The notes below the pieces were generated by a model. The model worked only from the letters and a program-made list of their open reading frames with translations. It made no database searches and was not told the DNA's origin. DNA of 64,000 nt from Fusobacterium massiliense (GTDB lineage: Bacteria > Fusobacteriota > Fusobacteriia > Fusobacteriales > Fusobacteriaceae): contig NZ_LT608327.1 in the NCBI RefSeq assembly GCF_900095705.1, positions 372,001-436,000 of the forward strand. The letters run 5' to 3'. The first letter of the stretch is position 1, and each line of letters opens with the position of its first letter. Position numbers and translations under genes: made by a program. This document shows, one piece after another, positions 1-64,000 of the stretch.

Positions 1-400
1 TCTCTTTAGGTGATATATAGTCATTCGGTAAAACTATATTATCAACATCTAAAATTTCTACAAAGTTTCCAACTATATTATTTGCTTCTTCAGCAACTTT
101 TTTTGTTTTTTCTGAAACAAAAATATATTTAGGCTTTGAATCATTAAAAACATAGGCAAGTTGTTCTGCTGTATAACCAGCATCCAAACTCATGGCTATT
201 CCTTTTTTATTCCAAACTGAAAGAAATGAAAAAATAGTTTCTGGTCTATTTTCCATCATTAAAGCAACTCTATCTGCTTTATCAATTTTTAGAAAATCTG
301 AATAATAATTAACATATTTTATTACATCAACATATGAAATTTTCCTATCCTCATATGTTACCGCTGTTTTTTTCCTATCATATAAAAATCTAATTGACAT
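1..400 (-). CDS. Acyl-CoA synthetase / AMP-binding ligase, N-terminal part (cut by window edge)
   Basis: The reading frame opens with ATG at 398-400 behind a strong AGGAGG and stays open to the left edge, so about 133 N-terminal residues are visible. The protein starts MSIRFLYDRKKTAVTYEDRK and carries MMENRPETIFSFLSVWNKKG and SLDAGYTAEQLAYVF. This is the N-terminal fold of the ANL superfamily (fatty-acyl-CoA/ACP synthetases), which activate carboxylates as acyl-AMP. It is clearly paralogous to the three-domain protein at 46480, which has YMENRPELLYSFFATWD at the same place. The P-loop and adenylation motifs lie outside the window, so the substrate and any C-terminal fusion cannot be judged. 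It is the last visible gene of the minus-strand run that begins near 5800; the preceding 49-aa ORF ends 9 bases upstream. Confidence 0.85.
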   Translation of the reverse strand, partial: MSIRFLYDRKKTAVTYEDRKISYVDVIKYVNYYSDFLKIDKADRVALMMENRPETIFSFLSVWNKKGIAMSLDAGYTAEQLAYVFNDSKPKYIFVSEKTKKVAEEANNIVGNFVEILDVDNIVLPNDYISPKE

Positions 401-409
401 TTCTACCTC

Positions 410-559
410 CTAAATAAGATTATCAATCATTTCCTCAAGTTCTTTCTTTTCATCACTTGATAAGTCATAACCAGATTTTAATTTTTTTAAAATTTCACTG
501 TCGTTGGCAGTCATACTTTTTTCTAAAATTTTTATTAAAAGTTTTAAATAAAAATTCAT
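410..559 (-). CDS. Small hypothetical protein, 49 aa
   Basis: A short ORF with ATG at 557-559, a near-perfect AGGAGG 4-5 bases upstream, and a TAG stop at 410-412. The product begins MNFYLKLLIKILEKSMTAND and ends KKELEEMIDNLI; it is amphipathic and mostly charged helix, with a hydrophobic start too short for a clear membrane span. The stop codon overlaps the Shine-Dalgarno of the downstream acyl-CoA synthetase, and the ORF starts 8 bases after the regulator at 568 ends. Tight spacing and two good ribosome sites argue that it is translated as part of the operon. I do not recognise a family, so no function is proposed. Confidence 0.6.
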   Translation of the reverse strand: MNFYLKLLIKILEKSMTANDSEILKKLKSGYDLSSDEKKELEEMIDNLI

Positions 560-567
560 AAGACCTC

Positions 568-1260
568 CTAATCTTTTATTACATATCCGTATCCTCTAAC
601 TGATTGTAAAATTTTACCACTTTTATCACCTATTTTTAATCTTAATTTTCTAATATAAACTTCTAATTTATTTGAAGAATTTTTTAAATTATTCTTTTCA
701 TTGCTAGACTTCCAAACATTTTTATCTATTTCTTCTCTTTTTAAAGGTTGATTTTTATTTTTCAAAAGAAGCTCTAAAAGTAAAAACTCAGTAATAGATA
801 ATTTTATTATTTTACCTTCTTTTATTAAAGTTCTTGAAAACAAATCTAATTTTATATTATTAAAAATGTAGTTATCTTCTTTTATAATTTGTGAGCTTAA
901 AACTCTTCTGATAAGATTAGTAATTCTTAATTCTATTTCTATTTGTTTACATTCAGAAAGCTCTATAAAGTCATCTATTCCCTTTGCCAACATTTCTAAT
1001 TTTAATTCTTCATCTTTTTTATTAGAAATAGCAAATAGTCCAACTTTATTACTTTTATTTCTAATTTTCTCACAAAATAAAGAACCTTTTATATTCATAA
1101 TGATAGTATCTATAATAATTAAATCAAAATCTTCTTGATAAAATTTTTCTAACCCCTCCACAAAAGTAGAGCAATTTTTTATAATATGTTCTTTAGACTC
1201 TAAAAATGTGCTCAGAGTTTTTATAAGTTCTTTATTTTGATGTATGATAAGTACTTTCAT
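568..1260 (-). CDS. OmpR/PhoB-type response regulator with degenerate receiver
   Basis: 230 aa, the usual length for OmpR-family regulators. Residues 1-115 fit a receiver domain: the phosphoacceptor Asp is kept at about 51 (LIIIDTIIMNIKG). The acidic pair that binds Mg2+ near residues 8-9 is replaced by H-Q-N, and the conserved Lys-Pro near residue 103 is replaced by ELSE. Residues 135-230 are a winged helix ending SVRGYGYVIKD, the standard PhoB-type DNA-binding end. No histidine kinase is nearby. It lies 21 bases downstream of the TtcA-like gene and 8 bases upstream of the 49-aa ORF, so it belongs to the operon. The domain call is secure. Loss of conventional phosphorylation is inference from the missing residues. 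Confidence 0.85.
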   Translation of the reverse strand: MKVLIIHQNKELIKTLSTFLESKEHIIKNCSTFVEGLEKFYQEDFDLIIIDTIIMNIKGSLFCEKIRNKSNKVGLFAISNKKDEELKLEMLAKGIDDFIELSECKQIEIELRITNLIRRVLSSQIIKEDNYIFNNIKLDLFSRTLIKEGKIIKLSITEFLLLELLLKNKNQPLKREEIDKNVWKSSNEKNNLKNSSNKLEVYIRKLRLKIGDKSGKILQSVRGYGYVIKD

Positions 1261-1281
1261 ATACCCTCTTTTTTTTAATTT

Positions 1282-2103
1282 TTATTTTTTTGTATATCCC
1301 AATACATAATCTAAATTTATATTTTTCATTGAATTAAAAATACTTTGCTTTATATTTGGATTTTTTTCCTCTAAATCTTGTAATAATTTTTTTATTTCTT
1401 TTCTCTTAGAATCTACTTTACCTGCTTCTATTGGACAACCACAACTCATAGGTTGAATTGTATTATGTCTCATAAAATTAATTATATCTTTTTCTCTAAC
1501 ATAAGCAAGTGGTCTTATAATATCCATTCTTCCAGATGTAGATGGAACTTTAGGTAACATTGTTTTTACAGTTCCAGCAAAAAACATATTTATCATAGTT
1601 GTTTCAACTATATCATCAAAATGATGTCCCAGTGCTAATTTGTTAAATCCTAGTTCCTCAACTTTTTTATATAAAACCCCTCTTCTCATCTTAGCACATA
1701 AAAAACAAGGGCTATCAGGAGCTTCTTCAAAAGCTATTTTCCATACATCTGCATCAAATAATTCACAATCAATTCCCATTTCAATTAAATTTTCTTTAAA
1801 TTTATCTACATCTATTGCTTCAAAGCCTGGATTCATTGAAATAAACTTTACTTCAAAATTTTTACTTTTATCTTTTTTTAATTCTTGAAATAATTTACAC
1901 AATAATAAACTATCTTTTCCTCCAGATACTCCAACAGCAATTTTATCTCCATCTTTTATTAAATCAAAATCTTTTATGGCTTTGACAAATTTTGTCCATA
2001 TCTTTTTTCTATAAGTAGTTCTCAAACTGTTTTCAATTTGTTCCTTTTTGTTTAAAAATACTATCTCTTCAAAATTAACAATCTCATTTACTATATTTTC
2101 CAT
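1282..2103 (-). CDS. ttcA: TtcA-family tRNA 2-thiocytidine biosynthesis protein
   Basis: 273-aa cytoplasmic PP-loop ATPase of the kind that activates tRNA C32 with ATP and replaces oxygen by sulfur. Visible motifs are the PP-loop SGGKDS at 60-65, the Cys pair in PCFLCAKMRRG (C133, C136), GHHFDD at 159-164, and a C-terminal MSCGCPIE that supplies the third cluster cysteine. That Cys pattern is the TtcA arrangement for a [4Fe-4S] cluster, rather than the TilS type found at 51287. ATG at 2101-2103 is preceded by AAAGGAAA. It lies in the minus-strand run, 30 bases after the HAD phosphatase. The exact tRNA target is assigned by family only; other TtcA-like thiolases exist. Confidence 0.85.
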   Translation of the reverse strand: MENIVNEIVNFEEIVFLNKKEQIENSLRTTYRKKIWTKFVKAIKDFDLIKDGDKIAVGVSGGKDSLLLCKLFQELKKDKSKNFEVKFISMNPGFEAIDVDKFKENLIEMGIDCELFDADVWKIAFEEAPDSPCFLCAKMRRGVLYKKVEELGFNKLALGHHFDDIVETTMINMFFAGTVKTMLPKVPSTSGRMDIIRPLAYVREKDIINFMRHNTIQPMSCGCPIEAGKVDSKRKEIKKLLQDLEEKNPNIKQSIFNSMKNINLDYVLGYTKK

Positions 2104-2133
2104 TTTTTAATTTTTCCTTTCGTATTCATTTAT

Positions 2134-2919
2134 TTATAGTTCAAAAAATTTCTTTAAATATCTTGCTACTCCACTTTCATCATTGCTATATTCAGTAACA
2201 TTTTCTATTCCCATTTCACTCATATAACTATCTTTCATAGCTACTGGATAAGCTACATACTTTAACATTTTATAATCATTTCCACTATCTCCAAAAGCCA
2301 TTATATCTTTTTTATCTATTCCAAGTTCTTTAGATATAAATTCAACTCCTGCCATTTTACTACAATTTTTCATATTAAAATCTATACAATCTACAGCTGA
2401 AACAACAATTTCAACTTCAGTATCAAAATTTTTATGAGCTAGATTTTTTATTTCTATTAATCTTTCTGGATTTTCTTCAATAATTAATATTTTTTCAAAA
2501 CCTGGAATAAACTCTATTTTATCTTTCTCTATATAGTAAATAGTATGCTCTTTTTTTAGATATTCTTCAATTTCCATACCATAAGGAACATAACAATCTA
2601 AACCATCAAAAGCAAAAAATTCAATATTATTATTTAACAGCATTTTTACTATTCTTTCAGACAGTTCTTTGGGCATAAAATTTCTCTTAATAAGTTCTCC
2701 ATTTCTACCATAAATATTAGCTCCATTATTACAAATCAAAAAAATATCTATACCCATACTTTCTCTAATCTTATTTGCTGAATTAAAGCTTCTACCTGTT
2801 GCTATGGCAAATTCTATTCCTTTTGCTCTTAATTTTTTTATTATTTCTTTAGTTTCTTCACTGACAACACTTTCATTATTTAAAAGTGTACCATCTAAAT
2901 CTGATACCACTAATTTCAT
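2134..2919 (-). CDS. Cof-type HAD-IIB family phosphatase
   Basis: 261-aa soluble hydrolase. Motif I is SDLDGTLLNN (nucleophile D7, general acid D9), motif II is IATGRS, and the C-terminal Mg2+ motif is AFGDSGNDYKML. The inserted cap between about residues 85 and 185 is the C2B cap of the Cof/YbiV group, which dephosphorylates small sugar phosphates, FMN, PLP and similar compounds. GGGGAAAAA precedes the ATG. It starts 9 bases after the rhodanese protein ends, so the two are co-transcribed. The substrate cannot be read from sequence. Confidence 0.88.
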   Translation of the reverse strand: MKLVVSDLDGTLLNNESVVSEETKEIIKKLRAKGIEFAIATGRSFNSANKIRESMGIDIFLICNNGANIYGRNGELIKRNFMPKELSERIVKMLLNNNIEFFAFDGLDCYVPYGMEIEEYLKKEHTIYYIEKDKIEFIPGFEKILIIEENPERLIEIKNLAHKNFDTEVEIVVSAVDCIDFNMKNCSKMAGVEFISKELGIDKKDIMAFGDSGNDYKMLKYVAYPVAMKDSYMSEMGIENVTEYSNDESGVARYLKKFFEL

Positions 2920-2928
2920 TTTTTCCCC

Positions 2929-3789
2929 TTAATCAAAATTATAATTTGTTAAAATACTATTTTCTAAATTTCCCTTATCTTTATAAAATTCATTGAATGA
3001 TATATCTATATAACCACCTAACACATTATGTACTTTAGTAAATCCTAAAGTTCTCATAAAATTTGTTGCATCAAGACTTCTATGGTTACTTCTACAATAT
3101 ACATAAATATCTTCATCTTTAGGAAGACTATCTTTTTTCATTAAGATTTCTCTAAGTGGCATATTAACTGCTCCTTTAATATGTCCTGCTTCATATTCAT
3201 AATCTTCTCTAACATCTAATAAAAATTTTTTATTTTTTACTAGTTCATCAATATCTAAAGCACAAACATCATTGCTTTCTTCTTCTTTTTGACTAGCCAT
3301 CATAGCAAGTATATTTAAAATATCGGGATTCCATTCATTATCTGTTGGATTAACTTGATATTTCATCAAATCTATCATAGTCCCTGCTTTTTCAATTATT
3401 GTTTTAACTGCTTTTAACCTAGTTTCAACATTTTTTTCATTTACTATTTGGCAACCTAATATTTTTTTGCTTTCTTCATCAAATAGAATTTTTACATAGA
3501 CAACCTTATTTGTAGGATTTTCTCCATTGTAATCATTCGATATTAACTTTTCAGATAAAAATTCAAATTTTAAACCTTGAAGTTCTCTTTCTGTAAAACC
3601 TATACTTCCAAATTTATATTCATTTAATTGAAAAATATTTATTTCAAGCATAGGTAAATCTCTATATCTATTTTTAAAATTCTTTTCAATTTCTTCTTCA
3701 GGCATTCCACCTAATTTTAAATCTTTATATATTATCTTATTAACATCATCATCAAAATATGCTGTGATATTATCTATAATTTCTATCAT
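2929..3789 (-). CDS. CoA-disulfide-reductase C-terminal domain fused to rhodanese (no FAD/NAD domains)
   Basis: 286 aa. Residues about 55-170 match the dimerisation domain of pyridine-nucleotide disulfide oxidoreductases: KFGSIGFTERELQ, a strand followed by ILGCQIV, and a helix ending ILNILAMMASQK, as in CoA-disulfide reductase/NADH oxidase. Residues about 175-275 are a rhodanese domain with FLLDVREDYEYEAGHIKGAVNMP and an active-site loop YCRSNHRS, so C232 is the persulfide cysteine. In the full enzymes two Rossmann domains and a redox cysteine precede this part; here they are absent and the gene starts normally with ATG behind AGGAGG. That ribosome site lies inside the end of the AroB-Ppx gene, which overlaps by 20 bases. 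Sulfur relay is the likely role, but the substrate is unknown. Confidence 0.8.
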   Translation of the reverse strand: MIEIIDNITAYFDDDVNKIIYKDLKLGGMPEEEIEKNFKNRYRDLPMLEINIFQLNEYKFGSIGFTERELQGLKFEFLSEKLISNDYNGENPTNKVVYVKILFDEESKKILGCQIVNEKNVETRLKAVKTIIEKAGTMIDLMKYQVNPTDNEWNPDILNILAMMASQKEEESNDVCALDIDELVKNKKFLLDVREDYEYEAGHIKGAVNMPLREILMKKDSLPKDEDIYVYCRSNHRSLDATNFMRTLGFTKVHNVLGGYIDISFNEFYKDKGNLENSILTNYNFD

Positions 3790-5782
3790 TTAAGCCTCCT
3801 AATATTGCTCCAACTAAATTATCGTTTTCTGATACAATTAAATTATTTTTTTCAAAATATTCTAAAATCGATTTTAATATTATTGTACCTCCAATTATTA
3901 CATCTTTTCTTTTGCTATCTAAGCCAATAATATCTTCATTTTTAATTACTTTATCCATAAATAAAGTTAAATTATCATTAATTTCTTGATATGTCAAGTC
4001 TGCTAAATGAATTTTTTTACTATCATAAATTTTCATTTTCTCCCTAACACTTATTTGACTTGTTGTAGTTCCAGCCACTCCAATTAAGAAAAAGTTTTCA
4101 TTTTTCATATAATTTAAATTTTCTAAATTATCAAAAATCCAATTTTTAGCTTTTTCTATATTGGAAAGAGAATAATCGTATTCTCCATTACTTAAAAAGA
4201 ATTTTTCAGTAATTCTAACTGAACCAATATTTAAACTTTTAACTTTTTCAATACCCTCAAAACTACCTAAAGTAAATTCTGTAGAGCCTCCTCCGATATC
4301 AAAAACTAATATTTTTTTATTTTTTATTTCTTCTTTAGAAAAAGAACTAACTACACCTTTAAAATTTATATATGCTTCTTGCTCTCCACTAATGCATTGA
4401 ATTTTTATATTAGCTTCTTCTAAGGCTCTTTTAATGAAATATTCTCTATTAGACGAATCTCTTGTTGCAGAAGTTGCAAAACAAATAATATTACTATCCT
4501 CAATATAATAATCATCTATAATTTCTCTATATTTTTTAAGACATTTTAATGTTCTATCAATAGCTTCTTCTTTTAAAAATTTATTTTTATTTACATCTTC
4601 TCCTAATTTAACAATTTCTAAATCTTTCACTATTTCTTTTTTTAATACTATTTTTTCTTTTTCATTTTTTGTAATAGCAATAAATAGTCTACAAGAATTA
4701 GTTCCTATATCAATACTTGCTTTTAAAAAATTTTCTTTATATTTATTTAAAATTTCTTTTATTTCTTCATATGCTATTTCTATTTTAGATAAATTTTTTT
4801 CTTCATCAATAAGTATTGTATAAATTTTACCAAAAGAATTTTTTTTATCTTTTTTCATTAAGTCTACAAACTTATCTATTGATAAATAAACTAAATCTGT
4901 ATCTATATCAAATTTTTCAAAAATTTCCTTTGCTCTAGATAAAAAGTTTTTAGAAATTTTATTTCTTAAGAAAGCTAGTTCTAAATCAAATATAATACCT
5001 TTAGATACGGCTTCTCCATGTGTGTAAACCTTATAGTCAAAAAAACTTTCTAAAGCATGAGCATAGGTATGACCCAAATTCAAAAATGCTCTTTCTTTTT
5101 TTTCATAAGGGTCTATATCAACAAAATATTTTTTTACTTTTATAGATTCTTCAACAATTTTTTCTAAAACATCGTTCCTATATTTTTTTATATTTTCAAT
5201 ATTTTCTTCTATATAACTTAGATAATCTTTATTTTTTGTCAAAAAAGAATGTTTTAATAATTCTCCCATTCCTGACTTAAACTCTTTAGTCTCCAAAGTT
5301 TTTAAAAATTCAATATCAATAATTACTTTATAAGGTTGCTTAAATGTACCCATCATATTTTTACATTTTATATGATTTATAGCTACTTTTCCTCCAACAC
5401 TTGCATCTACTTGAGCAAGTAAAGAAGTAGGAACTTGTATAAACTCTATTCCTCTCATATATGTTGAAGCTATATAGCCTCCCATATCACAGACAACTCC
5501 ACCTCCAAGACTAACAACTACTGATTTTCTTGAAAATTCATTATCAACCATAAAATCATATACAGGTAAAATTGTTTCAATCGTTTTATATTCTTCTCCA
5601 TCTTTTATAGAAAAATAAAAAATTTTATCTTTGTCTTTTAGTATATTTTTAACTTTTTCAAAATATAGATTTCCAACAGTATCATTTGAAAAAATTAATA
5701 CCTTATCAAAGTCTTTAAAAAATTTATTTAATATTGCTAAAATATCTGACCCTATATATATATCTTCAAAAATTTTTTTCAT
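3770..5782 (-). CDS. Fused 3-dehydroquinate synthase (AroB) and Ppx/GppA phosphatase
   Basis: One continuous frame of 670 aa holds two enzymes. Residues 1-350 are AroB, which cyclises DAHP to 3-dehydroquinate in the shikimate pathway: SLGGGVVCDMGGYIAS (91-106), PTSLLAQVDASVGGK, and the metal ligands in GMGELLKH, NLGHTYAHA and THGEAVS. Residues 352-670 are a Ppx/GppA exopolyphosphatase/pppGpp phosphatase core with SIDIGTNSCRL, FATSATRDSSN, FDIGGGSTE and GVAGTTT; all main motifs are kept in both halves. Two upstream in-frame starts exist. ATG at 5782 is preferred because GGAG sits 6 bases ahead of it and the -10 box at 5807-5812 leaves almost no leader for the others. The gene heads the minus-strand operon and overlaps the next gene by 20 bases. 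Confidence 0.9.
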   Translation of the reverse strand: MKKIFEDIYIGSDILAILNKFFKDFDKVLIFSNDTVGNLYFEKVKNILKDKDKIFYFSIKDGEEYKTIETILPVYDFMVDNEFSRKSVVVSLGGGVVCDMGGYIASTYMRGIEFIQVPTSLLAQVDASVGGKVAINHIKCKNMMGTFKQPYKVIIDIEFLKTLETKEFKSGMGELLKHSFLTKNKDYLSYIEENIENIKKYRNDVLEKIVEESIKVKKYFVDIDPYEKKERAFLNLGHTYAHALESFFDYKVYTHGEAVSKGIIFDLELAFLRNKISKNFLSRAKEIFEKFDIDTDLVYLSIDKFVDLMKKDKKNSFGKIYTILIDEEKNLSKIEIAYEEIKEILNKYKENFLKASIDIGTNSCRLFIAITKNEKEKIVLKKEIVKDLEIVKLGEDVNKNKFLKEEAIDRTLKCLKKYREIIDDYYIEDSNIICFATSATRDSSNREYFIKRALEEANIKIQCISGEQEAYINFKGVVSSFSKEEIKNKKILVFDIGGGSTEFTLGSFEGIEKVKSLNIGSVRITEKFFLSNGEYDYSLSNIEKAKNWIFDNLENLNYMKNENFFLIGVAGTTTSQISVREKMKIYDSKKIHLADLTYQEINDNLTLFMDKVIKNEDIIGLDSKRKDVIIGGTIILKSILEYFEKNNLIVSENDNLVGAILGGLNDRNYR

Positions 5783-5806
5783 TTTTGTCTCCATTCTTTT
5801 TTCTAT

Positions 5807-5815
5807 ATTATAACA
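5807..5815 (-). promoter_or_regulatory. Extended -10 promoter of the aroB-ppx operon
   Basis: The minus strand reads TGTTATAAT, a perfect extended -10 box, about 25 bases before the chosen ATG. No convincing -35 is visible, as expected for an extended -10 promoter. It is divergent from the galM promoter about 40 bases away. Confidence 0.6.
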
Positions 5816-5846
5816 CAAAAAAAACATATAAAAAAATATTATAAAA

Positions 5847-5855
5847 TGCTATAAT
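5847..5855 (+). promoter_or_regulatory. Extended -10 promoter of galM
   Basis: TGCTATAAT lies 38 bases before the galM ATG, leaving a leader of about 30 bases that contains AAAAAAGGGGATTG. There is no clear -35 hexamer. Confidence 0.55.
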
Positions 5856-5893
5856 CAAAACTAAGAAAAAGAAAAAAGGGGATTGATTTAAAA

Positions 5894-6871
5894 ATGGAAA
5901 ATAATATAAAAGTTTACACATTGGAAAATAATTTTTTAAAAATTGAAATTTTAAATTTAGGAGCCTGTATAAAAAAAATTGAATTAAAAGATAAAAATAA
6001 TATACCTAGAAATATTGTTTTAGGCTATGATAATTTAGAAGAATATATTGAAAATCCAGCATATTTAGGAGCAATTATTGGAAGAACTGCTGGAAGAATT
6101 AAAAATGGAATATTGAATATAGATGGAAAAGAATATAATCTTTCAATTAATAATTCTACTAATACTCTTCATGGTGGAAAAAATTCAATAAGCCATAGAT
6201 TTTGGAATATTGAAAAATTAAGCAATAAAATTATCTGTACAATAAAAAGTCCTAACTTAGAAAATGGATATCCTGGAAATATTGATATAAAAATTGAATA
6301 TATTTTATCTGAAAATGAGTTAGAAATAAAATATTATGCTGATACAGATAGAAAAACTTATCTAAATTTAACAAATCATAGCTATTTTAATTTAAGTGGA
6401 GATTATACAAATACAATATATGAAGATATTTTATTAATAAATTCAGACTATTTCCTTGGAATTAATGAAAATTCTATTCCTACAAATTTAATATCTTTAG
6501 ATAATAGTATCTTTAACTTTAGAGCTCCAAAAAAGATAAAAGACTTTTTTAGTGGAGATGATGAGCAAAAAGATTTAGCAAACAACGGTATAGACCACCC
6601 TTATATTTTAAATAATAAAAATGCTGTTATAATCAAAAATGAAAATACTGGAATAAAAATTTCTGTTGAAACAGATAATCCTGCTGTTGTTATTTATACT
6701 GCTAACTATTTAAATGAGATAGGATTTAAAAAACATTCTGCAATTTGCTTTGAAACACAAGAAGCACCTAACTTATTCCAAGATAAGAAATTATATATAA
6801 ATCCAACTTTTATTGATGAAAATAATAGCTATCAAAAATATACAAAATTTATATTTAAAATAGAAAAATAA
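5894..6871 (+). CDS. galM: Aldose 1-epimerase (mutarotase)
   Basis: 325 aa, normal length for GalM. It interconverts alpha and beta anomers of aldohexoses in the cytoplasm. Catalytic and binding residues are visible in NTLHGGKNSISHRFWN (H93), LTNHSYFNLSG (the second His) and ICFETQEAPN (the catalytic Glu). The start ATG follows AAAAAGGGGATTG with a slightly long spacing. It is a single gene with its own promoter, divergent from the aroB-ppx operon; the next gene has a separate promoter. No other galactose gene is in the window, so the physiological sugar is open. Confidence 0.92.
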   Translation: MENNIKVYTLENNFLKIEILNLGACIKKIELKDKNNIPRNIVLGYDNLEEYIENPAYLGAIIGRTAGRIKNGILNIDGKEYNLSINNSTNTLHGGKNSISHRFWNIEKLSNKIICTIKSPNLENGYPGNIDIKIEYILSENELEIKYYADTDRKTYLNLTNHSYFNLSGDYTNTIYEDILLINSDYFLGINENSIPTNLISLDNSIFNFRAPKKIKDFFSGDDEQKDLANNGIDHPYILNNKNAVIIKNENTGIKISVETDNPAVVIYTANYLNEIGFKKHSAICFETQEAPNLFQDKKLYINPTFIDENNSYQKYTKFIFKIEK

Positions 6872-6891
6872 TATATAAATTTTATTTTTTT

Positions 6892-6920
6892 TTGAAATTA
6901 TTTATAAAGTATGATATTAT
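6892..6920 (+). promoter_or_regulatory. Promoter of the viroplasmin-RNase H gene
   Basis: TTGAAA at 6892-6897, a 17-base spacer, and TATTAT at 6915-6920 with TG at the extended position (6912-6913). The TTG start of the gene is 40 bases downstream. Confidence 0.6.
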
Positions 6921-6959
6921 ATTAAAATAATCAAGTTTATTTTTTAGGGGAGGTAAAAA

Positions 6960-7613
6960 TTGACGAAAAAAAAATATTATGCTTATTATTTTGATGAAAA
7001 AACTAATGGCATTCATGATAATTGGGAAGATTGTAAAGAAGTTGCTTACTCTATTAAAGCAAGATATAAATCTTTTAAAACTAAATTAGAAGCTGAAATA
7101 TGGATAAAACAGGGTGGAGTATATGAAATTAGAGAAAAAAATGAAAAAAATCTTAAAAATATAATTTTAGAAGATGCTGTATATTTTGATGCAGGTACTG
7201 GTAGAGGTAAAGGAGTGGAAGTTAGAGTTACTAATAATAAAAAAGAAAGTCTTCTACAAAAAATTACTTCTTCAAATTTTAAAAAATTTTTAAAAGATAA
7301 TAATTGGTTTATAAATGAATATGGCAATATACAACTTGATAATAACAAAACTAATAATTTTGGAGAATTATTGGGTTTAATATTAGCAATTCAATGTGCC
7401 AGAAAATTAAAAATAACTAAGGTTTTTGGAGATAGCAATTTGGTTATAAAATACTGGTCCAAAGGATTCTACCACGAAGATAAGCTTCCAAAAGAAACTG
7501 TTAAATTTATAAACTTTTCTATTGAAGAAAGAAAAAAATACGAAAAAAATCATGGTATAATAGAGCATATATCTGGAGATTTTAATCCAGCAGACCTTGG
7601 TTTTCATAAATAA
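6960..7613 (+). CDS. rnhA: Ribonuclease H with N-terminal viroplasmin (RNA/DNA-hybrid binding) domain
   Basis: 217 aa, translated from a TTG start: AGGGGAGG lies 5-6 bases ahead and no in-frame ATG is nearby. Residues 3-52 form a caulimovirus-viroplasmin (RNase H1 HBD-like) domain rich in Y, W and K (KKYYAYYFDEKTNG, AEIWIKQGG). The C-terminal half is an RNase HI fold with all carboxylates identifiable: D77 (YFDAGTG), E136 (NFGELLGL), D158 (FGDSNLV) and D212 (NPADLG). It removes RNA from RNA/DNA hybrids such as R-loops and primers. The membrane protein at 7625 starts 11 bases later, so the two form a transcription unit. Confidence 0.88.
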   Translation: MTKKKYYAYYFDEKTNGIHDNWEDCKEVAYSIKARYKSFKTKLEAEIWIKQGGVYEIREKNEKNLKNIILEDAVYFDAGTGRGKGVEVRVTNNKKESLLQKITSSNFKKFLKDNNWFINEYGNIQLDNNKTNNFGELLGLILAIQCARKLKITKVFGDSNLVIKYWSKGFYHEDKLPKETVKFINFSIEERKKYEKNHGIIEHISGDFNPADLGFHK

Positions 7614-7624
7614 TAGGAGGTATT

Positions 7625-8317
7625 ATGGAAAAATTTGTTTTATTTAACTTTCCACATTTACTAACAATAGGAATTGGATTTTTCACTTGTTTTCTCTTAA
7701 TATTTTTGGGATTTTTTATTGAGAAAAAAGAAAAACTTGCAAAATTTTTAGCAGTCTTAATATTTTTTATAAAGATTGCTGAATTAGTTTATAGACATTA
7801 CCACTATGGTGAAAAAGTTACAGAGTTACTACCTTTTCATTTATGTAATATAGTAATTTTGTTGTCTATTATAATGATGTTCTTTCATAGTGAAGAAATT
7901 TATCAACCTGTTTATTTTTGGTCTATAGGAGCTTTCTTTGCAATACTTATGCCAGAACTTAGAGATGGAATGAGTAATTTTGCTTCACAAAGTTTTTTTA
8001 TAACTCATTTCTTTATACTATTTAGTACAGCCTATGCTTTTATACATTTCAGATTCAGACCAAGTAAATCTGGTTTTATAAGCTCTTTTATAATTTTATC
8101 AATAATCTCATTTATAATGTACTTTATAAATGAAAAATTAGGAACTAATTACTTATATGTAAATAGACCTCCTGCAACAAAAAGTTTAGTAGACTTAATG
8201 GGTCCTTGGCCTAATTATATATATTCAGTTATGGGAATATATATAGTAATCTCTTTCTTTATGTATTTACCATTTAGAGCGAAAAAAAAAGGAAGATTTA
8301 ATATTAACACTAGATAA
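7625..8317 (+). CDS. TIGR02206 / YwaF-family integral membrane protein
   Basis: 230 aa with about six hydrophobic spans: residues roughly 10-32, 40-58, 72-88, 95-112, 118-134, 152-170 and 200-218, one of which may be a re-entrant segment. The LPFHLCNI motif after YRHYHYG is typical of the TIGR02206 (YwaF) group. Function is unknown in this family. The ATG follows AGGAGG and is 11 bases downstream of the RNase H gene. The protein ends KKKGRFNINTR and is followed directly by a strong terminator. Confidence 0.75.
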   Translation: MEKFVLFNFPHLLTIGIGFFTCFLLIFLGFFIEKKEKLAKFLAVLIFFIKIAELVYRHYHYGEKVTELLPFHLCNIVILLSIIMMFFHSEEIYQPVYFWSIGAFFAILMPELRDGMSNFASQSFFITHFFILFSTAYAFIHFRFRPSKSGFISSFIILSIISFIMYFINEKLGTNYLYVNRPPATKSLVDLMGPWPNYIYSVMGIYIVISFFMYLPFRAKKKGRFNINTR

Positions 8318-8320
8318 ATA

Positions 8321-8367
8321 AAATGGCTGTCGCAACTATAAATTTGCAACAGCCATTTATTTTTTTT
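8321..8367 (+). terminator. Rho-independent terminator after the YwaF-like gene
   Basis: 15-bp stem AAATGGCTGTCGCAA / TTGCAACAGCCATTT with one mismatch and an 8-base loop, followed by a run of T at 8361-8367. The first copy of the dispersed hairpin repeat begins immediately after it. Confidence 0.85.
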
Positions 8368-8368
8368 G

Positions 8369-8476
8369 ATAGGAAAGTATAATTTAGTATGAAAATTAGT
8401 CTCCGATGTCCGTATTACTCTGAAGAGCATTTCAGTGAGCTCGTAGAACTTATACGACTGTCAAGAGACTTTTTTA
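8369..8476 (+). repeat. Dispersed intergenic hairpin element, copy 1 (forward)
   Basis: Left box ATAGGAAAGTATAA at 8369-8382, hairpin 8398-8470 (arms AGTCTCC / AGAGACT, inner core ACTCTGAAGAGC / GAGCTCGTAGAACT), then TTTTTATT. It lies between the convergent YwaF and MATE genes; the MATE stop codon (TAA on the minus strand at 8474-8476) is inside the T-run. Its position suggests a terminator for the minus-strand gene. Confidence 0.8.
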
Positions 8477-9835
8477 TTCTCTAGGCATTAGATCAAATTC
8501 ATGTTTTAAAAATATTATTGCAACTATAAAAGAAATCAAATCTGTTAATGGTGTTGCATATATAATCCCATCAACTCCAAAAATTATTGGTAAGAATATT
8601 AAAAGTGGAAATAATATAATTAATTGTTTTGTTAAAGATATTAAAGCACCTTTAAATGCCTTTCCTATAGATGGAAAAAATGTTGCTGTTGTAATTTGAA
8701 CTCCATTTATGAAAATAAACATTAAAAATATTCTCATATACTTAATAGCAAATTGAAAATATAAGTCACTTCCTTCACCAAATAGTTTTATTATTTGAAG
8801 TGGAAATAATTCAAATATTATAAATAAAACTGTTGAAAATGTTATAGCTACTTTTAATAAGAGTTTCATTGTTTCTCTAACTCTATTATATTTTTTTGCC
8901 CCATAGTTAAAGCCGAATATTGGCTGTCCTCCTTGGACTAAGCCTAATATAATAGCTATAAATATAATATTTATTTTCATTATTATCCCAGAGACAGCAA
9001 TAGGAATATCACTTCCATAGTTTGATTTCTCCCCATATATTTTTAGCATATTATTAGTTGTTATTAACACTATCATATTTGAAAATTGGTAAATAAATGA
9101 AGCTATTCCCAATGATATTACTAATTTTAAATAATGAAATCTAAGTTTAAAATCACTCAATTCAAATTTAACACTCTTAAATTTTGGAAAGTAAGAAAAT
9201 AGCATTATTGCGGAAATTACTTGGCTAATGACTGTTGCCCATGCGGCTCCAGCTATTCCCATATCAAAATAAAACATAAATAAAGGGTCAAGTATTGTAT
9301 TTAAAATAGCTCCTGTCACTATTGCTATCATAGAATATTTTGCACTTCCATCTGCTCTTACCAAAGGATTTATTCCAATACAGCATAACAAAAAAGGTAT
9401 TCCATAAGATGTTATTCCTGTGTATTGCATTGAATAATCTAATATTTGGTCTGTTGCTCCAAAAGAAATCATTAAAGGCTCTAAGAAAATTTTAACGATA
9501 AAACACAATAAAATTCCAACTATTAATGATGTTGTTAATGCAGTTCCCGCAGTTGCTTTAGCTTTTTCAGGATTTCCTCTCCCTAATTCTAAATTAAAAT
9601 TAGAAGCACTTCCAATACCGATTGTTAGACCTATAGCAAGACATATTGTCATTATTGGAAAAGCTATATTTGTTGCAGCATTTCCTAAATAGCCTAATCT
9701 TTGTCCAATAAAGATTTGGTCCACTATATTGTATAGAGCATTAAATAAATTAGCTATTACAGCAGGTATAGCAAATTTAGCTAATAATTTTTTTATAGGT
9801 TCATAACCTAAAGGATTCTGGTATTCTTCTGTCAT
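8474..9835 (-). CDS. MATE-family multidrug efflux transporter
   Basis: About 453 aa from the preferred ATG at 9835, which has AAAGGAG 6 bases upstream; an ATG 42 bases further up lacks an equally placed site. About 12 hydrophobic spans run through the protein. Typical MATE features are NPLGYEPIKKLLAKFAIPAV at the N-terminus, YNIVDQIFIGQRLG in helix 1-2, and a second internal repeat from about residue 235 (YQFSNMIVLITTN). It exports cations or drugs in exchange for Na+ or H+ across the inner membrane. The closest relatives by pattern are the MepA/DinF-like pumps, but substrates are not readable. A second MATE gene lies at the right edge. It is monocistronic, flanked by hairpin elements on both sides. 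Confidence 0.9.
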   Translation of the reverse strand: MTEEYQNPLGYEPIKKLLAKFAIPAVIANLFNALYNIVDQIFIGQRLGYLGNAATNIAFPIMTICLAIGLTIGIGSASNFNLELGRGNPEKAKATAGTALTTSLIVGILLCFIVKIFLEPLMISFGATDQILDYSMQYTGITSYGIPFLLCCIGINPLVRADGSAKYSMIAIVTGAILNTILDPLFMFYFDMGIAGAAWATVISQVISAIMLFSYFPKFKSVKFELSDFKLRFHYLKLVISLGIASFIYQFSNMIVLITTNNMLKIYGEKSNYGSDIPIAVSGIIMKINIIFIAIILGLVQGGQPIFGFNYGAKKYNRVRETMKLLLKVAITFSTVLFIIFELFPLQIIKLFGEGSDLYFQFAIKYMRIFLMFIFINGVQITTATFFPSIGKAFKGALISLTKQLIILFPLLIFLPIIFGVDGIIYATPLTDLISFIVAIIFLKHEFDLMPRE

Positions 9836-9896
9836 ATTTTCTCCTTTTTCTGATAATAAATAGCTCTCCTTAGCCATAATTTTATAATTACAAAAA

Positions 9897-9927
9897 CTGA
9901 TATGGCTATCAGAGAGCTTTATAAAAA
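9897..9927 (+). repeat. Decayed fragment of the dispersed hairpin element
   Basis: ATATGGCTATCAGAGAGCTT resembles the right arm of the element (ATACGGCTATCAGGGGCT in copy 5). The rest of the hairpin is absent, so this is probably a truncated copy next to intact copy 2. Confidence 0.4.
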
Positions 9928-9950
9928 TAATTCTTCTTATTTTTTATTTT

Positions 9951-10042
9951 ATAGAAACTAGTCTCTGACGTCTGCATTTAGTTCGAAGAACCTATACTTC
10001 ATTGAATTTCTAGAACTTATACAGCTGTCAAAAGGCTTTATT
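9951..10042 (+). repeat. Dispersed intergenic hairpin element, copy 2 (forward)
   Basis: Hairpin 9959-10038, starting TAGTCTCTGACGTCTGC and ending ACAGCTGTCAAAAGGCTT; the inner core is AGTTCGAAGAAC / ATTTCTAGAACT. The msbA stop codon (minus strand, 10038-10040) coincides with the TTTA end of the element. Several arm positions differ from the consensus and the stem is less perfect. Confidence 0.75.
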
Positions 10043-11783
10043 TATTGTACTGTATATCATATAAATTTTTATAAATTCCATTCATTGAAATTAATTCTGA
10101 ATGAGTTCCAATTTCTTTTATCTCTCCATTTTCCATAACTACAATTTTATCAGCACGAACGATTGTAGATAATCTATGTGCTATAACAAAAGTTGTTCTT
10201 CCTTGCATAAGAACATCTAGTGCTTCTTGCACAAGTTTTTCTGATTCACTATCAAGAGCAGATGTTGCTTCATCAAGTATCATTACTTCTGGGTTTTTTA
10301 TCAAGGCTCTAGCTATTGCTATTCTTTGTTTTTGTCCTCCTGATAAAAGAGAACCCCTCTCTCCAACTTGAGTTTCAAATTTGTTAGGTAAATCTTCCAT
10401 AATAAAATTATATGCATTAGCCATTTTTGTAGCTTTTATTATTTCTTCATCACTAACATCTTTTCCAAAACTTATATTTTCTTTTATACTTCCTCCAAAT
10501 AAGAATGTTTCCTGAGGAACTATTGCAAACTTATCTCTATATGTAGAAAGTTCAATATTTTTACTATCAACACCATTTATTTTAATTGCCCCTTCAGTAG
10601 TATTAAAAAATCTTGCTAGTAAATTCACAAGAGTTGTTTTTCCACTACCACTTTTACCAACAAAAGCAACTATTTCTCCAGCTTTTACATCTAAGTTTAT
10701 ATTTTTCAATACATAATCTTGAGTTTCTTCATACTTATAACAAACATTTTCAAATTTAATATTTTCTATATTGTTATTAAATTCAACTTTTTGTCCAATA
10801 ACTTCTTCTTCAACCTTTTCATCAAATATTTCAATTACTCTATCAGCTGATGGTAAAGCATCTTGTAAGTCATTATTTTTATTTATCAATCTTTTTAAAG
10901 GCTGATGCATAAGCCCCAAAGCTGTAATAAATGATACTAAATCTCCTGATGTTATAGTTTTAGCTATCAATATTTTATATCCTCCATACATAACTACTAA
11001 AAGAACCATAAATGTTGTAATTACTTCATTTATTGGGGATACTTTTGCTTTTATTTTTGTTGTATGATAAGATTGTTTAAATTCTTCATCTGTAAATTTT
11101 TTATATTTATCAATAATAAATTTTATATTGTTAAATGCTTTTATAACAAATATTCCCGATATAGCTTCTTGTGTAAATGCCGTCACTTTTCCTGTTGTAT
11201 CCTGTCTTTCTCTTCCTGATTTTCTAATTTTTTTAGTATATTTTCTAACTACTCTAATAACTAAAGGCAACAATACTAAAGATATTAAGGCTAAAACATA
11301 ATCTACTTGAAACATTCTAGCAGTTAAGACAAAAACTGTCAGAAATTCTTTAAACATTTCAAAAACTATAAACCCTATTCTACCAAGAGAACTTGTGTCA
11401 TTTGTTAATTTAGACATAATATCTCCAAGTTTATTTTTTTTAAAATAATTTATAGATAATTTTTGTAAATGAGAAAAAATATCAACTTTTATTTCTCTTT
11501 TTATTGTTTCAGTTATGTAATTAGAAGTGATATCAGAATAATAAGCAGATACAACCTTTATAATTGTAGAAGCAAAAACTCCTACAACCACTATTAAAAA
11601 CATTTTTTTATCTTGTTTAACCAATACATCATCTATTAAATATTTACTTAACCAAGCAGGTAAAGCACTCATAGCTGAAGCTAGAGTAGAAAGTATAATT
11701 ACCAAAAACATAAAAAACTTATATCTGTAACTATACTCTAAGAAAACATTTAAAGATTTATTCTTAAATTTTAATAATTTCAT
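10038..11783 (-). CDS. msbA: ABC transporter, fused permease/ATPase, probable lipid A flippase MsbA
   Basis: 581 aa, the length of MsbA-type half-transporters that act as homodimers. Residues 1-310 hold six membrane spans. The ATPase domain follows, with Walker A GKSGSGKTT, signature LLSGGQKQR, Walker B MILDEATSALD and switch IAHRLSTI. The start ATG overlaps the lpxB stop (ATGA, 4 bases). Placement at the end of the lpxC-fabZ-lpxA-lpxI-lpxB operon strongly suggests that it flips the lipid A core across the inner membrane. On sequence alone it could equally be a multidrug exporter of the same fold, so the specific role is inferred from context. Confidence 0.85.
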   Translation of the reverse strand: MKLLKFKNKSLNVFLEYSYRYKFFMFLVIILSTLASAMSALPAWLSKYLIDDVLVKQDKKMFLIVVVGVFASTIIKVVSAYYSDITSNYITETIKREIKVDIFSHLQKLSINYFKKNKLGDIMSKLTNDTSSLGRIGFIVFEMFKEFLTVFVLTARMFQVDYVLALISLVLLPLVIRVVRKYTKKIRKSGRERQDTTGKVTAFTQEAISGIFVIKAFNNIKFIIDKYKKFTDEEFKQSYHTTKIKAKVSPINEVITTFMVLLVVMYGGYKILIAKTITSGDLVSFITALGLMHQPLKRLINKNNDLQDALPSADRVIEIFDEKVEEEVIGQKVEFNNNIENIKFENVCYKYEETQDYVLKNINLDVKAGEIVAFVGKSGSGKTTLVNLLARFFNTTEGAIKINGVDSKNIELSTYRDKFAIVPQETFLFGGSIKENISFGKDVSDEEIIKATKMANAYNFIMEDLPNKFETQVGERGSLLSGGQKQRIAIARALIKNPEVMILDEATSALDSESEKLVQEALDVLMQGRTTFVIAHRLSTIVRADKIVVMENGEIKEIGTHSELISMNGIYKNLYDIQYNK

Positions 11784-12850
11784 AAGCCTTCCTTTATAAG
11801 AAAATTAGCATAGCTATCAACAACAGCTTCGCCTTCTAACTTTTTTCTCATATTTTCTATTTTATTTTCAACTTCTTCTTTTCTAGAAAGTATCTTTTCT
11901 AAATTCTCAATTATTTTAGTATCTTCACAATCAGCTTGGACTAATTCTGGAAACACTTCCATATTCATAGTTAAATTAGGTAAAGAAATATAGCCAACTT
12001 TTAAAATATACTTAGCTATAAAATAATTTATAGCAGTCGTTTTATAAACTACTATAGTTGGTAAACCTAATAAGGCAAGTTCAAGTGTTACAGTTCCTGA
12101 TGTGGCAATAGATATTTTAGATTTTTTAACTACCTCTTTTAATTTTTTATCAACAACTATTTCTAGATTACTATACTTTTCTAAATCATTAGTATAAATT
12201 AAATCATTTGTAGAATTTAATTTTAAAATAAATTTTTCTTCTTGTTTTATTTTAATTATTTTTTCAAAAATAGGTAATATAGACTTTAATTCTTGTTTTC
12301 TACTTCCTGGTAATAAAAGGATATTGTCCCCTTTTCTTTCTACTTTTTTATAGAAATCTGTAAAAGGGTTTCCAAAATAAATAGCATCTATACTATGTTT
12401 TTTATAAAAATCAACTTCCCAAGGAAAAATTACCATAATGTAGTCTGCTAATCTCAATTTTTCTACTCTTTTTTCCCCCCAAATCCAAACTTTTGGTGGA
12501 ATATAATAAAATACTTTTATATCTTTTATTTCTTTTTTCAAAAGTTCTAAAAATTTAAGATTAAAACCTCCATAGTCTACTAAAATAACATTTTTTATAT
12601 TGTTTTCTTTTATATAATCTAAATATTTTTTTGCTTTTTCTTTTAGAAATTTATATTTTTTTAAAGCTTCTACAAAACCCATTATAGCTAGTTCATCTAT
12701 ATTTTGTAGTATTTCTACTCCTTCTTTTTTCGATTTCTCTCCAGCTACTCCAACAAACTCAATATTTTCATATCTTGTTTTTATGCTCTTTACCAAATAA
12801 GATAAATGTAAATCTCCAGAAGCTTCTCCTGTTGAAACAAAAAATTTCAT
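11780..12850 (-). CDS. lpxB: Lipid-A-disaccharide synthase
   Basis: 356-aa GT19 glycosyltransferase that joins UDP-2,3-diacylglucosamine and lipid X to form the lipid A disaccharide. The N-terminus MKFFVSTGEASGDLHLSYLV is diagnostic; also present are YYIPPKVWIWGEKR, LLLPGSRKQEL and ATSGTVTLELALLGLPTIVVY. It is slightly shorter than the E. coli enzyme (about 380 aa) but complete. The start follows lpxI by 8 bases and the stop overlaps msbA by 4 bases, so translation is coupled. It acts on the inner face of the cytoplasmic membrane. Confidence 0.95.
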   Translation of the reverse strand: MKFFVSTGEASGDLHLSYLVKSIKTRYENIEFVGVAGEKSKKEGVEILQNIDELAIMGFVEALKKYKFLKEKAKKYLDYIKENNIKNVILVDYGGFNLKFLELLKKEIKDIKVFYYIPPKVWIWGEKRVEKLRLADYIMVIFPWEVDFYKKHSIDAIYFGNPFTDFYKKVERKGDNILLLPGSRKQELKSILPIFEKIIKIKQEEKFILKLNSTNDLIYTNDLEKYSNLEIVVDKKLKEVVKKSKISIATSGTVTLELALLGLPTIVVYKTTAINYFIAKYILKVGYISLPNLTMNMEVFPELVQADCEDTKIIENLEKILSRKEEVENKIENMRKKLEGEAVVDSYANFLIKEGL

Positions 12851-12858
12851 TTTATCTC

Positions 12859-13662
12859 CTATATTTTTTTCCCTATTATAAATATATTATTTTTATTAGC
12901 TAAATCAATACATTCTTTTTGATTTAAAAATATCATTTTATTAGCTTGTGCAACAATACCTTTAAATCCATTTTTTATTGCATTTTCAATAGTAGATAAT
13001 CCAATTACAGGAATATCTACTCTTGTATCTTGCTGAGGTCTTGCCATCTTAACTAAAATATTATTTTTATCCGAATATTCTCCAGCTCTCTTTATAGTTT
13101 TATCTGTTCCCTCTATTCCTTCAACTGCTATAACTGACATTTCTCTACAAACAACACTTTGACCAATGTCAAGTCTACTTAAAAGTCTTGCTGCTTCCAT
13201 GCCAATAGAAATAGTCTTTTCATCTTCTTGACTTGGTTTCATTTCGGTATAACATTTATTTTCAAAAATAAATTTTTTCATTAAATAATTTTGACCTAAA
13301 ACCTTTATTCCATTTAATCTTAAAAAGCCAATTATTGCAAATAATAAAGTTTCATCTTTTTTATCTGGAACTATTTCCATCATTTTTTGACCATATTCGT
13401 CCAATTCAAGATTTTCAAAAATTATTTTTTTTTCAATTTTTCCTAACATTACTATCTTATTTATATTATTCAGTAACAAATATTTTACGATACTACCTAT
13501 ATTTCCTACATTAAATTCAATATAATTTGGCTCTTTTTTTATTTCTTCGTCAACAGATGAAAAAAGACCTATTGGATAAAGTGAAATGTTACTATTTTTT
13601 GCTTCCTCTATAAAATATAGAGGGAATTTCCCATTTCCCACAATAAGTCCTATTTTTTCCAT
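12859..13662 (-). CDS. lpxI: UDP-2,3-diacylglucosamine diphosphatase, LpxI type
   Basis: 267 aa. LpxI hydrolyses UDP-2,3-diacylglucosamine to lipid X, replacing LpxH in many bacteria. Recognisable features are GLIVGNGKFPLYFIEEAK at the N-terminus, VMLGKIEKK, and the C-terminal block with EGTDKTIKRAGEY, VKMARPQQDTRVDIPVIGLSTI and IVAQANKMIFLN. The gene sits exactly between lpxA and lpxB, where this step belongs. ATG and the lpxA stop share one base at 13662. No LpxH homologue is in the window. Confidence 0.93.
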   Translation of the reverse strand: MEKIGLIVGNGKFPLYFIEEAKNSNISLYPIGLFSSVDEEIKKEPNYIEFNVGNIGSIVKYLLLNNINKIVMLGKIEKKIIFENLELDEYGQKMMEIVPDKKDETLLFAIIGFLRLNGIKVLGQNYLMKKFIFENKCYTEMKPSQEDEKTISIGMEAARLLSRLDIGQSVVCREMSVIAVEGIEGTDKTIKRAGEYSDKNNILVKMARPQQDTRVDIPVIGLSTIENAIKNGFKGIVAQANKMIFLNQKECIDLANKNNIFIIGKKI

Positions 13663-14435
13663 TATCTAGTTATCCCCCTATTACTATTTTTTATAAAATC
13701 TACTAGATACATAATATTTTTATCTTCCTTAAATTGTACTTCAAGTTCAGCTAAAGCATCTTTTAGCTGTAAACTTTGTCTAAATAAAATTCTATAAGCC
13801 TTTTTTAAATTTGATAACTGCTCATCTGTAAATCCTCTTCTTCTTAGACCAACACTATTCAAGCCTCTAACTTCAGCTTTATTTCCTTCTGCCAGTACAA
13901 AAGGACAAATATCTTGGTTTACAGCACTTGCCCCACCTATCATGCAATATGAACCTATTCTTGTAAATTGATGTACAGGAGTAAGCCCACCTATAATTGC
14001 ATGACTATCTACAACAACATGTCCTGCTAATGTAACATTATTTGCAAGTATACAATCATCTCCAACTATAACATCATGAGCTATATGTACATAGGCCATA
14101 AGTAAATTTCCACTACCTATTCTAGTTTCCCATCTATCATCAGTTCCCCTATGAATAGTAACAAACTCTCTTATAGAGTTATTATTTCCAATAATAGTTT
14201 TTGTTGGCTCACCTTTGTATTTTAAATCTTGATTTGCTTTCCCAATAGAAACAAAGGAATAGATAGTATTATTTTCTCCTATTTCTGTTATACCTTCTAC
14301 AACAACGTGTGATTGTAAGACTGTACCTTTTTTTATTGTAACATCTTTTCCAACTATACAGTAAGGGCCAATCTTTACCCCATCTTCCAAAATGGCACCC
14401 TCTTCTACGATAGCTGTGCTATGTATATCTACCAT
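13662..14435 (-). CDS. lpxA: UDP-N-acetylglucosamine acyltransferase
   Basis: 257 aa, a left-handed beta-helix trimer enzyme that puts the first 3-hydroxyacyl chain on UDP-GlcNAc from acyl-ACP. Hexapeptide repeats run from about residue 4 to 190 (for example IVEEGAILEDGVKIGPYCIV). The catalytic His lies in AYVHIAHDVIVGDDC, and HRGTDD and the GGLTPVHQFTRIG segment match LpxA. The C-terminal helical domain begins near RRGFTDEQ. The start ATG follows GGAGGAG and is 12 bases after fabZ. It is the first committed lipid A enzyme. Confidence 0.96.
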   Translation of the reverse strand: MVDIHSTAIVEEGAILEDGVKIGPYCIVGKDVTIKKGTVLQSHVVVEGITEIGENNTIYSFVSIGKANQDLKYKGEPTKTIIGNNNSIREFVTIHRGTDDRWETRIGSGNLLMAYVHIAHDVIVGDDCILANNVTLAGHVVVDSHAIIGGLTPVHQFTRIGSYCMIGGASAVNQDICPFVLAEGNKAEVRGLNSVGLRRRGFTDEQLSNLKKAYRILFRQSLQLKDALAELEVQFKEDKNIMYLVDFIKNSNRGITR

Positions 14436-14447
14436 TTCTCCTCCTAA

Positions 14448-14873
14448 CTATTGATCTGCAATAACAAAAGTGAAACTTGCCTCTGCTACAACTGCATCAT
14501 CAACATATGCTTTTCCAGTAGCTTTAACAAAATTTCTCTTTATTTTATCAACTTTTACATCATATATTAATGTATCTCCTGGTCTCACAGGGTTTTTAAA
14601 TTTTGTGTTATCTATTGCTGCGAAATAAGGAACTTTTCCTTCCACACCTTCCATTACTAAAACACCTAAACATTGAGCCATTCCCTCAACAATTAAAACT
14701 CCTGGCATTATAGGATGACCTGGAAAATGTCCATTAAAAAATTCTTCATTCATTGTAACATTTTTTTTACCTTTTATTGATTGTTCTTCCTTATTCATTT
14801 CTAGAATTCTATCAACTAACAAAAATGGGTATCTATGTGGTATCCTTTTCATTATTTCTAAAATATCTAACAT
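14448..14873 (-). CDS. fabZ: 3-hydroxyacyl-ACP dehydratase FabZ
   Basis: 141-aa hot-dog fold dehydratase of the type II fatty acid cycle. The N-terminal IMKRIPHRYPFLLVDRI is typical, and the active site is seen in NGHFPGHPIMPGVLIVEGMAQ-type sequence with catalytic His and Glu. It sits between lpxC and lpxA, as in many Gram-negatives, which balances 3-hydroxyacyl-ACP use between lipid A and phospholipid. A 95-base gap upstream holds a possible extra promoter. The GGAGG is about 11 bases before the ATG, a slightly long spacing. Confidence 0.96.
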   Translation of the reverse strand: MLDILEIMKRIPHRYPFLLVDRILEMNKEEQSIKGKKNVTMNEEFFNGHFPGHPIMPGVLIVEGMAQCLGVLVMEGVEGKVPYFAAIDNTKFKNPVRPGDTLIYDVKVDKIKRNFVKATGKAYVDDAVVAEASFTFVIADQ

Positions 14874-14915
14874 CTTTTATATTCCTCCTAACTTTTATAA
14901 CTTAGTATTGTAACT

Positions 14916-14924
14916 AGTATATCA
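14916..14924 (-). promoter_or_regulatory. Possible internal promoter between lpxC and fabZ
   Basis: Minus strand TGATATACT is an extended -10-like box about 43 bases ahead of the fabZ start, in the only sizeable gap (95 bases) of the lpx operon. There is no good -35. It would allow fabZ-lpxA-lpxI-lpxB-msbA to be expressed independently of uvrD-lpxC. Confidence 0.4.
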
Positions 14925-14968
14925 TACTTTTTCTAACTTGTGTTATCAAATAAAAAAATAATTTAAAA

Positions 14969-15796
14969 TTAAATTTTATCTAAAATTCTTGCAAATTCAA
15001 CATCTATTAAATGTCCTGCTTTTATTGCAATTATATGAGCTCTTATAGGTCTATTTAATATCTTTAAATCACCTATAATATCTAGCATTTTATGTCTTAC
15101 AAATTCATCTTCAAATCTTAATCCGTCTGGATTTAAAACTCCATCTTTTTTTATTACTATGGCATTATCTAGGCTTCCTCCTAGAGCCAAATTATTTTGT
15201 TTTAAATATTCAACTTCATAATCAAATCCAAAAGTCCTTGCTGGTGCAATTTCTTTTCTATAATTTTCCTCAGTTATTTCAAATTCAGCTAATTGTGATT
15301 TTAAAAATGTATGTTCAAATCTTATAGCATAAGTTAATTTATACCCATTATAAGGTAAAGCTATTAGATGTTTATCTCCTTTTGATAAATAAACAGGTTC
15401 TTTTACGACTATTTCATTTACTTCTTCATTTAAATCTACTATACCAGCTTCATTGAATAAATCTAAAAATTTAATAGCACTTCCATCACAAATAGGTAAC
15501 TCATTTCCTGTTAACTCTATTGTTAAATCAGTGATTCCAGCAACATATAAAGCCGATAAGAAATGTTCTATTGTAAATACCATAGCACCATGTTCATTCT
15601 TTAGATTAGTCCCTCTTGTTAAATCAAAAGTATTTTGATAATCTAATTCAATTTCATTTTTTCCTTCAGGCATATTTAACATTTTAAAAACTATTTTTCC
15701 ACTTTCTGATGGAATTAGTTTCATTTTTATTATCTCACCTTTATGTAAGCCTATTCCATTATATTCTATTGTATTCTTTAAAGTTTTTCTATTCAT
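14969..15796 (-). CDS. lpxC: UDP-3-O-acyl-N-acetylglucosamine deacetylase
   Basis: 275-aa Zn2+ amidase for the committed step of lipid A synthesis. It starts MNRKTLKNTIEYNGIGLHKG, the typical LpxC N-terminus. Zinc ligands are seen in TIEHFLSALY (first His) and VRHKMLDIIGDL (second His and Asp). ARTFGFDYEVEYL and the LNRPIRAHIIAIKAGH end complete the fold. The gene starts 14 bases after uvrD ends, so it is expected to be co-transcribed with the helicase. Confidence 0.96.
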   Translation of the reverse strand: MNRKTLKNTIEYNGIGLHKGEIIKMKLIPSESGKIVFKMLNMPEGKNEIELDYQNTFDLTRGTNLKNEHGAMVFTIEHFLSALYVAGITDLTIELTGNELPICDGSAIKFLDLFNEAGIVDLNEEVNEIVVKEPVYLSKGDKHLIALPYNGYKLTYAIRFEHTFLKSQLAEFEITEENYRKEIAPARTFGFDYEVEYLKQNNLALGGSLDNAIVIKKDGVLNPDGLRFEDEFVRHKMLDIIGDLKILNRPIRAHIIAIKAGHLIDVEFARILDKI

Positions 15797-15810
15797 ATCG
15801 TACCTTTCTA

Positions 15811-18009
15811 TTATACTTTAGTTAAAAATTTATTAGCTATAATTACAGCAATTTCTTTTATACCATCAACAAATTCAACTGAAATCTTTTTATCATTAAT
15901 TGATTTCACTACGCCCAAGCCAAATTTTTTATGCATTACTTTATCTCCAACTTTTATACCCATTGAAGAAATTATTTTTTGAGCTGGTGTATCCAATTTT
16001 ATTGTATTTTTAGTATCAATTTCTATTCTCTTTTTAAAAGTATGAGTTTCCTCCCTTTTTTCTATTTCATCTGAAAAATATAAATTCTTCTTTTTCTCTT
16101 GAATTTTTAATAAATCTTTTGGAATTTCTTCTAAAAATAGAGAAGGACTCATTATTTTATCTATTCCATACATAAACCTAGTTGTTGCATGAGATAAATA
16201 TAATTTTTTTTCTGCTCTTGTCAATGCAACATAACAAAGTCTTCTTTCTTCTTCAAGTTCTTTCGGCTCTACCATAGACCTTTCACTTGGAAATATACCT
16301 CTTTCAAAACCTACTAAAAAGACTATAGGAAATTCCAATCCTTTTGAGTTATGGATAGTCATCAGTTTTATAAAATCACTATTTTCATCTAAATTATCTG
16401 TTGCACTAACTAATGATACATTTTCTAAAAATTCATTTAAAGCTAGATAATCTACTACTTTTTCTAGTTCAAGAATGGAGTTTTTAAATTCTTCAATATT
16501 TTCCTTTCTTGTTTCATGGTTGTCGTACTCTTCTTCTAAATAATCATAATATCCTATCTTATTTAGTAATGTATCAACAATATATGAAGTTGTTTCTGTT
16601 TGTAAAAATTCTTTTAAATCATTTATCATACTGTATAATTGTAATAATTTTTCTTTACTAATAGTTGTCAGACCTGTTATTTCTTCTACAAATTTCAGAC
16701 TTTCGAACAGACTTAAACCATTATCTCTTGCATAGTCTTGGAGTTTTTCTATACCCCTTTCTCCTAATTTCCTTTTAGGAATATTAATTATTCTTAAAAG
16801 ATTTAATTCATCTTTAGGATTTACTAATACAGATAAGTAAGCTAAAACATCTTTAATTTCTGCTCTTGAATAAAAACTTACTCCTCCAAAAACTTTATAA
16901 GGTATGTTATATCTTAATAATCCTTCTTCAAATACACGAGATTGAAAATTAGTTCTATATAATATAGTCATATCTTTATAAGAAACTCCGTTCTGATACT
17001 TTTCTCTTATTATATCTATTACCTTACTTACTTCATCTCTAGCAGTATCACATTCTAATACTTCTATTGCTTCACCTTTTCCATTTTGTGTCCATAATTT
17101 CTTATCTTTTTTTGAAGTATTATTTTTTATAACTTCATTAGCTGCTTCCAGTATTGTAGATGTTGACCTATAATTTTCTTCTAATTTTATTATCTTTGCA
17201 TCTTTATAATTTTCTTCAAAATTAAGTATATTTAGAATATTTGCTCCTCTAAATCCATATATACTTTGGTTTTCATCTCCTACTACACAAAGATTTGAAA
17301 ATTTTCTTGCTATCAAGTCTATTAATTTATATTGCAAATTATTAGTATCTTGATATTCATCTATCATTATATACTTATATTTATTTTGAATTTTTTCTAA
17401 AATTTCTTCATTTTTTAACAGCTTATATGTATTCAATAAAATATCAGAAAAATCCATTGCATTGTTTGCCAACAAATATCTATTATACTTATCGTATATT
17501 TCATCAAAATTACTAATGATATAAGTAGCTTCCCTTATATCACTAATTTCTTCTTTTACTTTAGAAATCCATGCTATAATTTCTCTTTCTACTGATTTAT
17601 CTCCATTTTTACTATTAACTTTAAAACCTTTTAAAATTTCTTTTAGAACTCTTTTTTGGTCATCTGTATCATAGATTGTAAATGATGAAGTATATCCTAT
17701 TTTATCTGCATATATTCTTAAAAGTCTAACTCCAAAAGAGTGGAAAGTTGAAATTGTACAGTTGTTTGCAATATCTCCAACTAAATCTACAACTCTTTCC
17801 CTCATTTCTTTTGCTGCTTTATTTGTAAATGTTACAGCTAAAATATTATAAGGGCTTATTCCTATATTTTCTATCATATGAGCTATTCTATATGTTATCG
17901 TCCTTGTTTTCCCAGAACCTGCTCCAGCTAATATTAAAATTGCTCCATCTATTTGTGAAGCTGCTTCTCTTTGTTTATCGTTTAACTTTTTTAACAAGTT
18001 TAAATCCAT
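15811..18009 (-). CDS. pcrA: UvrD/PcrA-type 3'-5' DNA helicase
   Basis: 732-aa superfamily 1A helicase. Motifs in order: the N-terminal Q-motif LNDKQREAA, Walker A GAGSGKTRTITYR, TFTNKAAKEMRERV, Walker B MIDEYQDTNNLQYKL, GDENQSIYGFRGA, LEENYRSTSTIL, TIHNSKGLEFPIVFLVG and YVALTRAEKKLYL. The C-terminus has the PcrA-style small domain (VGDKVMHKKFGLGVV). It unwinds DNA in nucleotide excision and mismatch repair and clears RNA polymerase or recombinase filaments. The start ATG follows AGGAGG and a well-formed promoter. It heads the lpx operon, an unusual but not unprecedented arrangement. Whether it is named UvrD or PcrA is a matter of convention here. Confidence 0.93.
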   Translation of the reverse strand: MDLNLLKKLNDKQREAASQIDGAILILAGAGSGKTRTITYRIAHMIENIGISPYNILAVTFTNKAAKEMRERVVDLVGDIANNCTISTFHSFGVRLLRIYADKIGYTSSFTIYDTDDQKRVLKEILKGFKVNSKNGDKSVEREIIAWISKVKEEISDIREATYIISNFDEIYDKYNRYLLANNAMDFSDILLNTYKLLKNEEILEKIQNKYKYIMIDEYQDTNNLQYKLIDLIARKFSNLCVVGDENQSIYGFRGANILNILNFEENYKDAKIIKLEENYRSTSTILEAANEVIKNNTSKKDKKLWTQNGKGEAIEVLECDTARDEVSKVIDIIREKYQNGVSYKDMTILYRTNFQSRVFEEGLLRYNIPYKVFGGVSFYSRAEIKDVLAYLSVLVNPKDELNLLRIINIPKRKLGERGIEKLQDYARDNGLSLFESLKFVEEITGLTTISKEKLLQLYSMINDLKEFLQTETTSYIVDTLLNKIGYYDYLEEEYDNHETRKENIEEFKNSILELEKVVDYLALNEFLENVSLVSATDNLDENSDFIKLMTIHNSKGLEFPIVFLVGFERGIFPSERSMVEPKELEEERRLCYVALTRAEKKLYLSHATTRFMYGIDKIMSPSLFLEEIPKDLLKIQEKKKNLYFSDEIEKREETHTFKKRIEIDTKNTIKLDTPAQKIISSMGIKVGDKVMHKKFGLGVVKSINDKKISVEFVDGIKEIAVIIANKFLTKV

Positions 18010-18032
18010 TTTAAACCTCCTATATTGCTTTA

Positions 18033-18060
18033 ATTATAACATACTTTTAATGTATAACAA
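18033..18060 (-). promoter_or_regulatory. Promoter of uvrD/pcrA-lpx operon
   Basis: Minus strand: TTGTTA (plus 18055-18060), a 16-base spacer ending TG-T, then TATAAT (plus 18033-18038), giving an extended -10 box TGTTATAAT. The ATG is 24 bases downstream of the -10. Confidence 0.65.
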
Positions 18061-18075
18061 AACAATTGATTTTTA

Positions 18076-18798
18076 TCATGTTAAAAATAATTCTTTTAAT
18101 TCTTTTATATTATTTCGACTTACAGGAATAGTTGTAGAATAATTTTTTAATTTTATTATCCAAGATGAATTAAACCATTGCTCTATTTCAACTATTTTAT
18201 CAAGATTGATAATATAAGATCTATGACATCTATAAAAATTATATCCCTCTAACATCTCTTCCCATTTTGAAATTTTAATCTTGCTTACATATCTTTTTTT
18301 ATTAGCAAAAATTAAAGTTTCTTTTTCATTTGCTTCAATATAGTCAACATCACTCAAAGATAAAACATAAATTTTTTCATCCATATTTATAGTGATTTTT
18401 TTTAAAGATGTATTTCTATTTAAAATATTATCTACACTTTTAGTACTCACTAAAGACTTTAATAAATTTCTTATTCTTTCCTCTGAATATGGTTTTAATA
18501 AGTAATCAAAGGCTTTTACTTCAAATGCATCAACTGCATAATCTTTGTAAGCTGTTATAAAAATTATCTTTACTTCCGGATAGATTTTAGAAATAATTTT
18601 CCCTAGATTAATCCCATTCATATCTGGCATATTTATATCTAAAAAAACTACATCTATTTTATTCTTTTCTAAAAAGTTTAATGTATCTAAAGGACTTTCA
18701 AACTCCTCTATTAACTTAATTTCCTTTTCTTCATTCAAAAAATATTTTAATTCTTCTCTTGCAGGTAATTCATCTTCTACAATTATACAATTAATCAT
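18076..18798 (-). CDS. LytTR-type response regulator (LytR/BtsR family)
   Basis: 240 aa. The receiver domain (1-120) is intact: VEDE acidic pair at 8-11, FLDINMPDMNG phosphoacceptor, FITAYKDYA, and FDYLLKPYS with the conserved Lys. Residues 135-240 are a LytTR DNA-binding domain, recognised by YIEANEKETLIF, LEGYNFYRCHRSYIINLDKIVEIEQWF and TTIPVSRNNIKELK. The start overlaps the end of the kinase gene by 8 bases, so kinase and regulator are translationally coupled. The divergent cstA-like gene is the likely target. Signal and exact subfamily (LytR, BtsR or YpdB) cannot be fixed by reading. Confidence 0.9.
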   Translation of the reverse strand: MINCIIVEDELPAREELKYFLNEEKEIKLIEEFESPLDTLNFLEKNKIDVVFLDINMPDMNGINLGKIISKIYPEVKIIFITAYKDYAVDAFEVKAFDYLLKPYSEERIRNLLKSLVSTKSVDNILNRNTSLKKITINMDEKIYVLSLSDVDYIEANEKETLIFANKKRYVSKIKISKWEEMLEGYNFYRCHRSYIINLDKIVEIEQWFNSSWIIKLKNYSTTIPVSRNNIKELKELFLT

Positions 18799-20476
18799 AA
18801 TTTACACCTCCAAGTATTTTAAATTTAATTCTTGTTCCCTTATTCAATTTCGTTATATTCAATCCTTTTCCATATAAAAGTTTTAATCTTTGATGCACAT
18901 TCTTTAAGCCTATATTTTCTTCAATTTTACTATCTAGGCTATCTATAATTTCTTGTTTTATTCCAACTCCATCATCTTCAATAATTACTTCAATATCTTT
19001 TCCAATTTTTTTTATTTGTAATAAAATATTTCCTTTTTCACTCTTTTTCAATATTCCATGTTTTATACTATTTTCTACAAGTGGTTGTATTATTAAACTT
19101 GGAATTTTAAAATTATATAAGTTTTCATTTATATCATACTTTATATTAATTTTTTCTCCAAACCTTGCTTTTTCAATTTTTATATATGTATCCACTTGAT
19201 TAAGCTCATTTATTAATTCAACACTTTTTAAATTATTATCTAGATTATACCTTAAATATTTAGATAAATCTATTGTAACTTCTCTTGCTTTCTCAGGATT
19301 TATCCTTATTAAAGCAGCCATAGTGTTTAAAACATTAAATAAAAAGTGCGGATTTATCTGAGATTGCAGAGCTTTTATTTCTGAATATTTTACCAATGAT
19401 TTTAAATTTTCAATCTTACTGATTTCCATTTGAGTAGATATCAAATGAGAGAGTCCTATCATTAAATATCTATTTTTTTCTGTAATTTTTTCAGCCGTAT
19501 CAAAAAATATTTTCATTGTTCCTATAACATCATTTTTCTCATTAAGTGGAAGTATGATACAAGATTTTATATTTGGTGAAATATATAAAAATTCCTCAAT
19601 TATTTCTTCTTCATCTTTAATAACAACTTTTACCTCTCCATCTTCTATAGCTCTTTTTGTATCTTCACTTTTAATTTCAGTCTTTTCTATATTTATTTTA
19701 TCAAATGAAAACCCTGCTATTATTTCATTTTTATCTGTAATAACAGTAGCCTTAGCTCCTAAATCCTCTGAAATAATTCTACAAACTTCATTAAGTGCAG
19801 TAAAATCTTTAAATTCTCTAAAATAAGGTAATGTTTTATTTGCTATACTTAAAGCTAACTTTGCCTGATTTCCTGCAATCAATTCACTTTTTTCTATTAT
19901 ATCTTCAACTATTAAAATCAATATACTAGCTCCAATTGCATTCATCATAACCATAGGGATATAAAAATTTTTAACAATATTTTGTGCTAAATCTTTATTT
20001 TTTAAAAAAATTAATATAAACATCATACTCAAATTTTCTACAATAAATCCCATTAAAAAAGCTACAGCACTCTTACTCTTATTTTTTGTGAATTTTTCAA
20101 AGTATGCTATTATAAATCCTCCTAAAATTGTGGCTATTGCACAAGGAAGAGCTGTTTCTCGTCCTACATTTACAAACATTCTATGAAAGCCTGCAACGAC
20201 TCCTGTTATAACTGCAACATAAGGTCCACCTAAAATTCCTCCAGCTACAACTCCTACATTTCTTGTATTCAGTATAGCCCCTTGAAAATTTAAACCAATA
20301 TAGGTTCCACTTATTGCTAATAATGAAAAAAAGAAAGATAAAATTACTATATCTTTACTAGTTTTTCCTTTATTTTTTATTACTAAATTGCTTCTATCAA
20401 TTTTTATAAAGAAAAAGGCTATCATCGAAGAAAAACCAATATTACTTATCAGATGTATAATAAATTGTAAATTCAT
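18791..20476 (-). CDS. LytS-type sensor histidine kinase (5TMR-LYT, GAF, His_kinase, HATPase)
   Basis: 561-aa membrane kinase. Residues 1-205 contain about six hydrophobic spans with the 5TM-Lyt signature (GTYIGLNFQGAILNTRNVGVVAGGI-like region and FHRMFVNVGRETALPCAIATI-like region). A GAF-like domain spans about 210-350. The phosphorylation domain has ALQSQINPHFLFNVLNTMAAL with the His, and the ATPase domain has VENSIKHGI and EDDGVGIK. This is the LytS/BtsS class, paired with LytTR regulators. BtsS senses pyruvate in E. coli and controls a CstA-type importer; a similar role is inferred from the adjacent cstA-like gene. GGGAG lies about 9 bases before the ATG. Confidence 0.9.
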   Translation of the reverse strand: MNLQFIIHLISNIGFSSMIAFFFIKIDRSNLVIKNKGKTSKDIVILSFFFSLLAISGTYIGLNFQGAILNTRNVGVVAGGILGGPYVAVITGVVAGFHRMFVNVGRETALPCAIATILGGFIIAYFEKFTKNKSKSAVAFLMGFIVENLSMMFILIFLKNKDLAQNIVKNFYIPMVMMNAIGASILILIVEDIIEKSELIAGNQAKLALSIANKTLPYFREFKDFTALNEVCRIISEDLGAKATVITDKNEIIAGFSFDKINIEKTEIKSEDTKRAIEDGEVKVVIKDEEEIIEEFLYISPNIKSCIILPLNEKNDVIGTMKIFFDTAEKITEKNRYLMIGLSHLISTQMEISKIENLKSLVKYSEIKALQSQINPHFLFNVLNTMAALIRINPEKAREVTIDLSKYLRYNLDNNLKSVELINELNQVDTYIKIEKARFGEKINIKYDINENLYNFKIPSLIIQPLVENSIKHGILKKSEKGNILLQIKKIGKDIEVIIEDDGVGIKQEIIDSLDSKIEENIGLKNVHQRLKLLYGKGLNITKLNKGTRIKFKILGGVNYD

Positions 20477-20511
20477 TCTATTTACTCCCTTTTATTAAAA
20501 CTTTTATTTTT

Positions 20512-20541
20512 AGTATAACAGATTTTTTTATTTTATGAAAA
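20512..20541 (-). promoter_or_regulatory. Promoter of the lytSR-type operon
   Basis: Minus strand: TTTTCA (plus 20536-20541), an 18-base spacer ending TG-T, and TATACT (plus 20512-20517). The TGTTATACT block is an extended -10 box 36 bases before the kinase ATG. Confidence 0.5.
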
Positions 20542-20547
20542 CTTTTT

Positions 20548-20577
20548 TACATCTCATGCCTTTAATCTAACATTTAA
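20548..20577 (+). promoter_or_regulatory. Candidate LytTR operator upstream of the cstA-like gene
   Basis: Two 9-base direct repeats, TACATCTCA (20548-20556) and AACATTTAA (20569-20577), separated by 12 bases (period 21). LytTR regulators typically bind two such repeats spaced 12-13 bases apart, with a core resembling W-M-M-G-T-T. Here the G is replaced by A in both halves, so the match is partial. The second repeat ends about 10 bases before where the cstA -35 would lie, a normal activator position. Confidence 0.4.
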
Positions 20578-20609
20578 TTCTTTTTCAAATAAAAAAATAG
20601 AAAATAATA

Positions 20610-20615
20610 TATAAT
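20610..20615 (+). promoter_or_regulatory. -10 box of the cstA-like gene
   Basis: TATAAT at 20610-20615 without an extended TG and without a recognisable -35 (AAATAA at the right distance). The leader to the ATG is about 50 bases and ends in TTAGGAGGC. A weak core promoter fits a gene that needs an activator. Confidence 0.45.
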
Positions 20616-20671
20616 ACTTAAATAGAGAAATTAAACAAAATGTATATTTTTATGTTAGGAGGCGTATACTT

Positions 20672-22096
20672 ATGTATAGTTTTATTGGTTCTATTATTGC
20701 ACTTGTACTTGGTTACTTATTTTATGGAAAATTTGTTGACTCTATTTTTGGTTCAGATTCAACTAAGATAACTCCAGCAAAAAGATTATCTGATGGTGTT
20801 GACTATGTTGAAATGGGCTGGGCTAGAGCGTTCCTAATTCAATTTCTTAATATAGCTGGAACAGGACCTATCTTTGGTGCTGTTGCTGGAGCTTTATGGG
20901 GACCAGCTGCTTTTATTTGGATTGTTTTTGGTTGTATTTTTGGAGGAGCTGTTCACGATTTTCTATTAGGAATGATGTCTGTTAGACAAGATGGGGCTTC
21001 TGTTTCTGAAATAGTAGGAGAAAATTTAGGACTAACTGCTAAACAAATAATGAGAGTTTTCTCAGTTGTTTTACTTTTACTTGTTGGAGTAGTATTTATA
21101 ATGAGTCCTGCTCAAATTTTAAAAGATATCACTGGAATTAGTTATGAAGTATGGTTAGCTGTTATAATAATCTATTATCTATGTGCAACTGTATTACCAG
21201 TTGATAAGGTAATAGGAAAAATTTATCCTATATTTGGTTTATCATTATTAATAATGGCTGTTGGTATTGGTGGTGGATTGATTATAAATAACTATAACAT
21301 ACCAGAAATAGCATTTGTAAATATGCACCCTGAAGGAAAATCAATTTTCCCTTACCTATGTATTTCAATAGCTTGTGGTGCAATAAGTGGTTTCCATGCA
21401 ACTCAATCTCCTATGATGGCTAGATGTCTAAGAACTGAAAAAGATGGTAGAAAAGTTTTCTATGGTGCTATGATAGCAGAAGGTATAATTGCATTGATTT
21501 GGGCTGCTGCTGCTATGTCTTTCTTTGGAGGTATTCCTCAATTATATGAGGCAGGTTCAGCTGCTGTTGTAGTTAATAAAATTTCTGTTGGAATTTTAGG
21601 AAAAGCTGGAGGAGCTCTAGCATTACTTGGGGTTGTTGCTTGTCCTATAACTTCTGGAGATACTGCTTTTAGAAGTGCAAGACTTACTCTTGCTGATTCA
21701 ATGAAATACAAACAAGGACCTATAGTTAATAGATTTGTTGTTGCTATTCCTTTATTTGTAATTGGTATTGCTTTATGTTTCATTCCATTTGCAGTAATTT
21801 GGAGATACTTTGGTTGGTCAAACCAAACATTAGCAACTATTGCTTTATGGGCAGCTGTTAAGTATTTAGCAAACAGAGGTAAAAATTTCTGGATTGCTTT
21901 AATCCCAGCTATCTTTATGACTATTGTTGTAACTTCATATATTATTGCTGCTCCTGAAGGATTTGTAAGATTCTTTGGTGAAATGGATATCCATCTAATA
22001 GAAAATATTGCTATTGCAATAGGTTGTGTATTCTCACTTGGATGTACTGTAGCATTCTTTATGTCAAATAAAAAAGAAGCACTTATAAAAGAATAA
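20672..22096 (+). CDS. CstA-family carbon starvation / pyruvate-peptide transporter (short form)
   Basis: 474 aa with about 13-14 membrane spans. It opens with a hydrophobic helix followed by the CstA block ITPAKRLSDGVDYVE and continues with GTGPIFGAVAGALWGP, GGAVHDFLLGMMS and SGFHATQSPMMARCL, all characteristic of CstA. It is the short form found in many anaerobes, rather than the roughly 700-aa E. coli protein. CstA/BtsT proteins import pyruvate or peptides across the inner membrane. Divergence from a LytS/LytTR pair mirrors the BtsSR-BtsT logic, so pyruvate- or peptide-dependent induction is a reasonable inference. ATG follows TTAGGAGGC. Confidence 0.92.
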   Translation: MYSFIGSIIALVLGYLFYGKFVDSIFGSDSTKITPAKRLSDGVDYVEMGWARAFLIQFLNIAGTGPIFGAVAGALWGPAAFIWIVFGCIFGGAVHDFLLGMMSVRQDGASVSEIVGENLGLTAKQIMRVFSVVLLLLVGVVFIMSPAQILKDITGISYEVWLAVIIIYYLCATVLPVDKVIGKIYPIFGLSLLIMAVGIGGGLIINNYNIPEIAFVNMHPEGKSIFPYLCISIACGAISGFHATQSPMMARCLRTEKDGRKVFYGAMIAEGIIALIWAAAAMSFFGGIPQLYEAGSAAVVVNKISVGILGKAGGALALLGVVACPITSGDTAFRSARLTLADSMKYKQGPIVNRFVVAIPLFVIGIALCFIPFAVIWRYFGWSNQTLATIALWAAVKYLANRGKNFWIALIPAIFMTIVVTSYIIAAPEGFVRFFGEMDIHLIENIAIAIGCVFSLGCTVAFFMSNKKEALIKE

Positions 22097-22118
22097 TTAT
22101 AAAATTTTAAATTAAAAT

Positions 22119-22174
22119 AAAAGGTATTCAAATTCTACCAATCGATAAAGATTGTATGAATTGAATACCTTTTT
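22119..22174. terminator. Bidirectional terminator between cstA-like gene and purD
   Basis: Stem AAAGGTATTCAA ... TTGAATACCTTT with a loop of about 30 bases, T-rich on the right (CTTTTTAATTTA) and A-rich on the left, so it can work for both convergent genes. It is unrelated in sequence to the dispersed hairpin element. Confidence 0.8.
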
Positions 22175-22177
22175 AAT

Positions 22178-23461
22178 TTATATTTTAGAAACTGGAATAT
22201 ATAAAGTACCTATATCTTTACGAGAGTATTTATCTTTAAAATCAATTTTTTCAGTCAATTCATAAGATTTTTTTATAGCTTCATCTAAGGTATTTTCTAT
22301 TGCAACTATATTTAAAACTCTTCCACCATTTGTATAGAAATTTCCTTCTTTTTCACTAACTCCAGCAAAGAATATTTTTTCATTTTCAGAATTATTATTT
22401 ACTTTTTCAAGTCCTTGTATAATATTTCCTTTTTCATATTTTACAGGATATCCTCCTGCTGCCATTACAACACAACAAGCAGATTTCTTTTCCCATTCAA
22501 TTTTAATATCTTTTAATTTTTTATTAAGACCAGCATTTATTACTTCTAAAAAATCTGATTTCATTAATGGTAATACTGCTTGAGTTTCAGGGTCTCCCAT
22601 TCTCATATTATATTCAAGTAAATAGACTTCTCCTTTAGCAACCATTAGTCCAAAAAATATTATTCCAGAAAAATTCATTTTTTCTTCTTTAATTCCCTTT
22701 AATGTAGGCTCTAATATATTCTTAATAAACTTTTCTTCAACAACTTTTGTATAATATGGATTAGGAGCTATGACTCCCATACCTCCAGTATTCAATCCTG
22801 TTTCTTTTTCAGAAATCTTTTTATGATCTTTTGCTGAAATAAAAGGTACTATAACTTCAGAATCTGTTATTGATAACACAGATATTTCAACTCCATCTAA
22901 AAATTCTTCTATAACTACTGTATCCCCAGCAGAAGCAAAAACTTTATTAAGCATCATATCTTTTAAAGTTTCTTCAGCTTCATTTCTATTTTGAGCTATA
23001 ACAACGCCTTTTCCAGCTGCTAATCCACTTGCCTTTATAACAACTGGATAAGACATTTCATCTAAATATTTTATGGCTTTATCTAAATCTGTAAATGATT
23101 TGTATTTAGCTGTTTTAACTCCATATTTTTCCATAAAATCTTTAGCAAATGCTTTAGACCCTTCAAGCATAGCAGCTTCTCTATTAGGACCAAATATAGC
23201 TAAATTATTTTCTTTAAATTTATCAACTATTCCATCAACTAATAATTCTTCACTGCCAACTATTGTTAAATCTATTTTTTCTTTTATAGCAAAATTTAAA
23301 ATGTCATTAGAAGTTTTTAAGTTTATATTTTCACAATTTTTAATTACTTTATTATAAGCATTTCCCGGTGCTGCATATATTTTAGTAACTTTTGGATTTT
23401 GTGAAATTTTCCATGCTATAGCATGCTCTCTTCCTCCTGAACCAACAATCAAAATTTTCAT
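22178..23461 (-). CDS. purD: Phosphoribosylamine-glycine ligase
   Basis: About 427 aa from the ATG at 23461, chosen because GGGAGG sits 5-6 bases upstream; a TTG four codons earlier lies before that site. ATP-grasp enzyme of step 2 in purine synthesis (PRA + Gly + ATP to GAR). The N-terminus MKILIVGSGGREHAIAWK is diagnostic, with FGPNREAAMLEGSKAFAKDF, VIKASGLAAGKGVVIA and EYNMRMGDPETQAVLP. It is the last gene of the pur operon, 8 bases after purH, and ends at the shared terminator. Confidence 0.97.
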   Translation of the reverse strand: MKILIVGSGGREHAIAWKISQNPKVTKIYAAPGNAYNKVIKNCENINLKTSNDILNFAIKEKIDLTIVGSEELLVDGIVDKFKENNLAIFGPNREAAMLEGSKAFAKDFMEKYGVKTAKYKSFTDLDKAIKYLDEMSYPVVIKASGLAAGKGVVIAQNRNEAEETLKDMMLNKVFASAGDTVVIEEFLDGVEISVLSITDSEVIVPFISAKDHKKISEKETGLNTGGMGVIAPNPYYTKVVEEKFIKNILEPTLKGIKEEKMNFSGIIFFGLMVAKGEVYLLEYNMRMGDPETQAVLPLMKSDFLEVINAGLNKKLKDIKIEWEKKSACCVVMAAGGYPVKYEKGNIIQGLEKVNNNSENEKIFFAGVSEKEGNFYTNGGRVLNIVAIENTLDEAIKKSYELTEKIDFKDKYSRKDIGTLYIPVSKI

Positions 23462-23481
23462 TATTCCTCCCAAATTTAATT

Positions 23482-24996
23482 TTAATGTTTAAAATGTCTT
23501 AATTTAGAAAATATCATTGAGATATTATTTTTATTACATTCTTCAATAGAATCTTTATCATTTATAGAACCACTAGGTTGAATAATAGCTTTAACTCCAT
23601 ACTTCCCAGCAAGTTCTACAACATCTTTAAATGGGAAAAATGCATCTGATGATAATACAATATCTTCTACATTAAATCTTTCTTTTGCTCTTTCTAATGC
23701 TTTTTCAGCAGCCCAAATTCTGCTTACTTCTCCTCCACCTATTCCTAAAGTTTGAGAATTTTTTGCAACTACTATTGCATTTGATTTTACATATTTAACC
23801 ACTTTTAAGGCAAAAATTAAATCTTTTTCTTCTTCTTTTGTAGGCTTAATATTAGTAACAACTTCTAAACCATCATATAAAGAATGATTGGCGTCTTGAA
23901 CTAATATTCCACCATCGACTTTCACTAATTCTTTTCTATCAGTTGGTTTCTTATTACATTCAATTAATCTTATATTTTTCTTTTTGCTCAATATTTCTAA
24001 AGCCTTATCAGAAAAACTTGGTGCTATTATAATTTCTAAAAATATTTCATTTAATAGTTTTGCAGTAGCTTCATCAACTTCTCTATTAAATGCTACTATT
24101 CCACCAAAAATAGACACTGGGTCAGTTTCATAAGCTTTTTTGTATGCTTCTTCCATATTACTTCCTAATGCAACTCCACAAGGTGTTGAATGTTTTACTG
24201 CACAACAACAAATTTCATCAAATTCAGATACGACTTTCCATGCAAGATCCATATCTCTTATATTGTTAAATGATAATTCCTTACCATTTAATTGTTTAAA
24301 ACCATTCATAGCACCATCAGACATATTATCTATATAGTATGCAGCTTTTTGATGTGAATTTTCTCCATATCTCATTTCCATAGACTTTTTATAAGAAATA
24401 TTTAAATATTCTGGGAAATCTTCATCTAATAAGAATTGTGATATAGCTGCATCATATGCAGAAGTCAAATTAAATACTTTTCCTGCTAATTTTTTTCTAG
24501 TCTCATAAGAAACATCATCAGACTTATTAATTTCTTCTTTTATAAGTTCATAATCTTTTACATCTGAAATAACAACTACATCTTTAAAAGACTTTGCAGC
24601 AGATCTAAGCATTGTAGGTCCACCAATATCAATAAATTCAATTTTTTCTTCAAAAGATAAATCTTCTTTTACTTTTTCAAAGAAAGGATATAGGTTTACT
24701 ATAACATAATCAATGGTATCTATATTTCTTTCTTTTAAAGTTCTCATATGTTCTTCATTATCTCTTAATGCTAAAATTCCACCATGTATATTTGGATGTA
24801 AAGTTTTAACTCTACCATCTAACATCTCTTCAAAATTTGTTATTTTACTAACTTCAATGACTTCGATATTATTTTCTTTTAAATATTTATATGTTCCACC
24901 AGTAGAAATAATTTCTATCCCTTTACTGACTAAGAATTTTGAAAAATCCAATATACCTGTTTTATCGTATACTGAAATTAAAGCTCTCTTTTTCAT
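23482..24996 (-). CDS. purH: Bifunctional AICAR transformylase / IMP cyclohydrolase
   Basis: 504 aa catalysing the last two steps to IMP. The N-terminal IMP cyclohydrolase (MGS-like fold) begins [21 protein letters not shown], with STGGTYKYL and [19 protein letters not shown]. The C-terminal transformylase has [29 protein letters not shown] (the catalytic Lys-His) and [15 protein letters not shown]. The ATG follows AAAGAGG and starts 3 bases after purN stops, so translation is probably coupled. Confidence 0.97.
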
Positions 24997-24999
24997 TAA

Positions 25000-25551
25000 T
25001 TATCCTCTTTCATTAATTATTTCTTTTACAACTCTAGGCAAAAGTTTCCATTCTCTTTCTAAGACTATTTTTTGTATTTCTTCAGGAGATTTTGCCATAC
25101 TGATATCAACTTTATCTTGCCCTATAATTTCACCTGCATCAACATCTGATGTAACATAGTGAACTGTACAACCACTTTCCTTATCTCCATTTTCAAAAAC
25201 TGCTTGGTGAACTTTTAGTCCATACATCCCTTTACCTCCATATTTTGGAAGTAATGAGGGATGTATATTTACAATTTTATTTTTATATTTTTCTAATATT
25301 TCTCCATCTAATATAGATAAAAATCCTGCTAATACTATTAAATCAGGTTTTTTTTCTTCAAATATCTTTAACAAATTTTTTGAAATTTCTTTATCTCTAT
25401 TTAGAAGAATAAAATCAATAGCATGTTCTTCTGCAATATTTTTTGCCTTACATTCTCTATCAGCAATTATACAATCTATTCTTATATCATTTTTTATTAG
25501 TTGCAACATATTAGTTCCACTACCAGATACTAACACTATTATTTTAAACAT
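25000..25551 (-). CDS. purN: Phosphoribosylglycinamide formyltransferase (folate-dependent)
   Basis: 183 aa, a normal length for PurN. It transfers formyl from 10-formyl-THF to GAR. The N-terminus MFKIIVLVSGSGTNMLQLI, the catalytic block VNIHPSLLPKYGGKGMYG (with N and H) and HYVTSDVDAGEIIGQ (Asp) are all present. The start lies inside the end of purM, a 13-base overlap. Confidence 0.96.
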   Translation of the reverse strand: MFKIIVLVSGSGTNMLQLIKNDIRIDCIIADRECKAKNIAEEHAIDFILLNRDKEISKNLLKIFEEKKPDLIVLAGFLSILDGEILEKYKNKIVNIHPSLLPKYGGKGMYGLKVHQAVFENGDKESGCTVHYVTSDVDAGEIIGQDKVDISMAKSPEEIQKIVLEREWKLLPRVVKEIINERG

Positions 25552-26558
25552 AAAGAATGGTCTCCTTTTTCAATATGTCCTATTTCATAAGCAGTTTCCC
25601 CTAATGAAGTTAGTAATTCAATAATAGGTTCAACATCTTTTTCTTCTACTACTAAAGTAAAACCTACTCCCATATTAAAAGTTCCAAATAGTTCTTCTTC
25701 TTTTATTTTACTTCTTTCAGCAATTAACTTAAATATTTCAGGGACTCTTACCTTATCTCTAAATACTACTGGTGATAAATCTTTTCCCATACAACGAGGC
25801 AAATTTTCAAATAGACCTCCACCTGTTATATGTGCCATACCATTTATATTAAATTTTTCTAAGACTTTCAGTATAGGCTTAACATAAATTTTTGTAGGAG
25901 TTAGTAGGACATCTCCCATAGTTACATTTTCTCCGTATTCTTTCAAAGAAACTTTTTCATTGTAGTCAGTAAATACTTTTCTTACTAATGAATACCCATT
26001 ACTATGAAATCCACTTGAAGCCACTGCTATTATTTTATTTCCTTCTTTTACCTTTGAACCATCTATTAAATTATCTTTTTCAACTATTCCAACACAAAAA
26101 CCAGCTATATCATAATCTTCTTCTTTATAGAATCCTGGCATTTCTGCTGTTTCTCCACCAACTAATGCAGCATAAGATTGCATACATCCTTCAGTAACTC
26201 CAGAAACTAATTGCGCAGCAATTTCTGCATCTAATTTTCCACAAGCTAAATAATCTAAAAAAAATAGAGGTTTTGCACCATGACACAACACATCATTAAC
26301 ACACATTGCAACACAGTCTATACCAACTGTATCATATTTTTTTTGTTTCATAGCTATTTCTAACTTTGTCCCAACTCCATCAGTTCCAGAAATTAAAACA
26401 GGATTTTTATATTGCCCTAATTCATACATTGCTCCAAAACTTCCCAAATTTGTTAAAACAGATTTATTATGAGTTTTTAAAACATTTTTCTTCATAAGCT
26501 CAACAGCCTTGTATCCTTCTTCTTTGTCAACCCCTGAATCTTTATAAGATTTTATCAT
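25539..26558 (-). CDS. purM: Phosphoribosylformylglycinamidine cyclo-ligase (AIR synthetase)
   Basis: 339-aa ATP-dependent enzyme that closes the imidazole ring (FGAM to AIR). Typical segments are YKDSGVDKEEGYKAVELMK, SGTDGVGTKLEIAMK, DCVAMCVNDVLCHGAKPLFFLDY, LVGGETAEMPGFY, VASSGFHSNGYSLVR and AHITGGGLFENLPR. It sits between purF and purN and starts 21 bases after purF ends. Confidence 0.97.
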   Translation of the reverse strand: MIKSYKDSGVDKEEGYKAVELMKKNVLKTHNKSVLTNLGSFGAMYELGQYKNPVLISGTDGVGTKLEIAMKQKKYDTVGIDCVAMCVNDVLCHGAKPLFFLDYLACGKLDAEIAAQLVSGVTEGCMQSYAALVGGETAEMPGFYKEEDYDIAGFCVGIVEKDNLIDGSKVKEGNKIIAVASSGFHSNGYSLVRKVFTDYNEKVSLKEYGENVTMGDVLLTPTKIYVKPILKVLEKFNINGMAHITGGGLFENLPRCMGKDLSPVVFRDKVRVPEIFKLIAERSKIKEEELFGTFNMGVGFTLVVEEKDVEPIIELLTSLGETAYEIGHIEKGDHSLCLK

Positions 26559-26579
26559 TAATCTCTATCCTCCATTTTT

Positions 26580-27962
26580 TTATTTAAAACAATCTAAATT
26601 ACAATTCAAACCTTTTAGTGCTTTATTTAAACTTTCAAGTGATAAATAGCCAAGTGAAGTTGCTCCTATATAATCTTTAATTTGATCCACAGTCATAAGA
26701 TTTCCAATTAATTCTTTATCAGTTGATAAATCAATTCCAAAATATGATTCCCTAATAACTACTGGAGAAGCTGATCTAAAATGTACTTCTTTTGCCCCTG
26801 CTTCATATAATATTTTTATTAATATTTTTGAAGTTGTTCCTCTAACAAGTGAATCATCAACCACAACTATTCTTTTATCTTTTATTAAAGTTTTCATAGC
26901 ATTTAATTTTAATCTAACAGCCATTTCTCTTGAAGCTTGAGTTGGAAGTATAAATGTTCTTCCTATGTATTTGTTTTTTAAAAGAGCTGTTGCATAGGGA
27001 ATACCACTAGCTTCTGAATATCCTATTCCTGCTGGAACTCCAGAATCTGGAACTCCTATGACTAAATCTGCTTCAATCGGATTTTGCTCATACAAATATC
27101 TTCCACAAGAATGTCTCATTTCATATACACTTAGACCATCTATTACACTATCAGGTCTTGCAAAGTAAATATACTCAAACGATGAATAAGATCTTTCTTT
27201 TGTTTCATTATATTTTATAGATTCTATTCCATTTTCATCTATAATGATCATTTCTCCAGGTTCAATATCTCTAATAAATTTTGCCCCTACACTATCAATA
27301 GCACATGATTCAGATGCTAATATATACATTCCGTCTTCAAATCTACCTAGACAAAGAGGTCTTTTCCCTAATGGATCTCTAACTCCAATCAATTTATCTT
27401 CAACTATTAAAGCTATTACAAAGGCTCCCTCTAATTCTTTAATTGTATTTAAAACAGCTTGTTTATATCCTAATTTAGCATTTTTTCCTATAAGTTTTAA
27501 TATAATTTCTGTATCTGTATCAGATTGTAAAACAGATCCAGATTCATACAATTCATCAATTATTTTCTCTGTATTCTTTAAGTTACCATTTTCAACTATT
27601 GAAATTTTACCTAGTAAGGAATCTCCTCTTAATGGTTGATAGCTACGAAATGAACTTCCTCCTTCTGCTGAATATTTAACATGTCCAACAAGAATATTTC
27701 CAATATAATTTTTTAAATCTTCTGTTGAAAATATATCTGAAACTAATCCTTTTCCTTTTATTGTTTTATGCCTTATTCCTTCAGAAGTTTCTGTTATAGC
27801 ATCACATAAGGAAATTCCTGCACTTTCTTGACCTCTATGTTGTAAAGCATATAATCCGTAGTAGGCTATACTTATTAAGTCATCTCTAACATTTTTTGAG
27901 TATAGTGCAAATATTCCACCATCTTCTATTTTTAATTCTCTTACTGCTTTAAAATTTTTCAT
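26580..27962 (-). CDS. purF: Amidophosphoribosyltransferase with degenerate glutaminase site
   Basis: 460 aa. The phosphoribosyltransferase half is normal, with RIVVVDDSLVRGTTSK (PRPP loop) and GVPDSGVPAGIGYSEASGIPY. The N-terminal Ntn/class II glutaminase fold is recognisable (YYGLYALQHRGQESAGI, GHVKYSAEGGSS, ENGNLKN, SDTDTE), but the catalytic Cys is missing: the usual E-C-G-V-F is D-G-G-I-F here, so G15 replaces Cys1. The glutamine-binding Arg of HVRY is K96, and a Fe-S Cys position of the Bacillus-type enzyme is Tyr. The DNA at 27915-27925 reads GATGGTGGA on the minus strand, so this is not a translation slip. The likely result is ammonia-dependent PRPP amination. Overlaps purC by one base. 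Confidence 0.93.
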   Translation of the reverse strand: MKNFKAVRELKIEDGGIFALYSKNVRDDLISIAYYGLYALQHRGQESAGISLCDAITETSEGIRHKTIKGKGLVSDIFSTEDLKNYIGNILVGHVKYSAEGGSSFRSYQPLRGDSLLGKISIVENGNLKNTEKIIDELYESGSVLQSDTDTEIILKLIGKNAKLGYKQAVLNTIKELEGAFVIALIVEDKLIGVRDPLGKRPLCLGRFEDGMYILASESCAIDSVGAKFIRDIEPGEMIIIDENGIESIKYNETKERSYSSFEYIYFARPDSVIDGLSVYEMRHSCGRYLYEQNPIEADLVIGVPDSGVPAGIGYSEASGIPYATALLKNKYIGRTFILPTQASREMAVRLKLNAMKTLIKDKRIVVVDDSLVRGTTSKILIKILYEAGAKEVHFRSASPVVIRESYFGIDLSTDKELIGNLMTVDQIKDYIGATSLGYLSLESLNKALKGLNCNLDCFK

Positions 27963-28675
27963 TAGTTTTTCCCACCTAATCTTTTAAAAATTTCTAAATA
28001 TGCTTCTTCTATATTTCCTAAATCTCTTCTAAATCTATCTTTATCTAATTTTTCTCCTGTTTCTTTATCCCAAAATCTGCAAGTATCAGGAGTTATTTCA
28101 TCTGCAAGTAAAATTTCTCCTTTTGAATTTTTACCAAATTCTATTTTAAAATCTACTAAAGTTATTCCTAATTTATCAAATTTTTCTTTTAATAAATTAT
28201 TAATTTTTGCTGTTATAGCATAAATTTCTTTTAATTCATCATAAGTTGCAAGACCTAATGCTACTGCATGATGATCATTTATTAAAGGATCTCCGTATTC
28301 ATCATTTTTATAACAAATTTCAAATATAGTGTTTGTAGGTTTAGTTCCTTCTTTTATTCCTAATCTTTTTGCCATTGAACCAGCAATTAAATTTCTTACT
28401 ATAACTTCAAGTGGAAATATTTGAACTCTTTGACATAATTGATCTCTGTCATTTAATTTTTCAACAAAATGAGTTTTTATTCCGTTTTCTTCTAATAAAT
28501 GGAATATTACTGTTGTTATTTCATTATTCAAAATTCCTTTATTATGAATAGTCCCTTTTTTAGCTCCATTTCCTGCTGTAGCATCATCTTTGTAGTGAAC
28601 TATGACTAAATCCTTATCAGTTGTTTCATATAATTGTTTAGCTTTTCCTTCGTAAATAAATTTTCCTTTTTCCAT
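27962..28675 (-). CDS. purC: SAICAR synthetase
   Basis: 237-aa ATP-dependent ligase joining CAIR and aspartate. The start [18 protein letters not shown] is typical, with [61 protein letters not shown] and [20 protein letters not shown] lies about 9 bases before the ATG. It lies between purE (27 bases upstream) and purF. Confidence 0.97.
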
Positions 28676-28702
28676 TTTATTTCCTCCTAATTTTATATAT
28701 TA

Positions 28703-29176
28703 CTATAATTCAACATGTATATTTTTTTTAAAATCTTCTTTCATTTCTTTTCTAAATTCTTTAAGTTTTTCTTTTAATTCTTTATTAGCAACAGCTAAAA
28801 TTTCAACTGCCAACATCCCTGCATTATAAGAATTATTAATTCCGACTGTAGCTACTGGTATTGATTTAGGCATTTGAACTATTGAATATAGAGCGTCTAA
28901 ACCTTCTATAGCACTTTTTATTGGAACTCCAATTACAGGTAAAGTTGTTTTTGAAGCTATAACTCCAGGTAAGTGAGCAGCAAGTCCAGCTCCAGCAATA
29001 ATTACTCCATAGTCATCTTTTTCAAAATTTATTAGTGTTTCTTCTAATAATTCTGGAACTCTATGTGCTGATAAAACATGAGCTGAGTACTCAACTCCAA
29101 ATTTTCTAAGGCAATCAGCAGCACCTTTCATTACATCTAAATCTGACTTACTTCCAAATATAATTCCTACTTTCAT
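28703..29176 (-). CDS. purE: 5-(carboxyamino)imidazole ribonucleotide mutase (PurE)
   Basis: 157 aa with MKVGIIFGSKSDLDVMKGAADCL, SAHRVPELLEE and IAGAGLAAHLPGVIASKTTLPVIGVP-type sequence. PurE converts N5-CAIR to CAIR (class I) or carboxylates AIR directly (class II). No purK is in the window, so either PurK is elsewhere or this is a class II-like direct carboxylase. Reading alone does not settle it. Starts 12 bases after purL ends. Confidence 0.94.
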   Translation of the reverse strand: MKVGIIFGSKSDLDVMKGAADCLRKFGVEYSAHVLSAHRVPELLEETLINFEKDDYGVIIAGAGLAAHLPGVIASKTTLPVIGVPIKSAIEGLDALYSIVQMPKSIPVATVGINNSYNAGMLAVEILAVANKELKEKLKEFRKEMKEDFKKNIHVEL

Positions 29177-29188
29177 TTTTCCTCCGTA

Positions 29189-32100
29189 TTATTTAAAGTA
29201 TTTTACTCCATTTAATATTATATTTTGATTTTTGTTTCCACTTATATTTTTAAAAGTATCTCTTGAATATCTTTCACAATGTCCCATTTTTCCTAAAATT
29301 CTTCCATCTGGAGAAATTATTCCTTCTATTGCTAGTGAAGAGCCATTAGGATTAAATCTAAACTCATTAGTTCCATTCAAATCAAAATCAACATATTGAG
29401 TTGCTACTTGACCATTTTCAACTAATTTTTTCAATACTTCATCACTTGCAAAAAATCTTCCTTCTCCATGAGAAACTGGTATATCAAATGTTTCTCCAAC
29501 TTCAAAAGATGATAACCAAGGAGAATTATTAGTTATAGTTTTAACTTTTACCATTTGAGATATATGTCTACCTATTTTATTAAATGTAAGTGTAGGAGAA
29601 TTTTCATCAACTTTTCCTATTTCTCCATAAGGTAATAGTCCTGATTTTATTAATCCTTGGAAACCATTACATACCCCTAGAATCAATCCGTCTCTTGATA
29701 ATAAAGCATTTATTTCATCTCTTAATTTTGGATTTTGTAATACAGCTGCTATAAATTTACCTGAACCATCTGGCTCATCTCCTGCACTAAATCCACCAGG
29801 CAATACAAATATTTGTGAATTTCTCATATCTTTACATATTTTTTCTATAGATTCATTCAAACTTTGTTGACTTAAATTTTTAAGTACAGCTATTTTTGAT
29901 TCAGCTCCACTTTCATTAAATTTGTTATACATATCGTATTCTGAATTTGTTCCAGGAAAAGCTGCTATCAATACTCTTGGTTTAGCTAAAGTGATAGAAG
30001 ATTTATATATCTTAGGTTCATTCTTTTTTATTGTTAAGTCATAGTTTTCTTTTTCACTTTCTAAATTATATGGAAATACTGGAGCTAATTTATTAAGCCA
30101 CGCTTTTTCAACTTCTGATAAGTTAATTTTTTCTCCGTTTACTAGTCCTACAAATTCATCTTTAACTTCACCTAAATAAATAGCATTTTCATAATTTAAC
30201 TCTTCTTTACTTTCAACTATTATAGAAGCAGGTTTTAAACTAAATAAATCTATATCTTTATTTACTATTTCAAATCCTAATCTATTTCCAAAACTCATTT
30301 TTGTTAAAGCTTCAGCAACTCCTCCAGCTTTTATAGTCATAGCAGAAACTATCTTTTTATTTTTAATATTTTCTAAAATAAAATTGAAATTTTCTTTCAA
30401 CTCTTCACTGTTAAATAAGAAATCATTTTTATTTATTTTATTTTCAATTAAATATATTTTATTCTTTTCTTCTTTAAATTCTGTAGATATTACATCATTT
30501 ACATTAACAGAACTTACTGCAAAAGAAATTAATGTTGGAGGAACAGTTATATCATTAAATGTTCCACTCATTGAATCTTTTCCACCTATTGCTGCTATTC
30601 CAAAATCTTTTTGGGCTTTCATAGCTCCTAATAAAGCTAAAAATGGTTTTGACCATTTATACTCATCTTTCCCTAATTTTTCAAAATATTCTTGAAATGA
30701 TAGTCTAGCTTTTTTATAATCTACTCCAGTAGCTACTAATTTAGCTAGAGATTCAACAATAGCATAAATTGCTCCATGATAAGTAGACCACTCACTAATA
30801 TATGGATTAAATCCCCAAGTTATAGCTGAAGCAGTATCTGTATTTTTATCTAAAACAGGTAATTTCATCACTGATACATCTATCGGTGACATTTGATATT
30901 TTCCACCAAATGGTGCTAGTACTGTCCCTGCCCCAACAGATGAGTCAAACATTTCAACTAAACCTTTTTGTGATACAACATTTAATTTTTTAATATTATG
31001 TAACCATTTTTTTTCTAAACTACTTTCTGATGTTTTAAATTTTTCAAAAACATTTTCTTTATCATAATCTCTAACTTCAATATTAATATTTTGTTTAACA
31101 CCATTAGTATTTAAGAAATCTCTTGAAATATCAACTATAGCTTTACCTTTCCAATTTAATGTAAGTCTATTTTTATCTGTAACATAACCTACAACTGTAC
31201 CTAATAAATTTTCTTCATCAACAAATTTTAAAAATTTTTCAGTATCTTCTTTAGCTACAATTACTGCCATTCTTTCTTGAGATTCTGATATAGCCAATTC
31301 TGTTCCGTTCAGTCCATCATATTTTACAGGAACTAAATCAAGGTTAACTTCAACTCCATCAGCTAACTCTCCTATAGCAACTGAAACTCCCCCAGCTCCA
31401 AAATCATTACATTTTTTTATTAACTTAGTTGCTTCAGCATTTCTAAATAATCTTTGAATTTTTCTTTCTTCTGGTGCATTTCCTTTTTGTACTTCAGCAC
31501 CACATAAAAGGAGTGACTTATCATTATGTTCTTTTGAAGATCCAGTTGCTCCTCCACAACCATCTCTTCCTGTTTTTCCACCTATAATGATTATACTATC
31601 ATTAGGTTCTGGAGTTTTTCTAACCACATTTTCAACAGGAGCTGCTGCAACAACTGCACCAACTTCCATTCTTTTTGCTTTATAGCCATCATGATAAACC
31701 TCTGATACTAATGAAGTTGCTATTCCTATTTGATTTCCATATGAAGCATAACCACTCGCTGCTCCAGTTGTTATTTTTCTTTGTGTTAACTTTCCTTTTA
31801 ATGTTTCCTCAACACTTTCTAAAGGATTCCCAGAACCTGTAACTCTTATAGCTTGATATACATATGCTCTTCCAGATAATGGATCTCTTATGGCTCCTCC
31901 TAAACAAGTAGATGCTCCTCCAAAAGGTTCTATTTCTGTTGGGTGATTATGAGTTTCATTTTTAAACATCAATAACCACTTTTCAATACCTTTTTTACCT
32001 TCAAAATCTTCAACTTCGACATCTACATATATAGAGCAAGCATTATTTTCATCAGATATTTCTAAATCATCTAATTTACCTATTTTTCTTAAATGTTTTG

Positions 32101-32929
32101 CAACTATAGTTGCCATATCCATTAAAGATACATCTCTTTTTTGAGATACATCTTTTTTTAATTCTAAGTATTCATTAAACTCTTTCTCAACTAATCTACC
32201 AAATTCAGAATCTGGAAAACTTACTTTATTTATTTTTGTCTCAAATGTTGTATGTCTACAATGATCAGACCAATAAGTATCTAAAACTTTTATTTCAGTC
32301 TCAGTTGGATTTCTAAAAATTTTTCTAAAATGTTCTTGTATAAATTTAAAATCCTCAAAGCTCATTGATAGACCTAATTCATCTCTCATATTTCTTAATT
32401 CAACTTCTGTTAAAGCAGTAAAATTATCATATACTGGAACTTCTAAATTAAAAACTGTATTTTCTTTTTCTAATTTTGATAAATCTTTCTCTCTTGTTTC
32501 AATAGGATTTATATAGAATTTTTTTATTTTTTCTAAACTTTCAAGGCTTAAATCATCATTGAATATAACAATTTTTGATGTTAAAACTTCAATATTTTTA
32601 TTTTCATCAGTAACTATATCAATACTTTGCTTTGCTGAATCTGCTCTTTGATCAAATTGTCCTGGCAAATATTCAATAGCAAAATATTTTTTGTTTTTTA
32701 AATCAAACTCTCTTGTTATTTTATCTGTAACTGGTTCAGATAAAACCATTTTTTCGATTTTTTTGATATTATCTTCATCTCCAGAAAGATTAAAAATATC
32801 ATAGCAATTAATTAATCTAACTTCTTTTAAATCATTGATAGATAATTCCTCTCTAAATTGTTTTCCCAACCTTTTTGCTTCCAAATCAAAATTATTCTTT
32901 TTTTCAACAAAAAATCTTAAATTCAGCAT
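29189..32929 (-). CDS. purL: Phosphoribosylformylglycinamidine synthase, single-chain
   Basis: 1246 aa, the large one-piece FGAM synthase (PurS-like, PurL and PurQ regions fused). The linker and first synthase half are seen in YWSDHCRHTTFETKI and FKNETHNHPTEIEPFGGASTCLGGAIRD-type sequence. The C-terminal amidotransferase has its catalytic Cys in LILGVCNGFQGLI and the His/Glu in SHGEGRFF, so unlike PurF it can still use glutamine. It is the first gene of the pur operon. ATG follows GGAGGG; the upstream region carries a hairpin element and a small ORF, but no clear promoter of its own. Confidence 0.97.
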   Translation of the reverse strand: MLNLRFFVEKKNNFDLEAKRLGKQFREELSINDLKEVRLINCYDIFNLSGDEDNIKKIEKMVLSEPVTDKITREFDLKNKKYFAIEYLPGQFDQRADSAKQSIDIVTDENKNIEVLTSKIVIFNDDLSLESLEKIKKFYINPIETREKDLSKLEKENTVFNLEVPVYDNFTALTEVELRNMRDELGLSMSFEDFKFIQEHFRKIFRNPTETEIKVLDTYWSDHCRHTTFETKINKVSFPDSEFGRLVEKEFNEYLELKKDVSQKRDVSLMDMATIVAKHLRKIGKLDDLEISDENNACSIYVDVEVEDFEGKKGIEKWLLMFKNETHNHPTEIEPFGGASTCLGGAIRDPLSGRAYVYQAIRVTGSGNPLESVEETLKGKLTQRKITTGAASGYASYGNQIGIATSLVSEVYHDGYKAKRMEVGAVVAAAPVENVVRKTPEPNDSIIIIGGKTGRDGCGGATGSSKEHNDKSLLLCGAEVQKGNAPEERKIQRLFRNAEATKLIKKCNDFGAGGVSVAIGELADGVEVNLDLVPVKYDGLNGTELAISESQERMAVIVAKEDTEKFLKFVDEENLLGTVVGYVTDKNRLTLNWKGKAIVDISRDFLNTNGVKQNINIEVRDYDKENVFEKFKTSESSLEKKWLHNIKKLNVVSQKGLVEMFDSSVGAGTVLAPFGGKYQMSPIDVSVMKLPVLDKNTDTASAITWGFNPYISEWSTYHGAIYAIVESLAKLVATGVDYKKARLSFQEYFEKLGKDEYKWSKPFLALLGAMKAQKDFGIAAIGGKDSMSGTFNDITVPPTLISFAVSSVNVNDVISTEFKEEKNKIYLIENKINKNDFLFNSEELKENFNFILENIKNKKIVSAMTIKAGGVAEALTKMSFGNRLGFEIVNKDIDLFSLKPASIIVESKEELNYENAIYLGEVKDEFVGLVNGEKINLSEVEKAWLNKLAPVFPYNLESEKENYDLTIKKNEPKIYKSSITLAKPRVLIAAFPGTNSEYDMYNKFNESGAESKIAVLKNLSQQSLNESIEKICKDMRNSQIFVLPGGFSAGDEPDGSGKFIAAVLQNPKLRDEINALLSRDGLILGVCNGFQGLIKSGLLPYGEIGKVDENSPTLTFNKIGRHISQMVKVKTITNNSPWLSSFEVGETFDIPVSHGEGRFFASDEVLKKLVENGQVATQYVDFDLNGTNEFRFNPNGSSLAIEGIISPDGRILGKMGHCERYSRDTFKNISGNKNQNIILNGVKYFK

Positions 32930-32954
32930 ATACCCTCCAAAATATTTTTTATAA

Positions 32955-33074
32955 TAAATAAAGTCTCTTGACAGCCGTATAAATTATACGAGCTCAATGA
33001 ACACAGGCTCTTCGAACTAATACGGACGTCAGAGACTAATTTTCATTATTTGATTTTATAATTTCCTATAGAAT
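32955..33074 (-). repeat. Dispersed intergenic hairpin element, copy 3 (forward on minus strand)
   Basis: Read on the minus strand: box CTATAGGAAATTATAAAATC, then hairpin (plus 32962-33038) starting AGTCTCTGACGTCCGTAT and ending ATACGGCTGTCAAGAGACT, then TTATTTATT. It lies in the purL leader, 33-110 bases before the purL ATG and in the same direction, where it could act as terminator/attenuator. Confidence 0.85.
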
Positions 33075-33103
33075 AAAAAAATCTGAGTAAATTATACTCA
33101 GAT
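33075..33103 (-). terminator. Terminator after the 33-aa ORF
   Basis: Minus strand: ATCTGAGTA - TAATT - TACTCAGAT followed by TTTTTTT. The stem begins at the ORF stop codon, leaving no spacer. It separates the small ORF's transcript from the pur operon unless read-through occurs. Confidence 0.8.
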
Positions 33104-33204
33104 TACACTTCAAACATATATTTATAAGAATTCGCAACTATCCCAAGAAAAATAGTGTTTTTTTTTCTAGATTTTACCTTATTTTCTTTATTTAATCTAT
33201 TCAT
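33103..33204 (-). CDS. Small ORF, 33 aa, upstream of the pur operon
   Basis: ATG at 33202-33204, preceded by GGAGG 6-7 bases upstream and an extended -10 promoter; TAA at 33103-33105. The product starts MNRLNKENKVKSRKKNT and ends IVANSYKYMFEV: a basic first half, then a short hydrophobic stretch. A terminator follows at once. Having promoter, ribosome site, ORF and terminator in 150 bases supports a real small gene; it might be a leader peptide for purL or an independent microprotein. I recognise no family and no runs of diagnostic codons for attenuation. Confidence 0.55.
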   Translation of the reverse strand: MNRLNKENKVKSRKKNTIFLGIVANSYKYMFEV

Positions 33205-33219
33205 TGTATCCTCCAAAAA

Positions 33220-33228
33220 ATTATAGCA
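33220..33228 (-). promoter_or_regulatory. Extended -10 promoter of the 33-aa ORF
   Basis: Minus strand TGCTATAAT, 16 bases before the ATG, with TTGTAT 19 bases further upstream as a possible weak -35. The message would have a very short leader carrying GGAGG. Confidence 0.6.
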
Positions 33229-33270
33229 TACAAAAATAATAACCATACAAAAAAATACAGTAAAATATTT

Positions 33271-33335
33271 TCGTAGCTGATTGATTTACGGTCAACCGTA
33301 GGGACGCTCTTCCTTATTTTGAGCTTATACGAATC
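33271..33335. repeat. Degenerate hairpin with perfect short palindrome
   Basis: Contains TACGGTCAACCGTA (33287-33300), a 6-bp perfect inverted repeat. It is followed by GGGACGCTCTTCC and GAGCTTATACGAA, which resemble the core of the dispersed element (AGAGC, GAGCTC, ATACG). It may be a strongly diverged or rearranged copy; relationship uncertain. Confidence 0.35.
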
Positions 33336-33423
33336 TTTATTTTTTCTATGTTTCTATAATACACTATTTTTTTTATTTTGTAAATAGTAGATAAAAAATA
33401 TTTTTTATTATTAAAATTATTTC

Positions 33424-33530
33424 TATAAAAATAAATTTTAATTTCCCAAAAGATAGCCCCGATGTCCGTATTAGTTCGAAGAGCCTGTGTTTATTGAGCT
33501 CGTAGAACTCATACGGCTATCAGGGGCTAT
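33424..33530 (+). repeat. Dispersed intergenic hairpin element, copy 5 (forward, variant arms)
   Basis: Hairpin 33454-33529 with core CCGTATTAGTTCGAAGAGCC and GAGCTCGTAGAACTCATACG identical to other copies. The outer arms are TAGCCCC / GGGGCTA instead of AGTCTCT / AGAGACT, and both sides changed together. It ends 8 bases before the ccdA -35. Confidence 0.85.
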
Positions 33531-33537
33531 AATAAGG

Positions 33538-33567
33538 TTGACAAATTGAAATTTATAAGATTGTAAT
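33538..33567 (+). promoter_or_regulatory. Promoter of ccdA-msrAB
   Basis: Consensus TTGACA at 33538-33543, an 18-base spacer, and TGTAAT at 33562-33567 (5/6 to TATAAT). The leader is about 65 bases, ending in GAAAGGAAAG before the ATG at 33640. Confidence 0.5.
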
Positions 33568-33639
33568 ATAAGAATAAGTGTGATAAGATAAAAATAGAAT
33601 ATATGATATAACTAATAAATTTTAGAAAGGAAAGAAAAA

Positions 33640-34296
33640 ATGTTTACACAAGAATTATTTTATAGCACTATTTATATAGCTGGGATTTTATCGTTTTTTT
33701 CTCCATGTATTTTCCCGGTTATACCTGTTTACTTATCAATATTAAGTAATGGAGAAAAAAAATCTATTAGTAAAACCATAGCATTTGTCATTGGACTTTC
33801 AACAACATTTGTTATATTAGGTTTTGGAGCTGGAATTATAGGAGAAATATTTTTCAATGAAAAAGTAAGAATTATTGCTGGTATAGTAATTGTTATCTTA
33901 GGACTATTTCAAATGGAAATTTTAAAATTGAAATTTTTGGAAAAAACTAAAATGATCGAACATAACACAGAAAAAACTTCAATTTTTTCAACATTTTTAT
34001 TAGGGCTAACATTTAGTTTAGGTTGGACACCTTGTGTTGGGCCAATATTAGCTTCTATACTTGTTGTTGCAAGTTCATCAAACGATGTAACTAAAAGTAT
34101 CTTATACATGCTTGTTTATGTGTTAGGAATGGCAACACCATTTATTATATTCTCACTTGCTTCAAAAATTTTATTCAAAAAAATGTCATTCATAAAAAAA
34201 TATTTGCCTCTTATCAAAAAAATTGGAGGCTTACTAATTATTATTATGGGTATATTATTAATCTTTAATAAACTAAACATTATTTTAACTATTTAA
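33640..34296 (+). CDS. ccdA: CcdA-type membrane thiol-disulfide electron transporter
   Basis: 218-aa membrane protein with six predicted spans. The paired cysteines are in [16 protein letters not shown] (span 1) and [13 protein letters not shown] (span 4), the hallmark of CcdA/DsbD-beta proteins. These carry reducing power from cytoplasmic thioredoxin to extracytoplasmic partners. It is followed 16 bases later by msrAB, whose product is exported, so it is likely to supply electrons for methionine sulfoxide repair outside the membrane. No thioredoxin-like (TlpA/Etrx) gene is adjacent. ATG follows AAAGGAAAG. Confidence 0.92.
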
Positions 34297-34312
34297 GAAA
34301 GAAGATGATTTT

Positions 34313-35383
34313 ATGGAAATATTAAAAAAAGTATTAATTCCATTATTTTTTATATTAATTTTAGGAACTTATTCCTTTGCTAGAATAAGTCACAATCAAA
34401 AAAATATTTCAAAAGGAGAAGATATTTCAAAAATGGAAAATATAAAAGAAATATATTTAGCTGGGGGTTGCTTTTGGGGCGTTGAAGAGTATTTTTCTAG
34501 AATAGACGGTGTTGTGGATACTGTTTCTGGTTATGCAAACGGTTCTTTTGATAATCCAAGTTATGAAGATTTAGTTTACAGAAATTCTGGACATGCAGAA
34601 ACTGTTCAAGTAATTTATGATAGTTCTAAAATTTCTTTGGATACTATTCTAAGATATTATTTTAAAATCATTGACCCCACAAGTTTAAATAAACAAGGCA
34701 ATGATACAGGTGTTCAATATAGAACAGGAATATATTATGTTAATGATGAAGATAAAGAAATAGCTCAAATTCTTCTAAAAGAAGAACAAAAAAAATATTC
34801 TAAACCTATCGTTGTAGAATTAATAAAATTAAAAAGATTTGACAAAGCAGAAGAATACCATCAAGATTATTTAAAAAAGAATCCTAATGGTTACTGTCAT
34901 ATAAATTTAAATACAGCTAACGATGCATTAATAGATGAAAGCAAATATTCTAAATTAGAGGATAATGTATTGAAAGAAAAACTAAGTGATTTAGAATATC
35001 AAGTTACTCAAAATGCAGCAACTGAAAGAGCATACACTCACGAATACTATAATAAAGATGAAGATGGGATTTATGTTGATATTACCACAGGAGAACCTTT
35101 ATTCAGCTCAAAAGATAAATTTGACTCAGGTTGTGGTTGGCCAAGTTTTACAAAGCCTATTGCAACTGAAGTTATAAACTATAAGGAAGATCACTCATAC
35201 GGTATGGATAGAGTTGAAGTTAGGAGTAGAGTAGGTAAAGCTCACTTAGGTCATGTTTTTGAAGATGGACCTAAAGCAAAAGGTGGACTTAGATATTGTA
35301 TCAACGGTGCTTCTTTAAAATTTATTCCTTATGATGAAATGGAAAAAGAAGGGTATGGAGATTTAAAAAAATATGTCAAATAA
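34313..35383 (+). CDS. msrAB: Exported bifunctional methionine sulfoxide reductase MsrA-MsrB
   Basis: 356 aa. A signal/anchor segment spans residues 6-23 ([17 protein letters not shown]). MsrA begins at about 46, with catalytic C53 in [11 protein letters not shown]. MsrB occupies about 215-350, with SGCGWPSF (C274) and the catalytic C329 in RYCINGASL. MsrA reduces the S- and MsrB the R-epimer of methionine sulfoxide. No thioredoxin domain is fused, unlike the Neisseria PilB protein, so an outside electron donor is needed; CcdA directly upstream is the obvious route. Fused MsrAB is a known oxidative-stress enzyme in F. nucleatum (established knowledge). Confidence 0.95.
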
Positions 35384-35395
35384 CCAAATAATAAT

Positions 35396-35424
35396 TTGAT
35401 AATTTATAGTAGTAGTGCTATAAT
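35396..35424 (+). promoter_or_regulatory. Promoter of asnA
   Basis: TTGATA at 35396-35401, a 17-base spacer, and TATAAT at 35419-35424 preceded by TGC (extended -10). It lies just after the msrAB stop, so asnA is transcribed separately. Confidence 0.75.
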
Positions 35425-35458
35425 ATTCCCTATAATAAAAAAATTAGGAGGTTATAAT

Positions 35459-36442
35459 ATGTCATATACATCTAGTTTAGATATATTAGAAACAGAGATT
35501 GCTATAAAAAAAGTTAAAGACTTTTTTGAAAGTCATCTATCAAAAGAATTAGACTTATTAAGAGTTTCAGCTCCATTATTCGTTATTCCAGAATCAGGAC
35601 TTAATGATAATTTAAATGGAACAGAAAGACCTGTATCATTTGATACAAAGAGTGGAGAAAGAGTAGAGATTGTACATTCTTTAGCAAAATGGAAAAGAAT
35701 GGCTTTATATAGATATAATATTGAAAATCACAAAGGTATTTATACAGATATGAATGCTATAAGAAGAGATGAAGATACAGATTTCATACATTCATACTAT
35801 GTTGACCAATGGGATTGGGAAAAAATTATTGCTAAAGAAGATAGAAATGAAGAATATTTAAAAGAAACTGTAAGAAGAATATTTTCTGTATTTAAGAAAA
35901 CAGAAGACTATATAATTAGTGAATATCCTCAACTTAGTAGAAAATTACCTGAAGAAATAACTTTCATTACTACTCAAGAATTGGAAGATAAATACCCAAA
36001 TCTAACTCCAAAAAATAGAGAACATGCAGCAGCAAAAGAGTTTGGTGCAATATTCCTAATGAAAATTGGAAACAAACTTAACTCAGGTGAAAAGCATGAT
36101 GGTAGAGCTCCTGATTACGACGATTGGGATTTAAACGGAGATATTATCTTTAATTATCCACTTCTTGGTATAGGATTAGAATTATCTTCAATGGGAATTA
36201 GAGTTGATGAAAATTCACTTGAAGAACAATTAAAAAAATCTAATTGTGAAGATAGAAGAACTTTACCTTATCATCAAATGATACTTAATAAAGTTTTACC
36301 TTACACTATTGGTGGAGGTATTGGACAATCTCGTATTTGTATGTTTTTCTTGGATAAATTACATATAGGAGAAGTTCAAGCTTCAATTTGGTCTCAAGAA
36401 GTTCACGAAATTTGTAGACAAATGAATATAAAATTATTATAA
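35459..36442 (+). CDS. asnA: Aspartate-ammonia ligase (ammonia-dependent asparagine synthetase)
   Basis: 327 aa from ATG at 35459, which has AGGAGG 6 bases ahead; a longer open frame runs upstream through the promoter and is not used. The enzyme resembles class II aminoacyl-tRNA synthetases and makes Asn from Asp, ATP and free NH3. Motifs include [43 protein letters not shown] and [16 protein letters not shown]. Use of ammonia rather than glutamine fits an amino-acid-fermenting organism rich in ammonia. Single-gene unit, convergent with uvrB across hairpin copy 6. Confidence 0.97.
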
Positions 36443-36445
36443 AAA

Positions 36446-36558
36446 TTAAATAAAGTCTCTTGACAGTCGTATGAGTTCTGTGAGCTGAATAAACACAGGC
36501 TCTTCGAACTAATACGGACGTCAGAGACTAATAATTAATTTAAATTTTTACTTTCCTA
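36446..36558 (-). repeat. Dispersed intergenic hairpin element, copy 6 (forward on minus strand)
   Basis: Hairpin 36454-36529: on the plus strand AGTCTCTTGACAGTCGTATG ... AATACGGACGTCAGAGACT. The box appears on its right as CTTTCCTATAG (36550-36560). It sits between the convergent asnA and uvrB genes, the only candidate terminator there. Confidence 0.85.
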
Positions 36559-36583
36559 TAGAAAAATACTTTATCTAATCCTA

Positions 36584-38575
36584 TTAAAAATCTAGTAATA
36601 ATTCTTTCAATTTTAACATTTCATCTCTAACTTTTATAGCTTCTTCAAAATTTAGTTCTTCAACTAATTTTTTTATTTTCTTTTCCATTTTTTGTATTTC
36701 TTTTTCAATATCAGATTTATTTTTAAAAACTTTTTTTGTTTCACTAAATTTTTTCTCTTCTATCCCATAATCTAAATTAACTAAATCTTCAGATATTTCT
36801 TTAACTATACTTTTAGGATCAATGTTATTATAACTGTTGTATTCATTCTGAATTTTTCTTCTTCTTTCTGTTTCAATAATAGCTTCTTTCATAGAGTCAG
36901 TCATAATATCTGCATATAAAATAACCCTCCCTTCAACATTTCTTGCTGCTCTACCAATAGTTTGAACCAATGATCTTCTACTTCTTAAGAATCCTTCTTT
37001 GTCAGCTTCAAGTATTGCAACTAAAGAAACTTCAGGTATATCTAAACCTTCTCTTAGCAAGTTAATTCCAATGATGACATCTATATCTCCTTTTCTTAAC
37101 TCTCTAATAATTTCAATTCTCTCTAAAGTGTCAATATCAGAATGCATATATTTTACTTTGACACCTAATTCTATGTAATAATCTGTCAATTCTTCTGCTA
37201 ATTTTTTTGTTAAAGTTGTAACTAAGATTCTTTCTTTTCTAAGAACTCTTTTTCTAATTTCTTCAAGTAAATCATCAACTTGATTTCTAGTTTCTCTAAT
37301 TTCAATTTCAGGATCTATTATTCCAGTTGGTCTAATTAATTGTTCTGAAATATTATCTCCCGAAACTTCTATTTCAAAATCACCAGGTGTAGCAGAAATA
37401 AATACTGTCTGATGAGATTTTTCCCTAAATTCATCAAATCTAAGAGGTCTATTATCCAATGCAGACTTTAGCCTAAATCCATTTTCAACCAATGATTCTT
37501 TTCTTGCTCTATCACCGTTATACATTCCTCTAACTTGAGGAACAGTTATATGTGATTCATCTATAAATATAATAAAATCATCTGGAAAATAATCAAATAA
37601 TGTATCTGGTGTTTCACCAGGGGCTTTTCCAGACAAGTATCTTGAATAATTTTCTATACCCTTACAGTAACCTATTTCTGTTATCATTTCAATGTCATAA
37701 TCTGTTCTTTGCTTTAATCTTTGTGCCTCCAAAAGCTTTTTATCATCTTCAAATTTTTTAACTTCAATTTTCAAATCAGTTTTTATTTCTTCTATTATTT
37801 TATCTTTATTATCATCATCAGTTAAATATTGTGTTGCTGGATAAATAACAATTCTCTCAAGATTTTTTTTAACCTTTTGACCTGTTAAAGTATTAATTTC
37901 AGAAATTTCTTCTATTTCATCTCCCCAATATTCAATTCTAAAAGCATTGTTCATATAGCTTGGATAAATATCAACAACATCTCCTTTTATCCTAAAAGTT
38001 CCTCTTTCAAAAGCAATATCGTTTCTATTGTATCTTAAAGAAATTAATTTCTCTATCAATTCTTTTCTTAATATACCAGTTTTTTTATCAATAGGAATAG
38101 TCTTTTTTCTATAAGTAACAGGAGAACCTAAACCGTAAATTGAAGATACAGAAGCGACTATAATAACATCATTTCTATGAATTAAAGCAGCTGTCGCTGC
38201 ATTACGAAGTTTATCTATTTCATCGTTTACGGAAGAATCTTTTTCTATATATGTATCTGTAGTTTTTATATAAGCTTCTGGTTGATAATAGTCATAGTAT
38301 GAAACAAAATATTCAACTGCATTATTTGGAAAAAATTTTTTATATTCAGAATAAAGTTGTGCAGCTAAAGTTTTATTAGGAGCAATAATTAAAGCAGGTC
38401 TTTGTACTTTCTCAATAACATTCGCAATAGTAAATGTTTTCCCAGAGCCTGTAACACCAAGTAAAACTTGATCTTTTACTCCATTATTTATATTTTTTAC
38501 AATACTTTCTATGGCAGTAGGTTGATCTCCCATAGGTCTATATTCAGAATGTATTTTAAATAAATTTTTATTCAT
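36584..38575 (-). CDS. uvrB: Excinuclease ABC subunit B
   Basis: 663-aa nucleotide excision repair helicase-like protein that loads onto damage with UvrA and recruits UvrC. Visible are Walker [14 protein letters not shown] (about 39-46), the beta-hairpin region [22 protein letters not shown] (motif II), [31 protein letters not shown] and [11 protein letters not shown]-terminal UVR domain (about 625-660, [18 protein letters not shown]) contacts UvrC. AGGAAAGG precedes the ATG. Complete and normal. Confidence 0.97.
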
Positions 38576-38645
38576 AAACCTTTCCTTTTTAATATTTAAT
38601 CTGAACCTCTTATGAATAAAGTTTCGAGTGTTCTAGTATAATTTA

Positions 38646-38761
38646 TAAATAAAGTCTCTAACGTCCGTATTAGTTTGAAGAGCCTGTATTCATAGAGCTC
38701 GTAGAACTCATACGGCTGTCAAGAGACTAATTTTAATATTTGATTTTATATTTTCCTATAG
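38646..38761 (-). repeat. Dispersed intergenic hairpin element, copy 7 (core inverted relative to flanks)
   Basis: Hairpin 38653-38728. The flanks are in minus-strand orientation (TAAATAAAGTCTCT on the left; AGAGACTAATTTTA and TTTTCCTATAG on the right). The core reads AACGTCCGTATTAGTTTGAA ... CATACGGCTGTCA, the opposite orientation to that seen with these flanks elsewhere. Lies upstream of uvrB. Confidence 0.85.
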
Positions 38762-38770
38762 AAAAATAAA

Positions 38771-38832
38771 AATCCCTAACGTCCGTATTAGTTCATAAGC
38801 CTATGTTTAACTCATACAGCTGTTAAGAGATT
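38771..38832. repeat. Shortened copy of the dispersed hairpin element
   Basis: AATCCCTAACGTCCGTATTA ... CTCATACAGCTGTTAAGAGATT. Outer arms are kept, but the inner GAGCTCGTAGAA part is deleted. It lies 40 bases to the right of copy 7 and ends 18 bases before the DJ-1 stop, so it may terminate that gene. Confidence 0.7.
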
Positions 38833-38849
38833 CTTAATTGACTATGATG

Positions 38850-39398
38850 TTATATAATTTCCATTCCTTTTTTTACAGCTTCAATTTTTTCTTTATTAAA
38901 AAATTGTTCAGCTATTTTAAAAGAAAAATCTAAAGATTTTCCAGCACCAATAGCTGTAATAATCTTATTATCTACAAATACAGATGTTCCAATATAAACA
39001 TAATTTTCAGTAAAGTCATCTTTAGTTGAAGTATGAGCAGTTAATTTTGTCCCGTATGCTAACTTATTAAATGGAAATATAGTTGGCCCTCCACAAATAG
39101 AAGCAATATACTTATTGTTACTCAAATAATATTTTACAATATCAACAACTTTTTGATTTTCTCTTAAATTAATATAACCAGGATATCCACCTGGAATAAT
39201 TATTAAATCAGCAGTTTGATATTGTAAGTCATCTATCATAATATCAGCTTTGACTATATTTTTTTGTGAACTAGCCACAAATAAATCTTTTTCAGTAGAA
39301 ACAGTTATAACTTCTCCTCCACATCTTTTTAAAACATCGACAGGAGTAAAAGCTTCTAACATTTCAAACCCATTCGCTAAAAAAACATAAGTCTTCAT
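38850..39398 (-). CDS. DJ-1/PfpI family protein
   Basis: 182-aa class I glutamine-amidotransferase-like fold. The nucleophile elbow is ASICGGPTIF with C102, and the partner Glu is in LANGFEMLEAF (E12), the DJ-1/YajL/ThiJ arrangement. Family members act as glyoxalase/deglycase-like or chaperone proteins in redox stress, and the precise reaction is disputed. It lies 30 bases downstream of the 82-aa protein and shares its promoter. Cytoplasmic; no signal peptide. Confidence 0.88.
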   Translation of the reverse strand: MKTYVFLANGFEMLEAFTPVDVLKRCGGEVITVSTEKDLFVASSQKNIVKADIMIDDLQYQTADLIIIPGGYPGYINLRENQKVVDIVKYYLSNNKYIASICGGPTIFPFNKLAYGTKLTAHTSTKDDFTENYVYIGTSVFVDNKIITAIGAGKSLDFSFKIAEQFFNKEKIEAVKKGMEII

Positions 39399-39428
39399 AA
39401 AAGCCTCCTAAAAGTTTTTAATTTCTTA

Positions 39429-39677
39429 TTACTTTCTTTCAATTTTTCCATTATCTATTAATGAAATAATATATTGATGAGCATCAACAATGGCATTGCA
39501 ATAAGCAGATTTTACTTCCCCTTCATGAAAAGAATTTAAAAGTATTTGTTGTTGCTCAGATAAATTAATTTTTAATTGTTCAATACTAATTTCTCCATTT
39601 AGATATTCAGCTTTTAAGGCATCAAACATATCACTAAAAGTTTCATCATATAATTCTTCAGCCCAGTTTTCTAACAT
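39429..39677 (-). CDS. Small hypothetical protein, 82 aa
   Basis: Starts at ATG 39677 (MLENWAEELYDETFSDMFD), with GGAG 8 bases upstream; an in-frame GTG three codons earlier is less likely. The product is acidic and predicted all-helical, with a single Cys (SAYCNAIVDAHQYI). There is no signal peptide or membrane span. I do not recognise the family. It has a near-consensus promoter and is first in a two-gene operon with the DJ-1 protein, which hints at a stress-related role, but that is inference from position only. Confidence 0.75.
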   Translation of the reverse strand: MLENWAEELYDETFSDMFDALKAEYLNGEISIEQLKINLSEQQQILLNSFHEGEVKSAYCNAIVDAHQYIISLIDNGKIERK

Positions 39678-39738
39678 ATTTATCACTCCATTTCTTTGTA
39701 TTTTTCCTTAATTAATTATCTATGTTTGTATATTTTAG

Positions 39739-39767
39739 ATAATATCATTCATTACTAATAATGTCAA
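39739..39767 (-). promoter_or_regulatory. Strong promoter of the 82-aa protein/DJ-1 operon
   Basis: Minus strand: consensus TTGACA (plus 39762-39767), an exactly 17-base spacer, and TATTAT (plus 39739-39744), with TG at the extended position. One of the best matches to the sigma-70 consensus in the window. Confidence 0.8.
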
Positions 39768-39799
39768 CTTTATTTGAAATAGATTATATTTTTTAATTA

Positions 39800-39913
39800 T
39801 AAGGAAAGTATAAAATTAAATAACAAAAACTAGTATTTGATACCCGTATTAGTCAGAAGAACCTCTATTCATTGAGTTTGTAAGACTCATACTGCTGTCA
39901 AAAAACTTTATTT
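39800..39913 (+). repeat. Dispersed intergenic hairpin element, copy 8 (forward, diverged)
   Basis: Box ATAAGGAAAGTATAAAATTA at 39799-39818, hairpin 39830-39908 (arms CTAGTATTTGA / TCAAAAAACTT; core CCCGTATTAGTCAGAAGAAC / GAGTTTGTAAGACTCATACT), then TATTTAAT. Many positions differ from the consensus, but the overall layout is kept. It fills the gap of about 360 bases between the minus-strand genes at 39677 and 40048 together with the terminator at 39943. Confidence 0.75.
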
Positions 39914-39942
39914 AATAAAAAATAATTTTCTTGAAGGATAAT

Positions 39943-39983
39943 AGAAAAAAGAATTTTTAAGTTTTCATTCTTAAAAATTCTTT
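39943..39983 (-). terminator. Terminator after the cyclophilin lipoprotein gene
   Basis: 14-bp perfect stem AAAGAATTTTTAAG / CTTAAAAATTCTTT with an 8-base loop. On the minus strand it is followed by TTTTCTAT, so it ends the potABC-cyclophilin transcript. Confidence 0.75.
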
Positions 39984-40047
39984 AATTCTCTTAATTATAA
40001 TAAATTACAATCTAAACTTTCTCATTAACACTATTCTGATAAATCTT

Positions 40048-40872
40048 CTATTTACTTATAACTGATTCTCTTGGAGTATAGTTTCCTGCTTTATTAAATA
40101 TTTCTCTTATCAGTTTTGTTGTTGGATATTCAAAATTGCTTTCATCTTTTTCTTCAGTTTTAGTATAAATCTTTTCTAATTCTTTTTTATATTCCTCTAC
40201 TTCTTTACTACTTGCTTCTTGTACTGGATATTTTTTTAAATTTGGATATTGTACATCAAGTATAGAGTTCCATTCATCAATTTGTTCTTTGAAAAGTGAT
40301 AAAAACTTATCTGCATTTTCAGAGAATTTTATTTCTTTTACTACATCTCCTCTTTCTAATTTTCTAAGTTTTAAATAATCAGCTTCTGATCTAACTTCTC
40401 CAAAGATTGTATGTAATCCATTTAACATATCAGCTGGAGAATATGTGAAAAAGAATTGAGAACCTCCTGTATTAGGTCCTGCTGTAGCCATAGCTAACAT
40501 TCCATGTTGATAGAAATCTAACCAACCAACAATTTCATCAGGTATTGTATACCCAGGTCCTCCTGTTCCTGTTTCAGTAGGATCTCCTCCTTGTATAATA
40601 AAATTATCAACATAACGGAAAAATTTTGTATTATCATAATATCCTCTTTTTCCTAAGTTTATAAAGTTCGCAACAGTATATGGTGCAGCATCTGGATATA
40701 AGAAGAAACTTATCTCTCCTTGAGTAGTTACAAATGTTGCTTTGATATTATTGTAATGATGTGGATCTTTAAAAATTTCTTTTGCAGATTTAACAGAACT
40801 TTTCACTGAAGCACAACTTACAAAAATAGCAAATAAGCTCAAAGTTATAAATATTTTAAATAATTTTTTCAT
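40048..40872 (-). CDS. Cyclophilin-type peptidyl-prolyl cis-trans isomerase, lipoprotein
   Basis: 274 aa. The signal peptide MKKLFKIFITLSLFAIFVSC ends in a lipobox (V-S-C), so C20 is lipidated and the protein is tethered to a membrane, probably facing the periplasm. The cyclophilin core runs from about 48 to 195 (VTTQGEISFFLYPDAAPYTV, NFIIQGGDPTETGTGGPGY, GSQFFFTYS, LHTIFGEV). A charged C-terminal tail of about 75 residues follows. It starts 50 bases after potC, with AGGAGG, and may be read from the pot operon. A folding role for exported proteins is inferred. Confidence 0.9.
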   Translation of the reverse strand: MKKLFKIFITLSLFAIFVSCASVKSSVKSAKEIFKDPHHYNNIKATFVTTQGEISFFLYPDAAPYTVANFINLGKRGYYDNTKFFRYVDNFIIQGGDPTETGTGGPGYTIPDEIVGWLDFYQHGMLAMATAGPNTGGSQFFFTYSPADMLNGLHTIFGEVRSEADYLKLRKLERGDVVKEIKFSENADKFLSLFKEQIDEWNSILDVQYPNLKKYPVQEASSKEVEEYKKELEKIYTKTEEKDESNFEYPTTKLIREIFNKAGNYTPRESVISK

Positions 40873-40922
40873 TAAAACCTCCTAAATAACTCTTATTTTT
40901 TCTTTCTTATAAATAAAGTCTT

Positions 40923-41717
40923 TTATTGTAAGAAATTTTTTTGTAATTTTTTTGTAGACAATGTTAAAAGTATTGAAATACCTATTAACAAAACTGATAA
41001 GGCATTTATTACTGGTGATACTCCCAATCTTATCATTGAGTATATTCTCAATGGTAAAGTCGAAGACCCTGGTCCTGATACGAAGAAAGTAATAACAAAA
41101 TCATCAAATGATAATGTTAATGCCATTAAGAATGCCGATATAATAGCAGGTAAAAGTAAAGGGATTATTACCTTTGTCAATGTTTGCTTATTAGTAGCAC
41201 CTAAATCATGGGCAGCTTCAACAACAGAATAATCAAATTCTTCTAATCTCGATAGAATTATAAATAAAACATAGGGTATGTTAAATGTTGTGTGAGCTAT
41301 AAATATTGTTGTTATTCCTAACTTAAATTTTACTGTTGCAAACATTATTAAAAGAGATACTCCAATAATAATATCCGGAACCACTAAAGGTAATATACTT
41401 AAATTTTTCAATAACTTTTTTCCTTTAAAATCATACCACTTCAATGCTATTGCTCCAAAAGTTCCAATAATAGTTGAAGTCACTGAAGACATTAAAGCAA
41501 TTATTATACTATAATAAAAAGCTTTCCATATATTGTCAGAATACTGAAATAATTCTTTATACCATCTCAAAGAAAAGCCATTCCATATCATTCCTTTCCC
41601 ATCATTAAAAGAATAAATTGTAAGTACAATAAGTGGTAAATAAAAAAATATCATTGATAATACAAAAATTACAAAAGATGTTTTTCTTTTATCTAATCTA
41701 TTAGACACTTTTTTCAC
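40923..41717 (-). CDS. potC: Spermidine/putrescine ABC transporter permease PotC
   Basis: 264 aa with six spans and a MetI-type permease loop (EAAHDLGATNKQTLTKVIIPLLLPAIISA-like; EAA motif intact). It begins with GTG (KKVSNRLDKRK follows) and overlaps potB by 17 bases; the ribosome site is weak, so coupling to potB translation is likely. It forms the PotBC channel, energised by PotA, that imports polyamines from the periplasm. Confidence 0.9.
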   Translation of the reverse strand: MKKVSNRLDKRKTSFVIFVLSMIFFYLPLIVLTIYSFNDGKGMIWNGFSLRWYKELFQYSDNIWKAFYYSIIIALMSSVTSTIIGTFGAIALKWYDFKGKKLLKNLSILPLVVPDIIIGVSLLIMFATVKFKLGITTIFIAHTTFNIPYVLFIILSRLEEFDYSVVEAAHDLGATNKQTLTKVIIPLLLPAIISAFLMALTLSFDDFVITFFVSGPGSSTLPLRIYSMIRLGVSPVINALSVLLIGISILLTLSTKKLQKNFLQ

Positions 41718-42555
41718 CTACTTTGTTATATTTTTCTTCATATTTTGAAAAAATCCATACTACTATACTAGTTAAAACTATCAAGGCACCAGAAATAGTC
41801 GATGCTAAAGGCCAGTTTCTTGTAACAGTTAAATGTTGTGCTATAACATTTCCAAGCATTAAAGAATTTGTACCACCAACTAACTTAGGAACAGCATACG
41901 AACCTAAAGCAGGTATTAAGGTAAAAATAATTGAAGTTACTATCCCTGGTTTAATACTAGGAATAAATACTTTTCTAAATGCTTGAAATTTTGTTGCTCC
42001 TAAATCTCTAGCTGCATCTAGTAATGAAAAATCAAATTTTTCAACAACTGCATATAGAGGCAATATAGCAAAAGGTAAGCTAGTATAAACAGAAATAATT
42101 ACAACAGCCGGAATATTATATAGCATTTTTATTGGCTCATCTATTATATGAAATTTCATTAGAAAATAGTTTATAAAACCATTATTTCCTAAAAGAGCTA
42201 TCCAAGAATAAATTCTAACTAAAAAGTTTGTCCAAAATGGTATAATTATCAAAAATAGTAGTTCTTGTTTATGCTTTGACCTAGCAATATAGTAAGATAT
42301 TGGTATAGCCAATAAAACTGTAAAAATAGTTATTAAGATAGAGATATAAATTGTATTTAACAATATTTGAATAAAAACCTTATCCAAAAATATATTAAAA
42401 GTTTCAAATGATAATTTAAACTCTACTCCACCATAAGTTCCTCTTTTAAAAAAGGAATACGATAATATAATTAAAATAGGTATTAGAAAAAACAGAATAA
42501 GCCAAATATTTATTGGCAAAGAATATCCCAAACCTAATTTGCTATTTTTTTTCAC
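41701..42555 (-). CDS. potB: Spermidine/putrescine ABC transporter permease PotB
   Basis: 284-aa permease with six spans and the EAA-like loop DAARDLGATKFQAFRKVFIPS. Start is GTG at 42553-42555 behind a good GGAGGTGG, overlapping potA by 14 bases. The N-terminus (GYSLPINIWLILFFLIPILIIL) is a membrane span without a cleavable signal. It pairs with PotC. The substrate-binding protein PotD is not in the window. Confidence 0.9.
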   Translation of the reverse strand: MKKNSKLGLGYSLPINIWLILFFLIPILIILSYSFFKRGTYGGVEFKLSFETFNIFLDKVFIQILLNTIYISILITIFTVLLAIPISYYIARSKHKQELLFLIIIPFWTNFLVRIYSWIALLGNNGFINYFLMKFHIIDEPIKMLYNIPAVVIISVYTSLPFAILPLYAVVEKFDFSLLDAARDLGATKFQAFRKVFIPSIKPGIVTSIIFTLIPALGSYAVPKLVGGTNSLMLGNVIAQHLTVTRNWPLASTISGALIVLTSIVVWIFSKYEEKYNKVGEKSV

Positions 42556-43672
42556 TTTCCACCTCCACTAGATAGCCATCAAAAGCATCCCAAGTGATAT
42601 AGGCATCTTCGTCCCACCATATAGCTTTATCATCATTGTCATCGAAGAAGGCAGCATGTTGTAAAAATATTTTAAATTTTAAATCATTACTATCTTTCAA
42701 ATGTACATAATATTTACTTTGGAAACCGGAATATATATACTCATCTACATAAACTGCTAAACTGTTTATAGAATTTTTTGAGTTCTTTATTTCATTCTTT
42801 GATAATCTTATTTTTTCAGGTCTAAGAGATATAGTTACTTTATCTCCAAGTTGCACTTTTTTATCTTGTTCTATTATAATTTCTCCAATACCATCTACCT
42901 GAATTTTAGCTAATTCTTCATTTATAATTTCAGTTACTTTTCCTCCAAAGAAATTATTTTCTCCTAAAAAATCAGCTACGAATGTATCAGCCGGAGCTTC
43001 ATATACTTCTGCTGGTGTTCCTACTTGTAATATTTCTCCTTTATTCATAACAGCAATCCTATCTGAAATTGATAATGCTTCCTGTTGATCGTGAGTGATA
43101 AATATAAAAGTTATTCCAACTTCATCGTGAATTAAATCAAGTTCTATTAATAAATTTTGTCTTAATTTTGCATCAAGAGCTGATAAAGGTTCATCTAATA
43201 GTAGAACACCAGGCTTATTAATTAAAGCTCTTGCTATTGATATTCTTTGCTGTTGCCCTCCTGATAATTGAGTGATTTTTTTATTACTATGTTCCTCCAA
43301 ACCAACAAGTTTCAAATATTTCATTACTTCTTCTTTAATTACATTTTCTGAAACTTTTTTTAATCTTAAAGGAAAAGCTACATTCTCAAAAACATTTAAA
43401 TGTGGAAAAAGAGCATATTTTTGAAATATTGTATTAACATTTCTTAAATTTGGTGGTAAATCTATAATGTTTTCATTTCCAAGATAAATAGCTCCACTAT
43501 CTGGAGATATGAAACCAGCTATCATTCTTAAAAGTGTTGTCTTTCCACAACCTGATGGACCTATTATTGAAAAAAATTCTCCTTCTTCTATTTTCAAATT
43601 TATATTTTTTAAAATTTGTATTCCATCAAAACTTTTATTTACATTAACTATATTTATATCTTTTTTTTCCAA
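42542..43672 (-). CDS. potA: Spermidine/putrescine ABC transporter ATP-binding protein PotA
   Basis: 376 aa. The ABC ATPase has Walker A GPSGCGKTTLLR (about 38-47), the signature QLSGGQQQRISIARAL, Walker B VLLLDEPLSALD and ITHDQQEALSISD. The TOBE-type C-terminal regulatory domain spans about 240-376. The start is TTG at 43670-43672 (MEKKDINIVN); no ATG lies in frame near it. Of two upstream purine runs, GGAGG at a spacing of about 10 is the likely ribosome site. Promoter TTGAAA-N17-TAAAAT lies 38 bases upstream. Confidence 0.92.
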   Translation of the reverse strand: MEKKDINIVNVNKSFDGIQILKNINLKIEEGEFFSIIGPSGCGKTTLLRMIAGFISPDSGAIYLGNENIIDLPPNLRNVNTIFQKYALFPHLNVFENVAFPLRLKKVSENVIKEEVMKYLKLVGLEEHSNKKITQLSGGQQQRISIARALINKPGVLLLDEPLSALDAKLRQNLLIELDLIHDEVGITFIFITHDQQEALSISDRIAVMNKGEILQVGTPAEVYEAPADTFVADFLGENNFFGGKVTEIINEELAKIQVDGIGEIIIEQDKKVQLGDKVTISLRPEKIRLSKNEIKNSKNSINSLAVYVDEYIYSGFQSKYYVHLKDSNDLKFKIFLQHAAFFDDNDDKAIWWDEDAYITWDAFDGYLVEVESEKK

Positions 43673-43709
43673 CTCCTTTTAACCTCCATTTTATTCGAAT
43701 TTACTTATA

Positions 43710-43738
43710 ATTTTAACATTATTTTTTAATAATTTCAA
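43710..43738 (-). promoter_or_regulatory. Promoter of the potABC operon
   Basis: Minus strand: TTGAAA (plus 43733-43738), a 17-base spacer ending TG-T, and TAAAAT (plus 43710-43715). The -35 is right at the edge of a truncated hairpin element (43738-43790). Confidence 0.6.
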
Positions 43739-43790
43739 GATGTCAGAGACTAGCTTTCACTATTTAAATTTATACTTTCTTTATAAATAA
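43738..43790 (-). repeat. Truncated dispersed hairpin element (right arm and box only)
   Basis: AGATGTCAGAGACTAGC followed by TTTATACTTTCTTTATAAA equals the right arm plus box of the minus-oriented copies. The left two thirds of the hairpin are missing; only copy 10, a few bases away, is complete. Confidence 0.65.
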
Positions 43791-43796
43791 ATAAAA

Positions 43797-43913
43797 ATAA
43801 ATAAAGTCTCTTGACAGCCGTATGAGTTCTACGAGCTCAATAAACACAGGCTCTTCGAACTAATACGGACGTCAGAGACTAATTTTCTTTATTTAATTTT
43901 ATACTTTCCTATA
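43797..43913 (-). repeat. Dispersed intergenic hairpin element, copy 10 (forward on minus strand, near consensus)
   Basis: Hairpin 43805-43880: plus strand AGTCTCTTGACAGCCGTATG ... AATACGGACGTCAGAGACT, with box ATACTTTCCTATA at its right (43901-43913). Core AGTTCTACGAGCTC / GAGCCTGTG... is identical to copies 12 and 15. It occupies the 370-base gap between potA and the alanine symporter, with the fragments on both sides; no ORF is seen in this gap. Confidence 0.88.
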
Positions 43914-43922
43914 AATTAAAAA

Positions 43923-44006
43923 CTAAAGTCCTTTGACAGTTATACAATTTTTAAAAGCTCAATAAATAGAGATTTTTAAATATATATTTTAGTCAAAGGA
44001 CTTTAG
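43923..44006 (-). terminator. Large hairpin terminator after the alanine symporter gene, related to the repeat
   Basis: Perfect 15-bp outer arms CTAAAGTCCTTTGAC / GTCAAAGGACTTTAG around an A+T-rich loop. Inside it, CAGTTATAC and AAAGCTCAATAAATAGAGAT echo the repeat core. On the minus strand it is followed by TTTTTAATTT. It looks like a descendant of the element acting as the terminator. Confidence 0.7.
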
Positions 44007-44041
44007 TTAATTTTTATATAAATTTTTAAATTAATATTAAA

Positions 44042-45406
44042 TTATTTTTTTGCTCCAGGATAAAATTTTGGATTAGAAAAATAATCTTTAGTTTGTTTTC
44101 TAACTTGAGGGAATAAAATAATTAATGCTATCAAGTTAGGTATTATAACTAATCCCATAGCTATATCTTGTACAGTCCAAACTAAACTTATTTTATTAAG
44201 AGATCCAACTATACATAAAAATGGGAATACGTATTTTACTTTATCTGTAACTTTTGTTCCAAAAGCATAGTTAAAACTTTTTGCAGCATTAAACCATTGT
44301 CCCATTAAAGTTGTAAAACAGAATAGTAATAAAGCTATTGTTGCTAGATGTTTTAATGGAGCCCATACAGTTCCAAATGATTCTAATGCCATAACAGCCG
44401 GACTTAAATCAGTTTTATAAATTCCTGTAACACCTATAACTATTGCAGTTATTGAACAAATAATAATAGTATCTAAGAAAACTTCTGTAACTCCTGTAAT
44501 TCCTTCTTCACATGGATGATCAACTATTGCAGAACCATGTGCAAATGGAGCTGTTCCTTCTCCTGCTTCATTTGAATACATTCCACGAGTAATACCATAT
44601 TGTAAAGCTCTAGCCATTACATATCCTCCAGCTCCTCCAGCTGCAGCTTGCATTGAAAATGCTTGAGTAAATATTTCAGAGAATACTGCTGGAACTTGTC
44701 CTATATTTAATACTATAACTAATAATCCTACAAGTACATAAAATATTGACATAATTGGTACTAAAGAAGTAGCAATATTTGCAACTCTTTTTAGTCCACC
44801 TAAAACTATACACATTAAACAACAAATTAAAATTATTCCTGTTATCCAAGTTGGAACATCATAATTTGAGCTTAAAACTCCAGCTATTGTATTTGATTGA
44901 ACTAGATTTGCTCCCATCATTTTTGTACACATTAATACTGCAATAACAATTCCTAGCCATGGAGCTTTTAATCCATCTCTAATATAATACATAGGTCCAC
45001 TTAAAATATTTCCATCTTTATCTCTACCATTATACATTTGAGATAACACTATTTCACCATATTTTAAAGCCATTCCAAAGAATGCAGCAACCCACATCCA
45101 AAAAACTGCTCCCATACCTCCACTAGCAACAGCTGTAGCAACTCCAACAACATTTCCTCCACCAACATTTCCAGCAAGAGTAACCATCATTGCTTTAAAT
45201 GTTGAAAGTGATCCAGAACCTTTATCCTCATTTCTTGATTTAAATGAGTCGATAAGAGTTTTCTTCATAATAAAATTAAAATGTCTAATTTGAATAAAAC
45301 CATTAGTAAATGTGTATAAAACACCTAAAGCTAAAAGTACATATACTAACCATCTTCCCCATAAATATTTGTTCACTGTCGTTAAAACCAATTCCAATTG
45401 TTCCAT
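44042..45406 (-). CDS. Na+/alanine (or glycine) symporter, AGCS family
   Basis: 454 aa with about 10-11 membrane spans. Family signatures are MVTLAGNVGGGNVVGVATAVASGGMGAVFWMW-type sequence near 70-100, RDGLKAPWLG and ITRGMYSNEAGEGTAPFAHGSA. It imports alanine or glycine with Na+, fitting an amino-acid fermenter. ATG follows GGGGGATAG and lies 12 bases after the glycerophosphodiesterase gene, so the two are co-transcribed. The exact amino acid preference is not readable. Confidence 0.93.
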   Translation of the reverse strand: MEQLELVLTTVNKYLWGRWLVYVLLALGVLYTFTNGFIQIRHFNFIMKKTLIDSFKSRNEDKGSGSLSTFKAMMVTLAGNVGGGNVVGVATAVASGGMGAVFWMWVAAFFGMALKYGEIVLSQMYNGRDKDGNILSGPMYYIRDGLKAPWLGIVIAVLMCTKMMGANLVQSNTIAGVLSSNYDVPTWITGIILICCLMCIVLGGLKRVANIATSLVPIMSIFYVLVGLLVIVLNIGQVPAVFSEIFTQAFSMQAAAGGAGGYVMARALQYGITRGMYSNEAGEGTAPFAHGSAIVDHPCEEGITGVTEVFLDTIIICSITAIVIGVTGIYKTDLSPAVMALESFGTVWAPLKHLATIALLLFCFTTLMGQWFNAAKSFNYAFGTKVTDKVKYVFPFLCIVGSLNKISLVWTVQDIAMGLVIIPNLIALIILFPQVRKQTKDYFSNPKFYPGAKK

Positions 45407-45418
45407 AAAACTATCCCC

Positions 45419-46147
45419 CTATTTATTTTCATTGATTATTTTTCTAGTTAGATCTGGAAAATTACCTATTAAAATATCAACTTTTTTATTAATTAAATCT
45501 TTAATATCTTCTTCTTTATTAACTGTCCAAGTATTAATTTCTAAACCATTTTCTTTTAATTCTTTCACTACTTCTGGTATTAAATTATTAAATCTTGGAT
45601 GATAACATTCAACTCCATGAGAAGCTGTATATGCTCCTGCATTAATTATCCAATCTTCAGATAAAAATCCATATTTTAATTCTGGAGCTATCTTTTTCAT
45701 TCTTAATACTGAAAAGTGATTAAAGCTTGAAATGATAACTCTCTTTTCTAACTTATATTCTTTTATTAAATTATGAACTTTTTCTTCAATTCCTAAATAT
45801 TCATTGATTCCTGTTTTTAATTCAATATTTGTAATGAAATCTAAATTTTTTATAAGCTCAAAATATTCTCTTAAAGTTGGAATTTTATTAAACCCCAGTT
45901 TTCCTGTATAAATATAGGAAGCATCAAATTTTGAAAGTTCTTCATAAGTATAATTCACAACATATCCTTTCCCATTTGTTGTCCTATCGATAGTTTCATC
46001 ATGAATTATCACAACTTCTCCATCTTTTGTAAGCTGAACATCAAGTTCGGCTCCATCTGCTCCTGCTTCAATAGCTTTTTCAAATGCTAACAAAGTATTT
46101 TCAGGAAACTTTCCACTGAAACCCCTATGAGCAAAATTTTTAACCAT
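45419..46147 (-). CDS. Glycerophosphodiester phosphodiesterase
   Basis: 242 aa from ATG at 46147, which has AAAGAGG 8 bases upstream (an in-frame GTG three codons earlier is less likely). TIM-barrel enzyme that cuts glycerophosphodiesters to glycerol 3-phosphate and an alcohol. Active-site residues are in NFAHRGFSGKFPENTLLAF (HR and E), GADGAELDVQLTKDGEVVIIHDETIDRTTNG-type sequence (E, D, H) and NIELKTG. There is no signal peptide, so the enzyme is cytoplasmic (UgpQ-like). It is the first gene of a pair with the AGCS symporter. Confidence 0.93.
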   Translation of the reverse strand: MVKNFAHRGFSGKFPENTLLAFEKAIEAGADGAELDVQLTKDGEVVIIHDETIDRTTNGKGYVVNYTYEELSKFDASYIYTGKLGFNKIPTLREYFELIKNLDFITNIELKTGINEYLGIEEKVHNLIKEYKLEKRVIISSFNHFSVLRMKKIAPELKYGFLSEDWIINAGAYTASHGVECYHPRFNNLIPEVVKELKENGLEINTWTVNKEEDIKDLINKKVDILIGNFPDLTRKIINENK

Positions 46148-46204
46148 TTTAAACACCTCTTTAAAAACCTATCTTCTAGCACACTTGTGCTTTTAACGTT
46201 TTTT

Positions 46205-46234
46205 ATTATACAATTAACTTTTATAAAATTTCAA
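46205..46234 (-). promoter_or_regulatory. Promoter of gdpD-alanine symporter
   Basis: Minus strand: TTGAAA (plus 46229-46234), an 18-base spacer, TATAAT (plus 46205-46210). The leader to the gdpD ATG is about 50 bases. Confidence 0.6.
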
Positions 46235-46406
46235 GTTTTTTTTAATTTTTTTTATATAAATTCTCTATTTTAGAAACTATAGTTTATTTTTCACACATTT
46301 ATAAAATGAGCTTTTTTTGATTTTTTTTGGATTATATACAATCTGAAACTTTATTATTTTTTTTATTTATTCAATATATTATCAACTAGCTTTTTTGAAA
46401 AACATT

Positions 46407-46415
46407 TGTTATAAT
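46407..46415 (+). promoter_or_regulatory. Extended -10 promoter of the three-domain acyltransferase gene
   Basis: TGTTATAAT, about 65 bases ahead of the ATG at 46480. There is no good -35 at 17 bases, which is compatible with an extended -10 promoter. Confidence 0.55.
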
Positions 46416-46479
46416 ACGTGTGTTCTTTTATAGAATAAATTATTATTTAATAAATAAAATATAAAACCATGGAGGTATT

Positions 46480-48948
46480 ATGAAAATAATAACTGATAAG
46501 AAAAAGGTAGCATTATATTATAAGGAGAATGAAATTAGTTATAAAGACTTTATTTCAAATACAAAAAAAATAAAATTTTTTTCAAAAATACAACAATTTA
46601 CAAATAATATGATTTATATGGAAAATAGACCTGAATTACTATATAGCTTTTTTGCTACTTGGGATTCTAGAGCAACTTGTGTTTGTATTGATGCATCTTC
46701 AACAAGTGAAGAGTTAGAATATTTCATTGATAACTCAGATGTTGTTAGAATTTTCACTTCAAATGAACAATTAGAAAAAGTTGAAACAGCCTTATCTAAT
46801 TTAAAAAAGGATGTAGAAATTATCAATGTTGATAAAATAGATTTTTCAAAAATATCTATTGATGAAAATTTAGAGGAAAATACTTATATCAACTCTCCAG
46901 AAAAAGATGATACAGCCCTTATTTTATACACATCTGGAACAACAGGAAAACCTAAAGGTGTTATGCTAAGTTTTGACAATATCTTAGCTAATATCGAAGC
47001 TCTTGAAGTACACAATATGTTTGAAGAAAAAGATATAACTGTTGCTCTTCTTCCAATGCATCATATTTTACCTCTTTTAGGTACTGGTGTATTACCACTT
47101 ATGAGTTCTTCTACTATAGTTTTCTTAGAAGAAATCTCCTCTGCTGCTTTAATAGAAGCTATGAAAAAATATAAAGTAACTATGATTATTGCTGTACCTA
47201 GATTATGGGAAATGATGCATAAAAAGATTATGGATACTATAAAATCAAAAGGAATAACAAGATTCATATTTGCTCTTGCTAAAAAAGTAAACTCTCTAAA
47301 ATTTAGCCGTATCCTATTCAAAAAAGTTAGTGAAAGTTTTGGAGGAAATATTAAATTCTTTGTTTCAGGAGGTTCTAAATTAAACGGTCAAATAACTGAA
47401 GATTTTTATACTCTTGGAATTAAAGTATGTGAAGGCTATGGAATGACTGAGACTTCTCCTATGATTTCATATACTCCTAAAGATGATATAGTTCCAAATT
47501 GTGCCGGAAAAGTTATAAAAGATGTTGAAGTTAAAATTGCTGATGACAATGAAATACTTGTTAAAGGTAGAAATGTAATGAAAGGTTACTATAAAAATCC
47601 TGAGGCAACTGCACAAATTATTGATGAAAATGGTTGGTTACATACTGGAGATTTAGGAAGATTAGATGGTCAATATCTATATGTTACCGGTAGAAAAAAA
47701 GAAATGATAGTTTTATCAAATGGGAAAAATATTAATCCAATTGAAATAGAAGAAAAAATTTCTTCTATGACAAATCTGATTGCTGAAATTGTTGTTACTG
47801 AGTACAATTCAATTTTAACAGCAGTTATTCACCCCGATTTTAATAAAATTAAAGAAGAAAAAATTGATAATATATTAGAAAAATTAAAATGGGATATAGT
47901 TGATAAATACAATCAAAAAGCTCCTGATTACAAAAAGATTTTAGATGTTAAGATTGTAAATGAAGATTTTCCTAAAACTAAAATTGGAAAAATAAAAAGA
48001 TTTATGATAGCCGATATGTTAAACGGAAAAATTCAAAAAAAAGAAAGAGAAGCTGAGCCTAATTTTGAAGAATACAATATTATTAAAAAATATCTAACCG
48101 AGATTAAAGAAAAAGAAGTTTATTTTGATTCTCATATTGAAATAGACTTAGCAATGGACTCTCTTGATATAGTTGAATTTTTACACTTTTTAGAATTAAA
48201 CTTTGGAGTTAAGGAAGAAAATTTAATTTCTAGATATTCCACTCTTTTAGAATTAGCAAATTATATAAAAGAAAATAAAAATCAAGAAAAAATAGGGGAT
48301 TTAAATTGGAAAGAAATTATAAATAAAGATATACAAGCAGATATCCCTAGCTCAAGTATTTTTGCAAGATTTATTAAATTTATATCCTTAATTTTATTTA
48401 ATACATATTTTAGAGTTAAAGTTAGTGGCAAGGAAAAACTAAGTGATAAACCTTGTATTTATATTGCTAATCACCAAAGTTTCTTAGATGGTTTTTTATT
48501 TAATTATGCTGTTCCAAATAGAATTTTAAGAAAAACATATTTTTTAGCAACTGCTGTTCACTTTAAAAGTTCTTTTAGAAAAAAAATGGCTAATCTTTCA
48601 AATGTAATTTTAGTTGATATGAACAAAGATATTGCAGAAGTTATGCAAACATTAGCTAAACTTTTAAAAGAAGGAAAAAATGTTGCTATTTACCCTGAAG
48701 GTTTAAGAACTCGTGATGGAAAATTAAATAAATTCAAAAAATCTTTTGCTATTATTGCAAAAGAATTAAATGTAGATATCCAACCTTATGTTATAAAAGG
48801 TGCTTATGAAGCTTTTCCAATTGGAAAAAAACTTCCTAAAATGTCTAATATTTCTTTAGAATTTTTAGATAGAATTGAAGTTACTAACTTAACTTATGAT
48901 GAAATTGTAGAAAAATCTTATAATGTTATAAAAGATAAATTAGATTAA
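46480..48948 (+). CDS. Fused AMP-binding acyl ligase - acyl carrier domain - PlsC acyltransferase
   Basis: 822 aa with three domains. Residues 1-520 are an ANL ligase: ILYTSGTTGKPKG (148-160), GYGMTETSP, NGWLHTGDLGRLDG and TGRKKEMIVLSNGKNI. Residues about 530-605 are a carrier domain with the phosphopantetheine Ser in MDSLDIVEF (S561). Residues about 635-822 are a PlsC-type acyltransferase with NHQSFLDG (H665, D670, the HX4D motif) and YPEGLRTRDGKL. The architecture suggests that a fatty acid is activated, loaded on the internal carrier and handed to a lysophospholipid, as in Aas-like recycling. The ACP between the two enzymes is unusual. ATG follows GGAGG. Confidence 0.9.
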   Translation: MKIITDKKKVALYYKENEISYKDFISNTKKIKFFSKIQQFTNNMIYMENRPELLYSFFATWDSRATCVCIDASSTSEELEYFIDNSDVVRIFTSNEQLEKVETALSNLKKDVEIINVDKIDFSKISIDENLEENTYINSPEKDDTALILYTSGTTGKPKGVMLSFDNILANIEALEVHNMFEEKDITVALLPMHHILPLLGTGVLPLMSSSTIVFLEEISSAALIEAMKKYKVTMIIAVPRLWEMMHKKIMDTIKSKGITRFIFALAKKVNSLKFSRILFKKVSESFGGNIKFFVSGGSKLNGQITEDFYTLGIKVCEGYGMTETSPMISYTPKDDIVPNCAGKVIKDVEVKIADDNEILVKGRNVMKGYYKNPEATAQIIDENGWLHTGDLGRLDGQYLYVTGRKKEMIVLSNGKNINPIEIEEKISSMTNLIAEIVVTEYNSILTAVIHPDFNKIKEEKIDNILEKLKWDIVDKYNQKAPDYKKILDVKIVNEDFPKTKIGKIKRFMIADMLNGKIQKKEREAEPNFEEYNIIKKYLTEIKEKEVYFDSHIEIDLAMDSLDIVEFLHFLELNFGVKEENLISRYSTLLELANYIKENKNQEKIGDLNWKEIINKDIQADIPSSSIFARFIKFISLILFNTYFRVKVSGKEKLSDKPCIYIANHQSFLDGFLFNYAVPNRILRKTYFLATAVHFKSSFRKKMANLSNVILVDMNKDIAEVMQTLAKLLKEGKNVAIYPEGLRTRDGKLNKFKKSFAIIAKELNVDIQPYVIKGAYEAFPIGKKLPKMSNISLEFLDRIEVTNLTYDEIVEKSYNVIKDKLD

Positions 48949-48954
48949 TAGACA

Positions 48955-49073
48955 CTTTATAATCTCTCTTGACAGCCGTATGAGTTCTACGAGCTCGATA
49001 AACACAGGCTCTTCGAACTAATACGGACGTCAGAGAATAATTTTTGCTATTTAAATTTATACTTTCTTATAGA
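48955..49073 (-). repeat. Dispersed intergenic hairpin element, copy 12 (forward on minus strand)
   Basis: Hairpin 48963-49036: plus strand TCTCTCTTGACAGCCGTATG ... ATACGGACGTCAGAGAA, box ATACTTTCTTATAG at 49060-49073. Core is identical to copy 10 except for single changes (CGATAAACA). It sits between convergent genes, just after the 46480 gene ends. Confidence 0.85.
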
Positions 49074-49081
49074 AATATAAA

Positions 49082-49132
49082 ATTCCCTGATAGCCTTATC
49101 AGTTCTTTGAACTAATAAAAACTTCAGGGAAT
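49082..49132 (-). terminator. Terminator after ftsH, probably a remnant hairpin element
   Basis: Arms ATTCCCTGA / TTCAGGGAAT with the core GATAGCCTTATCAGTTCTTT reminiscent of the repeat. On the minus strand it follows the ftsH stop and ends in AATTTTATATTT. Confidence 0.65.
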
Positions 49133-49136
49133 ATTT

Positions 49137-51290
49137 TTAATTTTCTAGAATATTATCTTCACTACTTGATTTTTCTTCTTTTATAGGTTCAGAATCTTCT
49201 CTAAGCATAATTCTTTCAAATTCATCTCCCATAATAGTCTCTTTTTCAAGTAAAATTCTAGTTACTTCTTCTAATTTATCTCTATTTTCCGTTAAAATTC
49301 TAACTGCCATTTGATATCTTTCATTGATAATACTTCTAATCTCATCATCAATTTCTTTTCCTGTTTGCTCTGAATAATATTTACTTTGGAACATGTCTCC
49401 TGGTTGAGTCCCATCAAGTAAAACAGGTCCAAATTTTTCACTCATTCCTAATTTTGTAACCATTTGTTGAACCATTCCAGTTGCAACTTGTATATCATTA
49501 CTTGCTCCAGAAGTTATATTTTCTTTTCCAAAAATTATTTCTTCTGCAGCTCTTCCACCAAAATATATTGCTATTTCATCCATAAAATACTTTTTAGAAT
49601 ATACTAATTTTTGTTCTGCAGGAAGAGATAATGTGTATCCTCCAGCTTGACCTCTAGGTATCATAGTTATTTTATGAACTTTATCTTCTCCACCAACAAC
49701 AAAGTTTACAATGGCATGCCCAGACTCATGATAAGCAACTATTTTTTTATCAGTATCAGATACAACCTTTGATCTTTTTTCAGGTCCCATTTGAACTTTT
49801 TCAGAAGCTTCTTCTAAATCTGCCATATTTATTTCAGTTCTACCAGATCTTGCTGCTAAAATTGCACCCTCATTTAAAATATTAGCTAAGTCTGCCCCAG
49901 CCATTCCAGCAGTTTTTTTAGCAATTATCTTGAAGTCTACATCAGAAGCAAACTTTTTATTTTTTGCATGCACTTTTAATATTTCTTCTCTACCTTTTAC
50001 ATCAGGCATATCAACAATAACTTGTCTATCAAATCTACCCGGTCTTTTCAAAGCTTTATCCAATACATCAGCTCTGTTTGTTGCTGCTAAAACAATTATA
50101 GTTTCTTCAGTACCAAATCCATCCATTTCAACGAGAAGTTGGTTAAGAGTTTGTTCTCTTTCATCATTTCCTCCACCTTGTCCTGTTCCTCTTTTTCTAC
50201 CAACAGCATCTATTTCATCTATAAATACTATACAAGGTGCATTTTTCCTTGCTTTTGCAAATAAATCTCTTACTCTTGAAGCTCCAACTCCAACAAACAT
50301 TTCAACAAATTCAGATCCTGACATACTAAAAAATGGAACTTTAGCTTCTCCAGCAACAGCTTTTGCAAGTAATGTTTTACCAGTTCCTGGTTCTCCTAAT
50401 AATAGAACTCCTTTAGGTATTTTAGCCCCTATTTTTCTAAATTTTTCTGGTTCTTTTAAAAAATCAACGACTTCTTTTAATTCTTGTTTTGCTTCATCAA
50501 TACCAGCAACATCTGAGAAAGTTACATCTGAAACATTTTCTCCATTTTCTTTTGCTTTTGATTTTCCCATATTGAATATTTGTGGACCACCACTACCTTT
50601 ATTTATTCTTCCCATCATAAAGAAAAGTATAAATATCATAAGTAACATTGGTGACCACGATATTAATAATGAGACTAAAAATGGCATTTGAGCTGCTTCA
50701 GATGATTCAATTATAACTTTATTATTATTTATAACATTCATAAGACTTTCATCTTGACCAAGTCTTGTAGTTATAAGTCTTGCTTTATAACTATCATCTA
50801 GAGTTTTATCTGCATTTTCTTTAGTATATCCATAGATATATCCTTCTTTTTCTTCGACTCTCTTAATCTCTTTCTTTTCTATATTTTCAATAAAAGCAGT
50901 ATAAGTTATATCATTAGTTTTTCCTTTTCTATTTTCTTTCATTATAGTTGGAATATAAAAGAATAAACTAACAATAAATATAAGCATCAATAAACCTTTG
51001 AAGTTAAACTTAAATCTAAAAGATTTCCCAATAGTTTTTTTCCCATCATTATTTTTATTATCTTTTTTTGAAGAAAAATTTGAATTTTTTAAAAATTCTT
51101 TTATTTTTTTATCTTCTTCTTTTTCTTCTTTATTTTCATCTTTTTTATCTAAATTTTCTTCTTTATTTGTTTGAGCTTCTGCATCATGGCTATCATTTAA
51201 TTTTTCTTCAGTATTAACTTCTTTTTGCTCATGAAGATTTTCATTATTATCTTTCTGAATATCTTCATCTTTTAATTGATCATCTTTCAA
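49137..51290 (-). CDS. ftsH: ATP-dependent zinc metalloprotease FtsH with long acidic N-terminus
   Basis: 717 aa. Two membrane spans lie at about 99-117 and 197-222, then the AAA+ domain (GEPGTGKT 299-306, [13 protein letters not shown]) and the peptidase with HESGH at 521-525. FtsH degrades misfolded membrane proteins and short-lived regulators such as LpxC in E. coli. The first 95 residues are almost entirely D, E, K, N and Q ([16 protein letters not shown]), whereas typical FtsH begins within a few residues of span 1. The start is TTG at 51288-51290, overlapping the tilS stop as TTGA, with GAGGAGG 7 bases ahead. No Met lies between it and span 1, so the extension is probably translated. 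Confidence 0.93.
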
Positions 51291-52669
51291 ATTTGTACCT
51301 CCTCAACAGTAATTAAAATATTAATAAGTTTTTGTTTAAAACAATCACTTTCTCTAACTTTTCCTTTTAATAATCCGTATATCCAAAATACTTCGTCATC
51401 AATTAAAAAAATAGGTATAAAATCTCTTTTCTCTTTTTCTATCTTTTTATTAATAAATACTTCTTTTATTTTTTTTGAATGAGTTCCTAGAAAAATTTTA
51501 TCTCCATCTTTTCTAAATCTTATCTTTACTTTTCCACTATTAAAAGTTTCTTCAGCAATAACAAGTAAATATTTATCTTTGGATTTTATATCAGAATCTT
51601 TTAAATTTTGAACAATATCTATATTTATTTTAAATTTATTAAAGAAAATGAAGTTTTTATTTTTTGATGATATTTCTATTTCATTATCATTAGTTAGACT
51701 TATTTTTTTTTCTTTTAGTTGTTTTTGTTGAAAGTATATTTTATCGTAAGTTTTTATAAGTTCATATTCATTATCTAAATCTATTTTTTTACTTCCATTT
51801 TTTGTTATTAAATCAAGTATGTTATTAATTTTTTCTCTATTTATTTGTATATTTTTTTTATTTAAAATATAAGCAAATAGATTTTTTAATTGATTTTCTG
51901 ATAATTTTTTAAGTTCTTCTAGTTTTAAAGAATTATTATTTTTTATAAACTTACTATAATCTAAAAGATTATTTTTATTATTCTCCCTAATTTCATTGAT
52001 AATAGAAAACACCTTATCTTTAAATTTATTATTATACCTTTCTTCAATAAAAGGTATTAAATCTAGTCTTATACTATTTCTTGTAAATTCATTTTCAAAG
52101 TTTGTTTTATCTATTCTATATTGAATTTGATTTTTATTCAAGTAGTCTAATATATCTTTTTTATAAATCTCTGAAATAGGTCTAACTATATTTTCTCGTT
52201 TAGGATTTATTCCTTCTAAACCCTGTAAAGTTGTTCCTCTTATTAATTTAAATAAAAAAGTTTCAATTTGATCGTCTTTATTATGAGCTGTAGCTATTTT
52301 ATTTGCCCCTGTTTCTTCTAAGACTTCTGAGAAAAGTTTATATCTTTCTTCTCTGCCAACTTCTTCCAAAGTTTTTCCTTTTTCTTTTGCCAAACTTTTT
52401 ATATCTATTTTTTTATGAAAAATTCTTAAATTATATTTTTTAGCATATTCCACACAAAAAGTTTCATCATCATCTGCATCTTTCCCTCTTAACATATGAT
52501 TAATATGTACCAGTAAAAAATTAAATTTAATTTTTGCTTGCATTAATTTTAATATTTCCGAAAGAAAAACAGAGTCTGGTCCTCCAGAAAAACCAACAAC
52601 AACAGTATCACTATTTTCTATTAGACTATATTTTTCATTAATTTCTAATACTTTTTTTAACAATTCCAT
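51287..52669 (-). CDS. tilS: tRNA(Ile)-lysidine synthase
   Basis: 460-aa PP-loop enzyme that converts C34 of tRNA-Ile(CAU) to lysidine, letting it read AUA, an abundant codon in this A+T-rich genome. PP-loop FSGGPDS (27-33), [35 protein letters not shown] and [11 protein letters not shown] match TilS. The C-terminal TilS domain has [14 protein letters not shown] and [18 protein letters not shown]-type sequence. The last codons contain the ribosome site of ftsH, and the stop overlaps its TTG start. tilS-ftsH adjacency is common in bacteria. Confidence 0.95.
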
Positions 52670-52726
52670 AATTCCTCTTCAATATACTATTCTTATCTAA
52701 TTAGGAAATCACTAAATAATAATAAA

Positions 52727-53659
52727 TTATTTAGTTTTTTGGAAATCCAAATGTTCCTTATATGTTTTACTAAAAAAGTGTGCTCCTCCACCTTTTGTAA
52801 CAAAAAACAAGTAATCTGTTTTTGCTGGTTTATATGCAGCTTCAACTGAACTTACAGTTGGATTAGATATAGGAGCTGGAGGTAAGCCTTTATTTTTATA
52901 TGTGTTATATGGAGAGACTATTTCTAAATCTTTATAATAGATTCTCTTCTTTTCATAATTATACAAAAAATTTACTGTTGAATCTGCTGATAATGTCATA
53001 TTTTTCTCTATTCTATTGTAGAAAACAGATGCCATAAGAGGTTTTTCACTATCAAGTGCAGCTTCTCTTTCTAAAATTGATGCCATTATCAGTTTTTTAT
53101 AAAAATCTTCTTTATCTGGATATTTATCTTCTGGAAATTTCTTTAAAAATTCATTTAAAAACAATTCTAAAGTAGATTTTTCATCATATTTTTCAGGTAT
53201 AAAATAAGTTTCTGGATAAAAATAACCCTCATAGTTCTTATTTGGTGTTAGATAAGGAAATTCTATTTCATTTAAAGCACTTAAATATTTTTCTCTTTCC
53301 CCTATCCCGTTTGCAACTAATTTATCAATAACATTTTTTACTGTATACCCTTCAATGATAGTAAACTTATATCCCTTGGATTTCCCACTTTCTAAAATAG
53401 AAATCAAGTCTTTTATATTATAATCTCCATTTATTTCATAATATCCTGCTTTTATATTTTTTCCACCATTATTTAATTTAAGATAAATCTTAAAAAATAC
53501 ACTCTTTGCTATTGGTAAAGTTTCTAAAGATTTTCTCAAAGGTTTAGAACTATCTATTTCAAGAATAAAATTATCATACTTAGTCTTTTTTTCTATTTGA
53601 TAATAACTAAATCCTAAAACCACAATAATAACCGTTAAAAAAAATATAATTTTTTTCAT
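52727..53659 (-). CDS. mltG: Endolytic murein transglycosylase MltG
   Basis: 310 aa with an N-terminal membrane anchor (residues 3-20, IIFFLTVIIVVLGFSYYQ). The YceG/MltG domain shows EGYTVKNVIDKLV, GYFYPETYFIPE, and MASILEREAALDSEKPLMASVFYNRI with the catalytic Glu in LERE, then LSADSTVNFLYNYEKKRIY. It cuts nascent glycan strands in the periplasm and sets their length. It lies 16 bases after the DEAD-box gene and 57 bases before tilS. Confidence 0.94.
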   Translation of the reverse strand: MKKIIFFLTVIIVVLGFSYYQIEKKTKYDNFILEIDSSKPLRKSLETLPIAKSVFFKIYLKLNNGGKNIKAGYYEINGDYNIKDLISILESGKSKGYKFTIIEGYTVKNVIDKLVANGIGEREKYLSALNEIEFPYLTPNKNYEGYFYPETYFIPEKYDEKSTLELFLNEFLKKFPEDKYPDKEDFYKKLIMASILEREAALDSEKPLMASVFYNRIEKNMTLSADSTVNFLYNYEKKRIYYKDLEIVSPYNTYKNKGLPPAPISNPTVSSVEAAYKPAKTDYLFFVTKGGGAHFFSKTYKEHLDFQKTK

Positions 53660-53675
53660 TTTTACCTCATTTCAA

Positions 53676-55271
53676 TTACTTTCTATTTTTTGCTTTTTCT
53701 ATTAATGGTTTTTTCCCTTTTCTATTTTCTGCAAAAGCTTCAACAATTATTTCAGCTTCTTTAAATGGAACTGATATAAAAGAAAAACTTTCGTACACTT
53801 CAGCATTTTTTATATATGCTGACTTAACTTTAGATTTTTTTATTACAAAATCTACTAATTTCTTAGGTGTCATTCCATCATTTCTACCCATAGCAATAAA
53901 TAATCTTGTTTTCCCTGTATCATCCATTTTAACTGGAGATATTTCAGAATAATTACTTTCATCTAAAACATCACTAAAAGTTAATTTTAAAAGAGCAGCT
54001 ACTACATTTTCAGTTTCTTCCATTTTTAATAAATCTTTAGCCATTTTTTTAAATTTCTCATAGTCATTATCTATTAAAATTTGAGCAACATCATCTCTAA
54101 TTTTAAACTTTTTGGCTTGAATTATATCCTTTATTTCAGGTAAACTTTCTTTTCTTATTTCTTTTTTTACAGCCTTTTGAATTTGAAGTAATCTTCTATA
54201 TTCTTGAGGAGTTATAAAAGTTATTGCTGTTCCTTCTTTCCCAGCTCTACCAGTTCTTCCTATTCTGTGAACATAGCTTTCAACTTCTTGAGGTATAGCA
54301 TAGTTTATAACATGACTTAAATCATTAATATCTATACCTCTTGCAGCTACATCAGTTGCAACTAATATATTTATTTTTTTAGATTTAAATCTTTTTAATG
54401 TTACTTCTCTATAATTTTGCCCAATATCACCATGTAGACCCTCAGCATCGTATCCTCTGTCATTTAATCTTCCTACAATTTCATTAACATCTGTTTTTGT
54501 TCTACAAAAAATTATTCCATAAAAATCAGTTGTCAAATCAATTATTCTACACAAAGCCTCAAATTTATCTCTTTCATTAACTTCAAAATATATTTGTTCT
54601 GTTAAATCTGTTGTAAGTTCTCTACTCTTTACAGATAAAATTTCGTATTCTTTCATATGCTCTTTTGCAATTTTCATAATTTCTGGTGGCATAGTAGCTG
54701 AGAAAAATAATACTTTTTTATCATCGTTTGTAAATGTTAATATTTTTTCAATATCTTCGATAAATCCCATATTCAACATTTCATCTGCTTCATCTAAAAT
54801 AAAGTATTTTAATTCTTTTATTTTTAATAGTTTTCTTTCAATTAAATCTATAACTCTTCCTGGAGTCCCAACAACAACATCTACTCCATTTTTTATAAGT
54901 TTTCTTTGAATATCTATTGATTGTCCCCCATAAACAGGAATTACTTTCATTTTTTTACTAGCACTCAAACTATTCATTTCTTCAGCAACCTGTAGAGCTA
55001 ACTCTCTTGTTGGTGTTAAAACTATAGCTTGAATATGATCCTCATGTTCAAATTTTTCTATTATTGGTAATGAAAAAGCTGCCGTTTTCCCTGTTCCTGT
55101 TTGAGCTTGTCCTATTATATCTTTATCACTATTCAATAAAGCAGGTATTGTTAATTTTTGTATAGGTGTAGGAGACTCGTATCCTTTCTTTGATAACATT
55201 TTTAATACTTTCTCACTAAGCCCTAATTCTCTAAATTCTTTTAATTTTTCTAATTTTTCTAATTGTTCCAT
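53676..55271 (-). CDS. DEAD-box RNA helicase with DbpA-type RNA-binding C-terminus
   Basis: 531 aa. RecA-like domain 1 has the Q motif YESPTPIQKLTIP, AQTGTGKTAAFSLP, PTRELALQVAEEM, LDEADEMLNMGF and FFSATMP. Domain 2 has IIFCRTKTDVNEIV, ATDVAARGIDINDLSHVINYAIP and HRIGRTGRAGK. The last 75 residues (TRLFIAMGRNDGMTPKKLVDFV) form a DbpA-like RNA-binding domain. This is the CshA/DeaD type that helps ribosome assembly and RNA decay. It heads the operon with mltG-tilS-ftsH and has its own extended -10 promoter. Confidence 0.93.
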   Translation of the reverse strand: MEQLEKLEKLKEFRELGLSEKVLKMLSKKGYESPTPIQKLTIPALLNSDKDIIGQAQTGTGKTAAFSLPIIEKFEHEDHIQAIVLTPTRELALQVAEEMNSLSASKKMKVIPVYGGQSIDIQRKLIKNGVDVVVGTPGRVIDLIERKLLKIKELKYFILDEADEMLNMGFIEDIEKILTFTNDDKKVLFFSATMPPEIMKIAKEHMKEYEILSVKSRELTTDLTEQIYFEVNERDKFEALCRIIDLTTDFYGIIFCRTKTDVNEIVGRLNDRGYDAEGLHGDIGQNYREVTLKRFKSKKINILVATDVAARGIDINDLSHVINYAIPQEVESYVHRIGRTGRAGKEGTAITFITPQEYRRLLQIQKAVKKEIRKESLPEIKDIIQAKKFKIRDDVAQILIDNDYEKFKKMAKDLLKMEETENVVAALLKLTFSDVLDESNYSEISPVKMDDTGKTRLFIAMGRNDGMTPKKLVDFVIKKSKVKSAYIKNAEVYESFSFISVPFKEAEIIVEAFAENRKGKKPLIEKAKNRK

Positions 55272-55299
55272 TATTCACTTCCTTCTTATTAATTCTTTT

Positions 55300-55329
55300 A
55301 TTATATCATACTTTTATAAAATCCTTTAA
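55300..55329 (-). promoter_or_regulatory. Promoter of the DEAD helicase-mltG-tilS-ftsH operon
   Basis: Minus strand TGATATAAT (extended -10; TATAAT at plus 55300-55305), with a weak TTAAAG 18 bases upstream. The leader to the helicase ATG is about 20-25 bases and contains AAGGAAG. Confidence 0.55.
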
Positions 55330-55389
55330 TTTTTATTGTAATATTTTTCTGAATATGTAATAATGTAATAAAGATATGGAGGGATTAAA

Positions 55390-55860
55390 TTGAATAAAAA
55401 AATTTCTGTGTTATTAATTACGATTTTGGTATCAACAAATTTGTTTTCAAATTCTACTGAAGTAACAAAAAAAGATTTAAAAATTATTGATAAAATATAT
55501 TATTTAAAATCAACTAATGAAATTTTTTCAGGAAAAGTAACTGAAGGTAGAGATAGATTTTATTATCTAGATGGCAAACCTGAAGGAAAATGGTTGGAGT
55601 TTTATAAAAATGGAAATCTGAAATCAATTATTAATTGGAAAAATGGGAAACTAACTGGAAAATATATTGTTTATGATAAAAATGGTAAAAAATCTACTGA
55701 GGCTATTTATAAAGATGGTAAAGAAAATGGAAAATATTTTTTATATTACTCTAACGGCAATATAAGAACAAAAGGAGAATATGAAAATGGAAAACCTATC
55801 GGAGTTTGGGAATACTTTGATAAGGATGGAAAATTAACTGGAAAGGCTGAAACTAAATAA
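55390..55860 (+). CDS. Exported MORN-repeat (YwqK-like) protein
   Basis: 156 aa from a TTG start with GGAGGG about 7 bases ahead; no closer ATG exists. A signal peptide spans residues 1-20 (NKKISVLLITILVSTNLFS). The mature part consists of tandem toxin_YwqK/MORN-type repeats of about 20-23 residues built on the pattern Y-x-N-G-x-x-K-x-x-x-x-Y-x-x-G-K-x-x-G (GKPEGKWLEFYKNGNLKS, GKLTGKYIVYDKNGKKS, GKENGKYFLYYSNGNIRT, GKPIGVWEYFDKDGKLTGK). Such proteins are common in fusobacteria and often periplasmic or surface-associated, but the function is unknown. It lies 31 bases before the EamA gene. Confidence 0.82.
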   Translation: MNKKISVLLITILVSTNLFSNSTEVTKKDLKIIDKIYYLKSTNEIFSGKVTEGRDRFYYLDGKPEGKWLEFYKNGNLKSIINWKNGKLTGKYIVYDKNGKKSTEAIYKDGKENGKYFLYYSNGNIRTKGEYENGKPIGVWEYFDKDGKLTGKAETK

Positions 55861-55891
55861 TCCGGTTAACTATAAGGTAGGAGATGATAAT

Positions 55892-56794
55892 ATGAATAAA
55901 AAAAGCTATTTTGGAGACTTAACATTATTACTTGCAGCTTTTATTTGGGGAACTGCCTTTGTTGCTCAAATTGCAGGAATGGACAGAATTGGTCCTTTCA
56001 CTTTTAACACGTCTCGTTCGGTCATTGCAATTCTATGTTTAGGACTTTATTTATGGATTAGTAAAATTAAATTTCCTGAAAATAAAGTTGAACTATTAAA
56101 GGCTGGAGTGATTTGTGGATTTTTAATTTTTGTTGGAACTTCTTTACAACAAATAGGTTTACAATACACAACTGCTGGTAAAACTGGTTTTATAACATCT
56201 TTTTATATTTTAATAATTCCTTTTTTAGGAATATTTTTAAAGCATAAGATTGATTTATCTATATGGATTAGTGTAATTATAGGATTCATCGGACTATATC
56301 TATTAGCTGTTCCTAGTTTAACTGATTTTTCTGTAAATAAAGGAGATTTTATTGTTTTCTTGGGTTCATTTTGTTGGGCTGGACATATTTTAGTAATAGA
56401 CCATTATTCTAAAAAGTTCAATCCTATCTGTCTGTCATTTTTACAATTTGTTGTTTTAACAATATTATCAGCTATTTGTTCATTTGCTTTTGAAAATGAA
56501 ACCCTTACTTTATATAATATAGCTGCCTCTTGGAAAGCTATTGCATATGCTGGTTTTATGTCTTCAGGAATAGCTTACACTCTTCAAATGATAGGTCAAA
56601 AATATACCAACCCTGTAGTAGCTTCTCTAATCTTAAGTTTAGAAGCTGTATTTGCTGCATTATCTGGATATCTAATTTTAGATGAAGTGATGACTAATAG
56701 AGAATTTTTAGGTTGTGTCATAGTATTTATTTCAATCATTTTTTCTCAAATACCTAAAGATATTTTTAAGAAAAAATATGTTAATTTAAAATAA
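55892..56794 (+). CDS. EamA-family (DMT superfamily) transporter
   Basis: 300 aa with ten membrane spans and two EamA repeats (about 8-140 and 152-292). Signature segments are LLLAAFIWGTAFVAQIAGM, QIGLQYTTAGKTGFITSFYILIIP and the second-repeat ASLILSLEAVFAALSGYLILDE. DMT proteins move amino acids, nucleotide sugars or other small metabolites across the inner membrane; the substrate is not predictable. ATG follows TAGGAGATG. The gene is followed immediately by two hairpin elements. Confidence 0.9.
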   Translation: MNKKSYFGDLTLLLAAFIWGTAFVAQIAGMDRIGPFTFNTSRSVIAILCLGLYLWISKIKFPENKVELLKAGVICGFLIFVGTSLQQIGLQYTTAGKTGFITSFYILIIPFLGIFLKHKIDLSIWISVIIGFIGLYLLAVPSLTDFSVNKGDFIVFLGSFCWAGHILVIDHYSKKFNPICLSFLQFVVLTILSAICSFAFENETLTLYNIAASWKAIAYAGFMSSGIAYTLQMIGQKYTNPVVASLILSLEAVFAALSGYLILDEVMTNREFLGCVIVFISIIFSQIPKDIFKKKYVNLK

Positions 56795-56806
56795 CTATAT
56801 TTAAAA

Positions 56807-56888
56807 ATAGTCTCCGACATCCGTATTACTCTGGAGAGCATTTCTGTGAGCTCGAAAGAGTCATACGGATGTTAGGAGACTTTTTTAT
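56807..56888 (+). repeat. Dispersed intergenic hairpin element, copy 14 (forward, strongly base-paired)
   Basis: Hairpin 56809-56881: arms AGTCTCCGACATCCGTAT / ATACGGATGTTAGGAGACT and inner ACTCT / AGAGT, nearly a full-length stem, then TTTTTTATTG. It starts 14 bases after the EamA stop and is a convincing terminator for that gene. The left box is degenerate. Confidence 0.88.
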
Positions 56889-56890
56889 TG

Positions 56891-57010
56891 TATAGGAAAG
56901 TATAACAAATAAATAGAGAAAATTAGTCTCCGACGTCCGTATTAGTTCGAAGAGCCTGTGTTCATTGAGCTCGTAGAACTCATACGGCTGTTAGGGGAGA
57001 CTTTATTTAT
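56891..57010 (+). repeat. Dispersed intergenic hairpin element, copy 15 (forward, near consensus)
   Basis: Box TATAGGAAAGTATAACAA at 56891-56908, hairpin 56925-57002 (AGTCTCCGACGTCCGTATTA ... CATACGGCTGTTAGGGGAGACT), then TTATTTATT. It directly follows copy 14 in tandem and abuts the addA stop codon on the minus strand (57012). Confidence 0.88.
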
Positions 57011-57011
57011 T

Positions 57012-60000
57012 TTATAAATTAAATTCAATATATTTCAATTCTATATCATAATCTTTTAATTCTGGGAACTTCTTTAACAGAACATCTCTATAAGTAATTA
57101 ATTGTGTTTCATTTATTCTTCCTGTTTTATAATCTACTATATAGACTTTACCCTTTTCATTTTCTCTAGGTTCTCTTATCATCAGTCTATCTATTCTATA
57201 CTCTTTTTGATTTTCTAAGTCATAAACTTCATATTCAGAATAAATATAATCCCAATCTTTAGAAAATATTTTTGTATCCGTTTTTAAATATTTATTTATA
57301 TTTTCTTTTGAAAAAATTATATTCATTTTTTCTTCTCCAAAATATGATAAATATTCTTTATAGCACAAAGCCTTTGAATACTCTATTTCACTTTCTTCAG
57401 CATATTTAATATTTTCAAAAAATGAGTGTATTAAAAGACCAATCATTCTTTTTTCTTCTGTTTCTAATAGAAATTTACTCCTATTTATTTCAATTCTCTT
57501 TTCTTCTATTTTAACTTTTTCTTTAAATATATTAACCATATTTTCCAAATCTAAAATCTCATTTTTTTCTTCAACAGCTTTTAGAGAAGAAAGATTTTTT
57601 ACATAAGTTTCTGAAAATTTCCCAATAAGCTCTTTTGTTTCTATTGAAGTTTCAATCTTTTCTTTAGCATTTTTTCTCTCGATTTTTATTGTAGCATCAA
57701 TAATTATCATATTATTTTTTGCCCTTGTCAGAGCAACATAAAGATTATTTATTTCTTCTTCCTCATACTTCTTATTATATCTTTCTACAACATTAGGAAA
57801 ACATTTTTCAACTATTTTTCTATACTTTGGCTTATAAAAAAGAGAAAAGTCTATGTCATCATATTTTGAGTTCATTTCAAATAAAAATCCTTCATTTTTT
57901 GAAAAACCATTTTTCTGACTTCCATTTATATTTATAAAAAATACTGTCTTATATTGTAACCCTTTTGATTTATGTATTGTTATAAGCTCAATTCCTTGCT
58001 TTTCTTTTTCTTCAGAAAGTGAAATTTTATTATTTTTATAATCATTTAATAAATCAATTAGTGAATTATATTTTGAACTTAACAAATAAAATTCAGAAAT
58101 ATTTTTTATTTCTTTTTCCTTATTAAAATAGTCTGTTATTTTAAATTTTTCTATTATTTCATAAATCAAATCTTGAATACTTAAACTTTTATAATTTTTC
58201 TTAAAATATTTAATTTTATCTAAATATTCTATTATTTTTTTATTTATTGAATTTTGAATAATTTTATTTTCATCTTCTAAAAGTATGTAAGAAATCAAAG
58301 GATTCTTATTTGTAAGTAATTTTTTTAGCTCATTAGTTCCTATTTCACTAATCTCACTCGACAAAAAATTATAAAGAGATAATTCTGTTCCACAAACTAA
58401 ATAATTTATAAGTTCACAACATTCATAAATTCCCTTATATTCATCTAAATTATTACTTCCACTTCTAATATAAGGTATTTTTTCATCTTCTAAGACACTT
58501 GCTATTTCTTTTAGAGTTTCATTTTTTCTAGAAATTATTGCTACATCTTCATAAGAATTATATTTTTTTATTTCATCTATTAAAGTTTTATAGATTATTT
58601 TTTCATCGGAACCGTTACATATTATCTCAATTTTTTTTACAAATCCTTCTTTTTTTGAATTTGCTGTTATTGGTTCAAATTTCCAATCATTTTCTACTTT
58701 TTTCTTCATAAAATAATTGTTTGTATAATCAACAATATTCTTATCACTTCTATATGAAATATTTAACGATTCTGGTTCTGTTCCTAAAATATTCCCTAAA
58801 TTTTCAAAAAGTCTTTTTTCTCCATCTCTCCAACCATAAATACTTTGTTTATCATCTCCAACACATATAGCCCTATTAGCTTTTTTTATAATTTCATAAA
58901 GCATTTTCCATTGTAGTACACTAGTATCTTGAAATTCATCTATAAAAACTGTATCAATTTTCATATCAAGTGCTTCATAAAATTCATCCTTTAAGCCATC
59001 ATTATCAATAAAAGAATTAGTTTCATCAAATAAAGTCATATATGTGTATGTTGAGATATCATTAAAAGTAAATTTTCTATCTCTCATTTTATGATAGTCG
59101 TATATTTTATAGATATTTTTGCATAAATCTATAATTCTTTCTTCATATGGAATAACTAATTTATCAAATAATTCTTTTGCTATTCCTTCTTCTAATTTTT
59201 CTTTTAATTCTGCCATATACAATTTTTCTTGTTCTTTTCCTTTAAAGCAATATCTACCGTCATATAAATTTGCACTACCTACAATTTTTTCAAGATTTTC
59301 TATTTTAAGCAGATAATCTTCTATCTCATCATCTGATAAAGACAAAGCTCCTATTAAAGAACTACTTACAAACTTTTCTTCATACAATTTTCCCGTATTT
59401 TTCTCATCTTTTATGTAGTTTATAGCTTCATGAAATATTTTTACAATATCTGTATTGTCATTAAACTTTTCTTTAACAATATAGTTAGCATTTCTATCTA
59501 AAGAAAATAAATACTTCCATCTTTCTGATATTAATTTTTTCATAATACTTAGAAAATTATCTATATTTTTTTCAGCATTATCTTTAAAAAACTCTTTATA
59601 TTCTGAAAATACTTTTTTATTTGCAAATACCTCTTCAAGAACTAATTTATAGTATTTTTCATTTTCTTCTTCATCAATCATAGAATATTGTTTTATTTTC
59701 AATATATTAGTAGCTAAATTTTTAAAGATAACATTTATAAAGGCATCGATAGTGTATATTCTTAGTTTTTCTTTATTTTTTAAAATTTCATTGTAAATTA
59801 AAGATAATTTTTTTAAAATAGCTTTATTTATTAAAAGTTTCTTAGATTTATCTAAATTTTCTAAATTTTTAATTAAACTTAAATATTCTTCCTTTTTTTT
59901 CTCATCTATTGTCATATTTGAATTTAATTCTTCTTGAACAGTTTTATTGCTATCTTTTATATAATCGTATATTTCTACAAACTTTGAAACTTTAGAAAGT

Positions 60001-60164
60001 ACCTCTATTTTAATTTCAGAAGTGGCTTTTTTTGTAAATGTCATAACTAATATATTTTTATAGTCAGTTCCCATACAAAGTGAATAAATGTATTCTAATG
60101 ATAATCTATAAGTTTTCCCTGTTCCTGCACTTGCTTTTACAACTAAATATTCTTTATTTTTCAT
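57012..60164 (-). CDS. addA: AddA/RecB-type helicase-nuclease
   Basis: 1050 aa from ATG at 60164; earlier in-frame codons include a GTG inside the addB end. SF1 helicase motifs: VVKASAGTGKTYRLSL (8-23), VMTFTKKATSEIKIEV, VFIDEFQDTSVLQWKML, GDDKQSIYGWRDGE, LNISYRSDKN, TIHKSKGLQYKTVFF and NLYVALTRAKNNM. A C-terminal PD-(D/E)XK nuclease has RIDRLMI and VYIVDYKTGRINETQL. It works with AddB at double-strand breaks to resect DNA and load RecA. It is shorter than B. subtilis AddA (about 1230 aa). The start overlaps addB by 11 bases. Confidence 0.9.
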   Translation of the reverse strand: MKNKEYLVVKASAGTGKTYRLSLEYIYSLCMGTDYKNILVMTFTKKATSEIKIEVLSKVSKFVEIYDYIKDSNKTVQEELNSNMTIDEKKKEEYLSLIKNLENLDKSKKLLINKAILKKLSLIYNEILKNKEKLRIYTIDAFINVIFKNLATNILKIKQYSMIDEEENEKYYKLVLEEVFANKKVFSEYKEFFKDNAEKNIDNFLSIMKKLISERWKYLFSLDRNANYIVKEKFNDNTDIVKIFHEAINYIKDEKNTGKLYEEKFVSSSLIGALSLSDDEIEDYLLKIENLEKIVGSANLYDGRYCFKGKEQEKLYMAELKEKLEEGIAKELFDKLVIPYEERIIDLCKNIYKIYDYHKMRDRKFTFNDISTYTYMTLFDETNSFIDNDGLKDEFYEALDMKIDTVFIDEFQDTSVLQWKMLYEIIKKANRAICVGDDKQSIYGWRDGEKRLFENLGNILGTEPESLNISYRSDKNIVDYTNNYFMKKKVENDWKFEPITANSKKEGFVKKIEIICNGSDEKIIYKTLIDEIKKYNSYEDVAIISRKNETLKEIASVLEDEKIPYIRSGSNNLDEYKGIYECCELINYLVCGTELSLYNFLSSEISEIGTNELKKLLTNKNPLISYILLEDENKIIQNSINKKIIEYLDKIKYFKKNYKSLSIQDLIYEIIEKFKITDYFNKEKEIKNISEFYLLSSKYNSLIDLLNDYKNNKISLSEEKEKQGIELITIHKSKGLQYKTVFFININGSQKNGFSKNEGFLFEMNSKYDDIDFSLFYKPKYRKIVEKCFPNVVERYNKKYEEEEINNLYVALTRAKNNMIIIDATIKIERKNAKEKIETSIETKELIGKFSETYVKNLSSLKAVEEKNEILDLENMVNIFKEKVKIEEKRIEINRSKFLLETEEKRMIGLLIHSFFENIKYAEESEIEYSKALCYKEYLSYFGEEKMNIIFSKENINKYLKTDTKIFSKDWDYIYSEYEVYDLENQKEYRIDRLMIREPRENEKGKVYIVDYKTGRINETQLITYRDVLLKKFPELKDYDIELKYIEFNL

Positions 60165-62889
60165 TATTATCACCTATTTTTTCTAAAGGAATTAAATTTT
60201 TATAATTATAATATTCTTTAAAATCATAAGCATTTTTCTTCAATGCTTTTTTCTTTGGAAGTGTATAATATTCTCCTCTTATAAATTCTGTTAGTTTTTC
60301 TTTAAACTTATCAGCCTTTTCTTTTATACTTTCTTGAATATACTTAGAAAAGTCAAAATCCTTTGTTTCATCTGATTTTGTTTTATTTTTATCTTTATTT
60401 TTTGGTTGCTCATCTATCCAAAAATTATAAGAAGCACTATAGACTGGTAAAGTTTCACTTTCATAGAACATAATAGCATAATATTCAAGTTGTTTTTCGT
60501 TAACTCCTCCAGTTTTGAAGTCTATAATATACTTTGCTCTGTCAGTTTCAATTATTAAATCTGCTCTTCCAGTTAAGATAATATCTATTCCATCAACATC
60601 ATAAAAAACTTTTTCTTCATTTTTCTTTAAAGATTTTTCAGTTTCTACTCTAATGATTTTTTTATCTTTTAATTCTTCGTATAAACATTTAAAAAACTTT
60701 TCTATATTTTTTGATAATCTTTCTAAAATGATATCGTATACATAAGCATTTAAAAATCTTTCTATTTTTAATTCTTCTTTTTTGATATTTCTTTTTATGT
60801 ATGGTTTTATATCCTCATCTTTTATTAATAACCTTTCTCTATCATTTAAAATATCTTTCCATTTATCTTTAAAAATTTCTTCCATAGATTTATGAACTAA
60901 AATTCCTAATATTCTTGCAGATATACCATTTTCCAATTCTGCTTCATTTGAACTTTTAACACCACAGATTTTATCTAAAAAGAAAAAAGTTTCATTCTCT
61001 TCAAGTTCAATATAATCATAGGCTCCTATATATAGTTTATTATTCACAAAATCTGTTTTTTCTTTCTTGTATGGACTATACTTTATTATATTTTTCTCAA
61101 TATTTTCCCTTTTATTTTTTAAATAAATTGATTTAAAAAATTTATTTAAATTTATTTTTTCCTGTTCTACATAACTATATTTATTGATAAGTTCATATAT
61201 AAAAGGAGAGTAATCAATATTTTCATCTTCATTTTTTAAAGAATAAATATTCATTTCTTCTAAGTTTAATATATTTTGGAAAAACCGATATTTTTGTATT
61301 AAAATTTCTTCCTCTCTTGTTATGATAGACAATTTCTTTTTTTGACTTTCTGTAAATAAATTGATATTAGCTTTGACTTTAGGTAAAGTTTTATTATCAG
61401 CATAAATTATAGATGGAACAGAGTCAAATTTATCATTTGACAGCATTTTCAATGTATATAAATCTTTTAAAAATGGTTTATCTTCTTTTTTTTCTTCATT
61501 TGAGTATAGAGTAATATTATTCAAAGCATTAAAGAATACTGAGAATATATTTTTTCCTAAATTATCTTTAAATATTTTTCTAAAATCTTTAAAAAATTCA
61601 ACACTTTCATTCGAAGATAAAAGACCCAATATTTCATAAATTTTATCGTATATAGTTTCAAATTTCCCCTCTGTAAAATATTGTATATTTTCTTCAGTAT
61701 TAAAGAAATTTAAACACAAAAATTCATTAAGTTCTAAAATGTTTTTTATTGTATTTATTTTTATTAACAGTTCAAAAATTGTTTTTAACTTAAGTTTTAA
61801 ATTCATATTTTCTTCAAAAAACTTAGTAAATTGACTTGTTTCAATCAATTCCAAAGAAAGATATCTATACTCATCTTTTAAAATAGTATTTAATACTCTT
61901 ATATCTTCTCCATCTAAACCAAAAAATTCCATAAATGAATTTTTAAAAATATTCTCTCTTATTAAAACTATATCTAAATAATTTTTATTTTCTTCTTTTG
62001 AAGCCAAAGAAAGATTTAATAAACTTTCTATAATTGTATAGAATTTTGTGTCATTAAGAATGTATTTATTTGAATTATCAAAAATCTTATAATCGTGATT
62101 TTTATTTTTATCTACAGCGAAATAAGTCTTAGTAGTAGATGATAAGACTTGAACTTGTAAATCTAAATCATCTGTATATGATATTAAATTTAATTTTATA
62201 TTTCTATTAGGCAGAGAAATTTTTTCTAGTAAAAGTTCTTTCTCATTTATATCATTTTTTTCTATTTGAAAAACGAATTCAATTTCATTTTTTTTAGCTA
62301 TTTCTTTTAATATAGATTTAAAATTATGTGGGAAATCAACTATATCATAAAATATAATTTTCTTAAATTTTTTCAAATAATCAAAATTTAAATTTTCAAT
62401 TCTATCTAACCAGTCTTCTAAAATATAATTATTCTCATCTAAAAAATTATCTAGTTTATTTTTTAAATTAAAAAATAAAGAAAACTTTTCTTCTTGCCAT
62501 TTAGATAAAACAACTTTTTCTAGTTCCTCTTTTTTTTCTATATATTTAAAAAATTCAAAAAAATCATTAGCAAGCTCCATTGAATCAAAGTATGAGCTAA
62601 TATTATATTTTTTCTTTATTTCATCATCTAATAAAGAATAAAAAACAAAATATTTTTTTATATCTTTTAAATTTTTTCTTTTTGAAATAAAGATATAATC
62701 CCAGAACTTATCAAACGAAATAATACTACTTGTTCTAATCATTTTTTTGCTGTTGATATAAGAAAAATAAAATTTTTGTACAAAATCATTTTCAACTACG
62801 ATTAAATTTTCACTATTATCGTAATTAAAAATATTTGAATAAAGTTGATTTTCTTTTTCATTGTATGGCATATAATTAAACTTTATCAT
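60154..62889 (-). CDS. addB: AddB-like PD-(D/E)XK nuclease subunit lacking Fe-S cysteines
   Basis: 911 aa, overlapping addA by 11 bases, which supports its identity as the partner subunit. The C-terminal nuclease has LGILVHKSMEEIF, GIDIILTGRADLII and KYIIDFKTGGVNEKQLEYYA, with the catalytic D-(D/E)XK pattern intact. The N-terminus (NLIVVENDFVQKFYFSYINS) has no Walker A. The four cysteines that hold the Fe-S cluster in B. subtilis AddB are not seen: the C-terminal region after the nuclease (GEYYTLPKKKALKKNAYDFK) contains no Cys. This resembles the reduced AddB-like proteins of some anaerobes. ATG starts 26 bases after the MATE gene ends. Confidence 0.82.
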   Translation of the reverse strand: MIKFNYMPYNEKENQLYSNIFNYDNSENLIVVENDFVQKFYFSYINSKKMIRTSSIISFDKFWDYIFISKRKNLKDIKKYFVFYSLLDDEIKKKYNISSYFDSMELANDFFEFFKYIEKKEELEKVVLSKWQEEKFSLFFNLKNKLDNFLDENNYILEDWLDRIENLNFDYLKKFKKIIFYDIVDFPHNFKSILKEIAKKNEIEFVFQIEKNDINEKELLLEKISLPNRNIKLNLISYTDDLDLQVQVLSSTTKTYFAVDKNKNHDYKIFDNSNKYILNDTKFYTIIESLLNLSLASKEENKNYLDIVLIRENIFKNSFMEFFGLDGEDIRVLNTILKDEYRYLSLELIETSQFTKFFEENMNLKLKLKTIFELLIKINTIKNILELNEFLCLNFFNTEENIQYFTEGKFETIYDKIYEILGLLSSNESVEFFKDFRKIFKDNLGKNIFSVFFNALNNITLYSNEEKKEDKPFLKDLYTLKMLSNDKFDSVPSIIYADNKTLPKVKANINLFTESQKKKLSIITREEEILIQKYRFFQNILNLEEMNIYSLKNEDENIDYSPFIYELINKYSYVEQEKINLNKFFKSIYLKNKRENIEKNIIKYSPYKKEKTDFVNNKLYIGAYDYIELEENETFFFLDKICGVKSSNEAELENGISARILGILVHKSMEEIFKDKWKDILNDRERLLIKDEDIKPYIKRNIKKEELKIERFLNAYVYDIILERLSKNIEKFFKCLYEELKDKKIIRVETEKSLKKNEEKVFYDVDGIDIILTGRADLIIETDRAKYIIDFKTGGVNEKQLEYYAIMFYESETLPVYSASYNFWIDEQPKNKDKNKTKSDETKDFDFSKYIQESIKEKADKFKEKLTEFIRGEYYTLPKKKALKKNAYDFKEYYNYKNLIPLEKIGDNNEK

Positions 62890-62915
62890 TTCTTCCCCCT
62901 ATATAACTAATAAAA

Positions 62916-64000
62916 TTAAACAGTTAAATATTTCCATTTACCTCTTTTAAATACATAAAGCAATGCTAAACTTCTTACAAATAAATCTATCGTCATTACA
63001 ATCCAAGCTCCAGACAATCCTAGTTTTAAAACATACAAAAATAAATATGTCGTTGGTATTCTTACCAAAAATATTCCTACAAAAGTTATAAATAATACAG
63101 ACTTTGTATCTCCTGCTCCTCTTAATGCCCCACTTAAAACTAATGACATAGCAGAAAATGGTTGACATATAGATACAAGTCTTAAAGCAACAATTGATAA
63201 TGCAACTACATTCTCATCTTTTGAAAATAAAGAAACTAATAAATTTGGAGCCACTAAAAATATTATTCCCATAGTTGACATCACTATAACAGCTATTATC
63301 GTACATATATAACCTTTTTTTAAAGCCTGTTTGGGAGAATTTTTCCCCAGTTCTTGCCCTACTAATGCAGTAGCTGCAAAAGAAAAAGCAAATCCTAAGT
63401 TGAAAGAAAAACTTTCTCCAACTAAAGCAATCTTGTGAGCTGCATAACTCAAATTTCCTAGTGATATAACCATCATTTCAAATATAAGCATTCCAAATCT
63501 TAAGCCTAATTGTTCTATTGCTGCTGGTATAGCTACCTTTAAAATTCTTTTTGATAAATGATAATCAAATTTCATTTTCTTTATATCTAAAGATATCCAC
63601 TGATTTTTATTAATAAAAATCAAATATACACTCAAAATTAAAACAGATAATCTTGCAAAAGTAGTTCCCAAGGCTGCTCCAAATACTCCCCATTTAAATA
63701 TGTAAATGAATAGATAATTACATACTAAATTTACTAATAAAGCCAATGTATTCCCCATCATCGGAATTTTATTTTGTCCCAAAGCTCTAAAAGCATAAAA
63801 TGTTACTATACCGACTGTTAAAAATGGAAAACTTAAAGCAGTAATATTTTGATATATTATAGCTTCTTTCAAATTCATATCTTTAGTGTTTCCTATTAAA
63901 TTTATTATCTGTTCTGAGAAAAGTAAAAATAAAAGCATCAAAAATATTCCTAAAGGCAATGCAATATAAAAACTTTGTGCAAAAGCCTTTTTTCCTTCTT
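62916..64000 (-). CDS. MATE-family efflux transporter (5' end beyond the window)
   Basis: About 361 C-terminal residues are visible. The frame stays open through the right edge, continuing upstream of the first TTG/Met as EGKKAFAQSFYIAL. MATE features include ALGQNKIPMMGNTLALLVNLVCNYLFIY-type sequence, VALVGESFSFNLGFAFSFAATALVGQELG and ALRGAGDTKSVLFITFVG in the second half, with about ten spans. It is distinct from the MATE at 8474 and closer to the NorM/DinF-like pattern. It is upstream of addBA with a 26-base gap, so all three may be co-transcribed. The N-terminus is not visible. Confidence 0.88.
   Translation of the reverse strand, partial: EGKKAFAQSFYIALPLGIFLMLLFLLFSEQIINLIGNTKDMNLKEAIIYQNITALSFPFLTVGIVTFYAFRALGQNKIPMMGNTLALLVNLVCNYLFIYIFKWGVFGAALGTTFARLSVLILSVYLIFINKNQWISLDIKKMKFDYHLSKRILKVAIPAAIEQLGLRFGMLIFEMMVISLGNLSYAAHKIALVGESFSFNLGFAFSFAATALVGQELGKNSPKQALKKGYICTIIAVIVMSTMGIIFLVAPNLLVSLFSKDENVVALSIVALRLVSICQPFSAMSLVLSGALRGAGDTKSVLFITFVGIFLVRIPTTYLFLYVLKLGLSGAWIVMTIDLFVRSLALLYVFKRGKWKYLTV

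What the first reader, a model, noticed from the sequence alone, without database searches (positions are those of the whole stretch)
3770..5782. Single-frame fusion of AroB with a Ppx/GppA phosphatase
Dehydroquinate synthase (residues 1-350) and an exopolyphosphatase/pppGpp phosphatase (352-670) share one ORF, with all active-site motifs intact and almost no linker. I know of no standard pathway link between the two; AroB releases phosphate during its reaction and Ppx/GppA handles polyphosphate or (p)ppGpp, so a link to stringent control of aromatic amino acid synthesis is possible but speculative.
Basis: partly seen in the sequence, partly recalled or inferred. Interest (0 to 1): 0.6.

Follow-up and report, generated by a model that had tools for sequence, protein, structure and literature searches.

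The report
Conserved AroB–Ppx/GppA fusion of fusobacteria
In most Fusobacteriaceae examined (39 of 61 genomes), and in Fusobacterium vincentii of the F. nucleatum group, the shikimate-pathway enzyme AroB is joined to a Ppx/GppA-type phosphatase in one long protein, and in one genus that has lost key shikimate-pathway genes the AroB half has lost its active site but is still kept, which suggests it now serves as a structural part.

Summary
A 670-aa ORF (minus strand, 3770-5782) carries a 3-dehydroquinate synthase and a short Ppx/GppA phosphatase, with all checked active-site positions present and a linker of only a few residues. It is not an oddity of one strain: 39 of 61 Fusobacteriaceae genomes (12 genera), one sister-family genome, and F. 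vincentii have the same single ORF. All fused AroB halves form one clade (100/100). Stand-alone Ppx genes of other Fusobacteriaceae nest among the fused Ppx halves, so the likely history is one fusion, probably in an aroK-aroB-ppx operon, with several later losses of the AroB half. No fusion was seen in 1184 sampled genomes of three other phyla. A natural experiment: one genus (3 genomes) lacks aroA and aroC; its AroB half has lost 8-10 of 13 active-site residues, yet stays in frame, keeps a predicted DHQS fold and evolves with dN/dS about 0.17, like the Ppx half. The Ppx half is intact throughout. PPK1/PPK2 were not found in the window genome and Rel is present, so pppGpp or another nucleotide is a likelier substrate than polyphosphate; this is untested. 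Stringent control of AroB is not shown.

The parts
3770..5782 (-). AroB-Ppx/GppA fusion gene, 670 aa
   Evidence: same single ORF in 40/98 Fusobacteriota genomes and in F. vincentii
4736..5782 (-). residues 1-349: 3-dehydroquinate synthase half; 13 active-site positions assigned by motif (R110, D126, K132, K141, N142, E174, K177, R231, N235, H238, H242, H255, K313) invariant in 20/20 aligned fused proteins outside genus g12
4724..4735 (-). residues 350-353: junction; no start codon in the 30 codons before D358 of the Ppx domain
3800..4723 (-). residues 354-661: short Ppx/GppA phosphatase half; D358, N362, R365, R441, E469, D495, G497, S500, E502, R625 invariant in all 23 aligned fusions
5789..5792 (-). 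GGAG, Shine-Dalgarno-like, 6 nt before the ATG at 5782
   Evidence: sequence
5807..5812 (-). TATAAT, possible -10 element (no matching -35 box reported by the scan)
   Evidence: sequence; number of promoter-like sites in the region not above chance
2929..3789 (-). next gene, overlapping the fusion by 20 nt (Pyr_redox_dim + rhodanese protein); conserved neighbour in the genus and in F. vincentii, not part of the fusion

Best explanation
One polypeptide with two independent enzymes. The N-terminal half is the organism's only 3-dehydroquinate synthase (second step of the shikimate pathway). The C-terminal half is a short Ppx/GppA phosphatase, most likely acting on pppGpp (to ppGpp) or another nucleotide rather than on polyphosphate in this organism. 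The fusion probably arose once, at the base of Fusobacteriaceae and a sister family, by joining neighbouring genes in an aroK-aroB-ppx operon. The two reactions are not obligatorily coupled. The AroB half, a homodimer in known DHQS structures (general knowledge), probably became a folding and dimerisation platform for the Ppx half, and is therefore kept even where its chemistry is no longer needed. Shown by sequence: the fusion, its conservation, intact active sites, the single-clade history of the AroB half, AroB decay with pathway loss. Inferred: the catalytic activities, pppGpp as substrate, the platform role.
For: One AroB and one Ppx in the window genome, which has aroA and aroC. AroB active-site residues invariant in the 20 aligned fused proteins outside g12, Ppx catalytic residues in all 23. 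Genus g12 (G050-52): no aroC, no aroA above cut-off, only a MurA-level match; AroB half lost 8-10 of 13 active-site positions, Ppx catalytic positions kept; NG86 dN/dS G050/G051 0.174 for AroB and 0.169 for Ppx; predicted fold still matches DHQS at TMt 0.91. AroB halves one clade 100/100; solo Ppx nested among fused, single-clade alternatives rejected (AU p 5e-8 and 2e-47). aroK directly upstream of the fusion in G039, G040, G044, G045, G062; G045 has aroK>AroB-Ppx where its congener G046 has aroK>Ppx. PPK1 and PPK2 not found in the window genome; Rel/SpoT present. Where PPK1 exists, 18 of 21 Fusobacteriaceae genomes have a second Ppx beside a PPK gene. In g14 the stand-alone Ppx lies beside a RelA_SpoT-domain gene. 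The 18-310 fragment of V. cholerae GppA suffices for pppGpp conversion (PMC7552824).
Against: Two short PPX-GppA homologues of M. tuberculosis do not hydrolyse pppGpp (PMC3411833), so the substrate cannot be read from sequence. Purifying selection on the dead AroB half might only reflect avoidance of misfolding of a fused domain. Stand-alone Ppx in several lineages shows the AroB half is not strictly needed. No activity or proteomic data were found. dS is above 1 in the g12 comparison, so the absolute dN/dS is rough.
Confidence: 0.55

Rival explanations
1. Regulatory fusion: binding of (p)ppGpp or phosphate in the Ppx half changes AroB activity, putting an early step of aromatic synthesis under stringent control.
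For: Compact junction with confident relative placement in the model (pTM 0.87); Rel present nearly everywhere; fusion kept in 13 genera.
Against: AroB half replaced by an unfused AroB in several lineages that keep chorismate synthase; fusion kept in g12 where AroB is catalytically dead and aroA and aroC are gone. AroB is not usually the controlled step of the pathway (DAHP synthase is; general knowledge).
Confidence: 0.12
2. Frozen operon fusion: adjacent aroB and ppx lost the intervening stop once; the product works as two tethered enzymes with no benefit and persists because re-splitting needs a new start site.
For: aroK-AroB-Ppx order in early-branching lineages; several later losses of the AroB half; no conserved start codon at the junction.
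Against: After loss of aroA and aroC in g12 the AroB half was not deleted in three species and remains constrained, although a clean deletion is possible (G046).
Confidence: 0.25
3. The Ppx half is mainly an exopolyphosphatase.
For: NCBIfam TIGR03706 exo_poly_only matches (202.9 bits, below its cut-off of 307); M. tuberculosis Rv0496, a short homologue, is a polyphosphatase (PMC3411833).
Against: PPK1 and PPK2 not detected in the window genome nor in 23 of the 40 fused genomes; genomes with PPK1 mostly carry another Ppx next to a PPK gene.
Confidence: 0.2
4. The polypeptide is cleaved, or the Ppx half is also made separately, so two proteins act in the cell.
For: None positive; some members have isolated in-frame start codons near the junction.
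Against: No conserved start codon at the junction; compact ordered junction; retention of a dead AroB half in g12.
Confidence: 0.06

Closest known systems
3-dehydroquinate synthase, AroB (TIGR01357; e.g. PDB 5eks, 3okf)
   Same: Full-length domain, all checked active-site motifs, equivalog score above cut-off, fold match TMt up to 0.90
   Different: Carries a C-terminal Ppx/GppA domain; forms its own AroB clade, distinct from the stand-alone AroB of other fusobacteria
Short PPX/GppA phosphatases (Aquifex aeolicus PPX/GPPA, PDB 1t6c/2j4r; M. tuberculosis Rv0496)
   Same: About 300-aa domain with the metal and catalytic residues
   Different: N-terminally fused to AroB; the C-terminal regions of the long Ppx/GppA enzymes are absent
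Bifunctional shikimate kinase/3-dehydroquinate synthase (NF010556, NF010627; Herbaspirillum HSERO_RS20920, PMC7311316) and fungal AROM
   Same: AroB joined to another enzyme in one chain
   Different: In those the partner belongs to the same pathway; here it is a phosphatase outside the pathway and lies on the C-terminal side

Membership tests
AroB (3-dehydroquinate synthase) | Equivalog model score above curated cut-off | tested here: met
   TIGR01357 326.7 vs 305 bits
AroB (3-dehydroquinate synthase) | Metal ligands (E, H, H) and active-site Lys/Arg/Asn/His set | tested here: met
   13/13 positions present, invariant in 20/20 aligned fusions outside g12; positions assigned by motif, roles from general knowledge of DHQS
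AroB (3-dehydroquinate synthase) | Later pathway steps present in the genome | tested here: met
   aroA and aroC adjacent at G000:C6:206447-208737; other steps not searched
AroB (3-dehydroquinate synthase) | DHQS activity | not testable with these tools
   needs enzyme assay
AroB, genus g12 members | Active-site residues | tested here: not met
   8-10 of 13 changed, including metal ligand H238 in all three and H255 in two
PPX/GppA phosphatase | Pfam Ppx-GppA domain above cut-off | tested here: met
   168.5 vs 27 bits
PPX/GppA phosphatase | Metal-binding Asp/Glu and catalytic Arg/Glu named for MTB-PPX1 (PMC3411833) | tested here: met
   D495, E502, R441, E469 invariant in 23/23; correspondence by motif
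GppA (pppGpp 5'-phosphatase) | Hydrolysis of pppGpp to ppGpp | not testable with these tools
   genome context favours it (no PPK found, Rel present) but short homologues differ (PMC3411833)
Exopolyphosphatase (TIGR03706) | Score above curated cut-off | tested here: not met
   202.9 vs 307 bits
Exopolyphosphatase | A polyphosphate kinase in the same genome | tested here: not met
   no PPK1 or PPK2 match in the window genome

The most novel reading that the evidence does not exclude
The AroB half has been turned into a dedicated structural subunit (pseudoenzyme) of an alarmone phosphatase: a biosynthetic enzyme first fused, then, in genus g12, stripped of its catalysis and kept under selection as a scaffold or ligand sensor (for example of NAD or a sugar phosphate) for the phosphatase.
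Probability: 0.3. Interest if true: 0.75.

Novelty: new variant of a known kind. Interest (0 to 1): 0.55.

Why it matters
A fusion kept through much of a bacterial family, with a genus in which one half has died but stayed, allows a direct test of why enzymes with no known pathway link are joined. It concerns a group that includes F. vincentii of the F. nucleatum group, for which I found no work on its Ppx/GppA enzyme in the open library. It also warns annotators: a best-hit call would name this gene only aroB or only exopolyphosphatase, and in genus g12 an 'aroB' call would be wrong.

Tried and rejected
Frameshift or assembly artefact: rejected, because 40 genomes and F. vincentii show the same ORF. 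Fusion limited to the window's genus: rejected (13 genera). Independent repeated fusions: disfavoured, because all fused AroB halves form one clade and the junctions align. AroB remnants upstream of stand-alone Ppx genes: searched by tblastn, nothing convincing (best E 0.038). Literature on such a fusion: no papers matched; searches of Fusobacterium nucleatum with exopolyphosphatase or dehydroquinate synthase gave only papers whose titles are unrelated, one of which I checked; only open-licence papers are held. Which record the window comes from was not determined; it is a Fusobacteriaceae genome of 1.81 Mb, about 81% identical in DNA to F. vincentii and F. animalis over 8 kb. Promoter scan uninformative.

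Full report
OBSERVATION. The reported ORF is real but lies on the minus strand. From the ATG at 5782 it encodes 670 residues; GGAG sits 6 nt upstream of that ATG and a TATAAT-like hexamer at 5807-5812, so the alternative upstream ATG at 5827 is unlikely. The 3' end overlaps the next gene (Pyr_redox_dim + rhodanese, 2929-3789) by 20 nt. Pfam and NCBIfam find a complete 3-dehydroquinate synthase (above the aroB equivalog cut-off) and a complete Ppx-GppA domain. AlphaFold2 on an alignment of 23 fused proteins gives pLDDT 91.9 and pTM 0.87, with a junction of only a few residues; Foldseek matches DHQS crystal structures and the Aquifex PPX/GPPA enzyme. All checked active-site positions of both halves are present.

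DISTRIBUTION. Among 98 Fusobacteriota genomes, 40 carry both halves in one open frame: 39 of 61 in the window's family (12 genera) and one genome of a sister family (the count combines the listed matches with the ORF check). Fusobacterium vincentii SB055 has it too, 72% identical over its full length, with the same downstream genes. The window genome has one AroB, one Ppx and adjacent aroA and aroC elsewhere. Family f4 mostly has AroB alone. No spanning match appeared in 1184 sampled genomes from three other phyla.

HISTORY. In the AroB tree the 33 fused halves form one clade (100/100), apart from the stand-alone AroB of unfused Fusobacteriaceae, most of which group with family f4 AroB; those examined lie in aro gene clusters. 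In the Ppx tree the stand-alone copies of Fusobacteriaceae are nested among the fused ones; holding either set together as one clade is rejected. Stand-alone Ppx genes of G025-29 sit in the same syntenic place as the fusion (an M48 peptidase gene on one side, selD-selA-selB on the other). In genus g10, G045 has aroK followed by AroB-Ppx and G046 has aroK followed directly by Ppx. aroK is also directly upstream in G039, G040, G044 and G062. The simplest reading is one fusion within an aroK-aroB-ppx operon and at least three, probably four or five, later losses of the AroB half.

NATURAL EXPERIMENT. Three genomes of genus g12 (92-99% complete) have no chorismate synthase and no EPSP synthase above cut-off, only a MurA-level match. 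Their proteins are still single ORFs of about 690-710 residues. Of 13 DHQS active-site positions, 8 to 10 are changed, including one metal ligand in all three and a second in two, while the Ppx catalytic positions are unchanged. The AroB branch leading to g12 is long (1.35 against 0.50 for the Ppx half), as expected on loss of function, but between g12 members the AroB half is again constrained: dN/dS 0.174 against 0.169 for Ppx in G050/G051 (NG86, dS above 1, so rough). Its predicted fold still matches DHQS at TMt 0.91, although the model used an alignment that includes intact relatives. This ties the AroB half to the shikimate pathway where the pathway exists, argues that the two halves are made as one chain, and suggests a structural role of the AroB half.

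WHAT THE PPX HALF DOES. PPK1 and PPK2 were not found in the window genome, and in 23 of 40 fused genomes neither was found. Where PPK1 exists, 18 of 21 Fusobacteriaceae genomes have another Ppx near PPK1 or PPK2; G018, G039 and G040 do not. Rel/SpoT-domain genes are nearly universal (96 of 98), and in genus g14 the stand-alone Ppx lies beside one. These facts favour a nucleotide such as pppGpp over polyphosphate. Against overconfidence: two short homologues from M. tuberculosis do not cleave pppGpp (PMC3411833), whereas the 18-310 fragment of V. cholerae GppA complements a gppA mutant (PMC7552824).

CONCLUSION. A genuine, ancient, widely kept bifunctional fusion. Direct metabolic or regulatory coupling is not supported by the pattern of losses; a structural role of the AroB half is the better guess. 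Novelty: both domains are well known; I found no description of their fusion in the open library, but could not query UniProt or InterPro, where the architecture may be listed.

Noticed in passing
L052:7907-9097, L056:8214-9404 (G024-29) versus L034, L035, L036, L037 downstream of the fusion: The stand-alone Ppx of G024-29 carries a 90-aa C-terminal extension that is a separate small ORF downstream of the fusion in G018-23: a second fusion event at the same locus. Function unknown.
   Followed up: partly
window 2929-3789 (-): 286-aa protein with a pyridine-nucleotide-disulphide-oxidoreductase dimerisation domain plus rhodanese but no FAD or NAD domain matched; kept beside the fusion in the genus and in F. 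vincentii.
   Followed up: no
L059:6689-7756 and the same place in other g14 genomes: A 355-aa RelA_SpoT-domain protein in convergent orientation next to the stand-alone Ppx.
   Followed up: no
G038:C1:2184099-2185019 (L067): This genome has both the fusion and a second, stand-alone AroB in an aro gene cluster.
   Followed up: partly
PLSDB record NZ_CP084075.1: Labelled a plasmid of F. vincentii, but 2.1 Mb long and carrying the fusion and its neighbours; very likely the chromosome.
   Followed up: no
L040:10210-10479 and other g2, g5, g13, g14 loci: A small acylphosphatase gene follows the fusion or the stand-alone Ppx in several genera.
   Followed up: no
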